Source: Thioalkalivibrio sulfidiphilus
GTDB lineage: Bacteria; Pseudomonadota; Gammaproteobacteria; Ectothiorhodospirales; Ectothiorhodospiraceae
Assembly: GCF_000377945.1 (NCBI RefSeq)
Contig: NZ_KB898927.1
Location: forward strand, 1-64,000
Direction: 5' to 3'
Length of the DNA: 64,000 bases
Part shown: positions 1-64,000 of the stretch, one piece after another
Position numbering within the stretch: position 1 is the stretch's first letter
Layout: each line of letters begins with the position of its first letter
Notes under the pieces: generated by a model
What the model saw: only the letters and a program-made list of their open reading frames with translations
The model's database searches: none
What the model was told of the DNA's origin: nothing
Made by a program: the position numbers and the translations under genes

Positions 1-66
1 GTCCTCGAACCGGATATCGGGAATGCGATGGGTCTTGCGATGAACGGCGGCTCTGCTACACTTCAT
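1..66 (-). CDS. N-terminal 22 residues of an IS transposase (partial)
   Basis: The minus strand reads from an ATG at position 66 and runs open off the left edge of the window. The 22 residues are basic (MKCSRAAVHRK...) and end in IPDIRFED. That ending resembles the start of transposases I associate with the IS1380 group, where an RFED/RFEE-Q-L-T-S-F segment is common. Only the start is visible, so the family is a guess. The adjacent non-coding stretch and the AT-rich end at about 287 fit an IS boundary. Confidence 0.45.
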   Translation of the reverse strand, partial: MKCSRAAVHRKTHRIPDIRFED

Positions 67-287
67 CCAGACGGTCTCCGTTGGTTTTGTTGGACGGTGT
101 GGTGCCACCAATTCTACCAACTTCGAGACCGTTTTTTTATGCGTGCAAGCCATCTTCTCGCACCGATTTAGGCCGTTTTCTGGACTTCACATTTGGTGAG
201 GTCCAGCAACAGCCGTGCAACAGGCAGGTCGTACCGTATATAAGCCGTTTTCTTGTAAAACCGTGCCGGATTTATGCAACTGTCGGG
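1..287 (-). mobile_element. End of an insertion sequence, probably IS1380-like
   Basis: It contains the partial transposase start (1-66), about 220 bases of non-coding sequence and a putative terminal repeat near 265-287 whose outer side is GGG at 285-287. The sequence immediately outside (288 onward) is the interior of a hairpin repeat arm found elsewhere in the window, so the boundary is set by where that repeat begins. The other IS end and any target duplication lie outside the window. Small reading frames inside this stretch look spurious. Confidence 0.45.
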
Positions 288-346
288 TTTACATGATGGA
301 CATGATTAAAGAACTAAAAATCCTGTCAATCATGTAAATCCTGTCC
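288..346. repeat. Hairpin repeat, 9-nt-period family (ACAGGATT type), interrupted by the IS
   Basis: The right arm (319-346) is made of 9-nt units such as AATCCTGTC and AATCATGTA. The left arm (288-307) is its near-complement, but the outermost part of the left arm is missing because the IS end abuts it. The same family occurs at 35405-35641 and 42515-42588 with complete arms. Confidence 0.75.
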
Positions 347-377
347 GTGGTTTTCATTGTCTATGGGGCGAAGTTGA

Positions 378-716
378 TCAGAGTTTGGCGTAGACGTCCG
401 GGTCGAATCCCACCAGCACCTGCTTGCCGTGTTCCACCACCGGGCGCTTGATGAGGGTGGGGTGTTCCAGCATCAGGGCGGCGGCGCGTTTTTCGTCGAT
501 GCCTTCGCGCACCGCTTCCGGCAGCTTGCGCCAGGTGGTGCCGCGGCGGTTGAGCAGGGTCTCCCAGCCCACGGCCTTGATCCAGGCGTCGATCTGTTTC
601 GCCTCCAGGCCGTCGGCACGGAAGTCGTGGAAGCGGTACTCGACGCCGTGTGCTTCCAGCCACTTGCGGGCCTTCTTCACGGTGTCGCAGTTCTTGATGC
701 CGTAGAGCGTGGTCAT
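378..716 (-). CDS. ArsC/Spx-family thioredoxin-fold reductase (YffB-like)
   Basis: This 112-residue protein begins MTTLYGIKNCDTVKKAR. It has the single redox cysteine of the ArsC/YffB family at position 10 (NCDTV), followed by the usual WL..HG...F.DFR segment and a central LLNRRGTTWR loop. The length is normal for YffB. The cellular role of YffB-type proteins is not settled; true arsenate reductase activity is less likely given the context. The gene precedes dapD on the same strand, as in pseudomonads, where an arsC-like gene sits between dapC and dapD. In E. coli yffB neighbours dapE. Confidence 0.8.
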   Translation of the reverse strand: MTTLYGIKNCDTVKKARKWLEAHGVEYRFHDFRADGLEAKQIDAWIKAVGWETLLNRRGTTWRKLPEAVREGIDEKRAAALMLEHPTLIKRPVVEHGKQVLVGFDPDVYAKL

Positions 717-734
717 GGTTGATCAAAATACCTG

Positions 735-808
735 CCGCAGAGGCGCGGAGGCTCAGAGCAAAAGATTGCGAACTATTTTTTTGTCTCTGCGCCTCCGCGT
801 CTCTGCGG
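735..808. repeat. Hairpin repeat, 8-nt-period family (GCAGAG variant)
   Basis: The left arm reads as 8-nt units CCGCAGAG, GCGCGGAG, GCTCAGAG. The right arm (785-808) is its complement with few mismatches, and an AT-rich loop separates them. It fills most of the gap between the arsC-like gene start and the dapD end. It is a diverged relative of the GCAAAG hairpins at 24.8, 37.0, 38.1, 38.7, 41.0, 46.8 and 49.2 kb. Confidence 0.75.
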
Positions 809-849
809 CGGAAGTGGTCCTAAGAAGTGGTCTCAAGCGGGAGCGGCCT

Positions 850-1671
850 TCAGATATCCCGCAGCAGTTCGTTGATGCCCACCTTGGAGCGGGTCTTCTC
901 GTCCACCTTCTTGACGATCACTGCGCAGTACAGGCTGTACTTGCCATCCTTGGAGGGCAGGTTGCCGGAGACCACCACGGAGCCGGCGGGCACGCGGCCG
1001 TAGAGGATCTCGTCCTTCTCGCGGTCGTAGATGCGGGTGCTCTGGCCGATGTACACGCCCATGGAGATCACCGAACCCTCTTCCACGATCACGCCTTCCA
1101 CCACCTCGGAGCGGGCGCCGATGAAGCAGTTGTCCTCGATGATGGTGGGGGCGGCCTGCAGGGGCTCCAACACGCCGCCGATGCCCACGCCGCCGGACAG
1201 GTGCACGTTCTTGCCGATCTGGGCGCAGGAACCCACCGTGGCCCAGGTGTCCACCATGGTGCCGGAGTCCACGTAGGCGCCGATGTTCACGTAGGAGGGC
1301 ATGAGCACCACGCCGGGGGCGATGTAGGAGCCCTTGCGCGCGGTGGCCGGGGGCACGACGCGGGCGCCGCCCTCGCGGAAGTCGCGGGAGTTGGCGTCGG
1401 CCCACTTGGAGGGCACCTTGTCGTAGTAGTTGGTGAAGCCGCCCTTGATGAACTGGTTGTCGTGGATGCGGAAGGACAGCAGCACGGCCTTCTTCAGCCA
1501 GTCGTTGACGATCCACTCACCGTCCTTCTTCTCCGCCACCCGGGCGGTGCCCCGGTCCAGCATGTCGATGGCCTCCATGACGGCGTCCTTCACGTGGGTC
1601 TCCACGTTGCGCGGGGTAATGTCGGCGCGGCGCTCGAAGGCCTCGATGATGATCTCCTGAAGCTTGCTCAT
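850..1671 (-). CDS. dapD: 2,3,4,5-tetrahydropyridine-2,6-dicarboxylate N-succinyltransferase
   Basis: DapD transfers succinyl from succinyl-CoA to tetrahydrodipicolinate in the succinylase branch of lysine and diaminopimelate synthesis in the cytoplasm. The 273-residue length equals the family norm. The N-terminal helical part ([15 protein letters not shown]) is followed by a left-handed beta-helix of hexapeptide repeats at roughly residues 105-230 ([40 protein letters not shown]). The start at 1671 is the standard DapD start. It lies 43 bases downstream of dapC on the same strand, consistent with an operon. Confidence 0.95.
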
Positions 1672-1714
1672 GGTGTGACTCCGTTGGGTCTGGAAATGGG
1701 TATGGAAATGAGTG

Positions 1715-2911
1715 TCAAAGGGATTCCACGAAGCGGCGGATGCGTCCGGCGGCCTCGATGCATTCGTCCAGGGGGGCCACCAGGGCCATGCGCACCCGGT
1801 CGCGGCCCGGGTTGCCGGCCTCGGTGTCCCGGGAGAGATAGCTGCCGGGCAGCACGGTGACGTTCTGCTGCGCGAAGAGCTCCCGTGCGAAGGTCTCGTC
1901 GTCCACCGGGGTCTCGGGCCAGAGGTAAAAGCCCGCGTCCGGGCGCGAGACCTTGAGCACGCCGCCGAGGATCTCCAGCATGGCGTCGAACTTCTGCGCG
2001 TACAGGCGGCGGTTCTCCTCCACGTGGGCCTCGTCGGCCCAGGCGGCGGTACTCGCCGCCTGGCTGGGCGGGGCCATGCTGCAGCCGTGGTAGGTGCGAT
2101 AGAGATGAAAGCGCTCCAGGATCTGCGCGTCGCCGGCCACGAAGCCGGAGCGCAGGCCGGGCACGTTGGAACGCTTGGACAGGCTGTGAAACACCACGCA
2201 GCGCCGGTAGTCGGTGTTGCCCATGCGCGCGGCGGCGCCCAGCAGGCCCGGGGGCGGGGTGGCGCCCGGGAAGTGGATCTCGGAATAGCACTCGTCGGCG
2301 GCGATCACGAAGTCGAAGCGCTCCGCCAGTTCGATGGCCTGGCGCAGGTGGGCCTCGTCCATCACCGCGCCGCTGGGGTTGCCGGGGTTGCACAGGTACA
2401 GGAGCTGGCAGCGATTCCAGACGGCATCCGGCACCGCGTCCAGATCCGGCAGGAAGCGGTTGTCCGCGCTCAGGTTCAGGAAATGGGGCTCGGCGCCCGC
2501 CAGCAGGGCCGCGCCCTCGTAGATCTGGTAGAAGGGGTTGGGCATCAGCACCAGCGGGTCGCGGTTGCGGTCCACCACGCACTGGGCGAAGGCGAACAGG
2601 GCCTCCCGGGTCCCGGTGACCGGCAGCACGTGGCGTGCCGCGTCCAGGCTGCCGGCGGGCAGGTCGAAGCGCCGGGTGGCCCAGGCGGCGATGGTCTCGC
2701 GCAGGGCGTCACCGCCCCGGGTGATGGGATAGTGGGCCAGTCCGTGCAGGTGGCTGGCCAGGGTCTCGGCGATGAAGCCCGGGGTGGGGTGCTTGGGTTC
2801 GCCGATGGACAGGGCGATGTGTTCCAGCTGCGCCGGTGGCGTGATGCCCGCCTTCAGCTCCGTGAGTTTCTGGAAGGGATAGGGCTGCAGACGGTCCAGA
2901 TCGGGATTCAT
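1715..2911 (-). CDS. dapC: Succinyldiaminopimelate transaminase
   Basis: This fold-type I PLP aminotransferase of 398 residues converts N-succinyl-2-amino-6-oxopimelate to succinyl-diaminopimelate, the step after DapD. The characteristic DapC start ([16 protein letters not shown]) is present. So are the [18 protein letters not shown] and [12 protein letters not shown] segments and the PLP-lysine segment [15 protein letters not shown] near residue 240. Order and spacing with dapD support co-transcription. A generic aspartate-family transaminase is the alternative, but the start motif and context argue for DapC. Confidence 0.92.
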
Positions 2912-3038
2912 GGGCGCGCGGGTCGGGATTCAGGGAAGGGGGCGATTATACGCGAAGGGCGCCGGGCGTGCAGGCGCGCGGTCGGCGACGGTATGCTTGC
3001 GGGACACTCGCGCGTATAACCCTGCAAACGGTATCCCC

Positions 3039-3254
3039 ATGGGCCAGATCCTGCCAGCCATCACCCCACAGCAAGCGTCGTTCATCCGCGCCCAGCCCCT
3101 GTACTTCGTGGCCAGCGCGCCCCGGGCCGATGACGGCCACATCAACCTCTCGCCCAAGGGTCCCGAGGGGGTGCTGGACTATCAGCGGCGCAAGAATGCG
3201 CTCAGCATCGACGGTCAGCCCGCGCCCGGCATCGACACGGGGGAACAGCCATGA
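3039..3254 (+). pseudogene. Internally deleted PNPOx-like flavoprotein gene (71 codons left)
   Basis: The N-terminal half (ATPQQASFIRAQ-like helix, YFVASAPRADDGHINLSPKG) is the start of pyridoxamine 5'-phosphate oxidase-family proteins that are normally about 180-200 residues. The remainder (PEGVLDYQRRKNALSIDG) matches what I know as the extreme C-terminus of the same family. The two ends are joined in frame at a shared KG dipeptide, so the FMN-binding barrel core of roughly 115 residues is missing. The frame remains open and overlaps the next gene by ATGA, so a short peptide may still be translated. Enzyme function is very unlikely. Confidence 0.65.
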
Positions 3255-3625
3255 GCGGCCGTTTTCTCGGCATCCACCACGCCAGCCTGATCGTGGCCGA
3301 TACGGCGCGCGCGCTCGCCTTCTACCGGGACGTGCTGGGCCTGCCGGAGCTTGAGCGCCCCGATCTGCCGTTTCCCGGGGCGTGGCTCGGGGCGGGCGAT
3401 CAACAGATCCACCTGCTGGAGCTGCCCAATCCCGACCCGGTGGACGGCCGCCCCGAGCACGGCGGCCGGGACCGGCACGTGGCGTTCTCGGTTTTTGGTC
3501 TGGAGGCGATCAGGCAGCGGCTGGAGTCAGCGGGTGTGGCTTATACGATGAGCCGTTCCGGCAGGCCGGCGCTGTTTGTCAGGGACCCGGATGGCAATGC
3601 AATGGAGCTTATCGCAAGTGGCTAG
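3251..3625 (+). CDS. VOC (glyoxalase/bleomycin-resistance/dioxygenase) superfamily protein
   Basis: This 124-residue single-module VOC protein contains IHHASLIVADTARALAFYRD and DRHVAFSVFGLEAI, with a terminal FVRDPDGNAMELI. Metal-ligand candidates are H10, H53 or H74 and the final E of MELI. The substrate cannot be told from sequence; lactoylglutathione lyase-type or unknown small-molecule roles are possible. Its ATG overlaps the stop of the gutted upstream gene (ATGA). The last codons (AGT GGC TAG) lie inside the left arm of the hairpin repeat at 3617-3724, so the repeat supplies the stop codon. Confidence 0.8.
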   Translation: MSGRFLGIHHASLIVADTARALAFYRDVLGLPELERPDLPFPGAWLGAGDQQIHLLELPNPDPVDGRPEHGGRDRHVAFSVFGLEAIRQRLESAGVAYTMSRSGRPALFVRDPDGNAMELIASG

Positions 3626-3724
3626 TGGCAAGTCTCAAGTGGCAAGGGAAACCACTGTCTCCCAGAGGGAGAGGGGATCAGTTTGATGACTTTCCTTGCC
3701 ACTTGAGACTTGCCACTAGCCACT
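3617..3724. repeat. Hairpin repeat, 7-nt-period family (GTGGCAA type)
   Basis: The left arm 3617-3647 (units AGTGGCT, AGTGGCA, AGTCTCA, AGTGGCA) is exactly complementary to 3694-3724 across about 31 positions, with a loop of about 46 bases. It sits between two convergent genes. Both stop codons (TAG of the VOC gene and TAG of glnD) fall inside the arms, and both proteins end in Ser-Gly from the same repeat bases. A sister copy is at 44604-44740. Confidence 0.85.
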
Positions 3725-6424
3725 GCCTTCCAAGGCTTCCCGCAACGCCTTCTCGATCTCCCCCTGACGTTCCCGGTCCAGGATGGGGCGGTCTTCCAGG
3801 TCGGTGATGTAGAACACGTCGTCCGCCTGTTCGCCGGCGGTGGCGATCTTGGCGTTGTGCACCTTGATGCCGCAGCGGGTCAGCGTGGTGCCGATGCGCG
3901 ACAGCAGGCCGGGGCGGTCGCCGGTGGTGATGGCCAGGAGGGTGCGGTTGAAGTGCAGGCGATCGCCGAACTCGATACGGGTGGGCACGTTGAAGTGCTT
4001 GAGCCGGCGCGGGGTACTGCGCACCACGGCGGTGGGCGGCTGGTCCGGATTGCCGAGACGCTCGGTGAGCACCTGGGCGATCTCGTCCATGCGCAACGGG
4101 TCCATCACCGGGTGACCCTCGTCCTCCAGTACCAGGAAGGTGTCCAGGGTCTTGCCGCTGGGCGTGGTGATGATGCGCGCGTCCACGATGTCCAGGCCCA
4201 GCTGGGTGAGCGCCGTTGTGGTCAGCGCAAAGAGGTTGGGATGGTCCTCGGTGTAGAGGAAGATCTCGGTGCTGCCCCGGGCAGTCTCGCGGCGCACCCG
4301 CACCAGGGGACGGGCGTCCGGATCCGACTCCAGCACCGCCCGGGTGTGCCAGGCGATCTCGTCGGCGGAGTGGCGCAGGAAGTATTCGGGCTCGAACTCC
4401 TCCCAGAGCCTGAGACACGCGGCCTCGTCCATGCCCTGGTCCCGCAGCAGGCCGAGCGCCTGGGTCTGGGCCTCGTGGACCAGTTCTTCCTGGTCCGGCG
4501 GGTTGTCCAGGCCCCGGCGCAGCACCCGCTGGGTGGCGCCGTAGAGGGTGGACAGGAGGGAGTCCTTCCATGAATTCCACAGCTCCGGGTTGGTGCCGCG
4601 GATGTCGGCCACGGTGAGCAGGTAGAGGTAGTCCAGGCGGGTGCTGTTGCCCACCTGGGCCGCGAAGTCCTGCACCACGTCCGGGTCCGAGATGTCCTTG
4701 CGCTGGGCGGTCAGGGACATGAGCAGGTGGGCGCGCACCAGCCAGGCCACCAGGTTGGCGTCGTACTGGGACAGGCCGTGGTTGAGGCAGAACTCGCGGG
4801 CCTCCTCGGCCCCCAGCTCTGAATGATCCCCGCCCCGGCCCTTGGCGATGTCGTGGAACAGGCCGGCCAGATACAGCAGCTCGGGCTTGGGGATCCCCTT
4901 GAAGACGTGGCTGCAATGGGGCAGTTCGTCGGCCAGCTCGGGGACGGCGAAGCGGCGCAGGTTGCGGATCACGAACAGGGTGTGCTCGTCCACGGTGAAG
5001 GCGTGGAACAGGTCGTACTGCATGCGCCCGACGATCAGGCCGAAGGCGGGCAGGTAGGCGGCCAGTACGCCGTAGCGGTTCATGCGCCGCAGCTGGTGGG
5101 TCAGGCCCTGGGGCTGGCGCAGGATCTCCATGAACAGGCTGCGGCTGGCCAGGCTGGCGCGAAAGTCCTCGTCGATCAGGTGCCGGTGGGCGCGGATCTG
5201 GCGGATGGTGGCAGCGCGTACACCCTGCAGTTCCGGATGCTGTTCCAGCAGCAGGAAGATCTCCAGCAGGGCCTGGGGATGTTGCTCGAAGACCCGTTCG
5301 TGGACGGTCTCGATGTATCCGTGACGGGCCTGGAAGCGGCGGTTGATGGGTACGGGGGTGTCGTCACCCTTGCCTGGCAGCAGGGCCTCCCGGAAATGCT
5401 GCAGCAGCATCTCGTTGAGCCGCTCCAGTTCCATGACCGTGCGGAAGTACTGCTGCATGAACTGCTCCACCGCCAGGTTGTGATTCTGGTCGGTGAAGCC
5501 CAGCTGGTTGGCCAGGGCCCGCTGGTGGTCGAACAGCAGGCGGTCCTCCTTGCGCCCGGTGAGGGTGTGCAGGGCGAAGCGCACCCGCCACAGGAAGGTC
5601 TGGCCGTCCACCAGGTCCCGGTACTCGGCCTCGTTGAGGAAGTCCTGGGCCACCAGTTCGTGCAGGCTGCTGGCGCCGAAGTGGCGCTGGCTCACCCAGC
5701 CGATCATCTGGATGTCGCGCAGGCCGCCGGGGCTTTCCTTGAGGTTGGGTTCCAGGCGGTAGGCGGTGTCGCCGAAGCGGTGGTGGCGCATCTCCTGTTC
5801 GCGGAGCTTGGCGGCGAAGTATTCGGCGCTGGCCCAGGTGCGTTCGGGGGACATGGCCGCTGCAAGGCGCCCCATGAGTCCGTCGTCTCCGGCCAGAAGG
5901 CGGGCCTCCATGAGGTTGGTGGCCACGGTGATGTCGCGCGCCGCCTCCTCGGTGCACTCTTCCAGGCTGCGCACGCTGTGGCCCACCTGCAGGCCGATGT
6001 CCCAGAGGAAGGTGAGGAAGCGGCTGATGGCCTCGCCGGTCTCATCGGCCAGCGGGCCGTCGTGCAGCAGCAGCAGGTCTACGTCCGAGCCCGGGTGCAG
6101 CTCCCCGCGGCCGTAACCGCCCACGGCGATCAGGGCCATGTCCGGGCGGGCCTCCAGGCCGAAGCCCTCCCAGGCCAGGGCCAGGATGCGGTCGATGATG
6201 GCGGCCCGGCCGTGCACCAGTTCCACCACGCTGACCCCGGAGCGGAAGCCCGCCTCCAGGGTGCGCCGGGCGGCCTCCAGGCAGTCGCCGTAGGCCTTGA
6301 TGTCGGTCAGGTGGGCGCGCAGGGTGCGCTCGTGGTGCCCCCAGTCCAGGGGCAGGGCCACTGCGTCCGGCAGGGTGACCCAGTCGGTATGGCTGCGGGG
6401 TTCGACGGGGGAGGCAATGGCCAT
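3716..6424 (-). CDS. glnD: Bifunctional PII uridylyltransferase / uridylyl-removing enzyme
   Basis: GlnD is the glutamine sensor that uridylylates and deuridylylates PII proteins. The 902 residues match the family (about 890). The nucleotidyltransferase motif GGYGRGELHPGSDVDLLLL is at about 102-120. The HD-domain signature (AGLFHDIAKGRGGDHSELG) is near residue 530, and two C-terminal ACT domains follow (EIFLYTEDHPNLFALTTT and LLAITTGDRPGLLSRIG). An open frame continues upstream into map antisense; the ATG at 6424, five bases after the map stop, fits family length. The last two codons and stop lie in a hairpin repeat. Confidence 0.95.
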   Translation of the reverse strand: MAIASPVEPRSHTDWVTLPDAVALPLDWGHHERTLRAHLTDIKAYGDCLEAARRTLEAGFRSGVSVVELVHGRAAIIDRILALAWEGFGLEARPDMALIAVGGYGRGELHPGSDVDLLLLHDGPLADETGEAISRFLTFLWDIGLQVGHSVRSLEECTEEAARDITVATNLMEARLLAGDDGLMGRLAAAMSPERTWASAEYFAAKLREQEMRHHRFGDTAYRLEPNLKESPGGLRDIQMIGWVSQRHFGASSLHELVAQDFLNEAEYRDLVDGQTFLWRVRFALHTLTGRKEDRLLFDHQRALANQLGFTDQNHNLAVEQFMQQYFRTVMELERLNEMLLQHFREALLPGKGDDTPVPINRRFQARHGYIETVHERVFEQHPQALLEIFLLLEQHPELQGVRAATIRQIRAHRHLIDEDFRASLASRSLFMEILRQPQGLTHQLRRMNRYGVLAAYLPAFGLIVGRMQYDLFHAFTVDEHTLFVIRNLRRFAVPELADELPHCSHVFKGIPKPELLYLAGLFHDIAKGRGGDHSELGAEEAREFCLNHGLSQYDANLVAWLVRAHLLMSLTAQRKDISDPDVVQDFAAQVGNSTRLDYLYLLTVADIRGTNPELWNSWKDSLLSTLYGATQRVLRRGLDNPPDQEELVHEAQTQALGLLRDQGMDEAACLRLWEEFEPEYFLRHSADEIAWHTRAVLESDPDARPLVRVRRETARGSTEIFLYTEDHPNLFALTTTALTQLGLDIVDARIITTPSGKTLDTFLVLEDEGHPVMDPLRMDEIAQVLTERLGNPDQPPTAVVRSTPRRLKHFNVPTRIEFGDRLHFNRTLLAITTGDRPGLLSRIGTTLTRCGIKVHNAKIATAGEQADDVFYITDLEDRPILDRERQGEIEKALREALEGSG

Positions 6425-6429
6425 GATGC

Positions 6430-7206
6430 TTAGGCGGCCTGGTCCTTCTCTTCCTGTCGCAGGGTCAGCACCTCGTGTCCGTCTTCGGTGACCAGGATGG
6501 TGTGTTCCCACTGGGCGGAGAGGCTGTGGTCCTTGGTGACCACGGTCCAGCCGTCGGCCAGCAGGCGGGTGTGGCGCTTGCCCACGTTGACCATGGGCTC
6601 GATGGTGAAGGTCATGCCGGGCTTGAGTTCCATGCCCTTGCCGGGCTCGCCGTAGTGCAGTACCTGGGGGTCTTCGTGGAACACCTTGCCGATGCCGTGG
6701 CCGCAGTATTCCCGCACCACGCTGCAGTGCTGGGCCTCCACGTAGCTCTGGATGGCATGGCCGATGTCCCCGAGTCGTGCGCCGGGGCGCACCTGCTCGA
6801 TGCCAAGCCACAGGGCCTTGTGGGCTACCTCTACCACCCGTTTGGCACTCACCGATGGCTTGCCGATGAAGAACATGCGGCTGGTGTCGCCGTGATAGCC
6901 GTCCTTGATGACGGTGATGTCGATGTTGAGGATGTCGCCGTTCTTCAGGCGCTTGTCCCCGGGGATGCCGTGGCAGACCTGGTGGTTGATGGAGGTGCAG
7001 ATGGAGCGGGGAAAGCCCTTGTAATTCAGGGGGGCGGGCACTGCATCCAGGTCGTTGACGATGTAGTCGTGGCAGATCCGGTCCAGTTCGTCGGTGCTGA
7101 CGCCGGCCTGGACGTGGGGAATGATCATCTCCAGGACCTGGGCGGCCAGGCGGCCGGCCACGCGCATCTTGTCGATCTCTTCGGGGGTCTTGATGGTGAC
7201 GGCCAT
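6430..7206 (-). CDS. map: Methionine aminopeptidase type I
   Basis: Map removes the initiator methionine from nascent proteins. The pita-bread fold metal ligands are visible: D in LNIDITVIKDGYHGDTS (two Asp), H in CGHGIGKVFHEDPQV, and E in TFTIEPMVNVG and near EHTILVTEDG. From the ATG at 7206 (MAVTIKTPEEIDKMR) the protein has 258 residues. An upstream in-frame TTG at 7230 would add eight residues but is less typical. It is divergent from rpsB, the classic map/rpsB arrangement, and co-directional with glnD. Confidence 0.94.
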   Translation of the reverse strand: MAVTIKTPEEIDKMRVAGRLAAQVLEMIIPHVQAGVSTDELDRICHDYIVNDLDAVPAPLNYKGFPRSICTSINHQVCHGIPGDKRLKNGDILNIDITVIKDGYHGDTSRMFFIGKPSVSAKRVVEVAHKALWLGIEQVRPGARLGDIGHAIQSYVEAQHCSVVREYCGHGIGKVFHEDPQVLHYGEPGKGMELKPGMTFTIEPMVNVGKRHTRLLADGWTVVTKDHSLSAQWEHTILVTEDGHEVLTLRQEEKDQAA

Positions 7207-7291
7207 GGACGAGGGGTTTCCGGTCTTCAAAGCCCGGTAGAATGACAGGTTCGGTGCGGGGTGGTCAAAAGCCCGGAATTCCCCTGCGCGT

Positions 7292-7320
7292 TTGTTGTGA
7301 TCAGCCGATTATGGTATAAA
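7292..7320 (+). promoter_or_regulatory. Sigma-70 promoter for rpsB-tsf
   Basis: TTGTTG at 7292-7297 and TATAAA at 7315-7320 are separated by 17 bases. Transcription would start near 7327 and give an approximately 145-base leader before rpsB, like the long S2 leader of enterobacteria. Confidence 0.65.
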
Positions 7321-7378
7321 GCGCCCGCGTTCGGTGCAAACCCGGCCGGACGCACCAACAAATCCCTTGAAACCGCAC

Positions 7379-7439
7379 ATGCGCCGTCACATCCAGTCGG
7401 GTGCCCGTTGTGACAGACGGGTTTCTGGATGGGGCGCAT
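7379..7439 (+). promoter_or_regulatory. Structured leader hairpin upstream of rpsB (probable S2 autoregulatory element)
   Basis: Three stacked stems are visible: ATGCGCC 7379-7385 with GGCGCAT 7433-7439, CATCCAG 7390-7396 with CTGGATG 7425-7431, and CCCGT 7404-7408 with ACGGG 7417-7421. The structure ends 32 bases before the rpsB start. In E. coli the rpsB-tsf mRNA is repressed by S2 through a structured leader. The same role here is inference from position and structure. Confidence 0.5.
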
Positions 7440-7471
7440 GGAGGCTCAACCCAGACCACGGAGATATAGAT

Positions 7472-8299
7472 ATGTCCAGCGTGACCATGCGCCAGATGCT
7501 CGAGGCCGGTGTGCACTTCGGCCACCAGACCCGCTACTGGAACCCCAAGATGGCTCCCTTCATCTTCGGGGAGCGCAACAAGATCCACATCATCAACCTC
7601 GAACAGACCCTGCCCCTGTTCAACGATGCCATGAACTACCTGGGCAAGCTGGCCGGAAACGGCGGCAAGATCCTGTTCGTGGGCACCAAGCGTTCCGCCC
7701 GTGACACCATCGCGGAAGAGGCCCAGCGCTGCAAGATGCCCTATGTGAACCACCGCTGGCTGGGCGGCATGCTCACCAACTTCAAGACCGTGCGTGAATC
7801 CATCCGTCGGCTCAAGGACCTGGAGCTGATGCGCGAGGACGGCACCTTCAACCGTCTGAGCAAGAAAGAGGCCCTGATGCGCACCCGCGAGCTGGAGAAG
7901 CTCGAGCGCAGCCTGGGCGGCATCAAGGACATGAACGGCCTGCCCGACGCCATGTTTGTGATCGACGTGGGTTACGAGAAGATCGCCGTCAAGGAGGCCA
8001 ACAAGCTGGGCATCCCGGTGATCGCCGTGGTGGATACCAACAACTCCATCGAGGGTGTGGACTACGTGATCCCCGGCAACGATGACGCCATGCGCGCCAT
8101 TCAGCTGTACGTGTCCGCCGCCGCCGACGCCATCGTCAACGCCCAGATGACCAGCCGTGCCACTGCCGCCCCTGCCGGCGACGATGAGTTCGTGGAGGTC
8201 AAGGAAGGCGCCGAGGCGCCCAAGAAAAAGGCGACCGTGAAGAAGAAGGCCGCCCCGCGTGCCGCCTCCGGCGAGTCCGCCGAGGCCGCCGCGGAGTGA
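7472..8299 (+). CDS. rpsB: 30S ribosomal protein S2
   Basis: S2 binds 16S rRNA near the platform and is needed for S1 assembly. It has 275 residues from the ATG at 7472 ([20 protein letters not shown]). The S2 signatures are present ([20 protein letters not shown], and [20 protein letters not shown] with ...[11 protein letters not shown]). The C-terminal extension after about residue 230 is rich in Lys, Ala and Glu, somewhat longer than in E. coli. An in-frame extension reaches upstream to 7334 but runs through the leader hairpin, so the later ATG is chosen. Confidence 0.97.
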
Positions 8300-8304
8300 T
8301 GACC

Positions 8305-8324
8305 GGCCCGCCTCCGGGCGGGCC
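8305..8324 (+). terminator. Hairpin between rpsB and tsf (partial terminator/attenuator)
   Basis: GGCCCGCC 8305-8312 pairs perfectly with GGCGGGCC 8317-8324 over a 4-base loop, followed by GTTTCGTT. The T-tract is short and interrupted. It could partially terminate, lowering tsf relative to rpsB as described for E. coli. Confidence 0.55.
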
Positions 8325-8407
8325 GTTTCGTTCCAGAGCCGACTGATGCCGGGTGAACCGCCCGGGGTCACGTCCGATTCATACAGTACCGAATTCAGGA
8401 GTATCCC

Positions 8408-9289
<882 letters not shown>

Positions 9290-9300
9290 TCAGGAAGACC

Positions 9301-9332
9301 ACGGGGGCGCCAGACGGGGCCCCCGTTTTTTT
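9301..9332 (+). terminator. Rho-independent terminator after tsf
   Basis: ACGGGGGC 9301-9308 pairs with GCCCCCGT 9319-9326 and is followed by seven T residues (9326-9332). It ends the rpsB-tsf unit; pyrH starts 123 bases further on. Confidence 0.9.
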
Positions 9333-9454
9333 GAGGCAATCCTCGGCGCGCGGGCGCGTGATCGGCGATCATCGCCCGACCCGCAGTGCACGGACGCCAG
9401 GGAAACAGTTGCACAGACATCCATAAGAACAGGCCACCGAAACCAGGGTAGATC

Positions 9455-10183
9455 ATGAGCGAAGAACTCCGTCCCGCATACAAGCGCATCCTTCTCAAGC
9501 TCAGCGGTGAGGCCCTCATGGGCGACCAGGAATACGGCATCGACCCGCGGGTCATCGGCCGACTGGCCCGGGAAGTGACGGAGTTGAGCCGCATCGGGGT
9601 GGAGGTGGCCATCGTCATCGGCGGCGGCAACATCTTTCGCGGCGCCGGCCTGGCCGAGGCGGGCATGGACCGGGTGACCGCCGACCACATGGGCATGCTG
9701 GCCACGGTCATGAACGGCCTGGCCATCCAGGATGCCCTGGAACGGCTCGGCAAGTTCTGCCGGGTGATGTCCGCCATCAAGATCAACCAGGTGTGCGAGG
9801 ATTACATCCGCCGCCGCGCCGTGCGACACCTGGAGAAGGGCCGCATCGTGGTGTTCGCCGCCGGCACCGGCAGCCCGTTCTTCACCACCGATACCGCCGC
9901 CAGCCTGCGTGCCATCGAGGTCAACGCCGACATCATGATCAAGGCCACCAAGGTGGACGGCGTGTATGATTCCGATCCGTTCAAGAACCCGAACGCGGTG
10001 CGCTATGAGCGCCTGACCTACGAGGAGGCGCTCAGCAAGCACCTGGGCGTGATGGATGCCACCGCCCTGGTGATGTGCCGCGACAACAACATCCCGCTGC
10101 GCGTGATGAACATCTTCAACGAAGGGGACCTGATGCGGCTCGTCACCGGCGAACCCATCGGCACCCTGGTCGAAAGAGGCTGA
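9455..10183 (+). CDS. pyrH: UMP kinase
   Basis: PyrH phosphorylates UMP to UDP. This bacterial amino-acid-kinase-fold hexamer is unrelated to eukaryotic UMP/CMP kinases. The 242 residues show [15 protein letters not shown] at the N-terminus, [11 protein letters not shown] at about 50-60, and a [15 protein letters not shown] segment, followed by [13 protein letters not shown]. The length is normal. It is followed after 6 bases by frr, the usual pyrH-frr pair. Confidence 0.96.
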
Positions 10184-10189
10184 AATCCC

Positions 10190-10747
10190 ATGACTGATTC
10201 CATCAAGAAGGACGCCAAGGCCCGCATGGGCAAGAGCATCGAGTCCCTGCGCAACGAACTGGCGAAGATCCGCACCGGCCGTGCCCACACAAGCCTGCTG
10301 GATCACGTGATGGTGGAGTACTACGGCTCCGAGGTGCCCATCAGCCAGGTGGCCAACGTGAACGTGGAGGATGCCCGCACCCTGACCGTCACCCCCTGGG
10401 AGAAGACCATGGTCTCCAAGGTGGAGAAGGCCATCATGACCTCCGACCTGGGTCTGAATCCCTCCTCCATGGGCACCGTGATCCGCGTGCCCATGCCGGC
10501 GCTCACCGAGGAGCGTCGCCGGGACCTGGTGAAGGTGGTGCGCGGTGAGGCGGAGAATGCCCGCGTGGCCATCCGCAACATCCGTCGCGACGCCAACAAC
10601 GCGCTCAAGGCCCTGGTCAAGGGCAAGGAGATCTCCGAAGACGATGAGCGCCGCGCCCAGGACGAGATCCAGAAGCTCACTGACAGCCACATCGAGGAAG
10701 TGGACAAGGTGCTCGCCGAGAAGGAAAAGGAACTGATGGAGGTCTGA
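10190..10747 (+). CDS. frr: Ribosome recycling factor
   Basis: RRF splits post-termination ribosomes with EF-G. The 185 residues match the family exactly, with [20 protein letters not shown] at the N-terminus and [19 protein letters not shown] in the middle. The C-terminal helix is [21 protein letters not shown] perfect 30-base palindrome begins three bases after the stop. Confidence 0.96.
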
Positions 10748-10750
10748 GAC

Positions 10751-10780
10751 AGTGTCGTGTCCCGTTCGGGACACGACACT
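10751..10780. repeat. Perfect 30-base palindrome between frr and uppS
   Basis: AGTGTCGTGTCCCG (10751-10764) is followed by TT and its exact complement (10767-10780). A T-rich stretch (GTTTTGATTT) comes 10 bases later. It starts three bases after the frr stop and ends 21 bases before the likely uppS start. It does not match the other repeat families in this window. Confidence 0.75.
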
Positions 10781-10801
10781 AGGCCCCGTCGTTTTGATTT
10801 C

Positions 10802-11551
10802 GTGAGTTCAGCCCCCGCCGACAGCGCCGCCATCCCCCGGCACGTGGCCATCATCATGGATGGCAACGGCCGCTGGGCGCGCGCGCGCCATCTGCCCCGC
10901 ACCGAGGGTCACCGCCAGGGTGTGCATGCCACCCGCACGGCGGTGCGCTTCTGCGCCGCCCGCGGGGTCCAGGCCCTGACCCTGTTCGCCTTCAGCAGCG
11001 AGAACTGGAAGCGCCCGCCCACCGAGGTGAACACCCTCATGAACCTGTTCGTCAGCGCCTTGGAAAAGGAGCTGCCGGAACTGGTGCAGAACAACATCCG
11101 CCTGCGCTTCATCGGCGAGCGCGAGGCCTTCTCCGCCAAGCTCAAATATCGCATCCACGAGGCGGAGGCCGCCACCGGGGACAATACCGGTATGGAGCTG
11201 GTGATCGCGGTGAGCTATGGCGGACGCTGGGACATCACCACTGCCGTGCGGCGCCTGGCGACCGAGGTGGCCGAAGGGCGGCTCGATCCGGCGTCCATCA
11301 GTGTCGAGGCCCTGGACAGGCAGCTCTCCACCACGGGCCTGCCCGATCCGGATCTGTTCATCCGCACCGGCGGCGAGCGTCGCCTGAGCAATTTCCTGCT
11401 CTGGCAGCTGGCCTACACGGAGCTCTACTTCTGCGATGTGCTCTGGCCCGACTTTGACGAGGACGCGCTGCAGGCGGCCTTCGAATTCTTTGCCGGCCGC
11501 GAGCGCCGCTTCGGCCGAACCGGGGAGCAGGTGAGCCATGAGCGTGCTTAG
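10802..11551 (+). CDS. uppS: Undecaprenyl diphosphate synthase
   Basis: This cis-prenyltransferase makes the C55 carrier lipid for peptidoglycan and O-antigen. It contains HVAIIMDGNGRWAR (catalytic Asp), FCAARGVQALTLFAFSSENW and the FIRTGGERRLSNFLLWQ motif. From the GTG at 10802 the protein has 249 residues, normal length. The open frame reaches back to 10757 through the palindrome, which cannot be ruled out as coding, but the family normally begins shortly before HVAIIMDGN. No clear ribosome-binding site is visible. It overlaps cdsA by 14 bases. Confidence 0.93.
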   Translation: MSSAPADSAAIPRHVAIIMDGNGRWARARHLPRTEGHRQGVHATRTAVRFCAARGVQALTLFAFSSENWKRPPTEVNTLMNLFVSALEKELPELVQNNIRLRFIGEREAFSAKLKYRIHEAEAATGDNTGMELVIAVSYGGRWDITTAVRRLATEVAEGRLDPASISVEALDRQLSTTGLPDPDLFIRTGGERRLSNFLLWQLAYTELYFCDVLWPDFDEDALQAAFEFFAGRERRFGRTGEQVSHERA

Positions 11552-12497
11552 GCAACGCATCCTCACCGGACTGGTGCTGGTCGTGGTGGTGTTCGGCAGC
11601 ATCCTGCTCCTGCCCACCTGGGCCTTTGCCCTGGGCGTGCTGGCGGTGCTGCTGGGCGGTGCCTGGGAATGGTCTCGTCTGGAACGAGCCATCGCGACCA
11701 GAGGGAGCCCGGAGGGTGAGCCCCAGGGACGGGGCGAACAATGGTCTCGTCTGGAACGAGTCATCGCGACCAGAGGGAGCCCGGAGGGTGAGCCCCAGGG
11801 ACGGGGCGAACACTGGGCCCGTCTGACCGGCAAGGGCGGGCAGGCCGGCCGGCTGGCCTACCTGGGGCTGATCCTGCTGCTCGCGCTGGGGGCGGCGTTC
11901 CTGTGGCAGGGCGGCTCGGGTCTGTGGCCGGTGCTGGCCGGTGTGGTATGGTGGGCCGTGGTACTGGTGCTGCTGGCCATCTATCAGCCCGGCGGCCACC
12001 GGCACCCGGTGCTGACTGGCTTGGCAGGCCTGCTGACCCTGATTCCCGCCGGGCTGGCCTTGGTCATGCTCCACGAGGTGAGCCCGCTCTGGCTGGTGTT
12101 CCTGGTGTTCCTGACCTCCACCGCCGACAGTGCGGCCTATTTCACCGGCAAGCGTTTCGGGCGCAACAAGCTGGCCCCCCACATCAGCCCCGGCAAGACC
12201 CGGGAGGGTCTGTTGGGGGCACTGGTGGCCACCGCCCTGCTGGGGCTGGCCGGGGCCTGGTGGTTCGAGGTGCACCCGGGCCTGTGGTTCTACTTCGTGG
12301 CCCTGTGCCTGGTGACCGCCCTGTTGTCCGTGGCGGGCGACCTGTTCGAGAGCCTGGTCAAGCGCGAGGCGGGGGTGAAGGACAGCGGCACCCTGCTGCC
12401 GGGTCACGGCGGCGTGCTGGACCGCATCGACAGCCTCACGGCCGCCGCACCGGTGTTTCTGCTGGGCCTGGTCTGGGGCAACATCCTGTCCCTGTAA
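11538..12497 (+). CDS. cdsA: Phosphatidate cytidylyltransferase with a 48-residue repeat insertion
   Basis: CdsA makes CDP-diacylglycerol from CTP and phosphatidate in the inner membrane. Several hydrophobic helices are visible, plus the signature region [15 protein letters not shown]...[11 protein letters not shown] near the C-terminus. The 319 residues exceed the usual 270-285 because residues 45-92 consist of two 24-residue tandem copies ([20 protein letters not shown] then RGEQ) inserted between a WEW motif and the ARL that normally follows. The insertion is charged and lies between the first and later membrane helices, probably in a loop. The frame is intact and the active-site region unaffected. 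Confidence 0.93.
11670..11813. repeat. Two tandem 72-base triple-hairpin units inside cdsA
   Basis: Copies 11670-11741 and 11742-11813 differ at two positions. Within each, CTCGT and ACGAG can pair around CTGGA, and GCCCC...GGGGC can pair. Read in reverse, the unit aligns with the 66-base units at 23919-24158 and with the element at 52427-52480. All three share a GGGTGAG core, a following variable stem and CGAA. Being a multiple of three with no stop in this frame, it leaves the cdsA frame open. Confidence 0.85.
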
Positions 12498-12588
12498 GCT
12501 TCACTGTGACGATCACGTTCTCAATGCGCCACATCCCGAAAACAGCACGACGCCCGAACCCGCGCGCGATCCCCGGGTCGGAGGCATC

Positions 12589-13815
12589 ATGACGATGCAA
12601 GACGAGCCCGTGCGCCGTGGCGTGACCATCCTGGGTTCCACCGGCACCATCGGGGTGAACACCCTGGATGTGCTGGCCAGACACCCGCAGGCCTATCGCG
12701 TGGTCGCGCTCACGGCCAATGACAATGTGGAGCGCCTGGCGCAGCAGTGTCGCGACTTCCGGCCCGACTATGCCGTGGTGGTCAGCGCGGACGGCGCCGA
12801 ACGCCTGGAGCGCGAGCTCGCGGCCGAGGGACTTTCCACCCGGGTGCTGTGCGGTGCCGATGCCCTGGTGCAGGTGGCCGCCCTGCCGGAGACCGACTAC
12901 GTGATGGCGGGCATCGTGGGCGCCGCGGGCCTGATGCCGACCCTGGCGGCAGCCCGGGCCGGCAAGCGGGTCATGCTGGCCAACAAGGAGGCCCTGGTCA
13001 TGTCCGGGCAGCTGTTCATGGACGAGATCCATGCCAGCGGCGCGGAGCTGCTGCCCATCGACAGTGAGCACAACGCCATCTTCCAGTGCATGCCGGCGGA
13101 TTTCGCCCGGGGACTCGATCGGGTCGGCGTGGAGCGCATCCTGCTGACCGCCTCCGGCGGGCCGTTTCGCACCTTAAGCCCCGAGGCCCTGGCCGGTGTG
13201 ACCCCGGAGCAGGCCTGTGCCCACCCCAACTGGGTCATGGGCCGCAAGATCTCGGTGGATTCCGCCACCATGATGAACAAGGGCCTGGAGGTGATCGAGG
13301 CCTGCTGGCTGTTCGGCACCGGCACCGAGCGGGTGGAGGTGGTGCTGCATCCCCAGAGCGTGATCCACTCCATGGTCTCCTACAGCGACGGCTCCGTGCT
13401 GGCGCAGCTGGGCAATCCGGACATGCGGACCCCCATCGCCCACGCCCTGGCCTGGCCGCAGCGCATCGCCTCCGGGGTGGCGCCCCTGGACATGGTGGCC
13501 ATCGCCCGCCTTGACTTCGAACGTCCGGATCTCGGCCGTTTCCCCTGCCTGCGACTGGCCTACCAGGCCTTCCAGGTGGGCGGCACCGCCACCGCGGTGC
13601 TCAACGCCGCCAACGAGGTGGCGGTCGCGGCCTTCCTGGACAGCCGGCTGGCCTTCACGGACATCGCCACGGTGATCGAACACACCCTCGAGCAGGTGAG
13701 TACCGGCCCTGCCACGGACCTGGAACGGGTGCTCAAGGCCGATGAGGCCGCGCGCCAGGTCGCCCGGGAACGTATCGCGGGCATCGGTGGACTGCGCATG
13801 GGACAGGCCTCATGA
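12589..13815 (+). CDS. dxr: 1-deoxy-D-xylulose 5-phosphate reductoisomerase
   Basis: Dxr is the second enzyme of the MEP isoprenoid pathway (NADPH-dependent, makes MEP). The N-terminal nucleotide-binding motif [15 protein letters not shown] appears at about residues 13-27. The metal-site segment [13 protein letters not shown] is near 150, and the loop ASGGPF with [15 protein letters not shown] follows. The length is 408 residues, slightly above the usual 400. The ribosome-binding site CGGAGG is 5 bases before the ATG. ispD and ispF of the same pathway lie 25 kb away. Confidence 0.96.
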
Positions 13816-15176
13816 GTATCCTGATCAGCATTGCCGCTTTCGTCGTCGCCATCGGCGTCCTGGTGACCGTGCACGAATACGGCCACTACTGGGTGGCCCG
13901 GCGCGCGGGCGTGAAGGTGTTGCGATTCTCGGTGGGCTTCGGACGTCCCCTGTGGCGCAGGGTGGCCGGGCCCGATCGCACCGAGTACGTGATTGCCGCC
14001 ATCCCGCTGGGCGGTTACGTCAAGATGCTGGACGAGCGCGATCCGGACACGCCGCCGGGCGAGGATCTGTCCCGGGCCTTCAACCGCCAGCCGGTGGGCA
14101 AGCGCATCGCCATCGTGGCTGCGGGTCCGGCCTTCAATTTCCTGTTCGCCATCCTGGCCTACTGGCTGATGTTCATGGTGGGCATCGGCGGCGTGAAGCC
14201 GGTGGTGGGCGAGGTGGCACCCGCGTCCCTGGCCGCCGAGGCGGGCTTCGTCAGCGGCGACCGGCTGATCTCCGTGGCCGACACCGAGACGCCCACCTGG
14301 GAACTGGCTTCCCTGGCACTGCTGGAGCGCAGCCTGGATTCCCAACGGGTGGCCGTGCGGGTGGAGACCGCCGACGGGCGCGAGTTCGTGCGTTGGCTGG
14401 ACCTGAGCGACACCCGCCGGCTGCTGGACGAGGGTCCGCTCCTGGACAAGATCGGCATCACCCCCTGGCGTCCGCGCCTGGAGCCGGTGCTTGGCGAGCT
14501 GGTCTCCGGCGGGCCGGCAGTCCAGGCGGGTCTGCAGAGCGGTGACCGGGTGCTTGCGGCGGACGGCGAGCCCGTGCACACCTGGCAGGGCCTGGTGGAG
14601 CGCATCCAGGCCCGGCCCGACGGCGTGATGCAGCTGGAGGTGGAGCGCGACGGCAACCGCCTGCAGCTGGCAGTGCGTACCGGCAGCCGCGAGGACAACG
14701 GGCGCATCGTGGGCATCATCGGCGCCTATCCCCACGTGGACACCAGCCAGTTCGAGGCCATGCGCACCACGGTGCGTCACGGCCCCGTCGAGTCCTTCGT
14801 CAACGGCGTGACCCGTACCTGGGACATGACCGTGCTCACCCTGCGGGTGCTCTGGCGCCTGGTGATGGGCGAGGCCTCGGTGAAGAACATCAGCGGGCCC
14901 ATCAGCATCGCCGAATACGCGGGCGTCACCGCCGTGATCGGTGTGGCCGCATTCCTGGGTTTCATGGCCATCGTCAGTATCAGTCTCGGCATCATCAACC
15001 TGCTGCCCATCCCCATGCTGGATGGCGGACACCTGCTCTACTACCTGGTGGAGATCGTCAAGGGCAGCCCCGTCTCGCCCCAGGTGGAGGCCATCGGCCA
15101 GCGGGTGGGGCTGGTGATGATCGCGCTGCTGATGACCCTCGCCTTCTACAACGACATCATGAGAATACTGGGCTGA
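13812..15176 (+). CDS. rseP: RIP metalloprotease, sigma-E regulator
   Basis: RseP is an inner-membrane site-2 protease that cleaves RseA to release sigma-E. The zinc motif [11 protein letters not shown] is at about residues 21-31 in the first transmembrane helix. Two periplasmic PDZ domains lie around 115-200 and 210-290. The second catalytic motif [14 protein letters not shown] is near 395. The 454 residues are normal. The ATG overlaps the dxr stop (ATGA), indicating translational coupling, and bamA follows 8 bases after. Confidence 0.95.
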
Positions 15177-15184
15177 ATCTCCCT

Positions 15185-17461
15185 ATGCTGAATCGTCTGA
15201 GAGTTGCCGTGGCCGGTGCGCTGCTGGCTGCCGGCATGGCCCACGGGGCCACCTTCACCATCGAGGACATCGAGGTGGAGGGTCTGGAGCGTATCGCCCC
15301 GGGCACCGTGTTCACCAATCTGCCGGTGCAGGTGGGCGATGCCTTCGACGATGCGCGCAGCGCCGAGGTGGTGCGCGCGCTGTTCCGTACCGGCTTCTTC
15401 TCCGACGTCTCCCTGCGTCGCCGCGACAACGTGCTGGTGGTGGTGGTCGAGGAGCGTCCCGCCATCAACGAGATCAACATCAGTGGCAACCGCGACATCA
15501 AGGACGATGAACTCATGGATGCCCTGCGCCAGGTGGGCATGGCCCGCGGGCGGGTATTCAATCGCACCGTGCTCGAGCGCATGGAGAACGAACTGCGCCA
15601 GCAGTACTACGCCCGCGGCAAGTACAACGTGCGCATCGACGTCGAGGTGGAGGAACTGGAACGCAACCGCGTCGACGTGAACATCGATATCGCAGAGGGC
15701 CAGGTGGCCAAGATCCGGCGCATCAACCTGGTGGGCAACGATGCCTTCGAGGACAGGGAGATCCTGCGTCGTTTCGATTCCGGCATCCCGCGCTGGTATG
15801 CCTTCTTCAGCCGCCGGGATCACTACTCACGGCAGAAGCTGGCTGGTGACCTGGAGACCCTGCGTTCCAAGTACCTGGACAGCGGTTTCGTCAATTTCAA
15901 CATCGATTCCACCCAGGTGACCCTCACCCCGGACCGCAAGGACATCTATATCACGGTCAACGTGGACGAGGGTGATCAGTACACCATCAGCGACGTGCGC
16001 CTCGGTGGCAACCTCATCGTCGACGAGCAGGAGCTGATGGAACTGGTGCGCATCGCGCCGGGGGATGTGTTCTCCCGGGCGCGGATCAATGCATCCGCAG
16101 ACGCCATCACCCGTCGCCTCGGCGACGAGGGCTATGCCTTCGCCAACGTCAATCCGATCCCCGAGGTCGACGAAGAGAACCGCACCGTCAGCCTGACCCT
16201 GTTCGTGGATCCGGGTCAGCGGGTGTATGTGCGGCGTATCAACTTCACCGGCAACGACCGCACCCAGGACGAGGTGTTCCGCCGCGAGATGCGTCAGATG
16301 GAAGGCGGCTGGTACTCCACCTCCAACGTGGACCGTTCCCGGGTCCGCCTGCAGCGCCTGTCCTTCGTGGAATCGGTGAACGTGGAGACCCGGCGCGTGC
16401 CCGGCAGCGACGACCAGGTGGATCTGGATATCAGTGTGAAGGAGCGCTTCTCCGGAAGCTTTACCGTGGGTCTAGGCTACGCCCAGAGTGAAGGTGTGCT
16501 GTTCAACCTGGGGCTGTCCCAGGAGAACTTCATGGGCACCGGCCGGCGCGTGTCGCTGGCCTTCAACAACAGTTCGGTGAACCGCACCTACAGCATTTCC
16601 TACCTGAATCCCTACTACACCCTGGACGGCATCAGCCGTGGATTCACGCTGTTCTTCCGCGAGACCGACGCCTCCCAGCTGGACATCTCCCGCTATGCCA
16701 CCAACCGCTACGGCGGCACTCTGACCTACGGCATACCGCTCACGGAGTTCGACACCTTTCGGTTCAGCCCTGGTTATGAGCACGTCGAGGTGGTGACCAC
16801 GTCCGGCACCTCTGACGAGGTGATTGATTACATCGCAGACGGCAACAACTTTAATTTCTACACCCTGGAGTCCTCGTTCACCCACGACACCCGTGATCGC
16901 ACGGTGTTTGCCAGCGAGGGCAACCTGCAGCGTGTCGGCCTGAAGGTGGCGCTGCCGGGCAGCACCGCCGAGTATTTCAAGCTCGACCTGCGCAGCCAGT
17001 GGTTCCTGCCACTGCGCGACAAGCTGTCCATCGGGCTCAACGGTGAGATCAACTATGCCGAGCCCTATGGCGATAATGAGCGGGTGCCGTTCTTCGAGCA
17101 TTACTTCGCCGGCGGTTCCCGCTCGGTGCGCGGCTACCGGGATTTCAGTCTCGGACCTCGGGATTCCAACGACGACCCGTTCGGCGGCACCTTCCGCGTG
17201 GCGACCACCGCTGAGCTGCTGTTCCCGCCGCCGTTCCTGGACGACAGCGGCAACATGCGCATGAGCCTGTTCCTGGACGCGGGGCAGGTGTACGAGAGTT
17301 ACGAGGCCTTCGATGCGGGCGAGATCCGCACCTCGGCGGGCATCGGCATGACCTGGCTGTCCCCCGTCGGCGCGTTGACTTTCAGTCTGGCCCAAGCGTT
17401 AAATGACAAGCCGGGCGACGACACCCAGGTGTTCCAGTTCAGCATCGGAGCGGCGTTCTGA
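15185..17461 (+). CDS. bamA: Outer-membrane protein assembly factor BamA
   Basis: BamA is the central subunit of the BAM complex. A signal peptide (about 20 residues, ending AHG-ATF) is followed by five POTRA domains to about residue 420 and a C-terminal 16-strand barrel. The conserved barrel loop is VRGYRDFSLGP, an RGY where most homologues have RGF. The final residues FSIGAAF give the terminal aromatic sorting signal. The 758 residues are typical. It is flanked by rseP and skp as in other gammaproteobacteria. Confidence 0.96.
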   Translation: MLNRLRVAVAGALLAAGMAHGATFTIEDIEVEGLERIAPGTVFTNLPVQVGDAFDDARSAEVVRALFRTGFFSDVSLRRRDNVLVVVVEERPAINEINISGNRDIKDDELMDALRQVGMARGRVFNRTVLERMENELRQQYYARGKYNVRIDVEVEELERNRVDVNIDIAEGQVAKIRRINLVGNDAFEDREILRRFDSGIPRWYAFFSRRDHYSRQKLAGDLETLRSKYLDSGFVNFNIDSTQVTLTPDRKDIYITVNVDEGDQYTISDVRLGGNLIVDEQELMELVRIAPGDVFSRARINASADAITRRLGDEGYAFANVNPIPEVDEENRTVSLTLFVDPGQRVYVRRINFTGNDRTQDEVFRREMRQMEGGWYSTSNVDRSRVRLQRLSFVESVNVETRRVPGSDDQVDLDISVKERFSGSFTVGLGYAQSEGVLFNLGLSQENFMGTGRRVSLAFNNSSVNRTYSISYLNPYYTLDGISRGFTLFFRETDASQLDISRYATNRYGGTLTYGIPLTEFDTFRFSPGYEHVEVVTTSGTSDEVIDYIADGNNFNFYTLESSFTHDTRDRTVFASEGNLQRVGLKVALPGSTAEYFKLDLRSQWFLPLRDKLSIGLNGEINYAEPYGDNERVPFFEHYFAGGSRSVRGYRDFSLGPRDSNDDPFGGTFRVATTAELLFPPPFLDDSGNMRMSLFLDAGQVYESYEAFDAGEIRTSAGIGMTWLSPVGALTFSLAQALNDKPGDDTQVFQFSIGAAF

Positions 17462-17516
17462 TGCCGAATGCGTGACCGGTTTCACCATCGCAGGTTATCC
17501 ATATACGGAATTTGAA

Positions 17517-17544
17517 GTGTCTCTTCCCAGTCAAACTGAGACAC
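17517..17544 (+). promoter_or_regulatory. Hairpin in the bamA-skp gap
   Basis: GTGTCTC 17517-17523 pairs with GAGACAC 17538-17544 across a 14-base loop. There is no T-tract, so read-through attenuation or mRNA processing is more likely than termination. The rest of the 135-base gap holds a second small hairpin (TCCCC/GGGGA near 17561-17574) and the skp ribosome-binding site. Confidence 0.35.
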
Positions 17545-17596
17545 CTTACGAACCACCGATCCCCGACAGGGGATATGTATTGAATGGAGAGCAATC

Positions 17597-18130
17597 TTGA
17601 AGAAAATGCCCGCGGTCCTGGTTTCCCTTATCCTGGCGCTGACCCTGCTCGGCTCTGCCGGCATGGCCCTGGCAGCCGAGGCCAGGGTGGCCTTCGTCAA
17701 CATCAACTTCATCATGGAGCGTTCACCACAGGCTGAGGCCGCCCTCAGTGCACTGGAGAAGGAATTCTCGCCCCGTGACGCGGAACTGGTGGCCGAACGC
17801 GACGCCCTGCGCCAGATGCAGGAGCGCCTGGAGCGTGATGCCGACGTCATGGGTGCCGAGCAGCGCGCCGAGCTGGAGCGCAATTTCCGCAACCGCTCCC
17901 GCGAGTTCAAGCGTGCCCAGGACATGTTCAGCGAGGACCTGAACGTGCGTCGCAACGAGGAGCTGGGTCGGCTGCAGCGCCTGGTCCAGAACGTGATCCT
18001 GGAGATCGCCCAGCAGGAGCGCTATGACCTGGTGCTGACCGAGCGCAACGTGCTGTTTGCCAGCGAACGCATCAACATCACCGACAAGGTGCTGGAACGT
18101 CTGCGCCAGCAGGGTCAGGGCGGTCGCTGA
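17597..18130 (+). CDS. skp: Periplasmic chaperone Skp (OmpH family)
   Basis: Skp is a trimeric periplasmic chaperone that carries unfolded outer-membrane proteins to BAM. An N-terminal signal peptide (MKKMPAVLVSLILALTLLG... ending ALA-AEA) precedes a conserved VAFVNINFIMERSPQ segment and a long charged coiled coil. The 177 residues are normal. The start is TTG at 17597, supported by a GGAGAG ribosome-binding site 6-11 bases upstream. The in-frame ATG three codons later would shorten the basic n-region. Confidence 0.92.
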   Translation: MKKMPAVLVSLILALTLLGSAGMALAAEARVAFVNINFIMERSPQAEAALSALEKEFSPRDAELVAERDALRQMQERLERDADVMGAEQRAELERNFRNRSREFKRAQDMFSEDLNVRRNEELGRLQRLVQNVILEIAQQERYDLVLTERNVLFASERINITDKVLERLRQQGQGGR

Positions 18131-18177
18131 TCCGGCGGCCTCGTGCCTGACAGCTTTCGAACAGGCATCCGGTCGAC

Positions 18178-19179
18178 GTGGTGACGCTCTCCGAACTCGC
18201 CGCCCATCTGGGTGCTGAACTGCACGGCGACGGCCGGCTCGAGATCACCGGGGTCGCTCCCCTGGATCGGGCCGGTCCCGGCGAACTCGCCTTCCTCAAC
18301 AACCCCCGCTTTCGCAAGCACCTGCCCGGCACCCGGGCAGGTGCCGTGTTGTGCAGGGCAGATGATGCCGCCGGGTGCCCGGTGCCGGCGCTGGTGATCG
18401 ACGATCCCTACCTGGGCTATGCCCGGGCCTGTGCCCTGATCTTCCCGGAGCCCTTGCCCCGCGCCGGCATCCACCCCACGGCGGTGGTGGATGCCTCCGC
18501 GCGACTTCATCCCGGGGTCGAGGTGGGCGCGCAGTGCGTCGTGGGCCCGGAGTGTGTACTGGATCAGGGCGTGGTGCTGGGGCCTGGCTGCATACTGGAG
18601 GCCGATTGCCAGGTGGGTGCGGATACGCGCCTGGGTCCGCGGGTCACGCTTTACCGCGGCACGCGGTTGGGTCGGCGGGTGCGCATCCATGCCGGTGCGG
18701 TGCTCGGGGCCGACGGTTTCGGTTTCGCCCCGGATCGGCAGCGCCACTGGGTGAAGATCCCCCAGCTTGGTCGGGTGGTGGTGGGGGATGACGTGGAGAT
18801 CGGCGCCAACACCACCATCGACCGGGGGGCGCTGGAAGACACCGTCATCGGCACCGGTGTGAAGATGGATAATCTCATCCAGGTGGCCCACAACGTGCAC
18901 ATCGGCGATCACACGGCCCTGGCGGGCTGCGTGGGCATCGCCGGCAGCACTCGCATCGGCAGCCACTGCGCCATTGGCGGCGGAGTCGGTATACTGGGTC
19001 ACTTGGATATCGCCGACGGCGTGACCATCACTGCCATGAGCTTCGTGACCCGCTCCATCCGCGAGCCCGGTGTGTACTCCTCCGGGGTGCCCCATGACAC
19101 GGCCCGCGAGTGGAACCGGAGCCTCGCCCGCCTGCGCCGCATGGGGAAACGCGACAAGGGTGCGCAGGGGCAGGACTGA
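18178..19179 (+). CDS. lpxD: UDP-3-O-acyl-glucosamine N-acyltransferase
   Basis: LpxD adds the N-linked acyl chain in lipid A synthesis. The N-terminal uridine-binding domain ([33 protein letters not shown]) is followed by a long hexapeptide-repeat helix. The catalytic His region [17 protein letters not shown] is near residue 240. The 333 residues are normal. Two consecutive GTG codons (18178 and 18181) are possible starts; no strong ribosome-binding site separates them. The presence of gnnA/gnnB nearby suggests its natural substrate carries an amide-linked 3-acyl chain. Confidence 0.94.
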
Positions 19180-19267
19180 GCGCGCCGTCTCGATCGACGA
19201 CAAGATTCCAGCCGCATCGCCTGGGCGTTCGGCCAGACAACAACACAGGGACACATCATTGGACGCC

Positions 19268-19717
19268 ATGAGCATTCACCAGGTGATGCGCTATCTGCCT
19301 CACCGTTACCCCTTTCTCCTGGTGGACCGGGTCACCGACTTCAAGCCCGGTGAATACCTGGAGGCCATCAAGAACGTGAGCATCAACGAGCCCTATTTCC
19401 AGGGGCATTTCCCCATTCGCCCGGTGATGCCCGGTGTGCTGATCATGGAGGCCCTGGCCCAGGCCACGGGCCTGCTGGCCTTCAAGACCGAGGAGGCCCG
19501 CAACGAGAACCAGGACAAGCAGCAGCTCTATCTGTTCGTGGGTATCGACGAGGCCCGCTTCCGCCGCCAGGTGGAACCGGGCGACCAGCTGCATCTGCGC
19601 GTGGAACTGCTGAGGGTGGTGCGCGGCATCTGGCGCTTCAAGGCCGAGGCCCGGGTCAACGGCGACCTGGTGGCTTCCGCCACCCTGATGTGCGCCGGCA
19701 AGGAGATTGAGTCATGA
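19268..19717 (+). CDS. fabZ: 3-hydroxyacyl-[ACP] dehydratase
   Basis: FabZ dehydrates 3-hydroxyacyl-ACP in fatty acid elongation and competes with LpxA/LpxD for 3-hydroxyacyl-ACP. The hot-dog fold motifs are [14 protein letters not shown] (catalytic His) and [20 protein letters not shown] (catalytic Glu). The ATG at 19268 gives 149 residues. A TTG at 19259 with AGGGA upstream would add three residues and may be the true start. It sits between lpxD and lpxA in the standard order. Confidence 0.95.
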
Positions 19718-20508
19718 TCGATCCCCGGGCGGTCATCGAGCCCGGCGCACAGATCGCCGAGGACGTGCACATCGGTCCGTTCACCACCATCGGCGCCGAC
19801 GTGCGCATCGGCCGGGGTACCCGCATCGGCCCGCACGTGGTGATCTCGGGACACACGACCCTGGGCGAGGACTGCGAGGTGTTCCAGTTCGCTTCCATCG
19901 GCGAGGCGCCCCAGGACACCGGCTACAAGGGCGAACCCACCCGAGTGGTGATCGGCGACCGCAACGTGATCCGCGAGTTCGTCACCATCCATCGCGGCAC
20001 CCCCAAGGGCACCGGCGAGACGCGCATCGGCAACGACAACCTGATCATGGCCTACGTGCATATCGCCCATGACTGCGAGGTGGGCAACCACACCATCTTC
20101 TCCAATGCCGCCTCCCTGGCCGGTCACGTGAAGGTGGAGGACCGTGCCATCCTGGGTGGCTTCACCCTGGTGCACCAGTTCTGCCGCATCGGCACCCATG
20201 CCTTCACCAGCATGGGCGCGGCGCTCAACCGCGACCTCACGCCCTATACCCTGGCCTCGGGCAACTACGCCCGGGCCATCGGCATCAACAAGCTGGGATT
20301 GAAGCGTCGCGGGTTTTCCCCGGAGACCGTGCGCGCCCTGCACCAGGTGTTCAAGCTGCTGGTGCGCGGTCGAGACCGTGCAGTCGCGATGGCGGCCGCG
20401 GAGGAATTGGCCAAGGAGATCCCGGAAGTCGCCCGTTTCGTGGCATTCGTCAAGACCAGCCAGCGGGGCATCGTACGTTCGGGGCGCAGGCACCCATCTG
20501 AAGGGTGA
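19714..20508 (+). CDS. lpxA: UDP-N-acetylglucosamine acyltransferase
   Basis: LpxA is the first lipid A enzyme, a trimeric left-handed beta-helix. The catalytic His lies in [15 protein letters not shown] at about residue 125. The acyl-chain segment [14 protein letters not shown] is near 150, and the C-terminal helical domain begins [14 protein letters not shown]. The 264 residues are typical. It overlaps fabZ by ATGA. Its stop TGA is the first three bases of a hairpin repeat arm. With gnnA/gnnB present it may prefer UDP-GlcNAc3N, as in Acidithiobacillus; this is inference. Confidence 0.95.
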
Positions 20509-20585
20509 AGTGCGAATTTAGAAGTGAGATGTAGGAAGTGCATTGCCGGAGCTTTGCCATTCACCTATTCTCACTTCTCACTTCA
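20506..20585. repeat. Hairpin repeat, 7-nt-period family (GTGCGAA type), lpxA/lpxB boundary
   Basis: The left arm begins TGAAGTGCGAATTTAGAAGT and the right arm ends ACTTCTCACTTCA, imperfectly complementary, with a loop of about 25 bases. Both convergent genes stop on the first three bases of their arm (TGA at 20506-20508 for lpxA, TGA at 20585-20583 for lpxB). It marks one breakpoint of the proposed lpxB-gnnB-gnnA inversion. Confidence 0.75.
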
Positions 20586-21749
20586 ATCCAGTTTCCCGGT
20601 GTCGATCAATTCCAGCGCCATCCGCGCCACATTCTCCGATCCCCCGCCTTCCCCCAGTTTTTCCCGGATGATCCCGAGGCGCTCGCGCACCTGACGCGCG
20701 TAGTCGTTGTCCGTCAGCAGGCGCTCGATCTCCCCGGCGATGGCCTCGGGGGTGGCGGCCTCCTGGACGAACTCGTGCACCACCCGCTCGCCGGCGACGA
20801 TGTTGGCAAGGCCTATGTCGCGGATCAGGATCAGGCGCTTGAGGATGAAGGCGGTCAGCGGCGCGACCCGGTAGAGGATGGCCATGGGTACCCGCAGCAG
20901 GCCGGCTTCCAGGGTGGCGGTGCCCGAGGCGATCATCAGGGCGTCGCTGGCATGCATGGCGTCGTAGGTGCGCCCGCTGACCTGCACGATGCCCAGGCCT
21001 TCGTCCAGGTGGGGCATGACGTCCCGGTCCACGTCCACGCCGGGGGCGATGGGCATGATGAACTGCACCCTGGGGATGCGACTGCGCAGCAGCCGGGCGG
21101 ATTCCATGATCAGGGGCAGGTGACGGCGCAGCTCACCCCGACGGCTGCCGGGCAGGATGCCCACCACCGGGTCGGTCTCCTTGAGGCCGAAGCCACGTCG
21201 CAGGGTGTAGCAGTCCGCCGAGGCCCTGACCTCGTCCACCAACGGGTTGCCCACGTAGCGCACCGGAATACCATGTTCCCGGTAGACCGCCTCCTCGAAG
21301 GGAAACAGCACGGCCATGGCATCGATCACCTGGCCGATGCGCCGCACCCGTCGCGCGCGCCAGGCCCAGACCTGGGGGCTGACATAGAACAGCACCTTCA
21401 CGCCCTTGCCCTTGGCGAAGCGGGCCAGGCGCAGGTTGAACTCCACGTAATCCACCAGCACCAGCAGGCGCGGACGCTCCCGCTCGATGCTGTGCTTGAG
21501 GGTGTTCAGGGCGCGGCGGATGTCGCCGTAATGGGCCAGCACCTCTACCAGCCCCACCACCGCCAGACGGGTGCTGTCCACCAGGATCTCCACGCCCGCA
21601 TCCCTGAGCGCGCCGCCGCCCATGCCGGAGAAGCGCAGTTCCGGGCGCAGGCGGCGCAGGGCGCGCACCATGTTGGCGGCGTGCAGGTCGCCGGAGGCCT
21701 CACCCGCCACCACCATCACATGGTCGTGACTGGGCTCAGGCGATGGCAT
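20583..21749 (-). CDS. lpxB: Lipid-A-disaccharide synthase
   Basis: LpxB, a GT-B glycosyltransferase (GT19), condenses UDP-2,3-diacyl-GlcN with lipid X at the inner membrane. The 388 residues include VMVVAGEASGDLHAANMVRA, a FYVSPQVWAWRARRV segment and GILPGSRRGELRRHLP, followed by MIASGTATLEAGLL. Length and motifs are normal. It overlaps gnnB by 14 bases and is read opposite to lpxA, whereas in most gammaproteobacteria lpxA and lpxB run in the same direction. The stop is provided by a hairpin repeat. Confidence 0.95.
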   Translation of the reverse strand: MPSPEPSHDHVMVVAGEASGDLHAANMVRALRRLRPELRFSGMGGGALRDAGVEILVDSTRLAVVGLVEVLAHYGDIRRALNTLKHSIERERPRLLVLVDYVEFNLRLARFAKGKGVKVLFYVSPQVWAWRARRVRRIGQVIDAMAVLFPFEEAVYREHGIPVRYVGNPLVDEVRASADCYTLRRGFGLKETDPVVGILPGSRRGELRRHLPLIMESARLLRSRIPRVQFIMPIAPGVDVDRDVMPHLDEGLGIVQVSGRTYDAMHASDALMIASGTATLEAGLLRVPMAILYRVAPLTAFILKRLILIRDIGLANIVAGERVVHEFVQEAATPEAIAGEIERLLTDNDYARQVRERLGIIREKLGEGGGSENVARMALELIDTGKLD

Positions 21750-22830
21750 TCCGGATCACGTTGGTGACGGTGACGATGTGCTCGTCGGGCATCTCCGGGT
21801 AGATGGGCAGGGAGAAGCAGCGCGCCGCCACCTCGTCGGTGACGGGCAGCTGCACGTGGCTCAGGGTGTCGCCGAAGGCCTTCTGCCGGTGCAGCGGGAT
21901 GGGGTAGTACACGGCGCAGGCGATCTGCTGGGCCTGCAGGGCCTTCATGATCTCGTCGCGACGCTCGGACAGCAGGGTGTACTGGTGGAACACGTGGCGT
22001 CCGTGACCGTCCTCGTGGGGCGTGACGATGCCCGTGTCCGCCAGCAGTTCGTTGTAGCGGTGAGCCACCCGGCGGCGCTGGGTGTTGAATTCATCGATGT
22101 GGCGCAGCTTCACCCGCAGGATGGCCGCCTGCATCTCGTCCAGGCGGCTGTTGTAGCCGATCACGTCGTGGTGGTAACGCACCTCGCTGCCGTGGTTGCG
22201 CAGGCTCAGGATGCGCTTGGCGTACTCGTCGGAACGGGTGGTGATCAGGCCGCCATCGCCGTAGCAGCCCAGGTTCTTGCTGGGGAAGAAGCTGAAACAG
22301 CCCAGCGCGCCGATGGCGCCGGTCTGGGTGCCGCCCACGTCGGCACCGAAGGACTGGGCGCAGTCCTCGATCAGCAGCAGCTTGTGCTGGTCGCACAAGG
22401 CCTTGAGCCGGTCCATGCGCGCCGGCTGGCCGAACAGGTGCACCGGCAGCACGGCGCGGGTCTTCGGGGTGATCGCCGCTTCCACCTTGTCCGGATCGAT
22501 GTTGTAGGTCTGGGGGTCGATGTCCACGAACACCGGCGTGGCGCCCACGTAGGCGATGGCCTCGGCGGTGGCGATGAAGGTGAAGGCGGTGGTGATCACC
22601 TCGTCGCCGGGGCCGATGCCGGCGGCGGCCAGGGCCAGGTGCAGGGCGTCGGTGCCGGAGGCGCAGCCGATGGCGTGGGGCACGCCCAAATACTCGGCGG
22701 TCTCCTGCTCCAGGGCCTTCACGTTGGGGCCGAGGATGAACTGGGTGTTTTCCAGTACGTCCATCACGGCCGTGTCTATCTCGGCCTTGAGCTGGTGGTA
22801 CTGGGTCTTCAGGTCAACCATGGGGATCAT
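21736..22830 (-). CDS. gnnB: DegT/DnrJ/EryC1-family aminotransferase, probable GnnB
   Basis: A PLP aminotransferase of 364 residues: MIPMVDLKTQYHQLK start, CASGTDALHLALAAAGIGPG cofactor loop, IEDCAQSFGA, and the PLP-lysine in FFPSKNLGCYGDGG near residue 188. Such enzymes aminate keto-sugar nucleotides. Its linkage with lpxB and an oxidoreductase matches gnnA-gnnB of Acidithiobacillus ferrooxidans, which convert UDP-GlcNAc to UDP-GlcNAc3N so that lipid A carries four amide-linked chains. A role in O-antigen amino sugars (WecE/WbpE-like) is the alternative; the lpx context favours GnnB. Confidence 0.8.
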   Translation of the reverse strand: MIPMVDLKTQYHQLKAEIDTAVMDVLENTQFILGPNVKALEQETAEYLGVPHAIGCASGTDALHLALAAAGIGPGDEVITTAFTFIATAEAIAYVGATPVFVDIDPQTYNIDPDKVEAAITPKTRAVLPVHLFGQPARMDRLKALCDQHKLLLIEDCAQSFGADVGGTQTGAIGALGCFSFFPSKNLGCYGDGGLITTRSDEYAKRILSLRNHGSEVRYHHDVIGYNSRLDEMQAAILRVKLRHIDEFNTQRRRVAHRYNELLADTGIVTPHEDGHGRHVFHQYTLLSERRDEIMKALQAQQIACAVYYPIPLHRQKAFGDTLSHVQLPVTDEVAARCFSLPIYPEMPDEHIVTVTNVIRNAIA

Positions 22831-22879
22831 GGGATGGTCTGCCTCGTGTCTTGAAAAGGGATTCGTGTGGGGCGCGCGC

Positions 22880-23833
22880 TCAGCGCAGCACCTGGGCGTT
22901 GCTCAGCACCAGGTCGGTGATCCGGATGGCGGTTTCCAGGGCGCGCTGGCCGTCCTCGCCGGAGACGATCACCGGTGCGCCCTCCTGGATGGCCTTGAGG
23001 AAGGCAATGATCTCCGCCTTGAGCGCATCGCTTTCGTCGAAGAAGCTCTCCTCGCTGGTGATCTCGGGAATGCCCGGGAACATCTCCCGCTCACCCACCC
23101 GGTGGATGGACAGGCCGCGGTTCTGGAAGTCCACGGAGATGTAGGCGCTGGGCTCGAAGATGCGCATCTTGCGCTCGCTCTTCATGCTCACCCGGCTGGA
23201 GGTCACGTTGGCCACGCAGCCGTTCTCGAATTCCAGGCGTGCGTTGGCGATGTCCACCGCCTGGGACAGCACCTGGGCGCCGCTGGCGGCGATGGATTTG
23301 AGCGGCGAAGTCACCATGTCCAGGATGATGTCGATGTCGTGGATCATCAGATCCAGCACCACGTTCACGTCCGTGGCCCGGGGCTTGAAGGGGGCCAGGC
23401 GGTGGGACTCGATGAACAGGGGGCGGATGTTGCGGTCGGCCAGGTCCATGAGGGCGGCGTTGAAGCGCTCCAGGTGACCCACCTGCAGGATCGCGCCCTT
23501 GTCCCTGGCGATACGATTGAGCTCGGCGGCCTCTTCCACGGTCACGGTGATGGGCTTTTCCACCAGCACGTGGGTGCCGTGTTCCAGGAAGTCCTTCGCC
23601 ACCTGGAAGTGCAGGGTGGTGGGCACCGCGATGCTCACCGCATCCACCTTGCCCAGCAGCTCCCGGTAGTCGGTCAGGGCGCGGCAGTGGCAGTCGGCGG
23701 CTACGGCGGCGGCCTGCTGCGGGCTTGCGTCCACGACGGCGATCAGGTCGGCATTGGGGAGGGCGGCATACTTCTGCGCGTGGAACTTGCCGAGGTAGCC
23801 CACGCCGATCACGGCGCAACGGGTGCTGGACAT
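22880..23833 (-). CDS. gnnA: Gfo/Idh/MocA-family oxidoreductase, probable GnnA
   Basis: This 317-residue NAD(P)-dependent sugar oxidoreductase has a Rossmann start CAVIGVGYLGKFHAQKYA. The VEKPITVTVEEA motif (catalytic Lys of the EKP motif) is near residue 93. The C-terminal domain contains VLDLMIHDIDIILDMV with the conserved His. GnnA would oxidise the C3 hydroxyl of UDP-GlcNAc ahead of GnnB. It is the first gene of the minus-strand gnnA-gnnB-lpxB unit, 49 bases ahead of gnnB. I see no confident promoter between it and the repeat array at 23919-24158. Confidence 0.8.
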   Translation of the reverse strand: MSSTRCAVIGVGYLGKFHAQKYAALPNADLIAVVDASPQQAAAVAADCHCRALTDYRELLGKVDAVSIAVPTTLHFQVAKDFLEHGTHVLVEKPITVTVEEAAELNRIARDKGAILQVGHLERFNAALMDLADRNIRPLFIESHRLAPFKPRATDVNVVLDLMIHDIDIILDMVTSPLKSIAASGAQVLSQAVDIANARLEFENGCVANVTSSRVSMKSERKMRIFEPSAYISVDFQNRGLSIHRVGEREMFPGIPEITSEESFFDESDALKAEIIAFLKAIQEGAPVIVSGEDGQRALETAIRITDLVLSNAQVLR

Positions 23834-23918
23834 GAGGGGATCCGGTTTTTCAGGTTAATCAATGGATTGGAAAATTGGCGCCGGGACCCGTGAGGGCTGC
23901 CGGTGCTGTGGTAGCATT

Positions 23919-24158
23919 GTTCGGCCCGTCCATGGGCCTCACCCCTGCGGGGCTAGCGCGATGAATCGCTCCGGGCGATTCATTGTTCGGCCCGTCCATG
24001 GGCCTCACCCCTGCGGGGCTAGCGCGATGAATCACTCCGGGCGATTCATTGTTCGGCCCGTCCATGGGCCTCACCCCTGTGGGCTTGCGCGATGAATCGC
24101 TCCGGGTGATTCATAGTTCGGCCCGTCCAGGGGCCTTGCCCCTGTGGGGCCTGAGCGG
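23919..24158. repeat. Tandem array of 66-base triple-hairpin units (3.6 copies)
   Basis: Units start at 23919, 23985, 24051 and 24116 (the last truncated). Each holds three inverted repeats: GGCCC/GGGCC, CCCC/GGGG around TGC, and ATGAATCG/CGATTCAT around a 7-base loop. The minus strand is open across units with a 22-codon period (RASPAGVRPMDGPNNESPGA...). That is the same frame and partly the same peptide (SPxG) as the cdsA insertion. It fills the 361-base gap between divergent gnnA and rnhB, where I see no gene. Confidence 0.85.
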
Positions 24159-24194
24159 CGTGGGCGTAGTTTACTGGATTTCTGTGGGGGATGC

Positions 24195-24803
24195 GTGGAT
24201 CTGGAGGCCTGGCTGGGGTTGCCCGGGGTGGCGGGTGTGGACGAGGTGGGCCGGGGTCCGCTGGCCGGTCCGGTGGTGGCCGCGGCGGTGATCCTGGATC
24301 CGGCGAGACCCATCGAGGGTCTGAAGGATTCCAAGAAACTGAGCCCTGCCCGGCGGGAGGATCTGGACGGCCAGATCCGCGAGCGCTCCCTGGCCTTCGC
24401 CCTGGGGCTCTGCACGCCGGCGGAGATCGACCGCATCAACATCCTGCAGGCGAGCCTGCTGGCCATGCAGCGGGCCGTGGAGGCCCTGTCGCACCGCCCC
24501 GAGATGGCCCTGGTGGATGGCAACCGCTGTCCGAAGCTCGCCATGACCGCCCACGCGGTGATCAAGGGCGACAGCCGGGTGCCGGCCATCAGCGCCGCCT
24601 CCATCATCGCCAAGGTGCACCGGGACCGGCTGATGCTGGCACTGGACGAACAACACCCGGGCTATGGGCTGGCGTCGCACATGGGCTACCCGACCCCGGT
24701 GCACCTGGAGGCCCTGGAACGCCTCGGCCCCAGCCCCTGCCACCGCCTGAGCTTCGCCCCGGTGCGCCGGGCGGCTGAGGCAAGGCAGGGCGGGTTGTTT
24801 TGA
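24195..24803 (+). CDS. rnhB: Ribonuclease HII
   Basis: RNase HII removes ribonucleotides and RNA primers from DNA. Catalytic Asp/Glu are in [20 protein letters not shown], and further acidic residues are in [11 protein letters not shown] and [14 protein letters not shown]. The GTG start at 24195 is preceded by GGGGGA and gives 202 residues, normal length. The frame reaches upstream to 24144, but that part overlaps the repeat array. The gene keeps the standard position before dnaE. Confidence 0.94.
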
Positions 24804-24815
24804 TCATCAAAGGCC

Positions 24816-24983
24816 TTCAACGCAAAGACGCGAAGGCGCAAAGGACGCAAAAGAGATTTTTGATGAACAGGAGCCCTGCTACCCAACCAACCCAGAGGTG
24901 CGATTGAATGCGGGTAGTCGTGCAAAGGGGTTTGTTACAGGATTTTCTTCGCGCCCTCTGCGTCTTTGCGCCTTTGCGTTGAA
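24816..24983. repeat. Hairpin repeat, 8-nt-period family (GCAAAG type), rnhB-dnaE
   Basis: The left arm 24816-24852 (TTCAACGCAAAGACGCGAAG...) is complementary to the right arm 24949-24983. The loop of about 96 bases is unusually long and contains no recognisable gene. It separates rnhB from dnaE, genes that usually lie close together. Confidence 0.85.
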
Positions 24984-25012
24984 AGTTTTTATCGAACTTC
25001 GATCAGGAAACC

Positions 25013-28000
25013 ATGACCACCAATTTCGTACATCTGCATCTGCACACCGAATTCTCCCTGGTGGATGGACTGGTGCGCGTGGGGCCGCTGGTGGAGGCGG
25101 TGCGCGAGGCGGGGATGCCGGCGGTGGCGGTCACCGACCAGGGCAACCTGTTCGGCATGGTGAAGTTCTACAAGGCGGCGCTCAAGGCGGGCATCAAGCC
25201 CATCGTGGGCGTGGACACCTGGGTCTCGGCGCCCCAGGCCGGGGAGGCCCCCGCGCGGCTGGTGCTGCTGGCCCAGGACGAGGACGGCTACCGCAACCTC
25301 ACCCGGCTGATCTCGAAGAGCTATCAGGACGGCCAGCAGAGCGGCGACGTGCCGGTGATCGACCGTGGCTGGTTCGACGGCGCGAGTCGCGGCCTGATCG
25401 TGCTTTCCGGGGGTCGCGAGGGCGAGATCGGCCGCGCGCTCATGGGCAGCCAGCCCGCTGCCGCCGAGGAACTGTGCGAATTCTGGGAGGGCCTGTTCCC
25501 GGGACGCTTCTACCTGGAGATCGGGCGCACCGGCCGGGCAGGGGAGGAGGACCACCTGCACGCGGCGGTGGACCTGGCCCAGTCCCGCTCCCTGCCGGTG
25601 GTGGCCACCAACGACGTGCGTTTCCTGGCGGCCTCCGACTTCGATGCCCACGAGGCCCGGGTGTGCATCCACGACGGCCGGGTGCTGGACGATCCGCGCC
25701 GGCCCCGGGACTACACCCCCCAGCAGTACCTGCGTACCCCCGAGGAGATGGCTGAACTGTTCGCCGACATCCCCGAGGCCCTGGAAAATTCCGTGGAGAT
25801 TGCCCGGCGCTGCAACGTCTCCCTGACGCTCGGCAAGTCGGTGTTGCCCGAATATCCGGTCCCCGCGGGCATGACCACCGACGACTATTTCCGCAAGGTC
25901 TCCCGTGAGGGTCTGGATGAACGTCTTGCGGTGATCCTGGAGGGCGTCACGGACAACCGCGAGGCGAAGGAGAAGGCCTACCGGGAACGTCTGGAGATCG
26001 AGCTGGACGTGATCTGCCAGATGGGCTTCCCGGGCTACTTCCTGATCGTGGCGGACTTCATCCAATGGGCCAAGGACAACGCCATCCCGGTGGGTCCGGG
26101 GCGCGGTTCCGGTGCCGGCTCCCTGGTGGCCTATGCGCTCAAGATCACCGATCTGGACCCGCTGCTCTACGACCTGCTGTTCGAGCGTTTCCTCAACCCC
26201 GAACGCGTGTCCATGCCCGACTTCGATATCGACTTCTGCATGGAGCAGCGCGACCGGGTGATCGACTACGTGGCGCAGCGCTACGGCCGCGAGAAGGTCT
26301 CCCAGATCATCACCCACGGCACCATGGCCGCCAAGGCGGTGGTGCGCGACGTGGGCCGGGTCCTGGGACACCCCTACGGCTTCGTGGACCGCATCGCCAA
26401 GCTGATCCCCTTCGAGATCGGCATGACCCTGGACAAGGCCCTGGAGCAGGAGGAGGAGTTGCGCCGCCTCTACGAGGAGGACGAGGAGGTCAGCGGCCTC
26501 ATCGACCTGGCTCGAAAGCTCGAGGGCGTGGCGCGCAACGCGGGCAAGCATGCCGGCGGCGTGGTGATCGCCCCCACCGAGCTCACCGACTTCTCGCCCC
26601 TGTACTGCGAACCGGGCGGGCAGAGCGTGGTGACCCACTTCGACAAGGACGACGTGGAGGCGGTGGGCCTGGTGAAGTTCGACTTCCTGGGCCTGCGCAC
26701 CCTGACCATCATCGACTGGGCGGTGCGCACCATCGACCAGCAGCGCAAGGCCGAGGGCCAGGCGCCCCTGGACGTGAACCGCATCCCCCTGGACGACCCG
26801 GAGACCTTCGGCCTGCTCAAGCGCCAGGAGACCACCGCGGTCTTCCAGCTGGAATCCCGGGGCATGAAGGAGCTCATCAAGCGCCTACAGCCGGACGTGT
26901 TCGAGGACATCGTGGCCCTGGTGGCCCTGTACCGGCCGGGTCCGCTGCAGTCGGGCATGGTGGACGACTTCATTAACCGCAAGCACGGCAGGGCCAAGGT
27001 GGACTATCCCCACCCGGACCTGGAGCCCATCCTCAAGCCCACCTACGGCGTGATCCTGTACCAGGAACAGGTGATGCAGATCGCCCAGGTGCTGGCGGGC
27101 TACACCCTGGGCGGCGCCGACATGCTGCGCCGGGCCATGGGCAAGAAAAAACCCGAGGAGATGGCCAAGCAGCGCGAGATCTTCCTGGCCGGCGCCACCG
27201 GCCGGGGCGTGGAGGAGGCCACCGCGAACTACATCTTCGACCTGATGGAGAAGTTCGCCGGCTACGGCTTCAACAAGTCCCACTCCGCCGCCTACGCGCT
27301 GCTCTCCTACCAGACCGCCTGGCTCAAGCAGCACTACCCGGCGGCCTTCATGTCCGCGGTGCTGTCCGCGGACATGGACCACACGGACAAGGTGGTGAAC
27401 CTGATCGAGGAATGCCGGGCCATGGAACTGCACGTGGTGCCCCCGGATATCAACCGTTCCCTGCACCGTTTCGGCGTGGCCGACGCCCGCACGGTGATTT
27501 ACGGCCTGGGCGCCATCAAGGGGGTGGGCGAGTCCGCCATCCAGGCCCTGATCCAGGCGAGGGAAGCGGCCGGTCCGTTCCAGAGCCTCGATGACCTGTG
27601 CGTGCGCGCCGACTCCCAGAAGATCAACCGCCGCACCCTGGAGGCCCTGATCCGGGCCGGGGCCCTGGATTCCATCGGCCCCAACCGCGCGACCCTCATG
27701 GCCAACTTGCCCAAGGCCCTGTCCCGGGCCGAACAGCACCTGCGCAACGAGAGCCTGGGCCAGGAGGACCTGTTCGGCGGCCCGGTCACCCCGGGTGCGC
27801 CGGACATGGATGACGAGCAGCTGCCGGAGTGGGACGAGGACCTGCGCCTGTCCGCCGAGAAGGAGACCCTGGGGCTGTACCTCACCGGGCATCCCATCGA
27901 CCGCTATCAGGCGGAACTGAAGGCCATTCACTGCAAGCGCATCGCCGACCTGGTGGCCGAGGTGGCTGACCAGACCCCCGGGGAAGGGCGGCGGCGCAAG

Positions 28001-28501
28001 GAACAGCAGGCCACCGTGGGCGGCCTGGTGATCAACATTCGCACCAAGTCCACCCAGACCGGGCGCATCGGCTTCGTGACCCTGGACGATCGCAGCGGGC
28101 GGATCGAGGTGGGCCTGTTCGGGGAGGACTTCAACCGCTACCAGCACCTGCTGGTGAAAGACCGGCTGCTGGTGGTCCAGGGCCAGGCCGGGGTGGACGA
28201 GTTCAACGGCGGTGTGCGCCTGCGCGCCCGCCAGGTCATGGACCTGGACGAGGCCCTGTCCCAGTGTGTGAAGGGCCTGGACCTGCGCGTCCTGGGACGG
28301 CCCGTGAACGGCCTGGTGGATGAACTCAAGGATGCCCTGGCCCCCAGTCGGGAAGGTCCTTGCCCGGTCTACATCCATTACCGGGACGACCGCTTCCAGG
28401 CCTGCTTCGAACTGGGCGAGGACTGGCGGGTCAGGCCCAGCGGTGACCTGATCGCCCGCCTGCGGGGGCTGCTGGGGGAGGATGCGGTGGCGCTGCGCTA
28501 G
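25013..28501 (+). CDS. dnaE: DNA polymerase III alpha subunit
   Basis: DnaE is the replicative polymerase catalytic subunit. The 1162 residues comprise an N-terminal PHP domain ([20 protein letters not shown]), then the C-family polymerase core. The catalytic acidic residues are in [19 protein letters not shown] near residue 405. A helix-hairpin-helix region follows ([18 protein letters not shown] at about 825). The OB-fold domain near residue 1000 reads [17 protein letters not shown]. Length matches the gammaproteobacterial DnaE1 type. The TAG stop lies within the terminal inverted repeat of the MITE-like element that follows. Confidence 0.97.
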
Positions 28502-28681
28502 CCCGCATATCTCACCACCCTTCTACTGCGGCCGCCGATCTGCTCGCTGTGACGGGGCGTGCTCACTTCAGCCGGCTTGACGTAGTGTCGGCTACGCCGG
28601 CGCCGTCTTCCGGTCCGCGCGCCCCGTCACAGCGGCATCTCGACGCCCTCGCTACGAACGGTGGTGAGATATGCGGGCTAG
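28498..28681. mobile_element. MITE-like element, 184 bases, with 22-base terminal inverted repeats
   Basis: The ends 28498-28519 and 28660-28681 are perfect inverted repeats beginning CTAGCCCGCATATCTCACCA. A second nested inverted repeat (CTGTGACGGGGCG near 28547 with CGCCCCGTCACAG near 28619) lies inside, so the element can fold into a large cruciform. It has no coding capacity. The dnaE stop codon TAG is part of the left end. The outermost CTAG is itself palindromic, so a target duplication cannot be told apart from the repeat end. Confidence 0.75.
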
Positions 28682-28689
28682 AAGGGCGA

Positions 28690-28798
28690 GTGGAAGTGCG
28701 AAGTGTGAAGTGTGAATTGGGAAGTCGGAAGTGGGGGTGAGGGTGGTTCCATTCACACTTCCCAATTCACACTTCTCCCTTCAATTCGCACTTCCCAC
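28690..28798. repeat. Hairpin repeat, 7-nt-period family (GTGCGAA type), before accA
   Basis: The left arm is a run of 7-nt units (GTGCGAA, GTGTGAA, GTGTGAA, TTGGGAA, GTCGGAA). The right arm (about 28754-28798) is its complement. It directly follows the MITE-like element, and the two fill the 359-base gap between dnaE and accA. Confidence 0.8.
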
Positions 28799-28860
28799 AG
28801 CAAAAGCGTTAGAATCCCAGCCTTGCCGACGACAACGAATCCAAACCCGGCAGCCATTCT

Positions 28861-29820
28861 ATGAACCCTGATTTTCTCGACTTTGAACAGCCGATCGCCG
28901 AACTTGAGGCCAAGATCGAGGAACTTCGCTATGTGGGTGATGACGCCGAGGTCAACATCCAGGAAGAGATCTCGCGGCTGCAGGCCAAGTGCAAGTCCCT
29001 GACCGAGTCCATCTTCTCCAAGCTCACCGCCTGGCAGGTGGCCCAGCTGGCCCGCCATCCGCGCCGTCCCTACACCCTGGACTACATCGGCCGCCTGTTC
29101 ACCGACTTCGAGGAACTGCACGGCGATCGCGCCTATGCCGATGACGCCGCCATCGTGGGCGGCATGGCCCGCTTCGACGGACAGCCGGTGGTGGTCATCG
29201 GCCACCAGAAAGGCCGCGACACCAAGGAAAAGATCCGCCGCAACTTCGGCATGCCCCGTCCCGAGGGCTACCGCAAGGCCCTGCGCCTGATGCGTCTGGC
29301 GGAGCGCTTCCGCCTGCCGGTCTTCACCTTCATCGACACCCCCGGCGCCTATCCCGGCGTGGGTGCCGAGGAGCGTGGCCAGAGCGAGGCCATCGCCATG
29401 AACCTGCAGGTGATGGCGGGTCTGCGCACCCCCATCATCTGCACCGTGATCGGCGAGGGCGGCTCCGGTGGCGCGCTGGCCATCGGCGTGGGTGACCGGG
29501 TGATGATGCTCCAGTACAGCACCTATTCGGTGATCTCCCCCGAGGGCTGCGCCTCCATCCTGTGGAAGAGTGCCGAGCGCGCTTCCGATGCCGCAGAGGC
29601 CCTGGGTATCACCTCCGCCCGGCTCAAGGAGCTGGGCCTGATCGACACCATCATCCCCGAGCCCCTGGGCGGCGCCCACCGCAACCCGGAGCAGATGGCC
29701 GGCAACCTGCACACCGCGCTCGCCGAGGCCCTGCAGACCTTCAGCGCCATGGACACCGATGCGCTGCTGGAACGTCGCTATGGGCGGCTGATGGGGTATG
29801 GGGAATATAAGGAAGGGTGA
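28861..29820 (+). CDS. accA: Acetyl-CoA carboxylase carboxyltransferase subunit alpha
   Basis: AccA pairs with AccD to transfer carboxyl from carboxybiotin to acetyl-CoA, the first committed step of fatty acid synthesis. The 319 residues contain [20 protein letters not shown], a [17 protein letters not shown] segment and [20 protein letters not shown], then [19 protein letters not shown]. Length is normal. It lies downstream of dnaE as in E. coli, but with two repeat elements between. A hairpin repeat starts three bases after the stop. Confidence 0.97.
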
Positions 29821-29823
29821 GAA

Positions 29824-29899
29824 AAGTGCGAAGTGTGAATTGGGAAGTGGGAAGTAAAGGCTGTCAATTCGCACTTCCCAATTCACACTTCGCACTTCA
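29824..29899. repeat. Hairpin repeat, 7-nt-period family (GTGCGAA type), accA-tilS
   Basis: The left arm AAGTGCGAAGTGTGAATTGG (from 29824) pairs with the right arm ending CACACTTCGCACTT (29899), with a loop of about 16 bases. It occupies almost the whole 84-base gap; the tilS start is six bases after it. Confidence 0.85.
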
Positions 29900-29904
29900 C
29901 TGCC

Positions 29905-31158
29905 ATGTTGTCTGAAGTCCTCCGCGATGCCCTGCGGCATCTCCCTCCCGCCTCCCGCCTGATGGTCGCCTTCAGCGGCGGCCTCGATTCCCACGTGCTG
30001 CTGCATGCCGCCGCGGCCCTGCGCGGTGAAGGGTTTCCCGAGCTTCGCGCCATCCACGTGCATCACGGCCTCAATCCGCGGGCCGATGCCTGGGTCGAGC
30101 ATTGCGCCCAGGTCTGCGATGACCTGGGCGTGGAACTCAAGGTGATCCACGTGGATGCCTCGCCTACCGACGGAGAGAGCCCGGAGGCGGCGGCGCGGCG
30201 CGCCCGCTACCGGGCCCTAGAGGCGGCACTGATGCCCGGCGACGGGCTGCTTACCGCCCATCATCAGCGGGACCAGGCGGAGACCCTGTTGCTGCAACTG
30301 CTGCGGGGTTCCGGCCCGGCGGGTCTGGCGGCGATGCCCCGCTGGCAGCCCCTGGGTGCGGGCTGGCATGGCCGGCCCCTGCTGGAGGTCTCCCGCGAGG
30401 CCCTGGAGACCTACGCAAGGGAACACGGTCTCGCCTGGGTCGAGGACGACAGCAACCGGGACACCCGTTTCGATCGCAACCTGTTGCGCGAACGGATCAT
30501 GCCCTTGCTGCGCGAGCGCTGGCCCTCCCTGGACCAGACCCTTGCCCGCGCCGCCGGACACCAGGCGGAGAGCCTCGGCCTGCTGGGGGACCTGGCGCGC
30601 CAGGACCTGGAGGCCCTGCGCGGCGAGACCCCTGGCGCCCTCTCCGTGGCCGCGCTCAAGACCCTGCGCCCGGCGCGCCAGCGCAATGTCCTGCGCTTCT
30701 GGCTCATGGAAAAGGGCCTGCCCCTGCCATCCCAGGCGCGCCTGCAGAGCGTGCTGGACGACGTGCTCGCGGCCGGCCCGGATACCACGCCGCTGGTGGC
30801 CTGGCCGGGTGGCGAGATCCGCCGCTACCGGGATGCTCTGCATGCCATGGTACCGCTCGGTGATCACGATCCCGGCCAGCGTTTTGACTGGGATGGTCGC
30901 AGCGAACTTGCGATCCCGTCCCTTGGTGTGACGCTGTCCGGCGATTGGCTGGCCTCTCAGGGGGTGACTCCGGCACCGGGCGAGACCTTCACCGTGGCCT
31001 TTCGCCGGGGCGGCGAGACCCTGCGGGTACGGGACCAGACCCGGGACCTGAAGAAGCTGATGCAGGAACGGGGCGTGCCGCCCTGGCAGCGGGACCGGCT
31101 GCCCCTGGTGTTTCGGGGGGAGGTGCTGGTGGCAGTGTACTGGAAGTCGGAAGTCTGA
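29905..31158 (+). CDS. tilS: tRNA(Ile)-lysidine synthase
   Basis: TilS makes lysidine at C34 of tRNA-Ile(CAU) so that it reads AUA. The PP-loop ATPase motif is MVAFSGGLDSHVLL at about residues 22-35. AHHQRDQAETLLLQLLRGSG follows near 115, and the C-terminal TilS domain FAFRRGGETLRVR-like segment is near residue 370. The 417 residues are slightly short of E. coli (432). The final residues WKSEV and the stop fall in hairpin-repeat sequence (TGGAAGTCGGAAGTC), so the natural C-terminus may have been replaced. Confidence 0.93.
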   Translation: MLSEVLRDALRHLPPASRLMVAFSGGLDSHVLLHAAAALRGEGFPELRAIHVHHGLNPRADAWVEHCAQVCDDLGVELKVIHVDASPTDGESPEAAARRARYRALEAALMPGDGLLTAHHQRDQAETLLLQLLRGSGPAGLAAMPRWQPLGAGWHGRPLLEVSREALETYAREHGLAWVEDDSNRDTRFDRNLLRERIMPLLRERWPSLDQTLARAAGHQAESLGLLGDLARQDLEALRGETPGALSVAALKTLRPARQRNVLRFWLMEKGLPLPSQARLQSVLDDVLAAGPDTTPLVAWPGGEIRRYRDALHAMVPLGDHDPGQRFDWDGRSELAIPSLGVTLSGDWLASQGVTPAPGETFTVAFRRGGETLRVRDQTRDLKKLMQERGVPPWQRDRLPLVFRGEVLVAVYWKSEV

Positions 31159-31318
31159 ACCTGGAAGTGCGAAGTGGTGTGGCATTGAAAAGGGCGGCCG
31201 TGGCCGCCCTTTTCCATTTTGTATATCGGCTGGGCATGAGAGCGAAGCCGGTGTCCGGGAGAGGCCGTGGTCCTTGCCGTTTCCCGTTTCCCACTTCCCA
31301 ATTCACCCTTCCAACTTT
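31140..31318. repeat. Hairpin repeat, 7-nt-period family, with a nested terminator
   Basis: The left arm 31140-31176 (TGGAAGT, CGGAAGT, CTGAACC, TGGAAGT units) and the right arm about 31278-31318 (TTCCCACTTCCCAATTCACC) are imperfectly complementary. The loop of about 100 bases holds a 12-bp terminator stem at 31188-31213. The arms lie exactly between the tilS 3' end and the 3' end of the decayed sdmT::metK gene. Confidence 0.65.
31188..31213. terminator. Bidirectional terminator between tilS and the metK remnant
   Basis: AAAAGGGCGGCC pairs perfectly with GGCCGCCCTTTT around GT. With A-runs on one side and T-runs on the other it can stop transcription from both sides, as expected between convergent genes. 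Confidence 0.88.
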
Positions 31319-31921
31319 CTACGAGGCCTTGAGGCCCTTGGCCGCATCGGCCAGCGCCTCGGCCCGGTCGGTGCGTTCCCAGCTCACGTCCAGGTCCTCG
31401 CGACCGAAGTGCCCGTAGCTCGCCGTGGGGCGGTAGATGGGCCGCTCCAGGTCCAGCATGGTGAGGATGCCGTAGGGGCGCAGGTCGAAGTGTTCGCGCA
31501 CCAGGGCGGTGAGGGTGCCCTCGTCCACCTTGCCGGTGCCGAAGGTCTCCACGGCGATGGAGGTGGGCTCGGCCACGCCGATGGCGTAGGAGACCTGCAC
31601 CTCGCAGCGGGAGCCGAGCCCCGCGGCCACGATGTTCTTGGCCACGTAGCGGCAGGCGTAGGCGGACGCCAGGTAACGGGCGGAACCGCCGAAGCCGGCG
31701 CCCATGTCCAGCACGGTCATGTTGGGCCTGGGCTCACCCAGCAGGTCGCCCATGTGGGCCACGGTGCGTCGGCTGGCATCGAAGATCGACTCATCATCGG
31801 ACTCGTACAGGCCGATGTGGATGTCCTCGCCGCCCCAGACCCGGTGGTAAAAGGTGTCGGCGTCATCACTGTTGTAGTAGTCCCGCGCGGTGGCCACCGC
31901 AGTGCTGTAGTTCTGGCTCAT
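31319..31921 (-). pseudogene. In-frame fusion remnant: sarcosine/dimethylglycine N-methyltransferase N-terminus joined to S-adenosylmethionine synthetase C-terminus
   Basis: Residues 1 to about 86 ([20 protein letters not shown], then [14 protein letters not shown]...[15 protein letters not shown]) are the start of SDMT, including the SAM-binding GxGxG loop. From about residue 87 the sequence becomes the C-terminal third of MetK ([50 protein letters not shown]). The join lies at similar Ala-Tyr codons. About 190 residues of SDMT and 280 of MetK are missing, so neither activity can remain. The ATG at 31921 overlaps the gsmT stop, keeping the old operon coupling. Confidence 0.85.
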
Positions 31922-32622
31922 GCGCATGCCTCCCGGTACTGTTTTTCGGCCACGTGAATGAAGAAGTCCGGCTCCGTTTCCTTGTAGGTCTCCTTGAAAT
32001 CCCCGTAGGTCTCGATGCGCTGAAAGCCCACCTCGCGCATCAGGCGGCGCACGTAGGCCTTGCGCAGCGGGTACATGTTCAGGTGGTAGACGGAGTGGTC
32101 GGGGAAGGTGTACTGGAACCGGGCCAGGCCCTCGTCCACGTGCTCGGGCCGCACCTCCACGTTGTCGCCGCAGTAGTAGAAGGTGTGCTTGCTGGAATAG
32201 CCGTGGTCCATGATGGCGTCGTAGTTGCGCTGGTCCAGGATCAGCACGCCGTCGTGGTTGAGCGCCGAGTAGAACTCCGCCAGGGCCTTGCGCCGGTCGT
32301 TCTCGCTGAACAGGTGGGTGAAGGAGTTGCCCAGGCAGACGATGGCGTCGAAGCGTCCGTGCACGTCCCGGTTGAGCCAGCGCCAGTCGGACTGGATGGT
32401 GCGCAGGATGTGCCCCCGTCGTCGGCCGTTCTCGAAGGCCTTGGCGAGCATCTCGGCGCTGCCGTCGGCGCTGACCACGTCGAAACCCGCTTCCACCAGT
32501 TGCACGGAGTGAAAGCCGGTGCCGGTGGCCACATCCAGGATGCGCCTGGCGCCGCGCGCCTTGAGGGCGCGGATGAAAAAGTCCCCCTCGCTGGCCCTGC
32601 GGCTGTCCCAGTCGAAATGAAC
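31918..32622 (-). pseudogene. Glycine/sarcosine N-methyltransferase gene lacking its 5' end
   Basis: The family match begins [16 protein letters not shown] (about 32619) and continues through [38 protein letters not shown] and [15 protein letters not shown] to the stop at 31918. Genuine GSMTs have about 45-50 residues before the FDWDSR segment. Here the upstream frame is unrelated, contains no usable start and ends in TAA near 32703. GSMT and SDMT make betaine from glycine using SAM in halophiles. A shortened product could start at an internal GTG (32532) but would lack part of the fold. Confidence 0.8.
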
Positions 32623-32748
32623 AACTGGATGTGCCGCGCGCCGTCTAATGGCGCTGGCAAGGTCTGGACCCGGTGACCGGGCCCGGTATTGGTGCCTTGT
32701 GGCTTAAGGCCTATTTACCTTGTGGGAGTCAGCCCGGGATTGCAAGGC

Positions 32749-32781
32749 GCGCGTGAATCCTGTCATGCAGGATTCACGCGC
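32749..32781. repeat. 14-bp hairpin upstream of pyrG
   Basis: GCGCGTGAATCCTG (32749-32762) pairs exactly with CAGGATTCACGCGC (32768-32781) over a 5-base loop. No T-tract follows. It lies in the 291-base gap between the truncated gsmT and pyrG, which otherwise shows only GC-rich sequence and the pyrG promoter. Confidence 0.7.
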
Positions 32782-32834
32782 CGGTGCGGCGTCATGTGGG
32801 CCCGGGGGCAGATCTGGGGCGGGCCCGGGCGTAA

Positions 32835-34557
<1,723 letters not shown>

Positions 34558-34562
34558 ACATC

Positions 34563-35405
34563 ATGAAACTGTGTCATTTCGAAGCGGGTCTCGAGCACCC
34601 GATCTTCCTCATTTCCGGCCCCTGCGTGATCGAGAGCGAGCAGCTGGCCCTGGACACCGCCGGGCGGCTCAAGGAACTCTGCGAGCGGGTCGGTGTGCCC
34701 TTCATCTACAAGTCCTCCTTCGACAAGGCCAACCGTTCCTCCACCCGGAGTTTCCGCGGCCTGGGCCTAGAGGAGGGGTTGCGCATCCTGGAGACCGTGA
34801 AGCAGCAGATCGGCGTGCCGGTGCTCACCGACGTGCACGAGGACACCCCGCTGGAAGAGGTGGCCGCGGTGGTGGACGTGCTGCAGACCCCGGCCTTCCT
34901 GTGCCGCCAGACCAACTTCATCCAGAATGTGGCCCGCCAGGGCCGGCCCGTGAACATCAAGAAGGGCCAGTTCCTGGCCCCCTGGGACATGGGCAACGTG
35001 GTGGACAAGGCCCGCGAGGCGGGCAACGAGCAGATCATGGTCTGCGAGCGCGGCGTCTCCTTCGGCTACAACACCCTGGTCTCCGACATGCGCGGCCTGG
35101 CGGTGATGCGCGAGACCGGCTGCCCGGTGGTGTTCGACGCCACCCATTCCGTGCAGCAGCCGGGTGGCAAGGGCACCAGCTCCGGCGGCCAGCGGGAATT
35201 CGTGCCCGTGCTGGCCCGGGCCGCGGTGGCCTCCGGCGTGGCGGGCCTGTTCATGGAGACCCATCCGGACCCGGACAAGGCCCTGTCCGACGGCCCCAAC
35301 GCCTGGCCCCTGCCGCTGATGGAAGAACTGCTGGTGACGCTCAAGACCCTGGATGACGTGGTCAAGGCCCAGGGCTTCATCGAGTCGCGTTTCCTGAAAG
35401 GATGA
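34563..35405 (+). CDS. kdsA: 3-deoxy-8-phosphooctulonate (KDO-8-P) synthase
   Basis: KdsA condenses arabinose-5-phosphate with PEP for the KDO of the LPS inner core. The 280 residues include [38 protein letters not shown], a [19 protein letters not shown] segment and [12 protein letters not shown]. The residue after KKGQ-type loops and the absence of a metal Cys/Asn switch were not analysed. It starts five bases after pyrG. The final A of its TGA stop is the first base of a 40-base perfect inverted-repeat arm. Confidence 0.96.
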
Positions 35406-35641
35406 ATGGACAGGATGAACAGGTTTTTTCAGGATTCACAGGATCTTAAGAGCCAAGAAAATATTAGACAGGATTTACAGGATTTACAGGATTTACAGGA
35501 TTTACAGGATTTACAGGATTTACAGGATTTACAGGATTTCAAAAAGCCGCCTTTTAATCATGTAAATCCTGTAAATCCTGTCCATTATGTTTTTGTTCTT
35601 CATCCTGTGAATCCTGAAAAAACCTGTTCATCCTGTCCATT
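35405..35641. repeat. Large hairpin repeat with 40-base perfect arms and an internal 9-nt minisatellite
   Basis: Arms 35405-35444 and 35602-35641 are exact complements over 40 bases (starting AATGGACAGGATGAACAGG). Inside, ACAGGATTT is repeated eight times (35468-35539) and pairs with a shorter complementary stretch at about 35555-35583. Across the minisatellite one frame would read repeated LQD, which I regard as non-coding. It fills the kdsA-eno gap. Confidence 0.9.
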
Positions 35642-35663
35642 TATCATCGAATTTCAAACTTGA

Positions 35664-36965
<1,302 letters not shown>

Positions 36966-36970
36966 ACACA

Positions 36971-37072
36971 CCTTTCAACGCAAAGGCGCTAAGATGCAAA
37001 GGGCGCAAAGGTTTTTTTATTCAAAAAGAGCTTTTTTGCGTTCTTCGCGTCTTCGCGCCTTTGCGTTGAAGG
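36971..37072. repeat. Hairpin repeat, 8-nt-period family (GCAAAG type), eno-ftsB
   Basis: The left arm (ACGCAAAG, GCGCTAAG, ATGCAAAG, GGCGCAAAG units) is complementary to the right arm ending GCGTTGAAGG. The AT-rich loop is TTTTTTTATTCAAAAAGAGC. Confidence 0.88.
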
Positions 37073-37114
37073 CCTTTATCCAGCCACCCCCTGTCTGGGT
37101 TACACTACGGACCC

Positions 37115-37402
37115 ATGAAATGGGTGACCGGATTGCTGGTGGTGTTGCTGCTGGGGCTGCAGTACAAGCTGTGGATCGGTGAGGGCAGCGTTGCCGAGGT
37201 GTGGCAGTTGCGCCAGACCCTGGAGGCCCAGCGGGCCGAGAACGAAGAGCTGCGCTACCGCAATGCCGCCCTGGATGCGGAGGTCACCGATCTCAAGACC
37301 GGCCTGGACGCCATCGAGGAACGGGCCCGGCGTGAACTGGGCATGATCCGTCGCGACGAGACCTTCTTCCAGGTGGTCGGCCGCCCCGGCGAGACCCCAT
37401 GA
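37115..37402 (+). CDS. ftsB: Cell division protein FtsB
   Basis: FtsB is a small bitopic divisome protein that forms the FtsQLB complex. The N-terminal membrane helix (VTGLLVVLLLGLQYKLWIG, residues 4-22) is followed by a coiled coil (residues 28-70, EVWQLRQTLEAQRAENEELR) and the conserved ERARRELGMI...ETFFQVV end. The 95 residues match the family. Its end overlaps ispD by ATGA, the standard ftsB-ispD arrangement. Confidence 0.93.
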   Translation: MKWVTGLLVVLLLGLQYKLWIGEGSVAEVWQLRQTLEAQRAENEELRYRNAALDAEVTDLKTGLDAIEERARRELGMIRRDETFFQVVGRPGETP

Positions 37403-38145
37403 GCACTTCCCCTGATTTCTGGGCCGTGATTCCCGCCGCCGGTGTGGGGCGGCGCATGGGCGCCGATCGCCCCAAGCAGTACCTGACGCTGGCCGGGCGC
37501 ACGGTGCTGGAACACACCCTGGATATCTTCATCCGCAGCCCCCGCATCACCGGGCTGGCCGTGGCCATCGGCGGCGAGGACGAATACTACCGGGAACTCA
37601 CCATACGCTCCGACAAGCCCCTGCTGGTGGTGCATGGGGGCGAGGAGCGTTGTCACTCGGTGCTCAATGCCCTGCGCGCCCTCAAGCATCAGGCCGCGGA
37701 CGACGACTGGGTGCTGGTCCATGACGCCGCCCGCCCGTGTCTCTCTGATGAAGATCTTGAGCGGTTGCTGGACACCCTTCGGGACGATCCCGTGGGCGGG
37801 CTCCTGGCCGCGCCGGTGGCTGACACCCTCAAGCGCGCCGATACGCAAGGGCGTGTGGCACAGACGGTGGATCGCGGCGGCCTGTGGCGAGCGTTCACCC
37901 CGCAGATGTTTCGCTACGCCATGCTGGTGGAGGCCATGGAATACGCCCGGCGGCAGGGCTTGCTCGTGACCGACGAGGCCTCCGCCATGGAGCTTGCCGG
38001 CCACGCCCCGCGCCTGGTGGAAGGCAGCCCCGCCAACCTCAAGATCACCAGCCCGGCGGACCTGGCCCTGGCGGAATTTTTTCTCAATCAGGGAAACGCG
38101 ACGCAAAGGCGCAAAGACGCAGAGGAACGCAAAGAAGATCTTTGA
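37399..38145 (+). CDS. ispD: 2-C-methyl-D-erythritol 4-phosphate cytidylyltransferase with repeat-encoded tail
   Basis: IspD activates MEP with CTP in the isoprenoid pathway. The signature VIPAAGVGRRMGADRPKQYL is at residues 10-29, VLVHDAARPCLSDEDL is near 112, and AFTPQMFRYAML follows. The natural fold ends near LALAEFFLNQ. The last 16 or so residues (ATQRRKDAEERKEDL) are translated from the left arm of the hairpin repeat at 38094-38196. That extends the protein to 248 residues against a usual 225-235. Confidence 0.94.
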   Translation: MSTSPDFWAVIPAAGVGRRMGADRPKQYLTLAGRTVLEHTLDIFIRSPRITGLAVAIGGEDEYYRELTIRSDKPLLVVHGGEERCHSVLNALRALKHQAADDDWVLVHDAARPCLSDEDLERLLDTLRDDPVGGLLAAPVADTLKRADTQGRVAQTVDRGGLWRAFTPQMFRYAMLVEAMEYARRQGLLVTDEASAMELAGHAPRLVEGSPANLKITSPADLALAEFFLNQGNATQRRKDAEERKEDL

Positions 38146-38196
38146 TTAATAAGATCTTTGCGATCCTTCGCGTCTTTGCGCCTTTGCGTCGCGTTT
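38094..38196. repeat. Hairpin repeat, 8-nt-period family (GCAAAG type), overlapping the ispD 3' end
   Basis: The left arm (ACGCAAAG, GCGCAAAG, ACGCAGAG, GAACGCAAAG) pairs with the right arm 38162-38196. The loop contains a further AAGATCTTT/AAGATCTT symmetry. The ispD stop codon lies in the loop, so the entire left arm is coding. Confidence 0.88.
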
Positions 38197-38216
38197 GAAT
38201 TTATCTTGGAGCCACC

Positions 38217-38699
38217 ATGAACATCCGCATCGGACACGGTTACGACGTGCATGCCTTCAAGGCGGGGGACCACGTGGTGCTGGGGGGCGTGCGCATTCCT
38301 CACGCCAAGGCCTTCGCTGCCCATTCCGATGGCGACGTGCTGATCCATGCCCTGTGCGACGCCCTGCTGGGCGCGGCGGCGCTGGGGGACATCGGCCGGC
38401 ATTTCCCGGACACGGACCCGGCCTACAAGGGTGCCGACAGCCGGGTGCTGCTGCGCCGGGTGGTGGAACTGCTGCTTGAGCAGGGTTATCGGGTGGGCAA
38501 CGTTGACGCCACGATCATCGCCCAGGCCCCGAAGATGGCCCCGCACATCGACGCCATGCGCGCCAACCTGGCCGACGACCTGCGCGTGGCCCAGGCCTGT
38601 GTCAACGTCAAGGCCACCACCACCGAGCGCCTGGGCTTCGCCGGCCGCGAGGAAGGCATCGCCGCCCACGCGGTGGTCTTGGTCGAGCAGTTCGGCTGA
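38217..38699 (+). CDS. ispF: 2-C-methyl-D-erythritol 2,4-cyclodiphosphate synthase
   Basis: IspF cyclises CDP-ME2P in the MEP pathway. The metal motif [11 protein letters not shown] is at residues 3-13, [20 protein letters not shown] follows near 43, and [20 protein letters not shown] is at the C-terminus. The 160 residues are normal. A hairpin repeat separates it from ispD, with which it is often fused or overlapping in other bacteria. Confidence 0.96.
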
Positions 38700-38703
38700 T
38701 TAG

Positions 38704-38807
38704 AACCGCGACGCAAAGGCGCAAAGACGCGAAGGGTCGCAAAGGTCTTAATTAATCAAAGAACCTCTTTGCGTTCCTCTGCGTCTTTGCGCCTTTGCGT
38801 CGCAGTT
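38704..38807. repeat. Hairpin repeat, 8-nt-period family (GCAAAG type), ispF-ygiQ
   Basis: The left arm AACCGCGACGCAAAGGCGCA pairs with the right arm ending TGCGCCTTTGCGTCGCAGTT. The arms are very similar to those at 38094-38196, 500 bases away, in the same arrangement. Confidence 0.88.
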
Positions 38808-38868
38808 ATTCTTTGAATTTCCACCGCCAAAAGCGTCTAATACCCGATAGTTTCAGTAGGTCACTGCC

Positions 38869-40995
<2,127 letters not shown>

Positions 40996-41005
40996 AGCTT
41001 AAGTG

Positions 41006-41103
41006 CCTTCAACGCAAAGACGCGAAGACGCAAAGGGCGCCAAAAGGCTTTTGATCAAAATATCCTTTGCGCACTTTGCGTCTTCGCGTCTTTGCGTTGA
41101 GGA
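41006..41103. repeat. Hairpin repeat, 8-nt-period family (GCAAAG type), ygiQ-serS
   Basis: The left arm (ACGCAAAG, ACGCGAAG, ACGCAAAG, GGCGCCAAAAG) pairs with the right arm ending CTTCGCGTCTTTGCGTTGAG. The loop is short, about 15-25 bases, AT-rich and centred on TTGATCAAAA. Confidence 0.88.
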
Positions 41104-41180
41104 TTTTCTTTTGTGATCCCCGGTTTCTAACACGGCAGCATCCCGGCGGCCTCGGCCTCTGTGGTAAGATTCCGCGCTGA

Positions 41181-42494
<1,314 letters not shown>

Positions 42495-42514
42495 GGCACA
42501 CGAAATTAAAACTC

Positions 42515-42588
42515 GACAGGATTGACATGATTAACATGATTTCTAAAGACAAATTCTTTTAATCCTGTTAATCATGTAAATCCTGTCC
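42515..42588. repeat. Hairpin repeat, 9-nt-period family (ACAGGATT type), serS-NYN gene
   Basis: Left arm units GACAGGATT, GACATGATT, AACATGATT (42515-42541) pair with AATCCTGTT, AATCATGTA, AATCCTGTC (42561-42587), separated by an AT-rich loop of about 20 bases. Confidence 0.88.
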
Positions 42589-42633
42589 AGTGTTTTTGGT
42601 CTTAGCCTCATATCCTTAACCACGGAGTCCCCC

Positions 42634-43461
42634 ATGGCCGGTCCCGGTGAAATCAGGAACATGGCGCTGTTCTGCGACTTCGAGAACATCGCCCTCGGTG
42701 TGCGCGAGGCCAAGTATCCCAAGTTCGATATCGGCAAGGTCCTGGAGCGGTTGCTGCTCAAGGGCAACATCGTGGTGCGCAAGGCCTACTGCGACTGGGA
42801 CCGCTACAAGGAATTCAAGGCCCCCATGCACGAGGCCGCCTTCGAGCTGATCGAGATCCCCCACGTGCGCCAGTCCGGCAAGAACTCCGCCGACATCCGC
42901 ATGGTGGTGGACGCCCTGGACCTCTGCTACACCAAGGGCCACGTGGATTGTTTCGTCATCATCAGCGGCGATTCCGACTTCTCGCCCCTGGTGGCGAAGC
43001 TTCGCGAGAACAACAAGCTGGTGATCGGCGTGGGCGTGAAGAAGTCCACCTCCGACCTGCTCACCGCCGCCTGCGACGAGTTCATCTACTACGACGACCT
43101 GGTGCGCGAGGCCGCCCACAAGAAGCGCAAGCCCCGCAAGTCCTCCGCCAAGTCCGGCAGCAAGGAAGAGGCCCCGGCCAAAAAGGCCGAGGGACAGGAG
43201 GGCGACGAGAAGAAGATGCAGGAGGCCCTGGACCTGATCGTCGAAACCGCCGAGGCCTTACAGGCCGAACGGGGCGAGGACGAGACCGTGTGGGGCTCCA
43301 TGGTCAAGCAGGCCATCAAGCGCCGCAAGCCCGGTTTCAACGAGAGCTACTACGGCTTCCGTTCCTTCAGTGCGCTGCTCGAGGCGGCGGAGAAGGAGGG
43401 CTTGATCAAACTGGAGAAGGACGAGCGCTCGGGGGGGCATATCATTCAGTTGGTGGAATGA
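42634..43461 (+). CDS. NYN-domain (LabA/DUF88-type) putative RNase with C-terminal LOTUS-like domain
   Basis: The N-terminal NYN/PIN-like nuclease domain (residues 8-150) shows the acidic residues ALFCDFENIA (D15) and VIISGDSDFSPLV (D113, D115). D88 is in SADIRMVVDALDL. A Lys/Ala-rich linker (about 155-195) leads to a C-terminal segment (RGEDETVWGSMVKQAIKRRK, SYYGFRSFSALLEAAEKEGL) that resembles an OST-HTH/LOTUS RNA-binding domain. The 275 residues fit this architecture. A role in RNA turnover is plausible; substrate unknown. Confidence 0.8.
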   Translation: MAGPGEIRNMALFCDFENIALGVREAKYPKFDIGKVLERLLLKGNIVVRKAYCDWDRYKEFKAPMHEAAFELIEIPHVRQSGKNSADIRMVVDALDLCYTKGHVDCFVIISGDSDFSPLVAKLRENNKLVIGVGVKKSTSDLLTAACDEFIYYDDLVREAAHKKRKPRKSSAKSGSKEEAPAKKAEGQEGDEKKMQEALDLIVETAEALQAERGEDETVWGSMVKQAIKRRKPGFNESYYGFRSFSALLEAAEKEGLIKLEKDERSGGHIIQLVE

Positions 43462-43465
43462 CGCT

Positions 43466-43645
43466 ATGAAGTAAAAAGTGTGAATTGGGAAGTGGGAACT
43501 GGAGATGACCGACTGCAATTGATTTCGTAGGACCTCCGTCCTGCGGGCGAGCATGCATTACAGGAGCATTTTCCCGCAGGCGCGGGCTCCTGTTGTCTTT
43601 TGAGGTCTATACTTCGCACTTCCTAATTCACACTTCTTACTTCAT
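43466..43645. repeat. Hairpin repeat, 7-nt-period family (GTGTGAA type), with a nested stem-loop
   Basis: The left arm ATGAAGTAAAAAGTGTGAAT pairs with the right arm ending ACACTTCTTACTTCAT. The loop of about 120 bases contains AGGAC/GTCCT and ACAGGAGC/GCTCCTGT stems, which look like a separate intergenic palindrome inserted in the loop. The rlmK-like gene stop TAA (43637-43639) lies in the right arm. Confidence 0.78.
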
Positions 43646-44599
43646 CCCGGGTTTCCAGCTCCCCCGCCTTATCATCCAGCACTTGTGCGGCGGGTGTCTT
43701 CGAAAGTCCTCCGGCGTGGTCTTCCTGGTGATGTCCTCCAGCTCGCAGGGGATCAGTTCGTCTTCGTAGAGCTTGAAGCCCCGCTTGTTGTTGGAGAAAT
43801 ACAGCACGCCGTCCGCGGTCAGCAGGCTCAGGGCCCGGTTGATCATCCAGGGGTGGTCGCGCTGCACGTCCAGGGTGGTGTCCATGGCCTTGGAGTTGGA
43901 GAACGACGGCGGGTCCATGACGATCAGGTCGAAACGCTCCTCGATACGCGAGGAGTGCTCCAGCCACTCCATCACGTCGCAGCGTTCCAGCCGGTGTTCG
44001 GGCCGGTCCAGGCCGTTGAGGCGAAGATTGCGACGGGTCCAGTCCTGGTAGGTGTTGGAGAGATCCAGGGTCAGTGAACCGCTGGCCCCGCCTGCGGCGG
44101 CGTGCACGGTGAAGCTGCCGGTGTAGGCGAACAGGTTCAGGAAGCGCTTGTCCCGGGCCTGTTCACGCACCAGGGCGCGGGTGACGCGGTGATCCAGGAA
44201 CAAGCCCGTGTCCAGGTAGCGGTGCAGGTCCACCTCGAACTTCAGTCCGTCCTCGTGCACCACGAAGGGTGCCGGCGGGTTGCCGGTGGCCGCGTACTGA
44301 TCCGTGCCCTTCTGCCGGCGGCGCACCTTGAAGGCCAGTTCTGCCGGCGGGATCCCGAACAGCCCCGCCACCGTCTCCCGCACCGCATCCACCCAGGCCT
44401 CATAGGTGGCCTCGTCCGCCTCCCAGCGGGTCTCATAGGCCTGCACGTGGGGGCGTCCCGCGTACACGTCGATGGCCACGGGAAACTCCGGCAGGTCCCG
44501 GTCGTAGATGCGGAAACACTCGATCCCCTGGCGGCGGGCCCACTTGGACCAGTGGCGGAGGTTCTTGGTGAGGCGGTTCAGGAAGGGGGTTGGGTCCAT
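43637..44599 (-). CDS. Class I SAM-dependent rRNA methyltransferase, RlmK-like (C-terminal half of RlmKL as a stand-alone protein)
   Basis: The 320 residues correspond to the C-terminal domain of RlmKL, which makes m7G2069 of 23S rRNA. They include FLNRLTKNLRHWSKWARRQG, RIYDRDLPEFPVAIDVYAG, a SAM-binding FLNLFAYTGSFTVHAA segment and the DPPSFSNSK catalytic motif. No RlmL-like THUMP domain is attached; a separate gene would be needed for m2G2445. The ATG at 44599 is chosen. Upstream, the frame continues through a 7-nt tandem repeat (Leu-Ala-Thr-Cys-His peptide), which is not part of the family. Confidence 0.85.
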   Translation of the reverse strand: MDPTPFLNRLTKNLRHWSKWARRQGIECFRIYDRDLPEFPVAIDVYAGRPHVQAYETRWEADEATYEAWVDAVRETVAGLFGIPPAELAFKVRRRQKGTDQYAATGNPPAPFVVHEDGLKFEVDLHRYLDTGLFLDHRVTRALVREQARDKRFLNLFAYTGSFTVHAAAGGASGSLTLDLSNTYQDWTRRNLRLNGLDRPEHRLERCDVMEWLEHSSRIEERFDLIVMDPPSFSNSKAMDTTLDVQRDHPWMINRALSLLTADGVLYFSNNKRGFKLYEDELIPCELEDITRKTTPEDFRRHPPHKCWMIRRGSWKPGMK

Positions 44600-44603
44600 G
44601 ACA

Positions 44604-44740
44604 GTGGCAAGTGGCAAGTGGCAAGTGGCAAGTGGCAAGTGGCAAGTGGCAAGTGGCAAGGATACACCGTGTACCCCCGCACTTCCCGGAGGGAAGTGCC
44701 CGCCTTTCCTTGCCACTTGAGACTAGCCACTGGCCACTGC
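44604..44740. repeat. Hairpin repeat, 7-nt-period family (GTGGCAA type), with eight perfect tandem units
   Basis: GTGGCAA is repeated eight times without change (44604-44659). The right arm (44708-44740, ending CTAGCCACTGGCCACTGCC) is nearly identical to the right arm at 3694-3724. It lies between the divergent rlmK-like and selO starts and ends five bases upstream of the rlmK-like ATG. Confidence 0.88.
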
Positions 44741-44797
44741 CTTAAACCCCGCTGTTTCTGTGTTGATACGGTGCCTCCCGGGCCCCACCATCTGCCC

Positions 44798-46276
<1,479 letters not shown>

Positions 46277-46283
46277 GCGCGAT

Positions 46284-46362
46284 TTAAAATTCAAAATTCA
46301 AAATTCAAAATTCAAAGGAAGCGTCTGGCCCCTTTAAATTTTGAATCTTGAATTTTGAATTT
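46284..46362. repeat. Hairpin repeat, 7-nt-period family (AAATTCA type)
   Basis: Four near-perfect AAATTCA units (46284-46318) pair with the AT-rich right arm TTTAAATTTTGAATCTTGAA (46333 onward). It is the only strongly AT-rich member of the superfamily in this window. A TATAAT hexamer lies just outside it. Confidence 0.85.
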
Positions 46363-46380
46363 AATCGACGGGGTTATAAT
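46355..46380 (+). promoter_or_regulatory. Possible promoter with perfect TATAAT
   Basis: TATAAT is at 46375-46380. The nearest -35-like hexamer (TTGAAT at 46355) has a 14-base spacer, too short for a strong promoter, and another at 46348 has 21. If used, its upstream part is provided by the repeat arm. Confidence 0.35.
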
Positions 46381-46410
46381 GCCCGCCTCACGTTAACCTC
46401 CGGGCCTGTC

Positions 46411-46776
46411 ATGTTCACCCAGCAACAGATCGACGAACACCGCGAGCGGCTGGAGCAGGTGGTGGCGACCGTGCACCACTTCTCGGCAGCCATCTTCATT
46501 CTGACCTTCATCGGCTACGGCCTGGCGGTGTATCTCTGGTTCCAGGATCAGACCTGGGCCGGACTGATCGTGGCCACCTTCAGTTATCTCTTCTTCCGGC
46601 AGTTCAGGAGCCTTTCGATCGGTCTGGCGCGCATGAAGCTGCGCGAGCGGGAGGGTTTTGCCGAGACCTGGCAGTTGCTGGACGAGGCTCTGAAATCCGA
46701 ACGCCCCCAAGCGGTCATGCTGGCCCTGGAAACGCGGCTTCGTGCGCCGCGTGAGAATGAGCAGGAAAAGCCTTAA
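46411..46776 (+). CDS. Small two-helix inner-membrane protein, function unknown
   Basis: The 121 residues from the ATG at 46411 contain a soluble N-terminal helix (MFTQQQIDEHRERLEQVVAT). Two transmembrane segments at about 30-48 (AAIFILTFIGYGLAVYLWF) and 53-68 follow, then a charged helical C-terminus. I do not recognise the family. No partner is suggested by its neighbours (selO upstream, cyaY convergent). Confidence 0.65.
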   Translation: MFTQQQIDEHRERLEQVVATVHHFSAAIFILTFIGYGLAVYLWFQDQTWAGLIVATFSYLFFRQFRSLSIGLARMKLREREGFAETWQLLDEALKSERPQAVMLALETRLRAPRENEQEKP

Positions 46777-46779
46777 AAG

Positions 46780-46873
46780 CTTTCAACGCGAAGGCGCAAA
46801 GACGCAAAGATCGCAAAGGCTTTTTTAAAAAGGCTTTTTTGCGTCCTCTGCGTCTTTGCGCCTTCGCGTTGGA
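46780..46873. repeat. Hairpin repeat, 8-nt-period family (GCAAAG type), before cyaY
   Basis: The left arm TTTCAACGCGAAGGCGCAAA pairs with the right arm CGTCTTTGCGCCTTCGCGTT. The loop is CTTTTTTAAAAAGGCTTTTT, itself a palindrome. It lies between convergent genes. Confidence 0.88.
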
Positions 46874-46887
46874 TTTTCAGACTCGAT

Positions 46888-47211
46888 TCAGAGCCTGATC
46901 GTCTCACCACAGCACGCGCTCAGTACCCGGTTCAGGGTGTCGGTGAGGCTTTCTCCCGTGCGGTCGTTGAGCCAGTCGTCCCTGTCGGCATCGTAGCTAA
47001 AGTGGGCGGGGCCCTCCGGCGAGGCGAGCCAGATCTGGTTGGCGGCCTCCTGACGGTTGAGGATCACCTTGCCGCCGTCCTCGAACTCCACGGTCAACAC
47101 ACCGTCGATAATGTCCATGTCCAGGTCCGCCAGGGCATCGAATGCACTCATGCGCTCGAGCAGGGATTCCAGGGTCTGTTCCGCGTGCAGGGAGAAGGAG
47201 ATGTCGGCCAT
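46888..47211 (-). CDS. cyaY: Frataxin-like iron-sulfur assembly protein CyaY
   Basis: CyaY binds iron and modulates IscS-dependent Fe-S cluster assembly. The 107 residues show the acidic first helix (FSLHAEQTLESLLERM...DLDMDI), then GVLTVEFEDGGKVILNRQEA and NQIWLASPEGPAHFSYD, and a WLNDRTGESL segment. Length is typical of bacterial CyaY. It is followed by the DUF423 gene upstream on the same strand (24-base gap). Confidence 0.93.
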   Translation of the reverse strand: MADISFSLHAEQTLESLLERMSAFDALADLDMDIIDGVLTVEFEDGGKVILNRQEAANQIWLASPEGPAHFSYDADRDDWLNDRTGESLTDTLNRVLSACCGETIRL

Positions 47212-47235
47212 GGGATAGTCTCTTGAGTCGTGGGT

Positions 47236-47616
47236 TCAGGGGTGCTTGAAGCCCTTCCAGGCGCTCCAGGCGAGGATGAGCCAGGCAAGGATGAAGGCGG
47301 TGCCGCCGACGGGGGTGATGGGGCCCAGCCAGCGCATGCCCGTGAGCATCAGCAAGTAGAGGCTGCCGGAGAACAGCAGGATTCCGGCCAGCATGAACAG
47401 ACCTGCCGCGCGCGCACCGCGCTCCGGCAAGTGCGCGTACAGGGCGCCGAGCAGCAGCAGACCCAGGGCGTGCCAGGCCTGGTACCGCACCGCCGTGTGC
47501 CAGGCAGCCAGACGCGCGGGCTCCAGGGTGTCGCGCAGTCCATGGGCACCGAAGGCGCCCAGGATCACGGCCAGGGCCATGAGGGCCGCGCCGGTGGTGA
47601 TGAACAGTCGTTGCAT
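47236..47616 (-). CDS. DUF423-family inner-membrane protein (YgdD/YwdK-like)
   Basis: The 126 residues have four hydrophobic helices and the family pattern: GAFGAHGLRDTLEPARLAAW near residue 22, TAVRYQAWHALGLLLLG, and GPITPVGGTAFILAWLILAW at the end. The family function is unknown to me. It reads toward cyaY and is divergent from yajQ. Confidence 0.87.
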   Translation of the reverse strand: MQRLFITTGAALMALAVILGAFGAHGLRDTLEPARLAAWHTAVRYQAWHALGLLLLGALYAHLPERGARAAGLFMLAGILLFSGSLYLLMLTGMRWLGPITPVGGTAFILAWLILAWSAWKGFKHP

Positions 47617-47622
47617 GACAAG

Positions 47623-47650
47623 TTCCGTCTGTGGAGCGCCCGATTATAAT
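47623..47650 (+). promoter_or_regulatory. Promoter for yajQ
   Basis: TATAAT at 47645-47650 is preceded, with a 16-base spacer, by the weak -35 TTCCGT (47623-47628). The yajQ start is 34 bases downstream. Confidence 0.5.
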
Positions 47651-47683
47651 GGGCCCCATCGCATTAACCAGTGGAGAAAGGCC

Positions 47684-48166
47684 ATGCCCTCATTCGACGT
47701 GGTGTCCGAGGTGGACATGCAGGAATTGCGCAACGCCGTGGATCAGACCCAGCGGGAGATCGACACGCGCTACGACTTCAAGGGCACCGCCGCGGCCATC
47801 GAGCTGAACGAGATGGAGCTGACCCTGTTCGGCGACGCGGAGTTTCAGGTGGAACAGGTGATGGACATCCTGGTGCAGAAGATCGCCAAGCGCGGCATCG
47901 ACGTGGGTTGCCTCGAACCCGGAAAGCTGGAGGAGGGCGGCGGCAAGGCCCGGCGCACCGTGAAGGTGCTGGCCGGCATCGACACCGACACCGCCCGCAA
48001 GATCGTCAAGCTCATCAAGGAGGCCAAGCTCAAGGTGCAGGCCGCCATCCAGGGCGACAAGGTGCGCGTCACCGGCAAGAAGCGCGACGATCTGCAGGCG
48101 GTCATCGCCCTGTTACGTCAGGCCGATGTCGGCCTGCCGCTGCAATACAACAACTTCAGGGACTGA
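47684..48166 (+). CDS. yajQ: YajQ-family nucleotide-binding protein
   Basis: From the ATG at 47684 there are 160 residues: MPSFDVVSEVDMQELRNAVD, TRYDFKGTAAAIELNE, AKRGIDVGCLEPGKLEEGGG, and GKKRDDLQAVIALLRQADVG. Members are ferredoxin-like two-domain proteins that bind nucleotides; a Xanthomonas homologue binds cyclic di-GMP. An in-frame upstream extension overlaps the promoter and is rejected. A ribosome-binding site (GGAGAAAGG) is 4-12 bases upstream. Confidence 0.93.
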   Translation: MPSFDVVSEVDMQELRNAVDQTQREIDTRYDFKGTAAAIELNEMELTLFGDAEFQVEQVMDILVQKIAKRGIDVGCLEPGKLEEGGGKARRTVKVLAGIDTDTARKIVKLIKEAKLKVQAAIQGDKVRVTGKKRDDLQAVIALLRQADVGLPLQYNNFRD

Positions 48167-48180
48167 AGGAGATCGCAGAG

Positions 48181-48246
48181 ACAAGATACAAGAGGCAAGA
48201 GGCAAGAAAAAACGGTTTCAACTTGCCTCTTGCCTCTTGCCTCTAG
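48181..48246. repeat. Hairpin repeat, 7-nt-period family (GAGGCAA type)
   Basis: The units ACAAGAT, ACAAGAG, GCAAGAG, GCAAG (left) pair with CTTGC, CTCTTGC, CTCTTGC, CTCT (right, 48222-48246) over a 15-base loop. It lies between the convergent yajQ and 48252 genes. Confidence 0.85.
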
Positions 48247-48251
48247 CGCCT

Positions 48252-48572
48252 TCATTCCATATCGCTGTCCATGTCCTGTCCAGGTACCCAGCCAGCCTCC
48301 TGGGCGCGGGCGATGGCGGCATCGTAGATGCGGGTGTGCTTCTCCCGCAGTTCCGGCGGCAGGCGGCTCACCAGGTGGCCGTAGGGTTCCCAGGCGATAT
48401 TGACCTTGTCGTAGAGCATCTGGATATCAGCCAGCTTCCAGCCCTCGCAGGTCTCGTCCTCGGCGATCAGGCCGAAGACCCAGGCGTCCTTGATGATGGT
48501 GCCGATGGCGGTCATGCCGCCGTGCAGGTCGTTGTGGATGCCCACGTAGGTCTTGGAACTGCGGTCTGTCAT
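48252..48572 (-). CDS. Conserved-looking protein of unknown function
   Basis: The 106 residues have no signal peptide or membrane segment. Striking parts are NDLHGGMTAIGTIIKDAWVF, then GLIAEDETCEGWKLADIQML and the Tyr-rich YDKVNIAWEPYGHLV. Composition and codon use look native. I do not recognise a family. The gene is monocistronic between a hairpin repeat and a divergent membrane-anchored Rieske-like gene. Confidence 0.65.
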   Translation of the reverse strand: MTDRSSKTYVGIHNDLHGGMTAIGTIIKDAWVFGLIAEDETCEGWKLADIQMLYDKVNIAWEPYGHLVSRLPPELREKHTRIYDAAIARAQEAGWVPGQDMDSDME

Positions 48573-48670
48573 GGTTGATACCGTTCGCGTGTCTGCTGGG
48601 TCAGGCCGGTATTCTACGTGCCAGGGGCGTTCCGGAACATGTTCCCGGTGAGATGAATCGGAGTTTCTTC

Positions 48671-49228
48671 ATGCAAGCGCTTCCAGTCAGACGCCTCTAT
48701 TACCGTGTGATCCTCAAGCTCATGGTCCTAGGGCTGGTGCTGTTCGTGGCTCAGGCGATGATCCGGGGTTTCTTCAGCAACCCGGAAACCGATAACCGCC
48801 TTGCCCTGGGCGTGGACCTGAGCGCGCTGGCCCCCGGTGAAATGCAGCGTGTGGACTGGGCCGGCAGGGAGGTGCTGGTGCTGCGCCGCAGCCCCGCCAT
48901 GGACGCGGCGGACGCGGCCCACGAGGACCGGCTCTATGACCCCGATTCCCGCCTGAGCGTCCAGCCCCGGGCGGCCCGCAACCCCGAGCGCACCCTGGTG
49001 CCGGGTTACTTCATCGCCTACGGACAGGGCACGGACCTTTCCTGCCCCCTGGACCTGGTCAGCCCCGAGGCCGCCGACGAGGCGGGCTGGGGCGGTGGCT
49101 TCACCGACCGCTGCCGGGGCTCCCGCTACGACTTCGCCGGGCGCGTCTACGACGGCCAGCCCGCCCGCCGCAACCTGGAAATCCCCGCCTATCGGGTGGA
49201 GGGTGCGCGTATTGTCTTGGGTGAGTGA
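48671..49228 (+). CDS. Membrane-anchored Rieske-fold-like protein lacking the cluster histidines
   Basis: The 185 residues begin with a transmembrane anchor (RVILKLMVLGLVLFVAQAMI, 12-31). The C-terminal part resembles the Rieske domain of bc1 complexes: FTDRCRGSRYDFAGRVYDGQ (146-165) corresponds to the CPCHGSxYDxxGRV box, followed by ARRNLEIPAYRV. The ligand His is Arg (C148-R149) and the first box reads LSCPLD with no CTHxxC. A 2Fe-2S cluster is therefore unlikely. The start at 48671 has GGAG seven bases upstream; an ATG at 48653 is also in frame. Confidence 0.65.
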   Translation: MQALPVRRLYYRVILKLMVLGLVLFVAQAMIRGFFSNPETDNRLALGVDLSALAPGEMQRVDWAGREVLVLRRSPAMDAADAAHEDRLYDPDSRLSVQPRAARNPERTLVPGYFIAYGQGTDLSCPLDLVSPEAADEAGWGGGFTDRCRGSRYDFAGRVYDGQPARRNLEIPAYRVEGARIVLGE

Positions 49229-49230
49229 TT

Positions 49231-49336
49231 AAAGGCTTTCAACGCAAAGGCGCAAAGACGCAAAGATCGCAAAGGTTTTTTCGTCAAAAAGCCTTTTTGC
49301 GTCCTCTGCGTCTTTGCGCCTTTGCGTTGAGTCTTT
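49231..49336. repeat. Hairpin repeat, 8-nt-period family (GCAAAG type), before rsmJ
   Basis: The left arm (CTTTCAACGCAAAGGCGCAA...) pairs with the right arm ending TTTGCGCCTTTGCGTTGA. The loop GGTTTTTTCGTCAAAAAGCC is partly palindromic. It is the last clear member of this superfamily; none is seen from here to the window end. Confidence 0.88.
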
Positions 49337-49355
49337 TCACGCCAAGAACCGCGGC

Positions 49356-50123
49356 TCATCCCGTCAGGTAAACATCGAAGCGGGTGGTCTTGCCGGGGAT
49401 CTGGTGGCTGGGTTTGCGGGCGCCGAGGGGTTCGGCGCGGGCAGGGCGCTTGACTACCACCCGGCGTTTCGCCACGGCGAGGGCGGCCTCCAGGGTCTCG
49501 GGGGCGTCCTGGTCATCGCCCACCAGGGCACGGAACACGCGCATCTCCTTCTTCACCAGGGCGCTCTTGTCCCGGTGGGGGTACATGGGGTCCAGGTAGA
49601 CCACCTCGGGCCGCGAGGCCTCGTCCAGCGCCGAGAGCCAGTCCCGGGCGTTGCCAGTGACCAGGTGCATGCGCGCGATGGTCTGCGCCAGGTCCGCGTC
49701 CCGGGCGGCCCGTTCCAGACCGTCGGCCAGCAGGGCCGCGATCACGGGTTCCCGTTCCAGCAGGGTCACCTGACAGCCGAGACTGGCGAGTACGAAGCCG
49801 TCACGGCCCAGCCCGGCGGTGGCGTCCACTACGCTGGGCCGCTCGCTGCCCTTGATGCCCACCGCCCGTGCCAGGGGCTCGCTGCGCAGGTTGATGCGGG
49901 CCTGGCGATAGCCCAGGCGCCCGGTCACGAAATCCACCTGGATGGGGCCGGGTGCGTCGGAAGCGGTGAGCGCGAGGCTCAGGCCATGGCCGTCGAGGAT
50001 CAGCACCAAGGGTGTGCCGGCCGGTTCACCGGCCAGAGACAGGTTCAGCTCAGCAGCCAGGGCATCGGCCCGTTCCCGTAGGTCCTCGGATGCGTAACGG
50101 ATGCTGATACGGGTATCTGACAT
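49356..50123 (-). CDS. rsmJ: 16S rRNA (guanine1516-N2)-methyltransferase
   Basis: RsmJ (YhiQ) modifies G1516 of 16S rRNA. The 255 residues include VDFVTGRLGYRQARINLRSE, the SAM-binding VVDATAGLGRDGFVLASLG near residue 98, and the catalytic motif VVYLDPMYPHRDKSALVKKE near 175. Length is normal. The slyX gene lies 25 bases upstream on the same strand. Confidence 0.93.
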   Translation of the reverse strand: MSDTRISIRYASEDLRERADALAAELNLSLAGEPAGTPLVLILDGHGLSLALTASDAPGPIQVDFVTGRLGYRQARINLRSEPLARAVGIKGSERPSVVDATAGLGRDGFVLASLGCQVTLLEREPVIAALLADGLERAARDADLAQTIARMHLVTGNARDWLSALDEASRPEVVYLDPMYPHRDKSALVKKEMRVFRALVGDDQDAPETLEAALAVAKRRVVVKRPARAEPLGARKPSHQIPGKTTRFDVYLTG

Positions 50124-50148
50124 GGTCTGCGTGTGGCTGCAGGCGGCC

Positions 50149-50364
50149 TCAATAATGGGGCGGCGGCGGTTCCTGGTTCGGATCCATGAGCGGGTTCTCG
50201 ATCACGGCCGCCAGCCGTTGCCGCAGTCCCTCCATCTGCAGCTGCAGGCTGTCGATGCGCTGCTGTTGTTCAATCATGGTCTGGTTGAGGCTCTGCAGGA
50301 GATCCTCCTGGTGGGCCAGACGGATCTCCAGTTCCACCACCCGTGCTTCCAGTGCATCGCTCAT
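50149..50364 (-). CDS. slyX: SlyX family coiled-coil protein
   Basis: The 71 residues are mostly a single coiled coil (VVELEIRLAHQEDLLQSLNQ, QQQRIDSLQLQMEGLRQRL) ending in a proline-rich PNQEPPPPHY, the classic SlyX tail. Function is unknown beyond a historical link to phage lysis. It sits 12 bases after the dehydrogenase gene on the same strand. Confidence 0.9.
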   Translation of the reverse strand: MSDALEARVVELEIRLAHQEDLLQSLNQTMIEQQQRIDSLQLQMEGLRQRLAAVIENPLMDPNQEPPPPHY

Positions 50365-50376
50365 GGCAGGGCTCCC

Positions 50377-51336
50377 TCAGACCGTGCGACGGGGCGCGCC
50401 CGCCAGATAGGCCTGGATGTTGTCGGTCACCTGGTCGATGACCCGCTGGCGCGCCTCCCGGGCGGCCCAGGCGATGTGGGGCGTGACGATCAGGTTGGGG
50501 ATGTCCGGCGCCAGCAGGGGATGATCGGCGGGGGGTGGTTCCTGGTCCAGCACGTCGATGCCGGCGCCGCCGATGACACCCCGGCGCAGGGCGTCGGCCA
50601 GGGCGGCGTTGTCCACCACCGCGCCCCGGGCGGCGTTGATGAGCAGGGCGTCGGGTTTCATGGCGGCCAGGGCCCGGGCGTCGATCAGGTGCCGGGTCTG
50701 GTTCGTGAGCGGGCAGTGCAGGGTCAGGATGTCCGATTCGGCCAGCACGCGTTCCAAAGGCAGGCGGTCCGGATCGTTGCCCGGGGACACCAGGCTGTCC
50801 GCCACGATCACCCTGAGGCCGAAACACTCGGCGGTGCGCGCCACGGCCTGGCCGAGCACGCCGTAGCCGACGATGCCCAGGGTGAGGCCGGCGAGTTCAC
50901 GGATGGGGTGGTCCAGGAGACAGAACTGGCGGCTGTCCTGCCACAGGCCCCGGGCCACGTCACGCTGGTAGTCCCCAAGGCGCGTGGTCAGGGCCAGGAT
51001 CAGGGTGAACACGTGTTGCACCACCGAGGCAGTGCCGTAGTCGCGCACATTGCACACCGTGATGCTGCGCTCCCGTGCCGCCTCCAGGTCCACGTTGTTG
51101 GTACCCGTGGCGGCCACGCAAATGAGCCTAAGTGCCGGGGCCGCGTCCATGGCGGCCCGGTTGATCACCACCTTGTTGGTGACCACCACCTGCGCCCGGG
51201 CGATACGCGCCGGGACCTCGTCGGTCGCGGTGTAGGGGTGGATGTCCCAGTGGGGCAGGGCTGTGCGCAGGGCCGCGAGGTCGAGATCGTCGCGGTCCAT
51301 GGTTTCCAGGTCCAGCAGGACGCCGTGTTGGATCAT
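50377..51336 (-). CDS. D-2-hydroxyacid dehydrogenase (glycerate dehydrogenase-like)
   Basis: This NAD-dependent dehydrogenase of 319 residues starts at MIQHGVLLDLETMDRDDLDL. The Rossmann motif GIVGYGVLGQAVARTAECFG is near residue 149. Catalytic Arg is in LINAARGAVVDNAAL, Glu near LDQEPPP, and His in LIVTPHIAWAAREARQ. The closest functional type by length and motifs is HprA/glycerate dehydrogenase; substrate is not certain. Confidence 0.85.
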   Translation of the reverse strand: MIQHGVLLDLETMDRDDLDLAALRTALPHWDIHPYTATDEVPARIARAQVVVTNKVVINRAAMDAAPALRLICVAATGTNNVDLEAARERSITVCNVRDYGTASVVQHVFTLILALTTRLGDYQRDVARGLWQDSRQFCLLDHPIRELAGLTLGIVGYGVLGQAVARTAECFGLRVIVADSLVSPGNDPDRLPLERVLAESDILTLHCPLTNQTRHLIDARALAAMKPDALLINAARGAVVDNAALADALRRGVIGGAGIDVLDQEPPPADHPLLAPDIPNLIVTPHIAWAAREARQRVIDQVTDNIQAYLAGAPRRTV

Positions 51337-51360
51337 GATTTTCAGTCCTTCAATGCAGAA

Positions 51361-51382
51361 GGGCCCCGCCAAGGCGGGGCCC
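51361..51382 (-). terminator. Terminator downstream of the Bax-inhibitor-1 gene
   Basis: GGGCCCCGCC pairs perfectly with GGCGGGGCCC around AA (51361-51382). On the minus strand it is followed by CTTCTGCATT, a weak T-tract. It separates the two minus-strand genes. Confidence 0.7.
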
Positions 51383-51412
51383 TTCGTATTCTACTACCGA
51401 CCGAGCCGGGGC

Positions 51413-52081
51413 TCAGTTGTCACCGCTGAAGGCATGGAACAGGTTCAGCAGGTGCAGGAACAGCACGTAGATGTTGGCGTACAGGGACACCGTCATCATC
51501 ACGTAGTTGGCCTCGCCGTCGTGCACCATGCGGCTGGTGTCGAACAGGATTGCGGCGGAGACCACCAGCACCGCCGCGGCGGAGATGGCCAGGGACAGGG
51601 CCGGTATGCCCAGAAACAGGTTGGCCACGATGGCGGCCAGCACCACCAGGAAGCCTACGAACACGAAGCCGCCCAGGAAGCTGAAGTCCTTGCGGGTGGT
51701 CAGGGCGTAGGCGGACAGGCCGACGAAGGTGACGGCGGTCGTGGCCAGGGCACCCATGACGATCTCCGAGCCGTTGGGCTGGCTGAGATACAGGGTGACG
51801 ATGGGTCCGAGCACGTAGCCCATGAAGCCGGTGAACACGAAGGTCAGGGGCAGGCTCCAGATGCTGTTGCGCACCGCGTGGATCAGGAACGGACCGCCGA
51901 TGAACACGGCGATCATCAGGATCCAGTTGATGGGACGTGCCCCGGTGGCCATGGCCACGAACGCCATGACCGCGCTGAAGGCGAGCGTCATGGACAGCAG
52001 CATGTAGGTATTGCGAATGACCTTGTTGGTGGCCAGGGTAGTGCTCTGGGCACGTGCCGTGGACAGTCTTTCGGTCTGCAT
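51413..52081 (-). CDS. Bax inhibitor-1 (YccA/TMBIM) family membrane protein
   Basis: The 222 residues contain seven hydrophobic segments and the family patterns NKVIRNTYMLLSMTLAFSAV near the N-terminus and ILFDTSRMVHDGEANYVMMT near residue 180. The terminal NIYVLFLHLLNLFHAF is also typical. E. coli YccA modulates the FtsH protease, and other members are pH-sensitive calcium leak channels. The exact role here is unknown. Confidence 0.9.
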   Translation of the reverse strand: MQTERLSTARAQSTTLATNKVIRNTYMLLSMTLAFSAVMAFVAMATGARPINWILMIAVFIGGPFLIHAVRNSIWSLPLTFVFTGFMGYVLGPIVTLYLSQPNGSEIVMGALATTAVTFVGLSAYALTTRKDFSFLGGFVFVGFLVVLAAIVANLFLGIPALSLAISAAAVLVVSAAILFDTSRMVHDGEANYVMMTVSLYANIYVLFLHLLNLFHAFSGDN

Positions 52082-52176
52082 GGGTCGTTCTCCGTTGCTG
52101 GTGGTTTCCAGTGGTGTGGGTAAAGTACCCGATTAGAGCGGCGGGTTCAAAACCTGGTTCCTCAACCGGCTGATTG

Positions 52177-52206
52177 TTGTGGGTTTTGGTGGTGGGCAGG
52201 TAACAT
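52177..52206 (+). promoter_or_regulatory. Promoter for tRNA-Ser
   Basis: TTGTGG (52177-52182), an 18-base spacer and TAACAT (52201-52206) are followed by a GC-rich discriminator (ACGCGCC) and the tRNA 5' end at 52217. Confidence 0.45.
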
Positions 52207-52216
52207 ACGCGCCTTG

Positions 52217-52306
52217 GGAGAGGTGGCAGAGCGGTTGATTGCACCGGTCTTGAAAACCGGAGACGGGGTAACCCGTTCGTGGGTTCGAATCCCACCCTCT
52301 CCGCCA
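52217..52306 (+). tRNA. tRNA-Ser(UGA)
   Basis: The acceptor GGAGAGG pairs with CCTCTCC. The anticodon stem CCGGT/ACCGG surrounds a loop with anticodon TGA, the class II variable arm is 14 or more bases (GACGGGGTAACCCGTT), and the T-arm is GTGGG-TTCGAAT-CCCAC. The 3' CCA is encoded (52304-52306). The 90-base length fits a serine tRNA, and it reads UCA codons. Confidence 0.97.
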
Positions 52307-52355
52307 TACAAAAGCAAAGGGCCCCCGGCAGTATCGGGGGCCCTTTGCTTTTGTA
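52307..52355 (+). terminator. 21-bp terminator hairpin after tRNA-Ser
   Basis: TACAAAAGCAAAGGGCCCCC (with a further G) pairs perfectly with the complementary arm 52335-52355 over GCAGTAT, ending in a T-rich segment (CTTTTGTA). A near-copy of its upper stem lies at 52511-52542. Confidence 0.9.
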
Positions 52356-52368
52356 TTGTGAGCAAGCT

Positions 52369-52542
52369 GGATTCGAACCCACGAACATGGACACGAGGGT
52401 TCGACGGGCGAAGCGCAGCGTAGCCCGAACGTTGCCGCCCAGCGGCGACGGCCCGGAGGGTGAGGCGCGATAGCGCCGAATAATCCCACCCTCTCCGCCA
52501 TACATAAACAAAAGGGGCCCCCGGCAGTATCGGGGGCCCTTT
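52369..52542. repeat. Scrambled duplicate of the tRNA-Ser 3' end and terminator, with a triple-hairpin unit inside
   Basis: Bases 52369-52386 are the exact inverse complement of the tRNA T-arm (52275-52292). Bases 52482-52504 repeat the tRNA 3' end plus CATACA in direct orientation. The stem 52511-52542 repeats the terminator. Between them lies 52399-52480, which contains CGGGC/GCCCG and GCCGC/GCGGC stems and the GGAGGGTGAG core with a GGCGC/GCGCC stem. That core is shared with the repeats in cdsA and at 23.9 kb. Confidence 0.75.
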
Positions 52543-52561
52543 GCCGTGTACGGCCCCCGCC

Positions 52562-52924
52562 TTATTGCCCAGGCTCCACGCTCATCACGGTGTAGTCACC
52601 GTCCACCCGGTCAATGGTCACGTTCACCTTGTCGCCGGCTTTCAGGCCTTCCAGCAGGGCGGGGTCGCTGACCTTGAAGGTCATGGTCATGGGCGGCATG
52701 TCCAGGTTGGGGACCTCGCCGTGGCGCAGGGAGACGGTGTTGGCGCGGGTGTTCACCCGGCGCACCTCGGCCTCAACCTGGGGCAGTTCACCGGAGGCGG
52801 CTGCGGGCTCGGCAGGGCCGTGATCGTGTGTGTGGGCATGACCGTGGTTGCCTGCCTGGGCAGGGCCCAGGGCCATCAGGCCGAACATCAAGGCGGTGGT
52901 CGTCATCTTCAGCAGGGTTTTCAT
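52562..52924 (-). CDS. CusF-like periplasmic copper-binding protein
   Basis: The 120 residues have a signal peptide (MKTLLKMTTTALMFGLMAL ending AQA-GN), then a His-rich segment (HGHAHTHDHG) that may bind metal. A CusF-type OB-fold follows with the metal pocket pattern GEVPNLDMPPMTMTFKVSDP (W44/Met-type site: two Met in MPPMTM). The domain usually hands Cu(I)/Ag(I) to efflux systems. It is the last gene of the minus-strand copper cluster, 50 bases after the multicopper oxidase. Confidence 0.85.
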   Translation of the reverse strand: MKTLLKMTTTALMFGLMALGPAQAGNHGHAHTHDHGPAEPAAASGELPQVEAEVRRVNTRANTVSLRHGEVPNLDMPPMTMTFKVSDPALLEGLKAGDKVNVTIDRVDGDYTVMSVEPGQ

Positions 52925-52974
52925 CCTGTTTTTCTCCGTATCGTGTGCCGGTGGTCCGGCGGGGTGTGTCTGGA

Positions 52975-54381
52975 TCAATGGTTGTGCCCGCCGCCCGTGG
53001 GCCTGCGTACCTGCAGTTCCAGGGCGGTGCGGTTGAGGTCCGGCACCTCGCCGCGGTTGAGCCGTTCCGAGGCGAAGCGCGCGGGCTCGGGCAGTTCGCC
53101 GGTCCACTCGTAGGCCTGGGTGCCCGGGGGCTGTTCGTACCAGCCGGGGTCGGAGTAGTCACCCGGCTTCTGGTCGCGGCGCACCTTGAAGCTGGTGAAC
53201 ATGCCGCCCATGCCGATGGGGCCGTGGGGGCCGTGGCCGGCCATCATGGGCAGGGTCTCCTCGGGCAGCATCATGGTCATGTCCTTCATGTCGCCCATGC
53301 CCCGCTCGCCCATGAGCATGTAGTCGGGCACCAGGTTCTGGATGCGCCCCACCAGGCCGCGGTGGTCGACGCCGATCATGGTCGGCACGTCGTGGCCCAT
53401 GGGGTTCATGGCGTGGTGGCTCTTGTGGCAGTGGAAGGCCCAGTCGCCCTCGGAGTCGGCGATGAATTCCACCTGGCGCATCTGGCCCACGGCGATGTCC
53501 GTGGTGACCTCGGGCCAGCGGGCGCCGGGTGGGACCGGGCCGCCGTCGGTGCCGGTGACCTCGAACTCGTGGCCATGGATGTGGATGGGGTGGTTGGTCA
53601 TGGTCAGGTTGCCCATGCGGATGCGCACCCGGTCACCGAGGCGCACGTTCATGGAGTCGATGCCCGGGAAGGCGCGGCTGTTGAAGGTCCACAGGTTGAA
53701 GTCGAGCATCTCGTTGATCTTGGGCGTGACGCTGCCGGGATCGATGTCGTAGGCGTTGAGCAGGAAGCAGAAGTCCCGATCCACCTCGCTGATCGCCGGG
53801 TGGCGATTGCGCGGGTGGGTGACCCAGAAGCCCATCATGCCCATGGCCATCTGCACCATCTCGTCGAAGTGGGGGTGGTACATGAAGGTGCCGGGGCGGC
53901 GCGCGACGAATTCGTAGACGAAGGTCTTGCCCACCGGGATGTGCTTCTGGTTGAGCCCCGCCACGCCGTCCATGCCGTTGGGCAGGCGCTGGCCGTGCCA
54001 GTGTATGGTGGTGGGCTCGGGCAGGCGGTTGGTGACGAACAGGCGCACCCGGTCGCCTTCCACCACCTCGATGGTGGGGCCGGGGCTCTGGCCGTTGTAG
54101 CCCCACAGGCGCGCGATCATGCCCGGGGCGATCTCCCGCTCCACCGGCTCGGCCACCAGGTGGAATTCCTTGACGCCCTGATTCATGCGCCAGGGGGCGG
54201 TCCAGCCGTTGAGGGTGACCACCGGGTTGTAGGGGCGACCGGTGTCCGGCATGCGGGGCGGCGCCGTCTCCGGGGAGGTGACGATCATGGGCTCGGGCAG
54301 GGCGGCCAGGGCCACCTTGCTCACGGCGGTGGCGGACACCGCGCCGAAGGCGGCGCTGGCGAGAAATTCGCGTCGATTCAT
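52975..54381 (-). CDS. Multicopper oxidase, CopA/CueO-type copper resistance
   Basis: The 468-residue exported oxidase begins with a twin-arginine signal (MNRREFLASAAFGAV). All four copper motifs are visible: HWHG (127-130), HPHF (169-172), NHPIHIHGHEF (263-273) and HCHKSHHAMNPMGH (317-330). The last carries the T1 Cys318. Downstream Met-rich stretches (MGERGMGDMKDMTMMLPEE) resemble those used for Cu(I) binding. The likely role is periplasmic oxidation of Cu(I) to Cu(II). The gene follows the TolC-family gene by three bases. Confidence 0.92.
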   Translation of the reverse strand: MNRREFLASAAFGAVSATAVSKVALAALPEPMIVTSPETAPPRMPDTGRPYNPVVTLNGWTAPWRMNQGVKEFHLVAEPVEREIAPGMIARLWGYNGQSPGPTIEVVEGDRVRLFVTNRLPEPTTIHWHGQRLPNGMDGVAGLNQKHIPVGKTFVYEFVARRPGTFMYHPHFDEMVQMAMGMMGFWVTHPRNRHPAISEVDRDFCFLLNAYDIDPGSVTPKINEMLDFNLWTFNSRAFPGIDSMNVRLGDRVRIRMGNLTMTNHPIHIHGHEFEVTGTDGGPVPPGARWPEVTTDIAVGQMRQVEFIADSEGDWAFHCHKSHHAMNPMGHDVPTMIGVDHRGLVGRIQNLVPDYMLMGERGMGDMKDMTMMLPEETLPMMAGHGPHGPIGMGGMFTSFKVRRDQKPGDYSDPGWYEQPPGTQAYEWTGELPEPARFASERLNRGEVPDLNRTALELQVRRPTGGGHNH

Positions 54382-54384
54382 GGC

Positions 54385-55701
54385 TCAGTGACCTCCTGCT
54401 GCCTTGGAATTGGATGCCGCGCCGAGGCTGGAGCCGTCCGCTCCGGCGTAGTCCGCACCGGCGAGCACGGCCTGCAGGTTGGCGTGGGCCAGCCAGAAGT
54501 CGCGCAGGGCCTGCAGGGCGGCGTCGCTGCGTTCCACCCGGTCCCGGGCGCTGGCCAGCAGGTCCCAGGTGCTCTTGAGCATGCCGTTGTACCGCAGCAG
54601 GGTCTCCTCCTGGATCGCTTCGCTCAGGCGCGCGTTCTCCCCGGCCAGGCGGGCGATGTCGTAGGCCACCCGGTACTGGTGGTAGGCCTCGCGCACCTGG
54701 GAGCGGATGCGCACGGCCAGGGCATGGGCCTCGGCCCGGGCGCGCAGTGCCTCACCGGTCTCGTGGCGGGCGGGCAGGCGCCGCTGTTCCAGCACCGGGG
54801 CACGGGTGATGAGCTGTCCCATGGGGTCGTCGCTGTCGGTGTCCTCGGGCAGCGTCACGGACAGGGCCTCCCGGGCCGCCGCCTGCCAGGTCTCCAGGCT
54901 GGCGGCGGACAGCCCGCGCCGGGCCCACTCGGCGTCCCTGACCGCCAGGGCCAGTCGCGGGTGTCTTTCAAGGGCCAGGGCCTCCAGGGCGTCGGCCTCA
55001 AGGGGGCTGTCCGGCAGCGCCGGCAGGGTGTCCGGCAGGTGCAGTGCGGTGGCATCGCCCCACAGACCCAGCTTGCGGATCAGGGCCTCCCGGGCGCTGG
55101 CGGCGGCCTGGCGGGCCTGCGCCAGCTGGATGGCCGCGTCGGACAGGGCCAGTTGCTGCTTCAGCAGCCGGTCCTGGCCCCAGTTGCCCACCCGGGTCAT
55201 GCGCACCGCCAGTTCGTTGCTCAGGTCGGTGGCCTCGAAGGCCTGCTCGGTGCGGCGCAGGCCCTGCTCGGCAGCCACGGCCTGGATCCAGGCCCGGTGC
55301 ACCTCGCGGGAGAACTCGATCACGGCGATGTCCGCCTCGGCCCGCTCCAGGGCGCCCATGGTCTCGGTGGCGAACAGGTCCGGGCGCTTGCCCAGGGCCA
55401 TGCGCAGCGCCTCGGCGGGGGTGAGGGGCTCGCCCGACGGCGGGGAGACCGGTTCGGCGGCGGGCAGGTTGTCCGCTTCCCAGCGCAGCACGTCCATGTG
55501 CCCACGGGTAAAGGCGCCCACGGTGTCATTGCTCTGACGCCAGTCCTCCTCGCCCATGGTCGCCCCGGGCAGGGTCGCGGGCAGGGCGCTGTAGGCGGGC
55601 GGCGGCACCGGCGCAGCGGGGTCGTAGGCCGCCGGCGTGGCTGCCGCCAGGGCAGGGAACAGTCCCGCCGCCAGCAGCAGGTGGAGCGTGCGTGTTCGCA
55701 T
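54385..55701 (-). CDS. TolC-family outer-membrane efflux-like protein of the copper cluster
   Basis: The 438 residues start with a signal peptide (MRTRTLHLLLAAGLFPALAA). They continue with the long helical repeats of the OEP/TolC family (LTPAEALRMALGKRPDLFAT, ETLLRYNGMLKSTWDLLASA, ALQALRDFWLAHANLQAVLA). An AGGAGG site lies nine bases before the ATG at 55701; another in-frame ATG at 55719 overlaps that site. No inner-membrane RND pump or adaptor gene is nearby, so a partner must be elsewhere. Homologues occur beside multicopper oxidases in other proteobacteria. Confidence 0.82.
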   Translation of the reverse strand: MRTRTLHLLLAAGLFPALAAATPAAYDPAAPVPPPAYSALPATLPGATMGEEDWRQSNDTVGAFTRGHMDVLRWEADNLPAAEPVSPPSGEPLTPAEALRMALGKRPDLFATETMGALERAEADIAVIEFSREVHRAWIQAVAAEQGLRRTEQAFEATDLSNELAVRMTRVGNWGQDRLLKQQLALSDAAIQLAQARQAAASAREALIRKLGLWGDATALHLPDTLPALPDSPLEADALEALALERHPRLALAVRDAEWARRGLSAASLETWQAAAREALSVTLPEDTDSDDPMGQLITRAPVLEQRRLPARHETGEALRARAEAHALAVRIRSQVREAYHQYRVAYDIARLAGENARLSEAIQEETLLRYNGMLKSTWDLLASARDRVERSDAALQALRDFWLAHANLQAVLAGADYAGADGSSLGAASNSKAAGGH

Positions 55702-55831
55702 CGGTCTGTGCCTCCTCATGCTTGTGTAAACCGATCGATCCTGCGTTGATCGTCCGGGGGCCTGCGGTTCCTGACCGCTCGACCCGTGGTGATCATGCCT
55801 CGCCATTCCTGACCTGCGGCTGATAGAGGGA

Positions 55832-55845
55832 TGACAAATCTGTCA
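55832..55845 (-). promoter_or_regulatory. Putative CopR/CusR-type box upstream of the TolC-multicopper oxidase operon
   Basis: TGACA, four bases, TGTCA (55832-55845) is a perfect inverted repeat resembling the TGACA-N4-TGTCA core of CusR/CopR sites. It lies at the 3' end of copD, about 130 bases before the TolC-family gene start, so it could drive the second half of the cluster separately. Confidence 0.45.
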
Positions 55846-55848
55846 GCA

Positions 55849-56742
55849 TCAGCCGCCGGGCGAGCTGGTGGTGGTCAGCAGCGCGGTCAACAGAAACACC
55901 CCCGACACCAGCAGCCCCTCCAGCAGGATGCTGCGGCGCAGACGCCCGGGGGCACGTACGTCACCCCGCTCATAGGCCGGCACCAGGCGCAGCTTGTTCA
56001 GGGCCGCCAGGCCGAGCAGCAGGATCACCAGGGCGATCTTGGCCAGCAGGATCTGCCCGTAGGCGGTGGTGAACAGGGGGAAGAGCCCGCCCGCCAGCAG
56101 CCAGGCCATGGTCACGCCGGCCAGCAGCAGCAGGGCCACCGCTGTGGTCGCCAGTCGGCCGAAGCGGGTGAGCAGGCCCGTGGGTTGTGCCTCGTAGGCC
56201 GGGTTTCCGGCCACCCGGTAGAGGGGGATCAGCGCGCCGATCCAGAAGCTGGCGGTGGCCAGATGGACCAGCAGCAGGCCACCCAGCAGCCAGCGGGGTT
56301 CCTGCTGGGTGTGTCCCACCTGCACGAAGGCGAGCAGCACCAGCACGCCGCCCGGCAGGGCCAGGTACTGCCAGGCGCGACGCCGCAGCAGCAGGGCGTG
56401 AAGCAGCAGCAGTCCGGCCACCGCCAGCAGGGTGCGGTTGCCCTGGGCGCTGTCGAACACAATCCCGAGCAGCATGGGGTCCAGGGCGGCATCGAGGGTG
56501 CCGCCGCCCAGGAAGCCGGCCTGCAGCGGCCACTGCAGCAGCGCCAGGGTGATGGCGGTCCACAGGGACACCAGGGCGATGCGGTTCAGGGCCGCGATCT
56601 GGCGGGCCGGCAGGTCGAGGAAGCCGAGCTTGAACAAGGCGGTCCCGACCGCCAGCAGGCTGCTGGTATAGAAACCGGCGGCCACCAGTACCATGATCAG
56701 GGTCCAGGGTTCCAGGCCTGCGATGAGCGCGGGCAGGGTCAT
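55849..56742 (-). CDS. copD: Copper resistance membrane protein CopD
   Basis: The 297 residues form eight or so hydrophobic helices and contain the CopD domain: LVHLATASFWIGALIPLYRV near residue 180 and RFGRLATTAVALLLLAGVTM, then LLAKIALVILLLGLAALNK with the conserved Lys/Asn. CopD is thought to import copper or pass it from CopC. Its start overlaps the copC stop by one base (TGATG), implying coupling. Confidence 0.9.
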   Translation of the reverse strand: MTLPALIAGLEPWTLIMVLVAAGFYTSSLLAVGTALFKLGFLDLPARQIAALNRIALVSLWTAITLALLQWPLQAGFLGGGTLDAALDPMLLGIVFDSAQGNRTLLAVAGLLLLHALLLRRRAWQYLALPGGVLVLLAFVQVGHTQQEPRWLLGGLLLVHLATASFWIGALIPLYRVAGNPAYEAQPTGLLTRFGRLATTAVALLLLAGVTMAWLLAGGLFPLFTTAYGQILLAKIALVILLLGLAALNKLRLVPAYERGDVRAPGRLRRSILLEGLLVSGVFLLTALLTTTSSPGG

Positions 56743-57107
56743 CAGCGCACCGTAAAATAGAACTCATCGAACATGACATGGCCGTCCTCGGCCAGGCCGC
56801 GCCACTTCACCGTGTACTCGCCCGGGACGAGGGGGCCGGCCGGGGCGGTCTCGAAACGAGTGACTGTCTCGCGTCCCGGACGGGATTGCAGCTCCACACG
56901 CCCTTGGGGGCCGGTGACCTCGAACAGGGTGAGGCGCATGGCGTGGTCAAACCACACGGCGATCTTCTCGGGGGAGCCCTCGATGGTGGAGGCGTGCTCC
57001 GGATACATGCCTTCCTGCTGCGCGTGTGCCCAGACAGGGGAGGTGGTGAACAGGAGGAGGGTGATGCCGAATGCGCCGATGAACCTGATCGAGTGCCTGA
57101 AGGACAT
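56742..57107 (-). CDS. copC: Copper resistance protein CopC
   Basis: The 121 residues are a secreted beta-sandwich protein. A signal peptide ending VWA precedes HAQQEGMYPEHASTIEGSPE, in which the mature N-terminal His is a typical Cu(II) ligand. Then come a VWFDHAMRLTLFEVTGPQG segment and the C-terminal GLAEDGHVMFDEFYFTVR, which adds the Asp-His copper site. No Met-rich Cu(I) loop is evident, pointing to a Cu(II)-only type. Confidence 0.9.
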   Translation of the reverse strand: MSFRHSIRFIGAFGITLLLFTTSPVWAHAQQEGMYPEHASTIEGSPEKIAVWFDHAMRLTLFEVTGPQGRVELQSRPGRETVTRFETAPAGPLVPGEYTVKWRGLAEDGHVMFDEFYFTVR

Positions 57108-57218
57108 GCCTGACTCCTTGAATGGTTGACGGGGTGGTTGTGTGCAGATCCCCGCATCTCCGGGGGCGTCACGGACGGCATCATGCCCGAGAAAAATGGT
57201 CAACAACCTGACCCTTGA

Positions 57219-57234
57219 ATTACATCTGCGTAAT
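57219..57234. promoter_or_regulatory. Putative operator between copC and copR
   Basis: ATTAC, six bases, GTAAT (57219-57234) forms an inverted repeat in the 179-base divergent region between copC and the response regulator. Copper-responsive regulators of this class bind similar ATTAC/GTAAT boxes. It could serve both directions. Confidence 0.45.
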
Positions 57235-57286
57235 CTTTGCCCGGAGGGGCTGTGCCCGGTGGCAGAATGGCGTTCAGGTCACATAC

Positions 57287-57978
<692 letters not shown>

Positions 57979-57982
<4 letters not shown>

Positions 57983-59406
57983 GCCATAAGATAGTGAGCG
58001 ATCTTGGCCTCGGGAGCGCCCGTCGCCGCCTGTCCCTCACCACCCGCCTGGCGCTGTTGTTTGCCCTGGTGGCCGCCGTGCTGCTGCTGTCGCTGGGAAT
58101 GCTGCTGAGCCACGCGGTGGATCGCCACTTCGACGAACTGGACGAGCACGACCTCACCGCCAAGCTCACGGTGATCGGCCAGCTGGTGGCCCGCACCGAC
58201 AGCGAGGCCGCCCTGGACAGCCTGCCGCAGCGGCTGCGCGATGCCCTGGCCGGACACGACAACATCGCCGTGCTGCTGCGTGACCACGAGGGGGTGGTGA
58301 TCTTCGGTGCGAACCTCTCCGCCTTCGAACCGGCCCAGTTGACCGGCGCGGCCCCCGTGGCGGGACAGGGCTGGACCCGCGAGGGACGGCGCTACATCGG
58401 CCGCGAGGGGGCCTTCCAGCTGCCCCTCGCGGACCCCCTGTCGGTGCATGCCGCAGTGGCCCTGGACATCAGCCACCACGAGCATTTCCTGAACCAGGTG
58501 CGCCTGAGTCTGTGGCTCGGGGTGACCCTGGCGGCGGCCCTGGCCGCCTTGCTGGGCTGGCTGGCGGCGCGCCAGGGCCTCGCACCCCTGGCCCGGGTCA
58601 CGACCACCGCCCGGCGCCTGTCCGCCGAGCAGCTCGGCGAGCGCATCCCCGCCGGCGATGCGCCGGCGGAGGTGCGCGAACTGGCCGAGGCCTTCAACGG
58701 CATGCTGGACCGCCTGGAGGCGGCCTTCCAGCGCCTGTCCGATTACTCCGCGGACATCGCCCATGAGCTGCGCACCCCGGTGTCCAATCTCATGACCGAG
58801 ACCGAGGTGGCCCTGTCCCGGACGCGCAGCGCGGAGGCCTATCGTGAGGTGCTGCACTCGAACCTGGAGGAGTTCGAGCGCATGTCACGCATGATCGGCG
58901 ACATGCTGTTCCTGGCCAAGGCGGATGAGGGTCGTCTGCCCCGGGTCGCGGAGCCGGTGGAACTGGCCGAGGAGGCGCAGGCGCTGCTGGAGTTCTACGA
59001 GGCCCTGGCGGAGGAGCGGGGCGTGGACCTGCGCGTGGCGGGGCAGGCGCGGGTCAGGGGCGACCGGCTCATGCTGCGACGCGCGGTGTCCAATCTGCTC
59101 TCCAATGCCCTGCGCCACACGGCGCCCGGCGGCGTGGTGGAGATTCGCATCGAGGAGACGGACCAGGAGGCGCGCCTGGCGGTGTGCAACCCGGGCCCCG
59201 CCATCCCCGCGGAGCGCATTCCCAGGCTGTTCGAGCGTTTCCACAGGATCGACGACGAGCGCGCCGGGCAGGGCGAGGGCGCGGGCCTGGGTCTGGCCAT
59301 CACCCGCTCCATCGTCGAGGCCCATGGCGGACGCATCGACGCGGTCTGCGAGGGCGGCTACACCACCTTCACACTGCATCTGCCGGGAATGAAAGTTATG
59401 CCGTAG
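57979..59406 (+). CDS. Heavy-metal sensor histidine kinase (CopS/CusS type)
   Basis: The 475 residues start at a GTG overlapping the copR stop. Two transmembrane helices (about 24-46 and 176-196) flank a periplasmic sensor of about 130 residues containing HH near 166-169. A HAMP segment follows, then the H-box [20 protein letters not shown] (H262) and the N/G boxes ([31 protein letters not shown]). It is typical of kinases that sense periplasmic Cu/Ag or Zn/Cd; copper is inferred from the neighbouring genes. Confidence 0.92.
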
Positions 59407-59559
59407 GTGCTTCGGCTGGCGGCTATGCCCTGTTGCCAGGGAGTCGGTCTTACAGCGCCCGAGCACCGGGCGGGGCACGCGGTGGGCAGGCCCAGAGCGG
59501 CGGCGGCACGCATGAGCCTGCGTGTGTCCCGGATGGCTGGATCAGGCCCATGATGGTTT

Positions 59560-60300
59560 TCAGTCCCGGGACTGCTTGCGCAGCTGTTCCCGTTCCAGTT
59601 CGACGATTGCCTGCAGCAGTTGCCGCTCGGCCTGGGGTGCGAGCTGGGTGAAGCGTGCGCCGATGTGCAGCCGACCCTGGGTCGGGTGGCTGTGACGGAT
59701 CTCGGCGGTGCAGGCGATGGCGTGGTGTTCCGGCAGCTCCAGGGCTTCCACCTCGACGATCTCGAGATCCTCGAAGATGCTGTCGGCGGGCATCAGGGCC
59801 CCGAAGCCGCCCAGGGAGATGTCCTGCAGACGTCCGCTGATCTGGGCTCCGTCGCCCTTGCGCAGACGCACCTTCAGTTCCTTGCCCAGCCCCACGTAGG
59901 CGCGGAAATGGGCGCGTTTCTGCTGATAGTGGATGAGCTTGGGCAGTGGGCCCGCATAGAAGGCGATGCCTTCGTGCTCGCCCACGTGGATTACCTCGAC
60001 GGCGAAGTGGGCGGGGAGGTTGTTGTAGAAGCCGTACAGGTGCAGGGTCTGTCCCACGGCGATCTTTTCATGGCCGTCGGCCGGCGCCAGTTCGTCCAGG
60101 AAGACGTAGCCCTTCTCGGCGTCGATCTTGAGCAGGGTGGTGTTGAAGTAACCGCGCTGGTTCTCGATGCGCGCGCTCAGCAGGGCACGCGCGTCCTTCA
60201 TGGCATCGAGCACCGCGAGGATGCGCCGCCGGTGGCTGATCTGCTCGTTGAGGCTGCCCTCAACCTCGGGGGAGGGCGGCACTGCCGGGGTTTCGTTCAT
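59560..60300 (-). CDS. PilZ-domain flagellar brake protein (YcgR-like)
   Basis: The 246 residues combine an N-terminal YcgR-type domain (about 35-125, with GQTLHLYGFYNNLPAHFAVE) and a C-terminal PilZ domain. The cyclic di-GMP motif is split as QKRAHFRAYV (RxxxR) and LQDISLGGFGAL (DxSxxG). When bound to c-di-GMP such proteins slow or bias flagellar rotation. It lies downstream of flgN on the same strand, supporting a motility role. Confidence 0.87.
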   Translation of the reverse strand: MNETPAVPPSPEVEGSLNEQISHRRRILAVLDAMKDARALLSARIENQRGYFNTTLLKIDAEKGYVFLDELAPADGHEKIAVGQTLHLYGFYNNLPAHFAVEVIHVGEHEGIAFYAGPLPKLIHYQQKRAHFRAYVGLGKELKVRLRKGDGAQISGRLQDISLGGFGALMPADSIFEDLEIVEVEALELPEHHAIACTAEIRHSHPTQGRLHIGARFTQLAPQAERQLLQAIVELEREQLRKQSRD

Positions 60301-60430
60301 GCTGGATCGGGAGCCCTGCGCTGGGGCCGCCTCTGTTGTTTGTCTTGGTTGTTACGGCAGATGCGAGGTGTCGCGCTGCCAGCCCGGGGCCAATGTAACA
60401 CGGAAGGCCGGTCCGTTGATGGACCGCTTG

Positions 60431-60907
60431 TCAGGCCTTGGAGATGTGCCGGGAGGCGTCGCCGGTGACGGTATGGCCGGAGGGGCCGTAGAGTTCCGTG
60501 CGGGGATCTTCGCCGCGCAGGATGTGGATCGCCTGGTCCACCTGCTGGCGCTGGGTTTCCACCACGCCGCCGTTGATCTGGTTGAGCCGCTTGCAGCGGC
60601 CCATGACCGTCTGCAGACGGTCCCAGAGGGGTGACATGAGACCTTGTTCGTCCCAGGCGCGCAGGCAGGCGGCCATGCCGGCGGCGTCGGCGTCGAAGCC
60701 GGCGGTACGCATCAGCTGGGTCTGCTCGCGGGTGAGGCGTTCCAGGGACACGACCAGTTGCTGCTTCTCGGCCACCGCCTGGTTCAGGGCCTGAAGATCG
60801 CGCTCTGCCAGGGCATTGCTCTCACGTTCCAGGGCGGATTCCAGCAGGCAGGCCTCGCGGACGGCCTGGTTGAGCAGTGTGTCGAGTCTCTGGGCGCTGG
60901 CGTGCAT
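60431..60907 (-). CDS. flgN: Flagellar export chaperone FlgN
   Basis: The 158 residues are almost entirely helical (LLESALERESNALAERDLQA, LNQAVAEKQQLVVSLERLTR), with the RCKRLNQINGGVVETQRQQV region typical of FlgN. FlgN binds the hook-associated proteins FlgK and FlgL. It follows flgM by four bases, as in the conserved flgAMN cluster. Confidence 0.87.
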   Translation of the reverse strand: MHASAQRLDTLLNQAVREACLLESALERESNALAERDLQALNQAVAEKQQLVVSLERLTREQTQLMRTAGFDADAAGMAACLRAWDEQGLMSPLWDRLQTVMGRCKRLNQINGGVVETQRQQVDQAIHILRGEDPRTELYGPSGHTVTGDASRHISKA

Positions 60908-60911
60908 GGCG

Positions 60912-61223
60912 TCAGAGAAGGTCCTCGGTCTGCATGAGCTTGTCGGCCACCCGCTCGGCGTTCACCTGGTAGCTGCCGTCGGCGATGGCCTGGCGGATCT
61001 CGGCCACCCGCTGGCTGTCCACGGCGGGCTGGGCGCTGGCGGTCTGGGTCAGGTCGCTGAGCCGACGGGCGGTGTCGGTCAGGGTTACCTGGTCGTCGTT
61101 GCTGCGCGAGGAGGTGCTGCCCCCGGCCTCACCACCGCGGGAGCCGCGGCTGTCGGACACGGCGCGGCCATCGCCGGTGGCGCGGGCCTGTGTCTGACTC
61201 AAGTTTTTGATATCAATGGACAT
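60912..61223 (-). CDS. flgM: Anti-sigma-28 factor FlgM
   Basis: The 103 residues begin [17 protein letters not shown]. They have a disordered Ser/Gly/Arg-rich middle and the sigma-28-binding C-terminal half ([50 protein letters not shown]). FlgM is exported when the hook is complete, releasing FliA. A sigma-28 promoter is visible just upstream at 61266-61292. Confidence 0.9.
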
Positions 61224-61265
61224 TGTTGAATCCTCTGGCCCTGGGGCTGTTCCCTGTTGAACACA

Positions 61266-61292
61266 TTATCGGCAGCAACAGGGGATTCTTGA
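61266..61292 (-). promoter_or_regulatory. Sigma-28 (FliA) promoter for flgM-flgN
   Basis: On the minus strand TCAAGAAT (-35), an 11-base spacer and GCCGATAA (-10, perfect consensus) are present. The -35 half differs from TAAAGTTT, but an almost identical TCAAGGAA occurs at the cheV promoter, so TCAAG may be the local preference. Confidence 0.8.
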
Positions 61293-61313
61293 GGCCTGGA
61301 TTACGGTATTGGG

Positions 61314-62102
61314 TCACATTCTAACACCCACGACACCGTGGGAGAGCACGACCCCTTCGACCACCCGACGGGAGGAGAGGTTGCGCACCTGGACCCGTTC
61401 GCCCCGGCTGCCGTCGGCCAGGGCCTCGCCCTCCACCCGCACGTTCACGGCGCTGCCTTCGGCCAGCAGGGTGACCCGCTGACCCCGGCGCACCAGCCGG
61501 GGGGGCTCTACCATCTGGGGCGTGAGCACGGTACCGGCGGGCAGGGCACGGCGCAAGACCATGTCCCGGGCCAGTTCCAGGTCGTTGAGGTAGCCGCCAG
61601 GCAGGGCGCCGACGTCATGGCGTTCCAGGCGCAGATGGTGGGCTTCCAGCTGCATGCCCCGGGGCAGGGGATGGCCCAGGACCACCACCTCGCCATGGAC
61701 CGCCACATGCACGGGGACGTACAGGGACCAGGTCACCGGGCCCAGGCAGCGGATGCCCACGGTGCTGTTGCCCGCCAGGCGGGCACCCGGGGAGGTGAAG
61801 GGTTCCAGGCCCTGCTCGCAGGCGCGCAGGCGCAGGCGGGGATCGAGGCGGCCCGGCGAGACCGTGACCTCGAAGGCCTCACCGTGGGCCGCGCGGGCCT
61901 GCTCAGCCATGTAGCGGGTGGCGGTGTCTAGGATGCGTTCGTGGGGTTCGTGGGCCAGCGCGGGTGTACTGATCAGCCACGCCGTGAGGCACAGCAACAC
62001 GCCGGCGGCCGAGACCCTGCGTGTCTTTGAGCGAGGTCCGCCCGTGGGTCCTGGCCCTGGCCGGTCACTGAGTGTCGAGTTGTTGACGGTATAGCGCATC
62101 AT
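61314..62102 (-). CDS. flgA: Flagellar P-ring assembly chaperone FlgA
   Basis: FlgA is a periplasmic chaperone for P-ring assembly. The 262-residue frame has a signal sequence at about 30-50 (AAGVLLCLTAWLISTPALAH) after an unusually long basic N-terminus. The FlgA/SAF domain follows: GMQLEAHHLRLERHDVGALP, ARDMVLRRALPAGTVLTPQM, and RRGQRVTLLAEGSAVNVRVE. The start at 62102 coincides with the predicted sigma-54 transcript start, so the true start may lie further in. Confidence 0.87.
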   Translation of the reverse strand: MMRYTVNNSTLSDRPGPGPTGGPRSKTRRVSAAGVLLCLTAWLISTPALAHEPHERILDTATRYMAEQARAAHGEAFEVTVSPGRLDPRLRLRACEQGLEPFTSPGARLAGNSTVGIRCLGPVTWSLYVPVHVAVHGEVVVLGHPLPRGMQLEAHHLRLERHDVGALPGGYLNDLELARDMVLRRALPAGTVLTPQMVEPPRLVRRGQRVTLLAEGSAVNVRVEGEALADGSRGERVQVRNLSSRRVVEGVVLSHGVVGVRM

Positions 62103-62113
62103 GGCAGTGAACT

Positions 62114-62129
62114 TGCAAGAGGCATGCCA
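62114..62129 (-). promoter_or_regulatory. Sigma-54 promoter for flgA
   Basis: The minus strand reads TGGCATGCCTCTTGCA, with GG and GC exactly 10 bases apart as required for -24/-12 recognition. Sigma-54 control of flgA is known in polar flagellates such as Pseudomonas. Transcription would start near 62103, at or within a base or two of the annotated start codon. Confidence 0.55.
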
Positions 62130-62138
62130 TGGTCCCGC

Positions 62139-62165
62139 TCAAGGAAATCTGCGCAAGGCCGATAG
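62139..62165 (+). promoter_or_regulatory. Sigma-28 promoter for cheV
   Basis: TCAAGGAA (62139-62146), an 11-base spacer and GCCGATAG (62158-62165) match the pattern seen upstream of flgM. It lies ten bases from the divergent sigma-54 site. The cheV start is about 50 bases downstream. Confidence 0.65.
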
Positions 62166-62224
62166 AGTTGTCCATAATGGACAAGAAAAGCGCCGCACCC
62201 TTGCGCCAACCTCGGGAGAGTTCC

Positions 62225-63157
62225 ATGACCGGTGTGCTTGATGAAGTCAACCGTCGTACCCAGCTGGTGGGGCAGAACCGCCTCGAACTGCTCATGTTTC
62301 ACCTGGGTGACAAGCAGCTGTTCGGCATCAATGTCTTCAAGGTCCGCGAGGTCATTCCCTGTCCGCCCCTCAAGCGCATGCCGGACTCCCACCCGGTGGT
62401 GGCGGGCATCGCCCACATCCGGGGCAGCACGGTACCGCTGATCGACATGGCCAAGGCCATCGGCAAGGCCCCGCTGCCCAAGACCGAGGGCACCTTCGTC
62501 ATCATGACCGAGTTCAACCGCACGGTGCAGGGCTTCCTGGTGTCCGCGGTGGACCGCATCGTCAATCTCAACTGGGATGCCATCCGGCCGCCCCCCAAGG
62601 GCACGGAAAAGGGCAGCTACCTGACCGCGGTCACCAACGTGGACAACAAGCTGGTGGAGATCGTCGACGTGGAGAAGGTGCTCGAACTGGTCACCGGACC
62701 CGCCAAGGGCGTCTCCGCCGAGATCGCCCAGGCCGGCCAGGAGGCCTCCGGGCGTGTGCGCCGGGTACTGGTGGCCGATGATTCCTCGGTGGCTCGCAAG
62801 CAGATCAAGCGTTCCCTGGACGAGATCGGGGTGGAGAGCATCATCGTCAAGGACGGCCGCGAGGCCCTGGATACCCTCAAGGAACTGACCGCCGTGACCG
62901 GCTCCATCGACGATCAGATCTCGATGCTCATCTCCGATATCGAGATGCCGGAGATGGATGGCTACACCCTGACCGCCGAACTGCGCAAGGTACCGGAGCT
63001 GGCCAGGCTGCACGTGGTCCTGCATTCCTCCCTGAGCGGCTCTTTCAATGGCGCCATGGTCGAGCGCGCCGGGGCCAACCGGTTTCTACCCAAGTTCAAT
63101 CCCGATGAACTGGCCGCTGCCGTGCTTGAACACATCAAGGGCAGCGCCGATTCCTGA
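62225..63157 (+). CDS. cheV: Chemotaxis coupling protein CheV
   Basis: The 310 residues join an N-terminal CheW-like domain (about 15-165, LMFHLGDKQLFGINVFKVRE, HIRGSTVPLIDMAKAI) to a receiver domain. The receiver shows RRVLVADDSSVARKQIKRSL with D185/D186 and phosphoacceptor D238 in LISDIEMPEMDGYT. The ATG at 62225 has GGGAGAG upstream and is favoured over upstream in-frame starts that overlap the sigma-28 promoter. CheV couples receptors to CheA and may buffer phosphoryl flow. Confidence 0.93.
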   Translation: MTGVLDEVNRRTQLVGQNRLELLMFHLGDKQLFGINVFKVREVIPCPPLKRMPDSHPVVAGIAHIRGSTVPLIDMAKAIGKAPLPKTEGTFVIMTEFNRTVQGFLVSAVDRIVNLNWDAIRPPPKGTEKGSYLTAVTNVDNKLVEIVDVEKVLELVTGPAKGVSAEIAQAGQEASGRVRRVLVADDSSVARKQIKRSLDEIGVESIIVKDGREALDTLKELTAVTGSIDDQISMLISDIEMPEMDGYTLTAELRKVPELARLHVVLHSSLSGSFNGAMVERAGANRFLPKFNPDELAAAVLEHIKGSADS

Positions 63158-63190
63158 GGCACCGTGGCGGCCGAGATGTACCCCCGTCAA

Positions 63191-63224
63191 TTGCCGGGGC
63201 GGCAAGATCTTGCCGCCCCGGCAA
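63191..63224. repeat. Perfect 34-base palindrome between cheV and cheR
   Basis: TTGCCGGGGCGGCAAGA is followed directly by its exact complement with no spacer, centred on AGATCT. It lies 33 bases after the cheV stop, and no T-tract follows. It could terminate as an RNA hairpin with a small loop or bind a dimeric protein as DNA. Confidence 0.8.
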
Positions 63225-63299
63225 GTGTGCCCATGACCGGCCCGTGACCGGTATACTGCAAGTATCCGCAACCCGGCCCTAACCAGGAGAGCCAACCCC

Positions 63300-64000
63300 T
63301 TGCCATCAACCGCCATCCAGCCCCAGGACTACGAGGACTTCCGTCTGTTCCTGGAAAAGAGCTGTGGCCTGGTGCTCGGCGAAAACAAGCATTACCTGGT
63401 GACCAGCCGACTGTCGCGGCTGATGGGCGAGTTTTCCGTGGGCTCGGTGAGCGAGCTGTTGCGCCTGCTCAAGACCGGATCCCGGCCCGGGCTGCGTGAG
63501 CGGGTCATCGAGGCCATGACCACCAACGAGACCTACTGGTTTCGCGACGTCTTCCCCTTTGACATCCTCAAGGACACCATCTTCCCGGAGCTGGGCAAGA
63601 AGGGCGTGAACCCGGTGAAGATCTGGTCGGCGGCCTGCTCCAGCGGCCAGGAGGCCTACTCCATCAGCATGATCGTGAGCGAGTTTCAGCAGGCCCGCCC
63701 CGGGGTGCTCAAGAACGTGCAGATCGTGGGTACCGACATCTCCACGGCCATTGTGCGGGAAGCCCGCGAGGCCACCTTTGACAGTCTGTCCATGGGCCGG
63801 GGCCTGTCCCAGGAGCGCCGTGATCGCTTCTTCGTGCAGCAGGGCAACCGCTGGCAGGTGCGCCCGGAGATCCGTGCCCGGGCGAGCTTCCGGGAGTTCA
63901 ATCTGCTGGACAGCTATACCCTGCTGGGCAAGTTCGACGTGGTGTTCTGCCGCAATGTGTTGATCTATTTCTCGGCGGAATCCAAGCGCGACATCCTCAA
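63300..64000 (+). CDS. cheR: Chemotaxis protein methyltransferase CheR (partial, runs off the window)
   Basis: The frame is open from a TTG at 63300 to the window end (233 codons). It encodes IQPQDYEDFRLFLEKSCGLV, MTTNETYWFRDVFPFDIL, the SAM-binding KIWSAACSSGQEAYSISMIV and VVFCRNVLIYFSAES, all CheR signatures. CheR methylates chemoreceptor glutamates. The TTG is supported by AGGAG about ten bases upstream; no ATG is in frame before the conserved region. The cheV-cheR pairing is conserved in Pseudomonas and Vibrio. Confidence 0.93.
   Translation, partial: MPSTAIQPQDYEDFRLFLEKSCGLVLGENKHYLVTSRLSRLMGEFSVGSVSELLRLLKTGSRPGLRERVIEAMTTNETYWFRDVFPFDILKDTIFPELGKKGVNPVKIWSAACSSGQEAYSISMIVSEFQQARPGVLKNVQIVGTDISTAIVREAREATFDSLSMGRGLSQERRDRFFVQQGNRWQVRPEIRARASFREFNLLDSYTLLGKFDVVFCRNVLIYFSAESKRDIL

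Follow-up and report, generated by a model that had tools for sequence, protein, structure and literature searches.

Two convergent genes, a VOC/glyoxalase-superfamily gene (3251-3625, plus strand) and glnD for the PII uridylyltransferase (3716-6424, minus strand, start approximate), meet at a long hairpin at 3617-3724 of the window, the 64-kb stretch of DNA analysed here. The VOC protein matches the Pfam model Glyoxalase (PF00903) at 1.2e-16, with the match ending at residue 120 of 124. GlnD matches GlnD_UR_UTase (4.4e-50) as well as HD and ACT domains, and the ACT match stops before the tail. The VOC reading frame closes with GAG CTT ATC GCA AGT GGC TAG (the last five codons at 3611-3625) and the protein ends in ELIASG. 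At least AGT GGC TAG is repeat sequence. The glnD frame closes with GCC TTG GAA GGC AGT GGC TAG, with its stop at 3716-3718 on the minus strand and a protein ending in ALREALEGSG. The sequence bears out the first-pass annotation, which had claimed that both genes take a Ser-Gly-stop end from AGTGGCTAG in each arm.

The hairpin consists of 34-nt arms (3617-3650 and 3691-3724) that are 97% complementary and enclose a 40-nt loop (3651-3690). The left arm, on the plus strand, is built of the units AGTGGCT, AGTGGCA, AGTCTCA and AGTGGCA followed by AGGGAA, and VOC terminates at its first TAG (3623-3625). The right arm is an inverted copy on the minus strand and its first TAG (3716-3718) is the GlnD stop. 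A window scan places AGTGGCTAG in the outermost unit of both arms (3617-3625 on the plus and 3716-3724 on the minus strand), with a third occurrence at 44723-44731 inside another copy of the same repeat family. Shuffled windows contain a mean of 0.31 occurrences, and none of 100 shuffles reaches the three observed. The loop carries a short inner palindrome, TCTCCCAGAGGGAGA, which is related to the loop palindrome CCCTCTCCCTGAGGGAGAGGG of many other copies. The folding energy of the hairpin strand is -81.6 kcal/mol (z = -10.7), and strong folding is predicted on either strand. Rfam matches, all to plant and animal microRNA models and below their gathering scores, were discarded as chance hits of a kind that long hairpins produce in general, and the plasmid collection contained no relevant match. 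No terminator-like site with a T run lies in 3300-4100 on either strand; ordinary intrinsic termination is thus unsupported at this site.

The extent of 3617-3724 given earlier holds for the hairpin itself, and the limit on the GlnD side falls short of the element, which runs to about 3730. The six bases at 3725-3730 (minus strand) read GAAGGC, an outer terminus shared by many copies, so the Glu-Gly codons of GlnD just ahead of Ser-Gly-stop are also repeat sequence. A 42-bp exact match (100%) to another copy spans 3688-3729 and includes AAGGC of this terminus. On the VOC side, the terminus is a shorter variant, CAAGTGGC. The element abuts or overlaps the stop codons on both sides.

Judged by its sequence, the hairpin belongs to a dispersed family, specific to the genus, whose members are hairpins made of 7-bp units at gene 3' ends. 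We call this family d1. Copies follow a common plan of a terminus GAAGGCAGTGGC, 7-bp units (AGTGGCA, AGTGGCT, AGTCTCA or AGTAGCA), AGTGGCAAGGAAA, a variable loop often containing CCCTCTCCCTGAGGGAGAGGG, and the mirror image. The window copy has AGTGGCW/AGTCTCA heptamers with the terminus GAAGGCAGTGGC and is assigned to d1 accordingly. A search of the whole assembly returned 107 matches resolving into about 40 d1 places, numbers that are lower bounds at the sensitivity used. Two sister families use other 7-mers, of the AGAGACA type in d2 and of the AAGTGGGA type in d3. The d1 family is present in all five genus members and was not found elsewhere among 40 relatives, and d3 occurs in 5/5 genus members compared with 0/36 other family members. 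Pairing the two arms of a d1 copy gives no closer match than pairing arms across copies (1908/2000 permutations did at least as well), and concerted evolution of the arms is hence not claimed.

All three families also occur within the 64-kb window. A second d1 copy (44602-44743) lies between divergent genes and has its left arm expanded to eight perfect AGTGGCA units. A d2-type hairpin (48177-48249) sits in a convergent gap, with 10 bp to one stop codon and 2 bp to the other. Hairpins of the d3 type follow a gene ending at 29820 (29823-29899) and occupy an intergenic position at 28681-28783. Repeats of other kinds in the window are a perfect 9-bp tandem of ACAGGATTT in eight units in an intergenic gap (35468-35539) and a 66-bp unit repeated 3.6 times with 92% matches between genes (23915-24150).

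Copies of the family are tightly packed against gene 3' ends. With gene ends called by a simple codon-usage gene finder trained on the window and element edges set by pattern, a gene 3' end lies inside or within 12 bp of the element in 32/39 d1 copies. The 39 loci comprise 14 convergent, 22 co-directional and 3 divergent contexts. In co-directional gaps with room to measure, d1 lies near the upstream stop, at a mean relative position of 0.26 compared with an expected 0.5, a value as low as which arose in 13 of 100000 uniform simulations. Among the 20 best-scoring d3 copies, 18 abut or contain a gene 3' end, 11 lie between convergent genes, and the arms provide TGA or TAA stops. Packing is looser in d2, with 9 of the 20 best-scoring copies abutting a gene 3' end. 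Convergent genes that both stop inside the arms recur at L012, L220 and L235, the latter two being d3 loci. At L024 and L028, neighbouring genes on the other side of the copy keep their own T-tract terminators as seen in the sequence, which fits an element serving the gene that it adjoins. At L020 (about 1430-1593), a d1 copy follows the 3' end of a putative 4.5S SRP RNA gene, recognised by eye. The 3'-end preference of d1 may thus reach a non-coding RNA gene.

The stops inside d1 copies number 11 TAG, 4 TAA and no TGA. Stop usage across the window is dominated by TGA (50 of 62 stops), with 5 TAA and 7 TAG, two of the latter being those of VOC and glnD. The TAG excess inside d1 is strong even with VOC and glnD left out (Fisher p = 9e-7). 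On the coding-strand side, the sole stop in d1 arms is the TAG created where a T-ending unit meets the next (AGTGGCT-AG), and the outer unit boundary AGTGGC-TAG forms an amber codon on both strands. Since an in-frame d1 TAG is always preceded by AGT GGC, the protein must end in Ser-Gly. The shared ends of VOC and GlnD thus need no special event. Across the 39 loci, all 11 genes stopping on d1 TAGs end in Ser-Gly, namely VOC, GlnD and the genes at L011, L012, L015, L018, L019, L026, L027, L041 and L043; L019 uses the variant AGTGGT-TAG with the same reading. A coincidence of a hairpin ending on TAG beside two genes that happen to share Ser-Gly ends could appeal to Ser-Gly being a common pair and to the sister ortholog of L011, which ends in PSG-TGA in the absence of d1. 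Such a coincidence is extremely improbable given the 11 genes with this end on d1 TAGs while TAG is otherwise rare in the window, the membership of the terminal bases in a repeat family, and relatives without Ser-Gly ends for both genes. We rejected it on the shuffles, the 11 genes and the Fisher test.

Four genus relatives (G001 to G004) reveal the native ends of both genes. The closest is G004, with about 95-96% identity in VOC and glnD. The VOC gene ends in MEAP-TAG in G001, G002 and G004, and in IGAT-TAA in G003. GlnD ends in ALE-TAA in the same three relatives and in ALD-TAA in G003, so that the C-terminal alignment proposed in the first-pass annotation yields native ends that differ from those of the window. 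Ser-Gly-stop ends in relatives lacking the hairpin were found for neither protein. In the window lineage, MEAP-TAG became IASG-TAG in VOC, with four residues rewritten and the length unchanged. In glnD, the native TAA was lost and Gly-Ser-Gly was gained (ALEGSG-TAG), making the C-terminus longer than in genus relatives. Between the two alternatives raised initially, exact insertion at both stops or overwriting of the original 3' ends, the native ends in sister species support overwriting. Beyond ALREAL(E/D/Q), the GlnD tail is variable in length and sequence outside the genus, and the change of the tail is therefore probably neutral.

The gap between VOC and glnD holds heptamer repeats, differing in kind, in every genus member. 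In G001 and G002, d2 repeats adjoin VOC and d3 repeats adjoin glnD, and G003 combines d1 at one end of the gap with d3 at the opposite end. The gaps in G003 (L080, about 1999-2034 onward) and G002 (L079) are chimeric, with a d3 arm next to glnD and an arm of the d1 or d2 type next to VOC. The G004 gap has a d2 hairpin of AGAGACA and AGATTCA units, into whose CTAG an IS5-like element later inserted, splitting the hairpin. The insertion (L078, about 1720-2880) carries a putative IS5-like transposase of 317 aa in the end CTAG of the hairpin, with CTAG on both sides, and illustrates that hairpin ends can be IS targets. An apparently independent heptamer array is found in an unrelated gammaproteobacterial MAG (L135, about 3768 onward), where the glnD stop, TGA, opens a (TGATGCG)n array that is followed by partly complementary repeats. 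Because all genus members have heptamer repeats in the gap, the comparison shows that d1 came to this locus in place of an older heptamer hairpin of another kind and did not drop into an empty intergenic gap. Aligned with the sister genes, this replacement is shown to have rewritten the last VOC codons and displaced the TAA of glnD, and both genes now use the TAGs of the arms.

Exchange between families extends beyond this locus. We placed 38 d1 sites in G004 through their coding flanks, and found 24 with d1, 7 with d2, 4 with d3 and 3 with none. The site orthologous to 44602-44743 is among those carrying d3 rather than d1. Hence, 11/14 of the sites without d1 hold d2 or d3. If occupancy were independent, at least 11/14 would be expected with p = 1.4e-7 at a rate of 9/62 (window 3' ends) and with p = 1e-3 at a generous rate of 0.35; these background rates are rough and the direction is clear. 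In these orthologous sequences, a heptamer hairpin of one dialect or another tends to occupy the same stops. Gene 3' ends in the genus could even be exchangeable hairpin cassettes, in which at least three dialects swap in place at the same stops, each bringing its own stops on both strands (TAG in d1 and d2, TGA in d3). We put this forward tentatively and at less than even confidence. If true, the turnover of repeats would keep changing the C-termini of many proteins and leave a 3' hairpin in place.

Arms might alternatively grow in place by replication slippage and template switching, overwriting non-essential DNA until important coding sequence is reached, which would account for arms ending at stops. 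Perfect heptamer runs confined to one arm (eight AGTGGCA units at L031, long stretches at L044 and at the orthologous site, repeated AGATTCA in G001), the rewriting of the VOC tail without a change of length, and the two-dialect chimeras in G002 and G003 all point in this direction, as do the differing lengths of heptamer arrays in Xanthomonas and Nostoc (PMC4692102). However, growth in place leaves complete switches of both arms at one site unexplained, and template-switch correction should raise the identity of arms within copies above that between copies, contrary to what is observed. We regard such growth as quite improbable as the main explanation.

The provision of stop codons by repeats has precedents. 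Xanthomonas genomes contain GGGAATC heptamers at more than 180 dispersed sites, often as inverted pairs able to form stem-loops, which are rare between divergent genes and strongly biased to lie at or over stop codons, and their lengths vary at the same genes between species (PMC4692102). Counterpart repeats in Nostoc use GGGGA(C/T)T (PMC4692102). The window family shares the tandem 7-mers, the inverted pairs, the 3'-end bias and the stop overlap with the Xanthomonas heptamers. In contrast, the 7-mers themselves differ: those of Xanthomonas are of the G-quadruplex type, whereas d1 units contain only GG, with GGG solely in the inner AGGGAA. Furthermore, three dialects are exchanged at the same sites here, the arms stop both convergent genes, and REP-like palindromes are often found in the loop.

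Flanking ORFs often obtain a TAG stop from GTAG REPs, and Thioalkalivibrio HL-EbGR7 is listed with GTAG-5 REPs (PMC3733652). GTAG REPs, SMAG and REPINs with RAYT transposases are likewise short palindromes that lie downstream of genes and in convergent gaps. The d1 arms differ from GTAG REPs in being arrays of about 35 bp made of 7-bp tandem units and in having no linked RAYT among the loci searched. The d1 ends lack the GTAG tetranucleotide and instead have termini GAAGGCAGTGGCTAG / CGCAAGTGGCTAG, which carry CTAG. A rival explanation takes d1 for a miniature transposon, MITE or REPIN-like, that is mobilized by a transposase in trans and targets sites near stops or older hairpins. The overlap with stops would then reflect insertion-site choice with no retained function. 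Such an origin fits the scatter of near-identical copies, which have inverted terminal arms and share the outer terminus GAAGGCAGTGGC, the presence/absence at the orthologous sites L019, L026 and L038, and the three Y1_Tnp (RAYT-type) genes in the genome, and GTAG REPs are themselves held to be RAYT-mobilized while often supplying TAG stops (PMC3733652). Against it, none of the three Y1_Tnp loci has heptamer arms within flanks of roughly 1.5 kb, and the matches listed include neither an autonomous arm-flanked element nor an arm pair about 1 kb apart. No target-site duplication is apparent in the aligned flanks, among which the copy between VOC and glnD offers no clean empty site for comparison. 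The GTAG hallmark is missing from the termini. Random insertion also leaves the presence of a different dialect at the same stop in sister species unexplained. We therefore consider a miniature transposon unlikely.

MITEs of the Correia/NEMIS, ERIC and RUP types are similarly small non-coding elements with inverted ends beside genes, and they are transcribed and fold into stems (PMC3733652). Their ends are transposase TIRs, whereas d1 arms are heptamer arrays. In Neisseria and Pasteurellaceae, paired DNA uptake sequences act as terminators, forming inverted pairs of a short word just after stops. The unit and length of d1 differ from such uptake sequences, the stem-loops of which have been noted (PMC1590033). 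Stem-loops in bacteria generally favour 3' ends and convergent gaps (PMC1590033). A literature search on heptamers in Thioalkalivibrio returned nothing relevant. We regard d1 as a new family among known stop-proximal repeats: it lacks the GTAG ends and, in the flanks searched, the repeat-flanked RAYT, yet behaves like the Xanthomonas heptamers and GTAG REPs. That dialects are exchanged in place was less to be expected.

Taken as a whole, we favour with moderate confidence a stop-packed family of heptamer hairpins in which d1 replaced an older hairpin, the hairpin serves as a 3' stem and stop capture is a side effect. The hairpin would be transcribed with either gene and might behave as a REP does, or a stem in a 3' UTR: it could block decay from the 3' end, make read-through harder from both sides, or do both. 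Selection would keep the presence of a hairpin, with the 7-mer dialect being interchangeable. Where the hairpin abuts a stop, small indels might destroy the native stop and let an in-frame TAG of the arm take over, with any arm running into a reading frame giving the Ser-Gly-stop ends observed. Such a takeover would do no harm, as the C-terminal tails concerned are not conserved. L012 probably shows one step of stop capture, through a small junction change; there, the sister genome reads cct-TGA-GGC-AGT-GGC-TAG and the window genome cct-GAA-GGC-AGT-GGC-TAG, with a d1 hairpin in both. A transcribed 3' stem would fit the position at 3' ends, the avoidance of divergent gaps, the strong folding and the retention of a hairpin when the dialect changes, and we infer mRNA 3'-end protection or hindrance of read-through as its role. 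Points against the favoured explanation are the looser packing of d2, the three d1 copies between divergent genes, the lack of a T tract and the lack of within-copy covariation. As there is no covariation beyond the family consensus, selected pairing is unsupported by the comparison of arms.

The locus documents a traceable takeover of translation termination by a repeat in two genes, one of which encodes the nitrogen regulator GlnD, and the prior ends can be read from sister species. Such behaviour is familiar from repeats of this sort, and the present example is unusually clean. For annotators, Ser-Gly-stop ends in this genus should be read as repeat-derived. Species differences in C-terminal tails need not be adaptive. 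The three interchangeable dialects in one genus raise the question of whether 3'-end repeats are kept for a function, with the hairpin constant and the sequence free, or persist as selfish DNA.

Follow-up and report, generated by a model that had tools for sequence, protein, structure and literature searches.

An RtT-like repeat unit with a host-matched tail and a dispersed hairpin core behind tRNA-Ser(UGA) of Thioalkalivibrio sulfidiphilus

Analysis of a 64,000-nt stretch of Thioalkalivibrio sulfidiphilus (contig NZ_KB898927.1, positions 1 to 64,000 of the forward strand; hereafter the window) revealed that the DNA behind its tRNA-Ser gene is an RtT-like unit of the E. coli tyrTV/RtT type, found here in a new host organism and behind a different tRNA. 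Across related units, the tRNA-derived pieces match the upstream tRNA, while the hairpin core between them is independent of it. This core is a discrete dispersed repeat placed precisely after 'GA' without target duplication, and at the locus under study it lies in the T-loop of a partial second tRNA 3' end.

ARAGORN identified a single tRNA gene in the window, an intact tRNA-Ser (anticodon TGA/UGA; 52217-52306, + strand; RF00005, 62.5 bits) with encoded CCA. Its terminal 19 nt (A58-A76; 52288-52306, +), delimited by a repeat search with a random-stretch control, form the segment that is duplicated, and they are followed by a perfect 22-bp GC-rich stem-loop (52306-52356, +; inverted-repeat search) that is terminator-like by inspection. 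A consensus terminator scan of the + strand did not call this stem, probably since the perfect 22-bp stem extends into the T-rich tail. Further downstream, the inverted-repeat search located an exact inverted copy (52369-52386, - strand) of 18 nt of the tRNA, running from the variable arm over the 5' side of the T-arm up to the start of the 3' side of the T-stem (52275-52292; 100% identity). Inspection of the sequence also shows the T-arm 5' side in a short direct copy, GGGTTCGA (52397-52404, +), as a third tRNA-derived piece beyond the inverted arm and the 19-nt tail, and therefore the hairpin core (52405-52481, +; 67.3 bits with core model R1 at 52404-52482, and folding) splits the T-loop between GGGTTCGA and AATCCC. 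The core is followed by the second copy of A58-A76 (52482-52500, +), identical to the host tRNA at 19/19 positions in both the repeat search and the tail comparison, and by a second copy of the GC-rich stem (52512-52544, +; 97% identity to 52316-52348) with degenerate outer arms. The longer direct pair 52288-52326/52482-52520 is 87% identical, its exact part being the 19 nt. The layout can thus be read as A58-A76 of the tRNA, a flank with the terminator-like stem, the inverted T-arm copy, GGTTCGA, the core, A58-A76 again and the flank again, and the locus is one RtT-type repeat unit of 194 nt (about 195 bp) together with the beginning of the next.

These matches exceed what was obtained by chance, as the longest match to the tRNA-Ser among 986 random 300-nt stretches of the window was 12 nt direct and 11 nt inverted, compared to 19 and 18 nt here. 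The small hairpins between the tRNA copies have a minimum free energy of -65.4 versus -51.3 (sd 3.8) in 200 shuffles (z -3.7). The four components named in the original prediction, i.e. an inverted T-arm copy, a hairpin unit, a direct copy of the tRNA 3' end with CCA and a second terminator stem, were hence all recovered, the last with its terminator status resting on inspection. Neither ARAGORN nor the repeat search found the 5' part of a second tRNA-Ser (acceptor, D and anticodon arms); only the T-arm 5' side and A58-A76 are duplicated.

In an Rfam scan, the RtT model (RF00391) matched the region 52350-52500 (+) with 40.4 bits (E 1.3e-6 to 3.7e-6). As the match remains below the gathering score of 45 bits, we term the unit RtT-like rather than an Rfam member. 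The placement is that of RtT, with the element beginning 44 nt after the tRNA-Ser and ending with a 19/19 copy of the host tail. In the RF00391 alignment, the helix that closes the 5' arm with the tail contains several non-standard pairs, and the minimum free energy structure places the arm into a local hairpin instead. Other weak Rfam matches at the locus (Plastid-psbl-rps4, sX4, ohsC and others) lie far under their cut-offs, overlap the tRNA or the GC-rich stem and were discarded. A second line of evidence was provided by R1, a model of the core alone built from 77 cores with E. coli excluded, which scored 67.3 bits at this locus and 32.9-44.4 bits at the four E. coli units, so the core is shared with E. 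coli RtT. E. coli K-12 contains three units at 178-bp spacing after tyrV and one between tyrT and tyrV, and its rttR is annotated as a small RNA. The three units after tyrV have the same order of pieces as the Ser unit (tRNA 3' 19 nt, flank, inverted arm, GGTTCGA, core, 19-nt tail), with tails of the tRNA-Tyr type. The unit described here differs from these 178-bp RtT/rttR repeats (RF00391) in its host, tRNA-Ser(UGA) instead of Tyr, in its length of 194 nt and its score below the 45-bit cut-off, in a closing helix with the tail that comprises only GGAUU/AAUCC, in an inverted arm that matches the T-arm 5' side, and in the strong stem between tRNA and unit. According to passages of PMC2965389 and PMC4986893, the RtT repeats of E. 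coli tyrT have long been known and are discussed as the source of an RNA by-product that may act in the stringent response; a passage of PMC2965389 also describes rtT as resembling BIME-type repeats, consistent with the repeat nature of the core, and passages of PMC4986893 report RtT-type RNAs in Actinobacillus and cite a role in amino-acid limitation.

A DNA search of the own genome with the whole unit returned no other full copy, and the resulting impression of a singleton was overturned by covariance-model searches. RtT-like matches (E <= 0.001) were detected in 66/369 genomes sampled from the class, and in 47/398 genomes sampled from the phylum, of which 23 are members of the class and 24 of a single family (f207) outside it. 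The class sample yielded 129 matches, 128 of which were placed; one (G264:C155) was left out as its locus sequence was missing. The majority (86/128) lie at most 90 nt downstream of a tRNA or tmRNA gene on the same strand, the hosts being 40 Ser, 29 Gln, 9 Tyr, 3 Glu, 3 Arg and 1 Val tRNA and 1 tmRNA. The remaining 42, which have no ARAGORN tRNA within 90 nt upstream, comprise 17 located farther from a tRNA, mostly as later units of the tandem arrays that exist, and 25 with none upstream (contig ends, decayed or split tRNAs). The unit behind the tmRNA gene (L036, G048:C182:1578-1716) ends with a tail identical to the tmRNA 3' end (19/19), so that the host may be a non-tRNA gene.

Comparison of the element tails with the last 19 nt of their hosts revealed full identity in 54/86 elements and at least 17 matching positions in 72/86; in 10/86 the match was 13/19 or lower. 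None of the 4854 comparisons with hosts of another kind reached 17, and when set against other tail sequences for the same amino acid (879 comparisons), the own host fitted better in 844, equally in 24 and worse in 11. The inverted arm likewise fits its own host better (mean longest match 9.7 versus 6.8 for others). Copying of the flank (at least 15 nt) was detected in only 34/72, and therefore duplication of the terminator is not universal. For the cores, mean identity between genomes was 0.645 both among units of the same isoacceptor and among those of different tRNAs (p 0.53; 101 of the 128 cores). Within a genome, core identity across tRNAs was 0.704, above the permutation maximum of 0.692 (n=2000), an excess that rests heavily on one genome (G014; 12/33 pairs). 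In G015, the Val and Gln cores are 95% identical, each unit carrying the tail of its own host, and the Val tail copy has A at position 59 where the host has G. In the open-licence literature searched, we found no description of class-wide host-matched tails, of T-loop cores or of a mobile core.

The core is present in many copies, as expected of a dispersed palindromic repeat: R1 detected 4-26 cores per genome in 12/12 genomes scanned, which had been picked as RtT carriers, the own genome having 26. The dispersed cores that were fetched mostly start directly after GA and end with GARTA, GARTC or GAACA. In the own genome, 8 cores reside in the palindrome CCCTCTCCCTCAGGGA^GAGGG or close variants and 3 in GACAAGCAAGA^AAAGTAACC. 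Since the filled form CCCTCTCCCTCAGGGA[core]GAGGG can be compared with 21 exact empty copies of the first palindrome, the insertion is precise and free of target duplication. The window itself contains two tandem cores (11675-11812, +; R1) that lie in frame in a cytidylyltransferase ORF (cdsA-like, PF01148; 11538-12497) and add a repeated 23-residue stretch to the protein, as well as three tandem cores without tRNA context (23918-24114, -; R1) with a partial fourth beside them (24117-24150, -; R1). Elsewhere, cores occupy the T-loops of tRNA-like genes that have no second tail (G122, G223, G237) and, after GGCTGA or GGTTGA, the D-loop of tRNA-Ser-like genes (L182 in G015:C54, L118 in G264:C141, L173 in G122). 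With regard to structure, 60/82 cores fold into four hairpins, the mean z is -2.97 with z < -1 in 83% of the 82, and the last hairpin covaries, both sides of its best pair being changed in 40/77 rows of alignment A1, which holds 77 of the 82 de-duplicated cores after five miscut or outlying ones had been removed by hand. A hairpin DNA repeat would be expected to show such structure as much as an RNA would.

Several further arrangements were observed in the course of these searches. The palindrome CCCTCTCCCTCAGGGAGAGGG, itself a target of core insertion, is abundant, with 21 exact places in the own genome, and occurs in all five congeners scanned. At G264:C141, cores are found in the D-loop and the T-loop both, and two loci of the own genome (L161, G000:C48; L162, G000:C27) carry two consecutive cores in one split T-loop behind other tRNAs, with the tails AATCCTCTCGGGCGC and AATCCTTCCGGGCGC. 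In G122, three tandem copies at 213-bp spacing (L076, G122:C1:491261-491811) each represent a near-complete tRNA-Gln-like gene with a T-loop core and a lost CCA. Near-identical cores in the same genome were considered as a separate mobile unit and rejected, as they are nested in a ~254-bp repeat at three of the loci compared.

Among congeners, several tRNA-Ser genes of one genome are followed by the stem and inverted arm seen here, cores differ at the orthologous site, and some genomes are without the unit. At the syntenic Ser(tga) gene, the own genome (G000) and G372 share the first 80 nt after the CCA (80/80), compared to 52/88 in the cores, and G372 also contains the start of a further unit; these different cores could also reflect the loss of different units from an older array. 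In G370, the first 80 nt are identical (80/80) behind Ser(tga), Ser(gct) and Ser(gga), and the same 80 nt follow Ser(gga) of G369. The second tail of these G370 and G369 units is of the host type where intact, and in G370 the units of Ser(tga) and Ser(gga) show truncation or decay in their later part. Behind Ser(gct) of G370, a different and presumably native terminator comes after the second tail, and the host-specific base at position 66 is present in both tails. The syntenic Ser(tga) loci of G106, G379, G322 and G377 contain neither the unit nor a second tail, and the Ser(gct) genes of G000 and G372 have neither core nor second tail. Degenerate loci were found as well (G371 L227 and G000:C15). 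Among the nearest named records listed, which may leave out the own record, the Bax1-I neighbour of the locus is 94% identical to a Thioalkalivibrio sp. MAG and 90% to T. denitrificans, which puts the organism within the Ectothiorhodospiraceae.

Taken together, host matching, tRNA-independent and dispersed cores, precise insertion, units shared among tRNA-Ser genes, empty sites in congeners and the likeness to E. coli tyrTV argue for a mobile core that resides in a partial duplicate of the tRNA 3' end and is spread and amplified by recombination, an explanation that we consider probable. The core would have hopped into the T-loop sequence of such a duplicate, the tandem growth of units would proceed by recombination via the 19-nt copies, and common tRNA sequence would allow recombination or gene conversion to carry units from one isoacceptor gene to another, a process at tRNA genes that would also keep the 19-nt copy equal to the host. 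As the upstream tRNA is intact, we propose that the unit is largely selfish, near-neutral DNA that the cell tolerates, and any RNA from it would be a by-product of tRNA transcription. Several observations stand against this explanation. RAYT/Y1 genes are present in 8/8 genomes and only one of 27 has a clear core within ~1.5 kb, and our searches yielded no mobilising enzyme for the core. The poorly matching tails (10/86) and the restricted flank copying (34/72) are likewise not in its favour, and a single simple crossover with a gga or tga donor would not give the two tails of G370 Ser(gct) their host base at position 66. Furthermore, insertion of the core does not account for the origin of the inverted arm.

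A selected, functional RNA was weighed against the mobile core, namely an RtT-like RNA made by read-through whose antisense arm and spare T-arm/CCA end might imitate the tRNA or base-pair with it and so adjust how it is folded, processed or modified. The joint transcript of tRNA and unit is predicted to fold far under shuffles (z -9.8); in this fold, the 18-nt arm lies against the T-arm, and the second tail against the 5' strand of the acceptor stem. The folding of the cores (z < -1 in 83% of 82), the covariation of their last hairpin (up to 40/77 rows), the small-RNA annotation of rttR in E. coli and the RtT-type RNAs reported in passages of PMC4986893 for Actinobacillus are in line with such a role. 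However, the low joint folding energy is largely due to the duplicated pieces, the strong stem divides the tRNA from the unit at this locus, several close relatives are without the unit, and cores swap and decay. In addition, the core also occurs in unrelated palindromes and in a protein gene, and therefore its hairpins lend no support to a function linked to the tRNA. We thus judge the functional RNA to be rather unlikely. A process in which each new insertion copies the local tRNA 3' end, for example through template switching or reverse transcription primed by the tRNA end, with tail and inverted arm newly generated at each host, appears doubtful to us. It would explain why the fit of tails and inverted arms to their host extends to different amino acids, why the G015 cores are 95% alike between Val and Gln hosts, and why the shared unit and stem in front of a different terminator behind G370 Ser(gct) come with two host-type tails. 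On the other hand, no polymerase or integrase was linked to the units, gene conversion after insertion explains isoacceptor matching equally well, and the G015 Val copy departs from its host at position 59 (A versus G). The corresponding general proposal, that RtT-type units are tRNA-templated mobile elements in which a tiny non-coding core travels from one tRNA or tmRNA gene to another and, at each arrival, has the terminal 19 nt and an inverted T-arm of the host copied around it, so that the tRNA would survive and the element would always carry its host's tail, is equally doubtful in our view. If true, the tail boundary at A58 would be set in the T-loop by the chemistry of insertion or copying, and to our knowledge, such mobility is not known for any element of this size.

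The remaining alternatives stem from the original prediction, which had suggested either a decayed second tRNA-Ser with an inserted repeat or the duplicated attachment site of an integrated element. The anatomy suits the former, as GGGTTCGA[core]AATCCC..CCA represents a T-arm interrupted by a dispersed repeat, but the locus is no local accident: many genera show this layout, be it after tRNAs for Ser, Gln, Tyr, Glu, Arg and Val or after a tmRNA, and so does E. coli tyrTV. A one-off scar, in which the tRNA-Ser end was duplicated and inverted locally and the repeat then inserted by chance, would agree with pieces that fit a decayed second tRNA 3' end, with the scattered cores and with the degenerate state of some loci (G371 L227, G000:C15); it is contradicted by the recurrence of the order of pieces in 66/369 genomes of the class and in E. 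coli and by the host matching in 72/86, and is accordingly very improbable. Relatives with a simple single tRNA-Ser and independent copies of the fragments elsewhere had been named as the observation that would speak against the predicted duplicate; this applies in part, since simple single loci and scattered cores were both observed, but the tRNA pieces matching the host turned up within an RtT-type unit. tRNA 3' ends are common integration sites, and the 19-nt repeat of the 3' end is att-like, as would be left at tRNA-Ser by an integrated or excised island or phage. However, no integrase was present among the 16 window ORFs scanned, the neighbours in the window being ordinary genes (Bax1-I, CusF, multicopper oxidase and CopC/CopD), and the four integrase genes found in the genome reside on other contigs (C1 twice, C5 and C54; none on C7). 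The four syntenic loci without the element have no second copy of the 3' end, and the stem copy, inverted arm and core sit at fixed places in a unit for which tandem arrays exist. The absence of integrase, cargo and second copies in empty relatives led us to reject the island scar, to which we attach almost no probability.

Apart from RtT, the core invites comparison with other known systems. Rickettsia palindromic elements are hairpin repeats that insert in frame into protein genes. By description, they resemble the core in the cdsA-like ORF; core sites, in contrast, include the T-loops of tRNAs. Integrative elements that target tRNA genes are generally flanked by a repeat of the tRNA 3' end and leave the tRNA intact, as here, but the present unit of ~195 bp has its own stem and inverted arm and contains neither integrase nor cargo. 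REP palindromes linked to RAYT genes (GTAG and CGTC families), described in passages of PMC3733652 that also name the Rickettsia elements, are likewise small hairpin repeats with many copies per genome, sometimes within genes, and RAYT genes are present in the same genomes as the cores. The core, however, measures ~65-90 nt and comprises several hairpins with fixed ends (GA^C..GARTA), whereas REP are tagged palindromes of 20-40 bp. At 27 RAYT (Y1_Tnp) loci in 8 genomes, one clear case of a nearby core was found, and identity with a RAYT-driven REP was thus dismissed as unsupported (1/27).

With tails that follow the host across several amino acids and a tmRNA, and a core that is repeated elsewhere, the nature of RtT becomes a testable question of mobility, of gene conversion at tRNA genes and of the tolerance of insertions in essential RNA genes. 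The same two properties explain the annotation noise behind tRNA genes, including tRNA fragments, spurious ORFs and weak Rfam matches. Two minor observations were made apart from these units. In G370, an ORF behind tRNA-Ser(cga) (L280, G370:C1:257800-258500) resembles the start of an integrase by eye, and the tRNA gene may serve an island there. The window also contains an ordinary t44 RNA (RF00127; 7356-7450, +; 77.9 bits).
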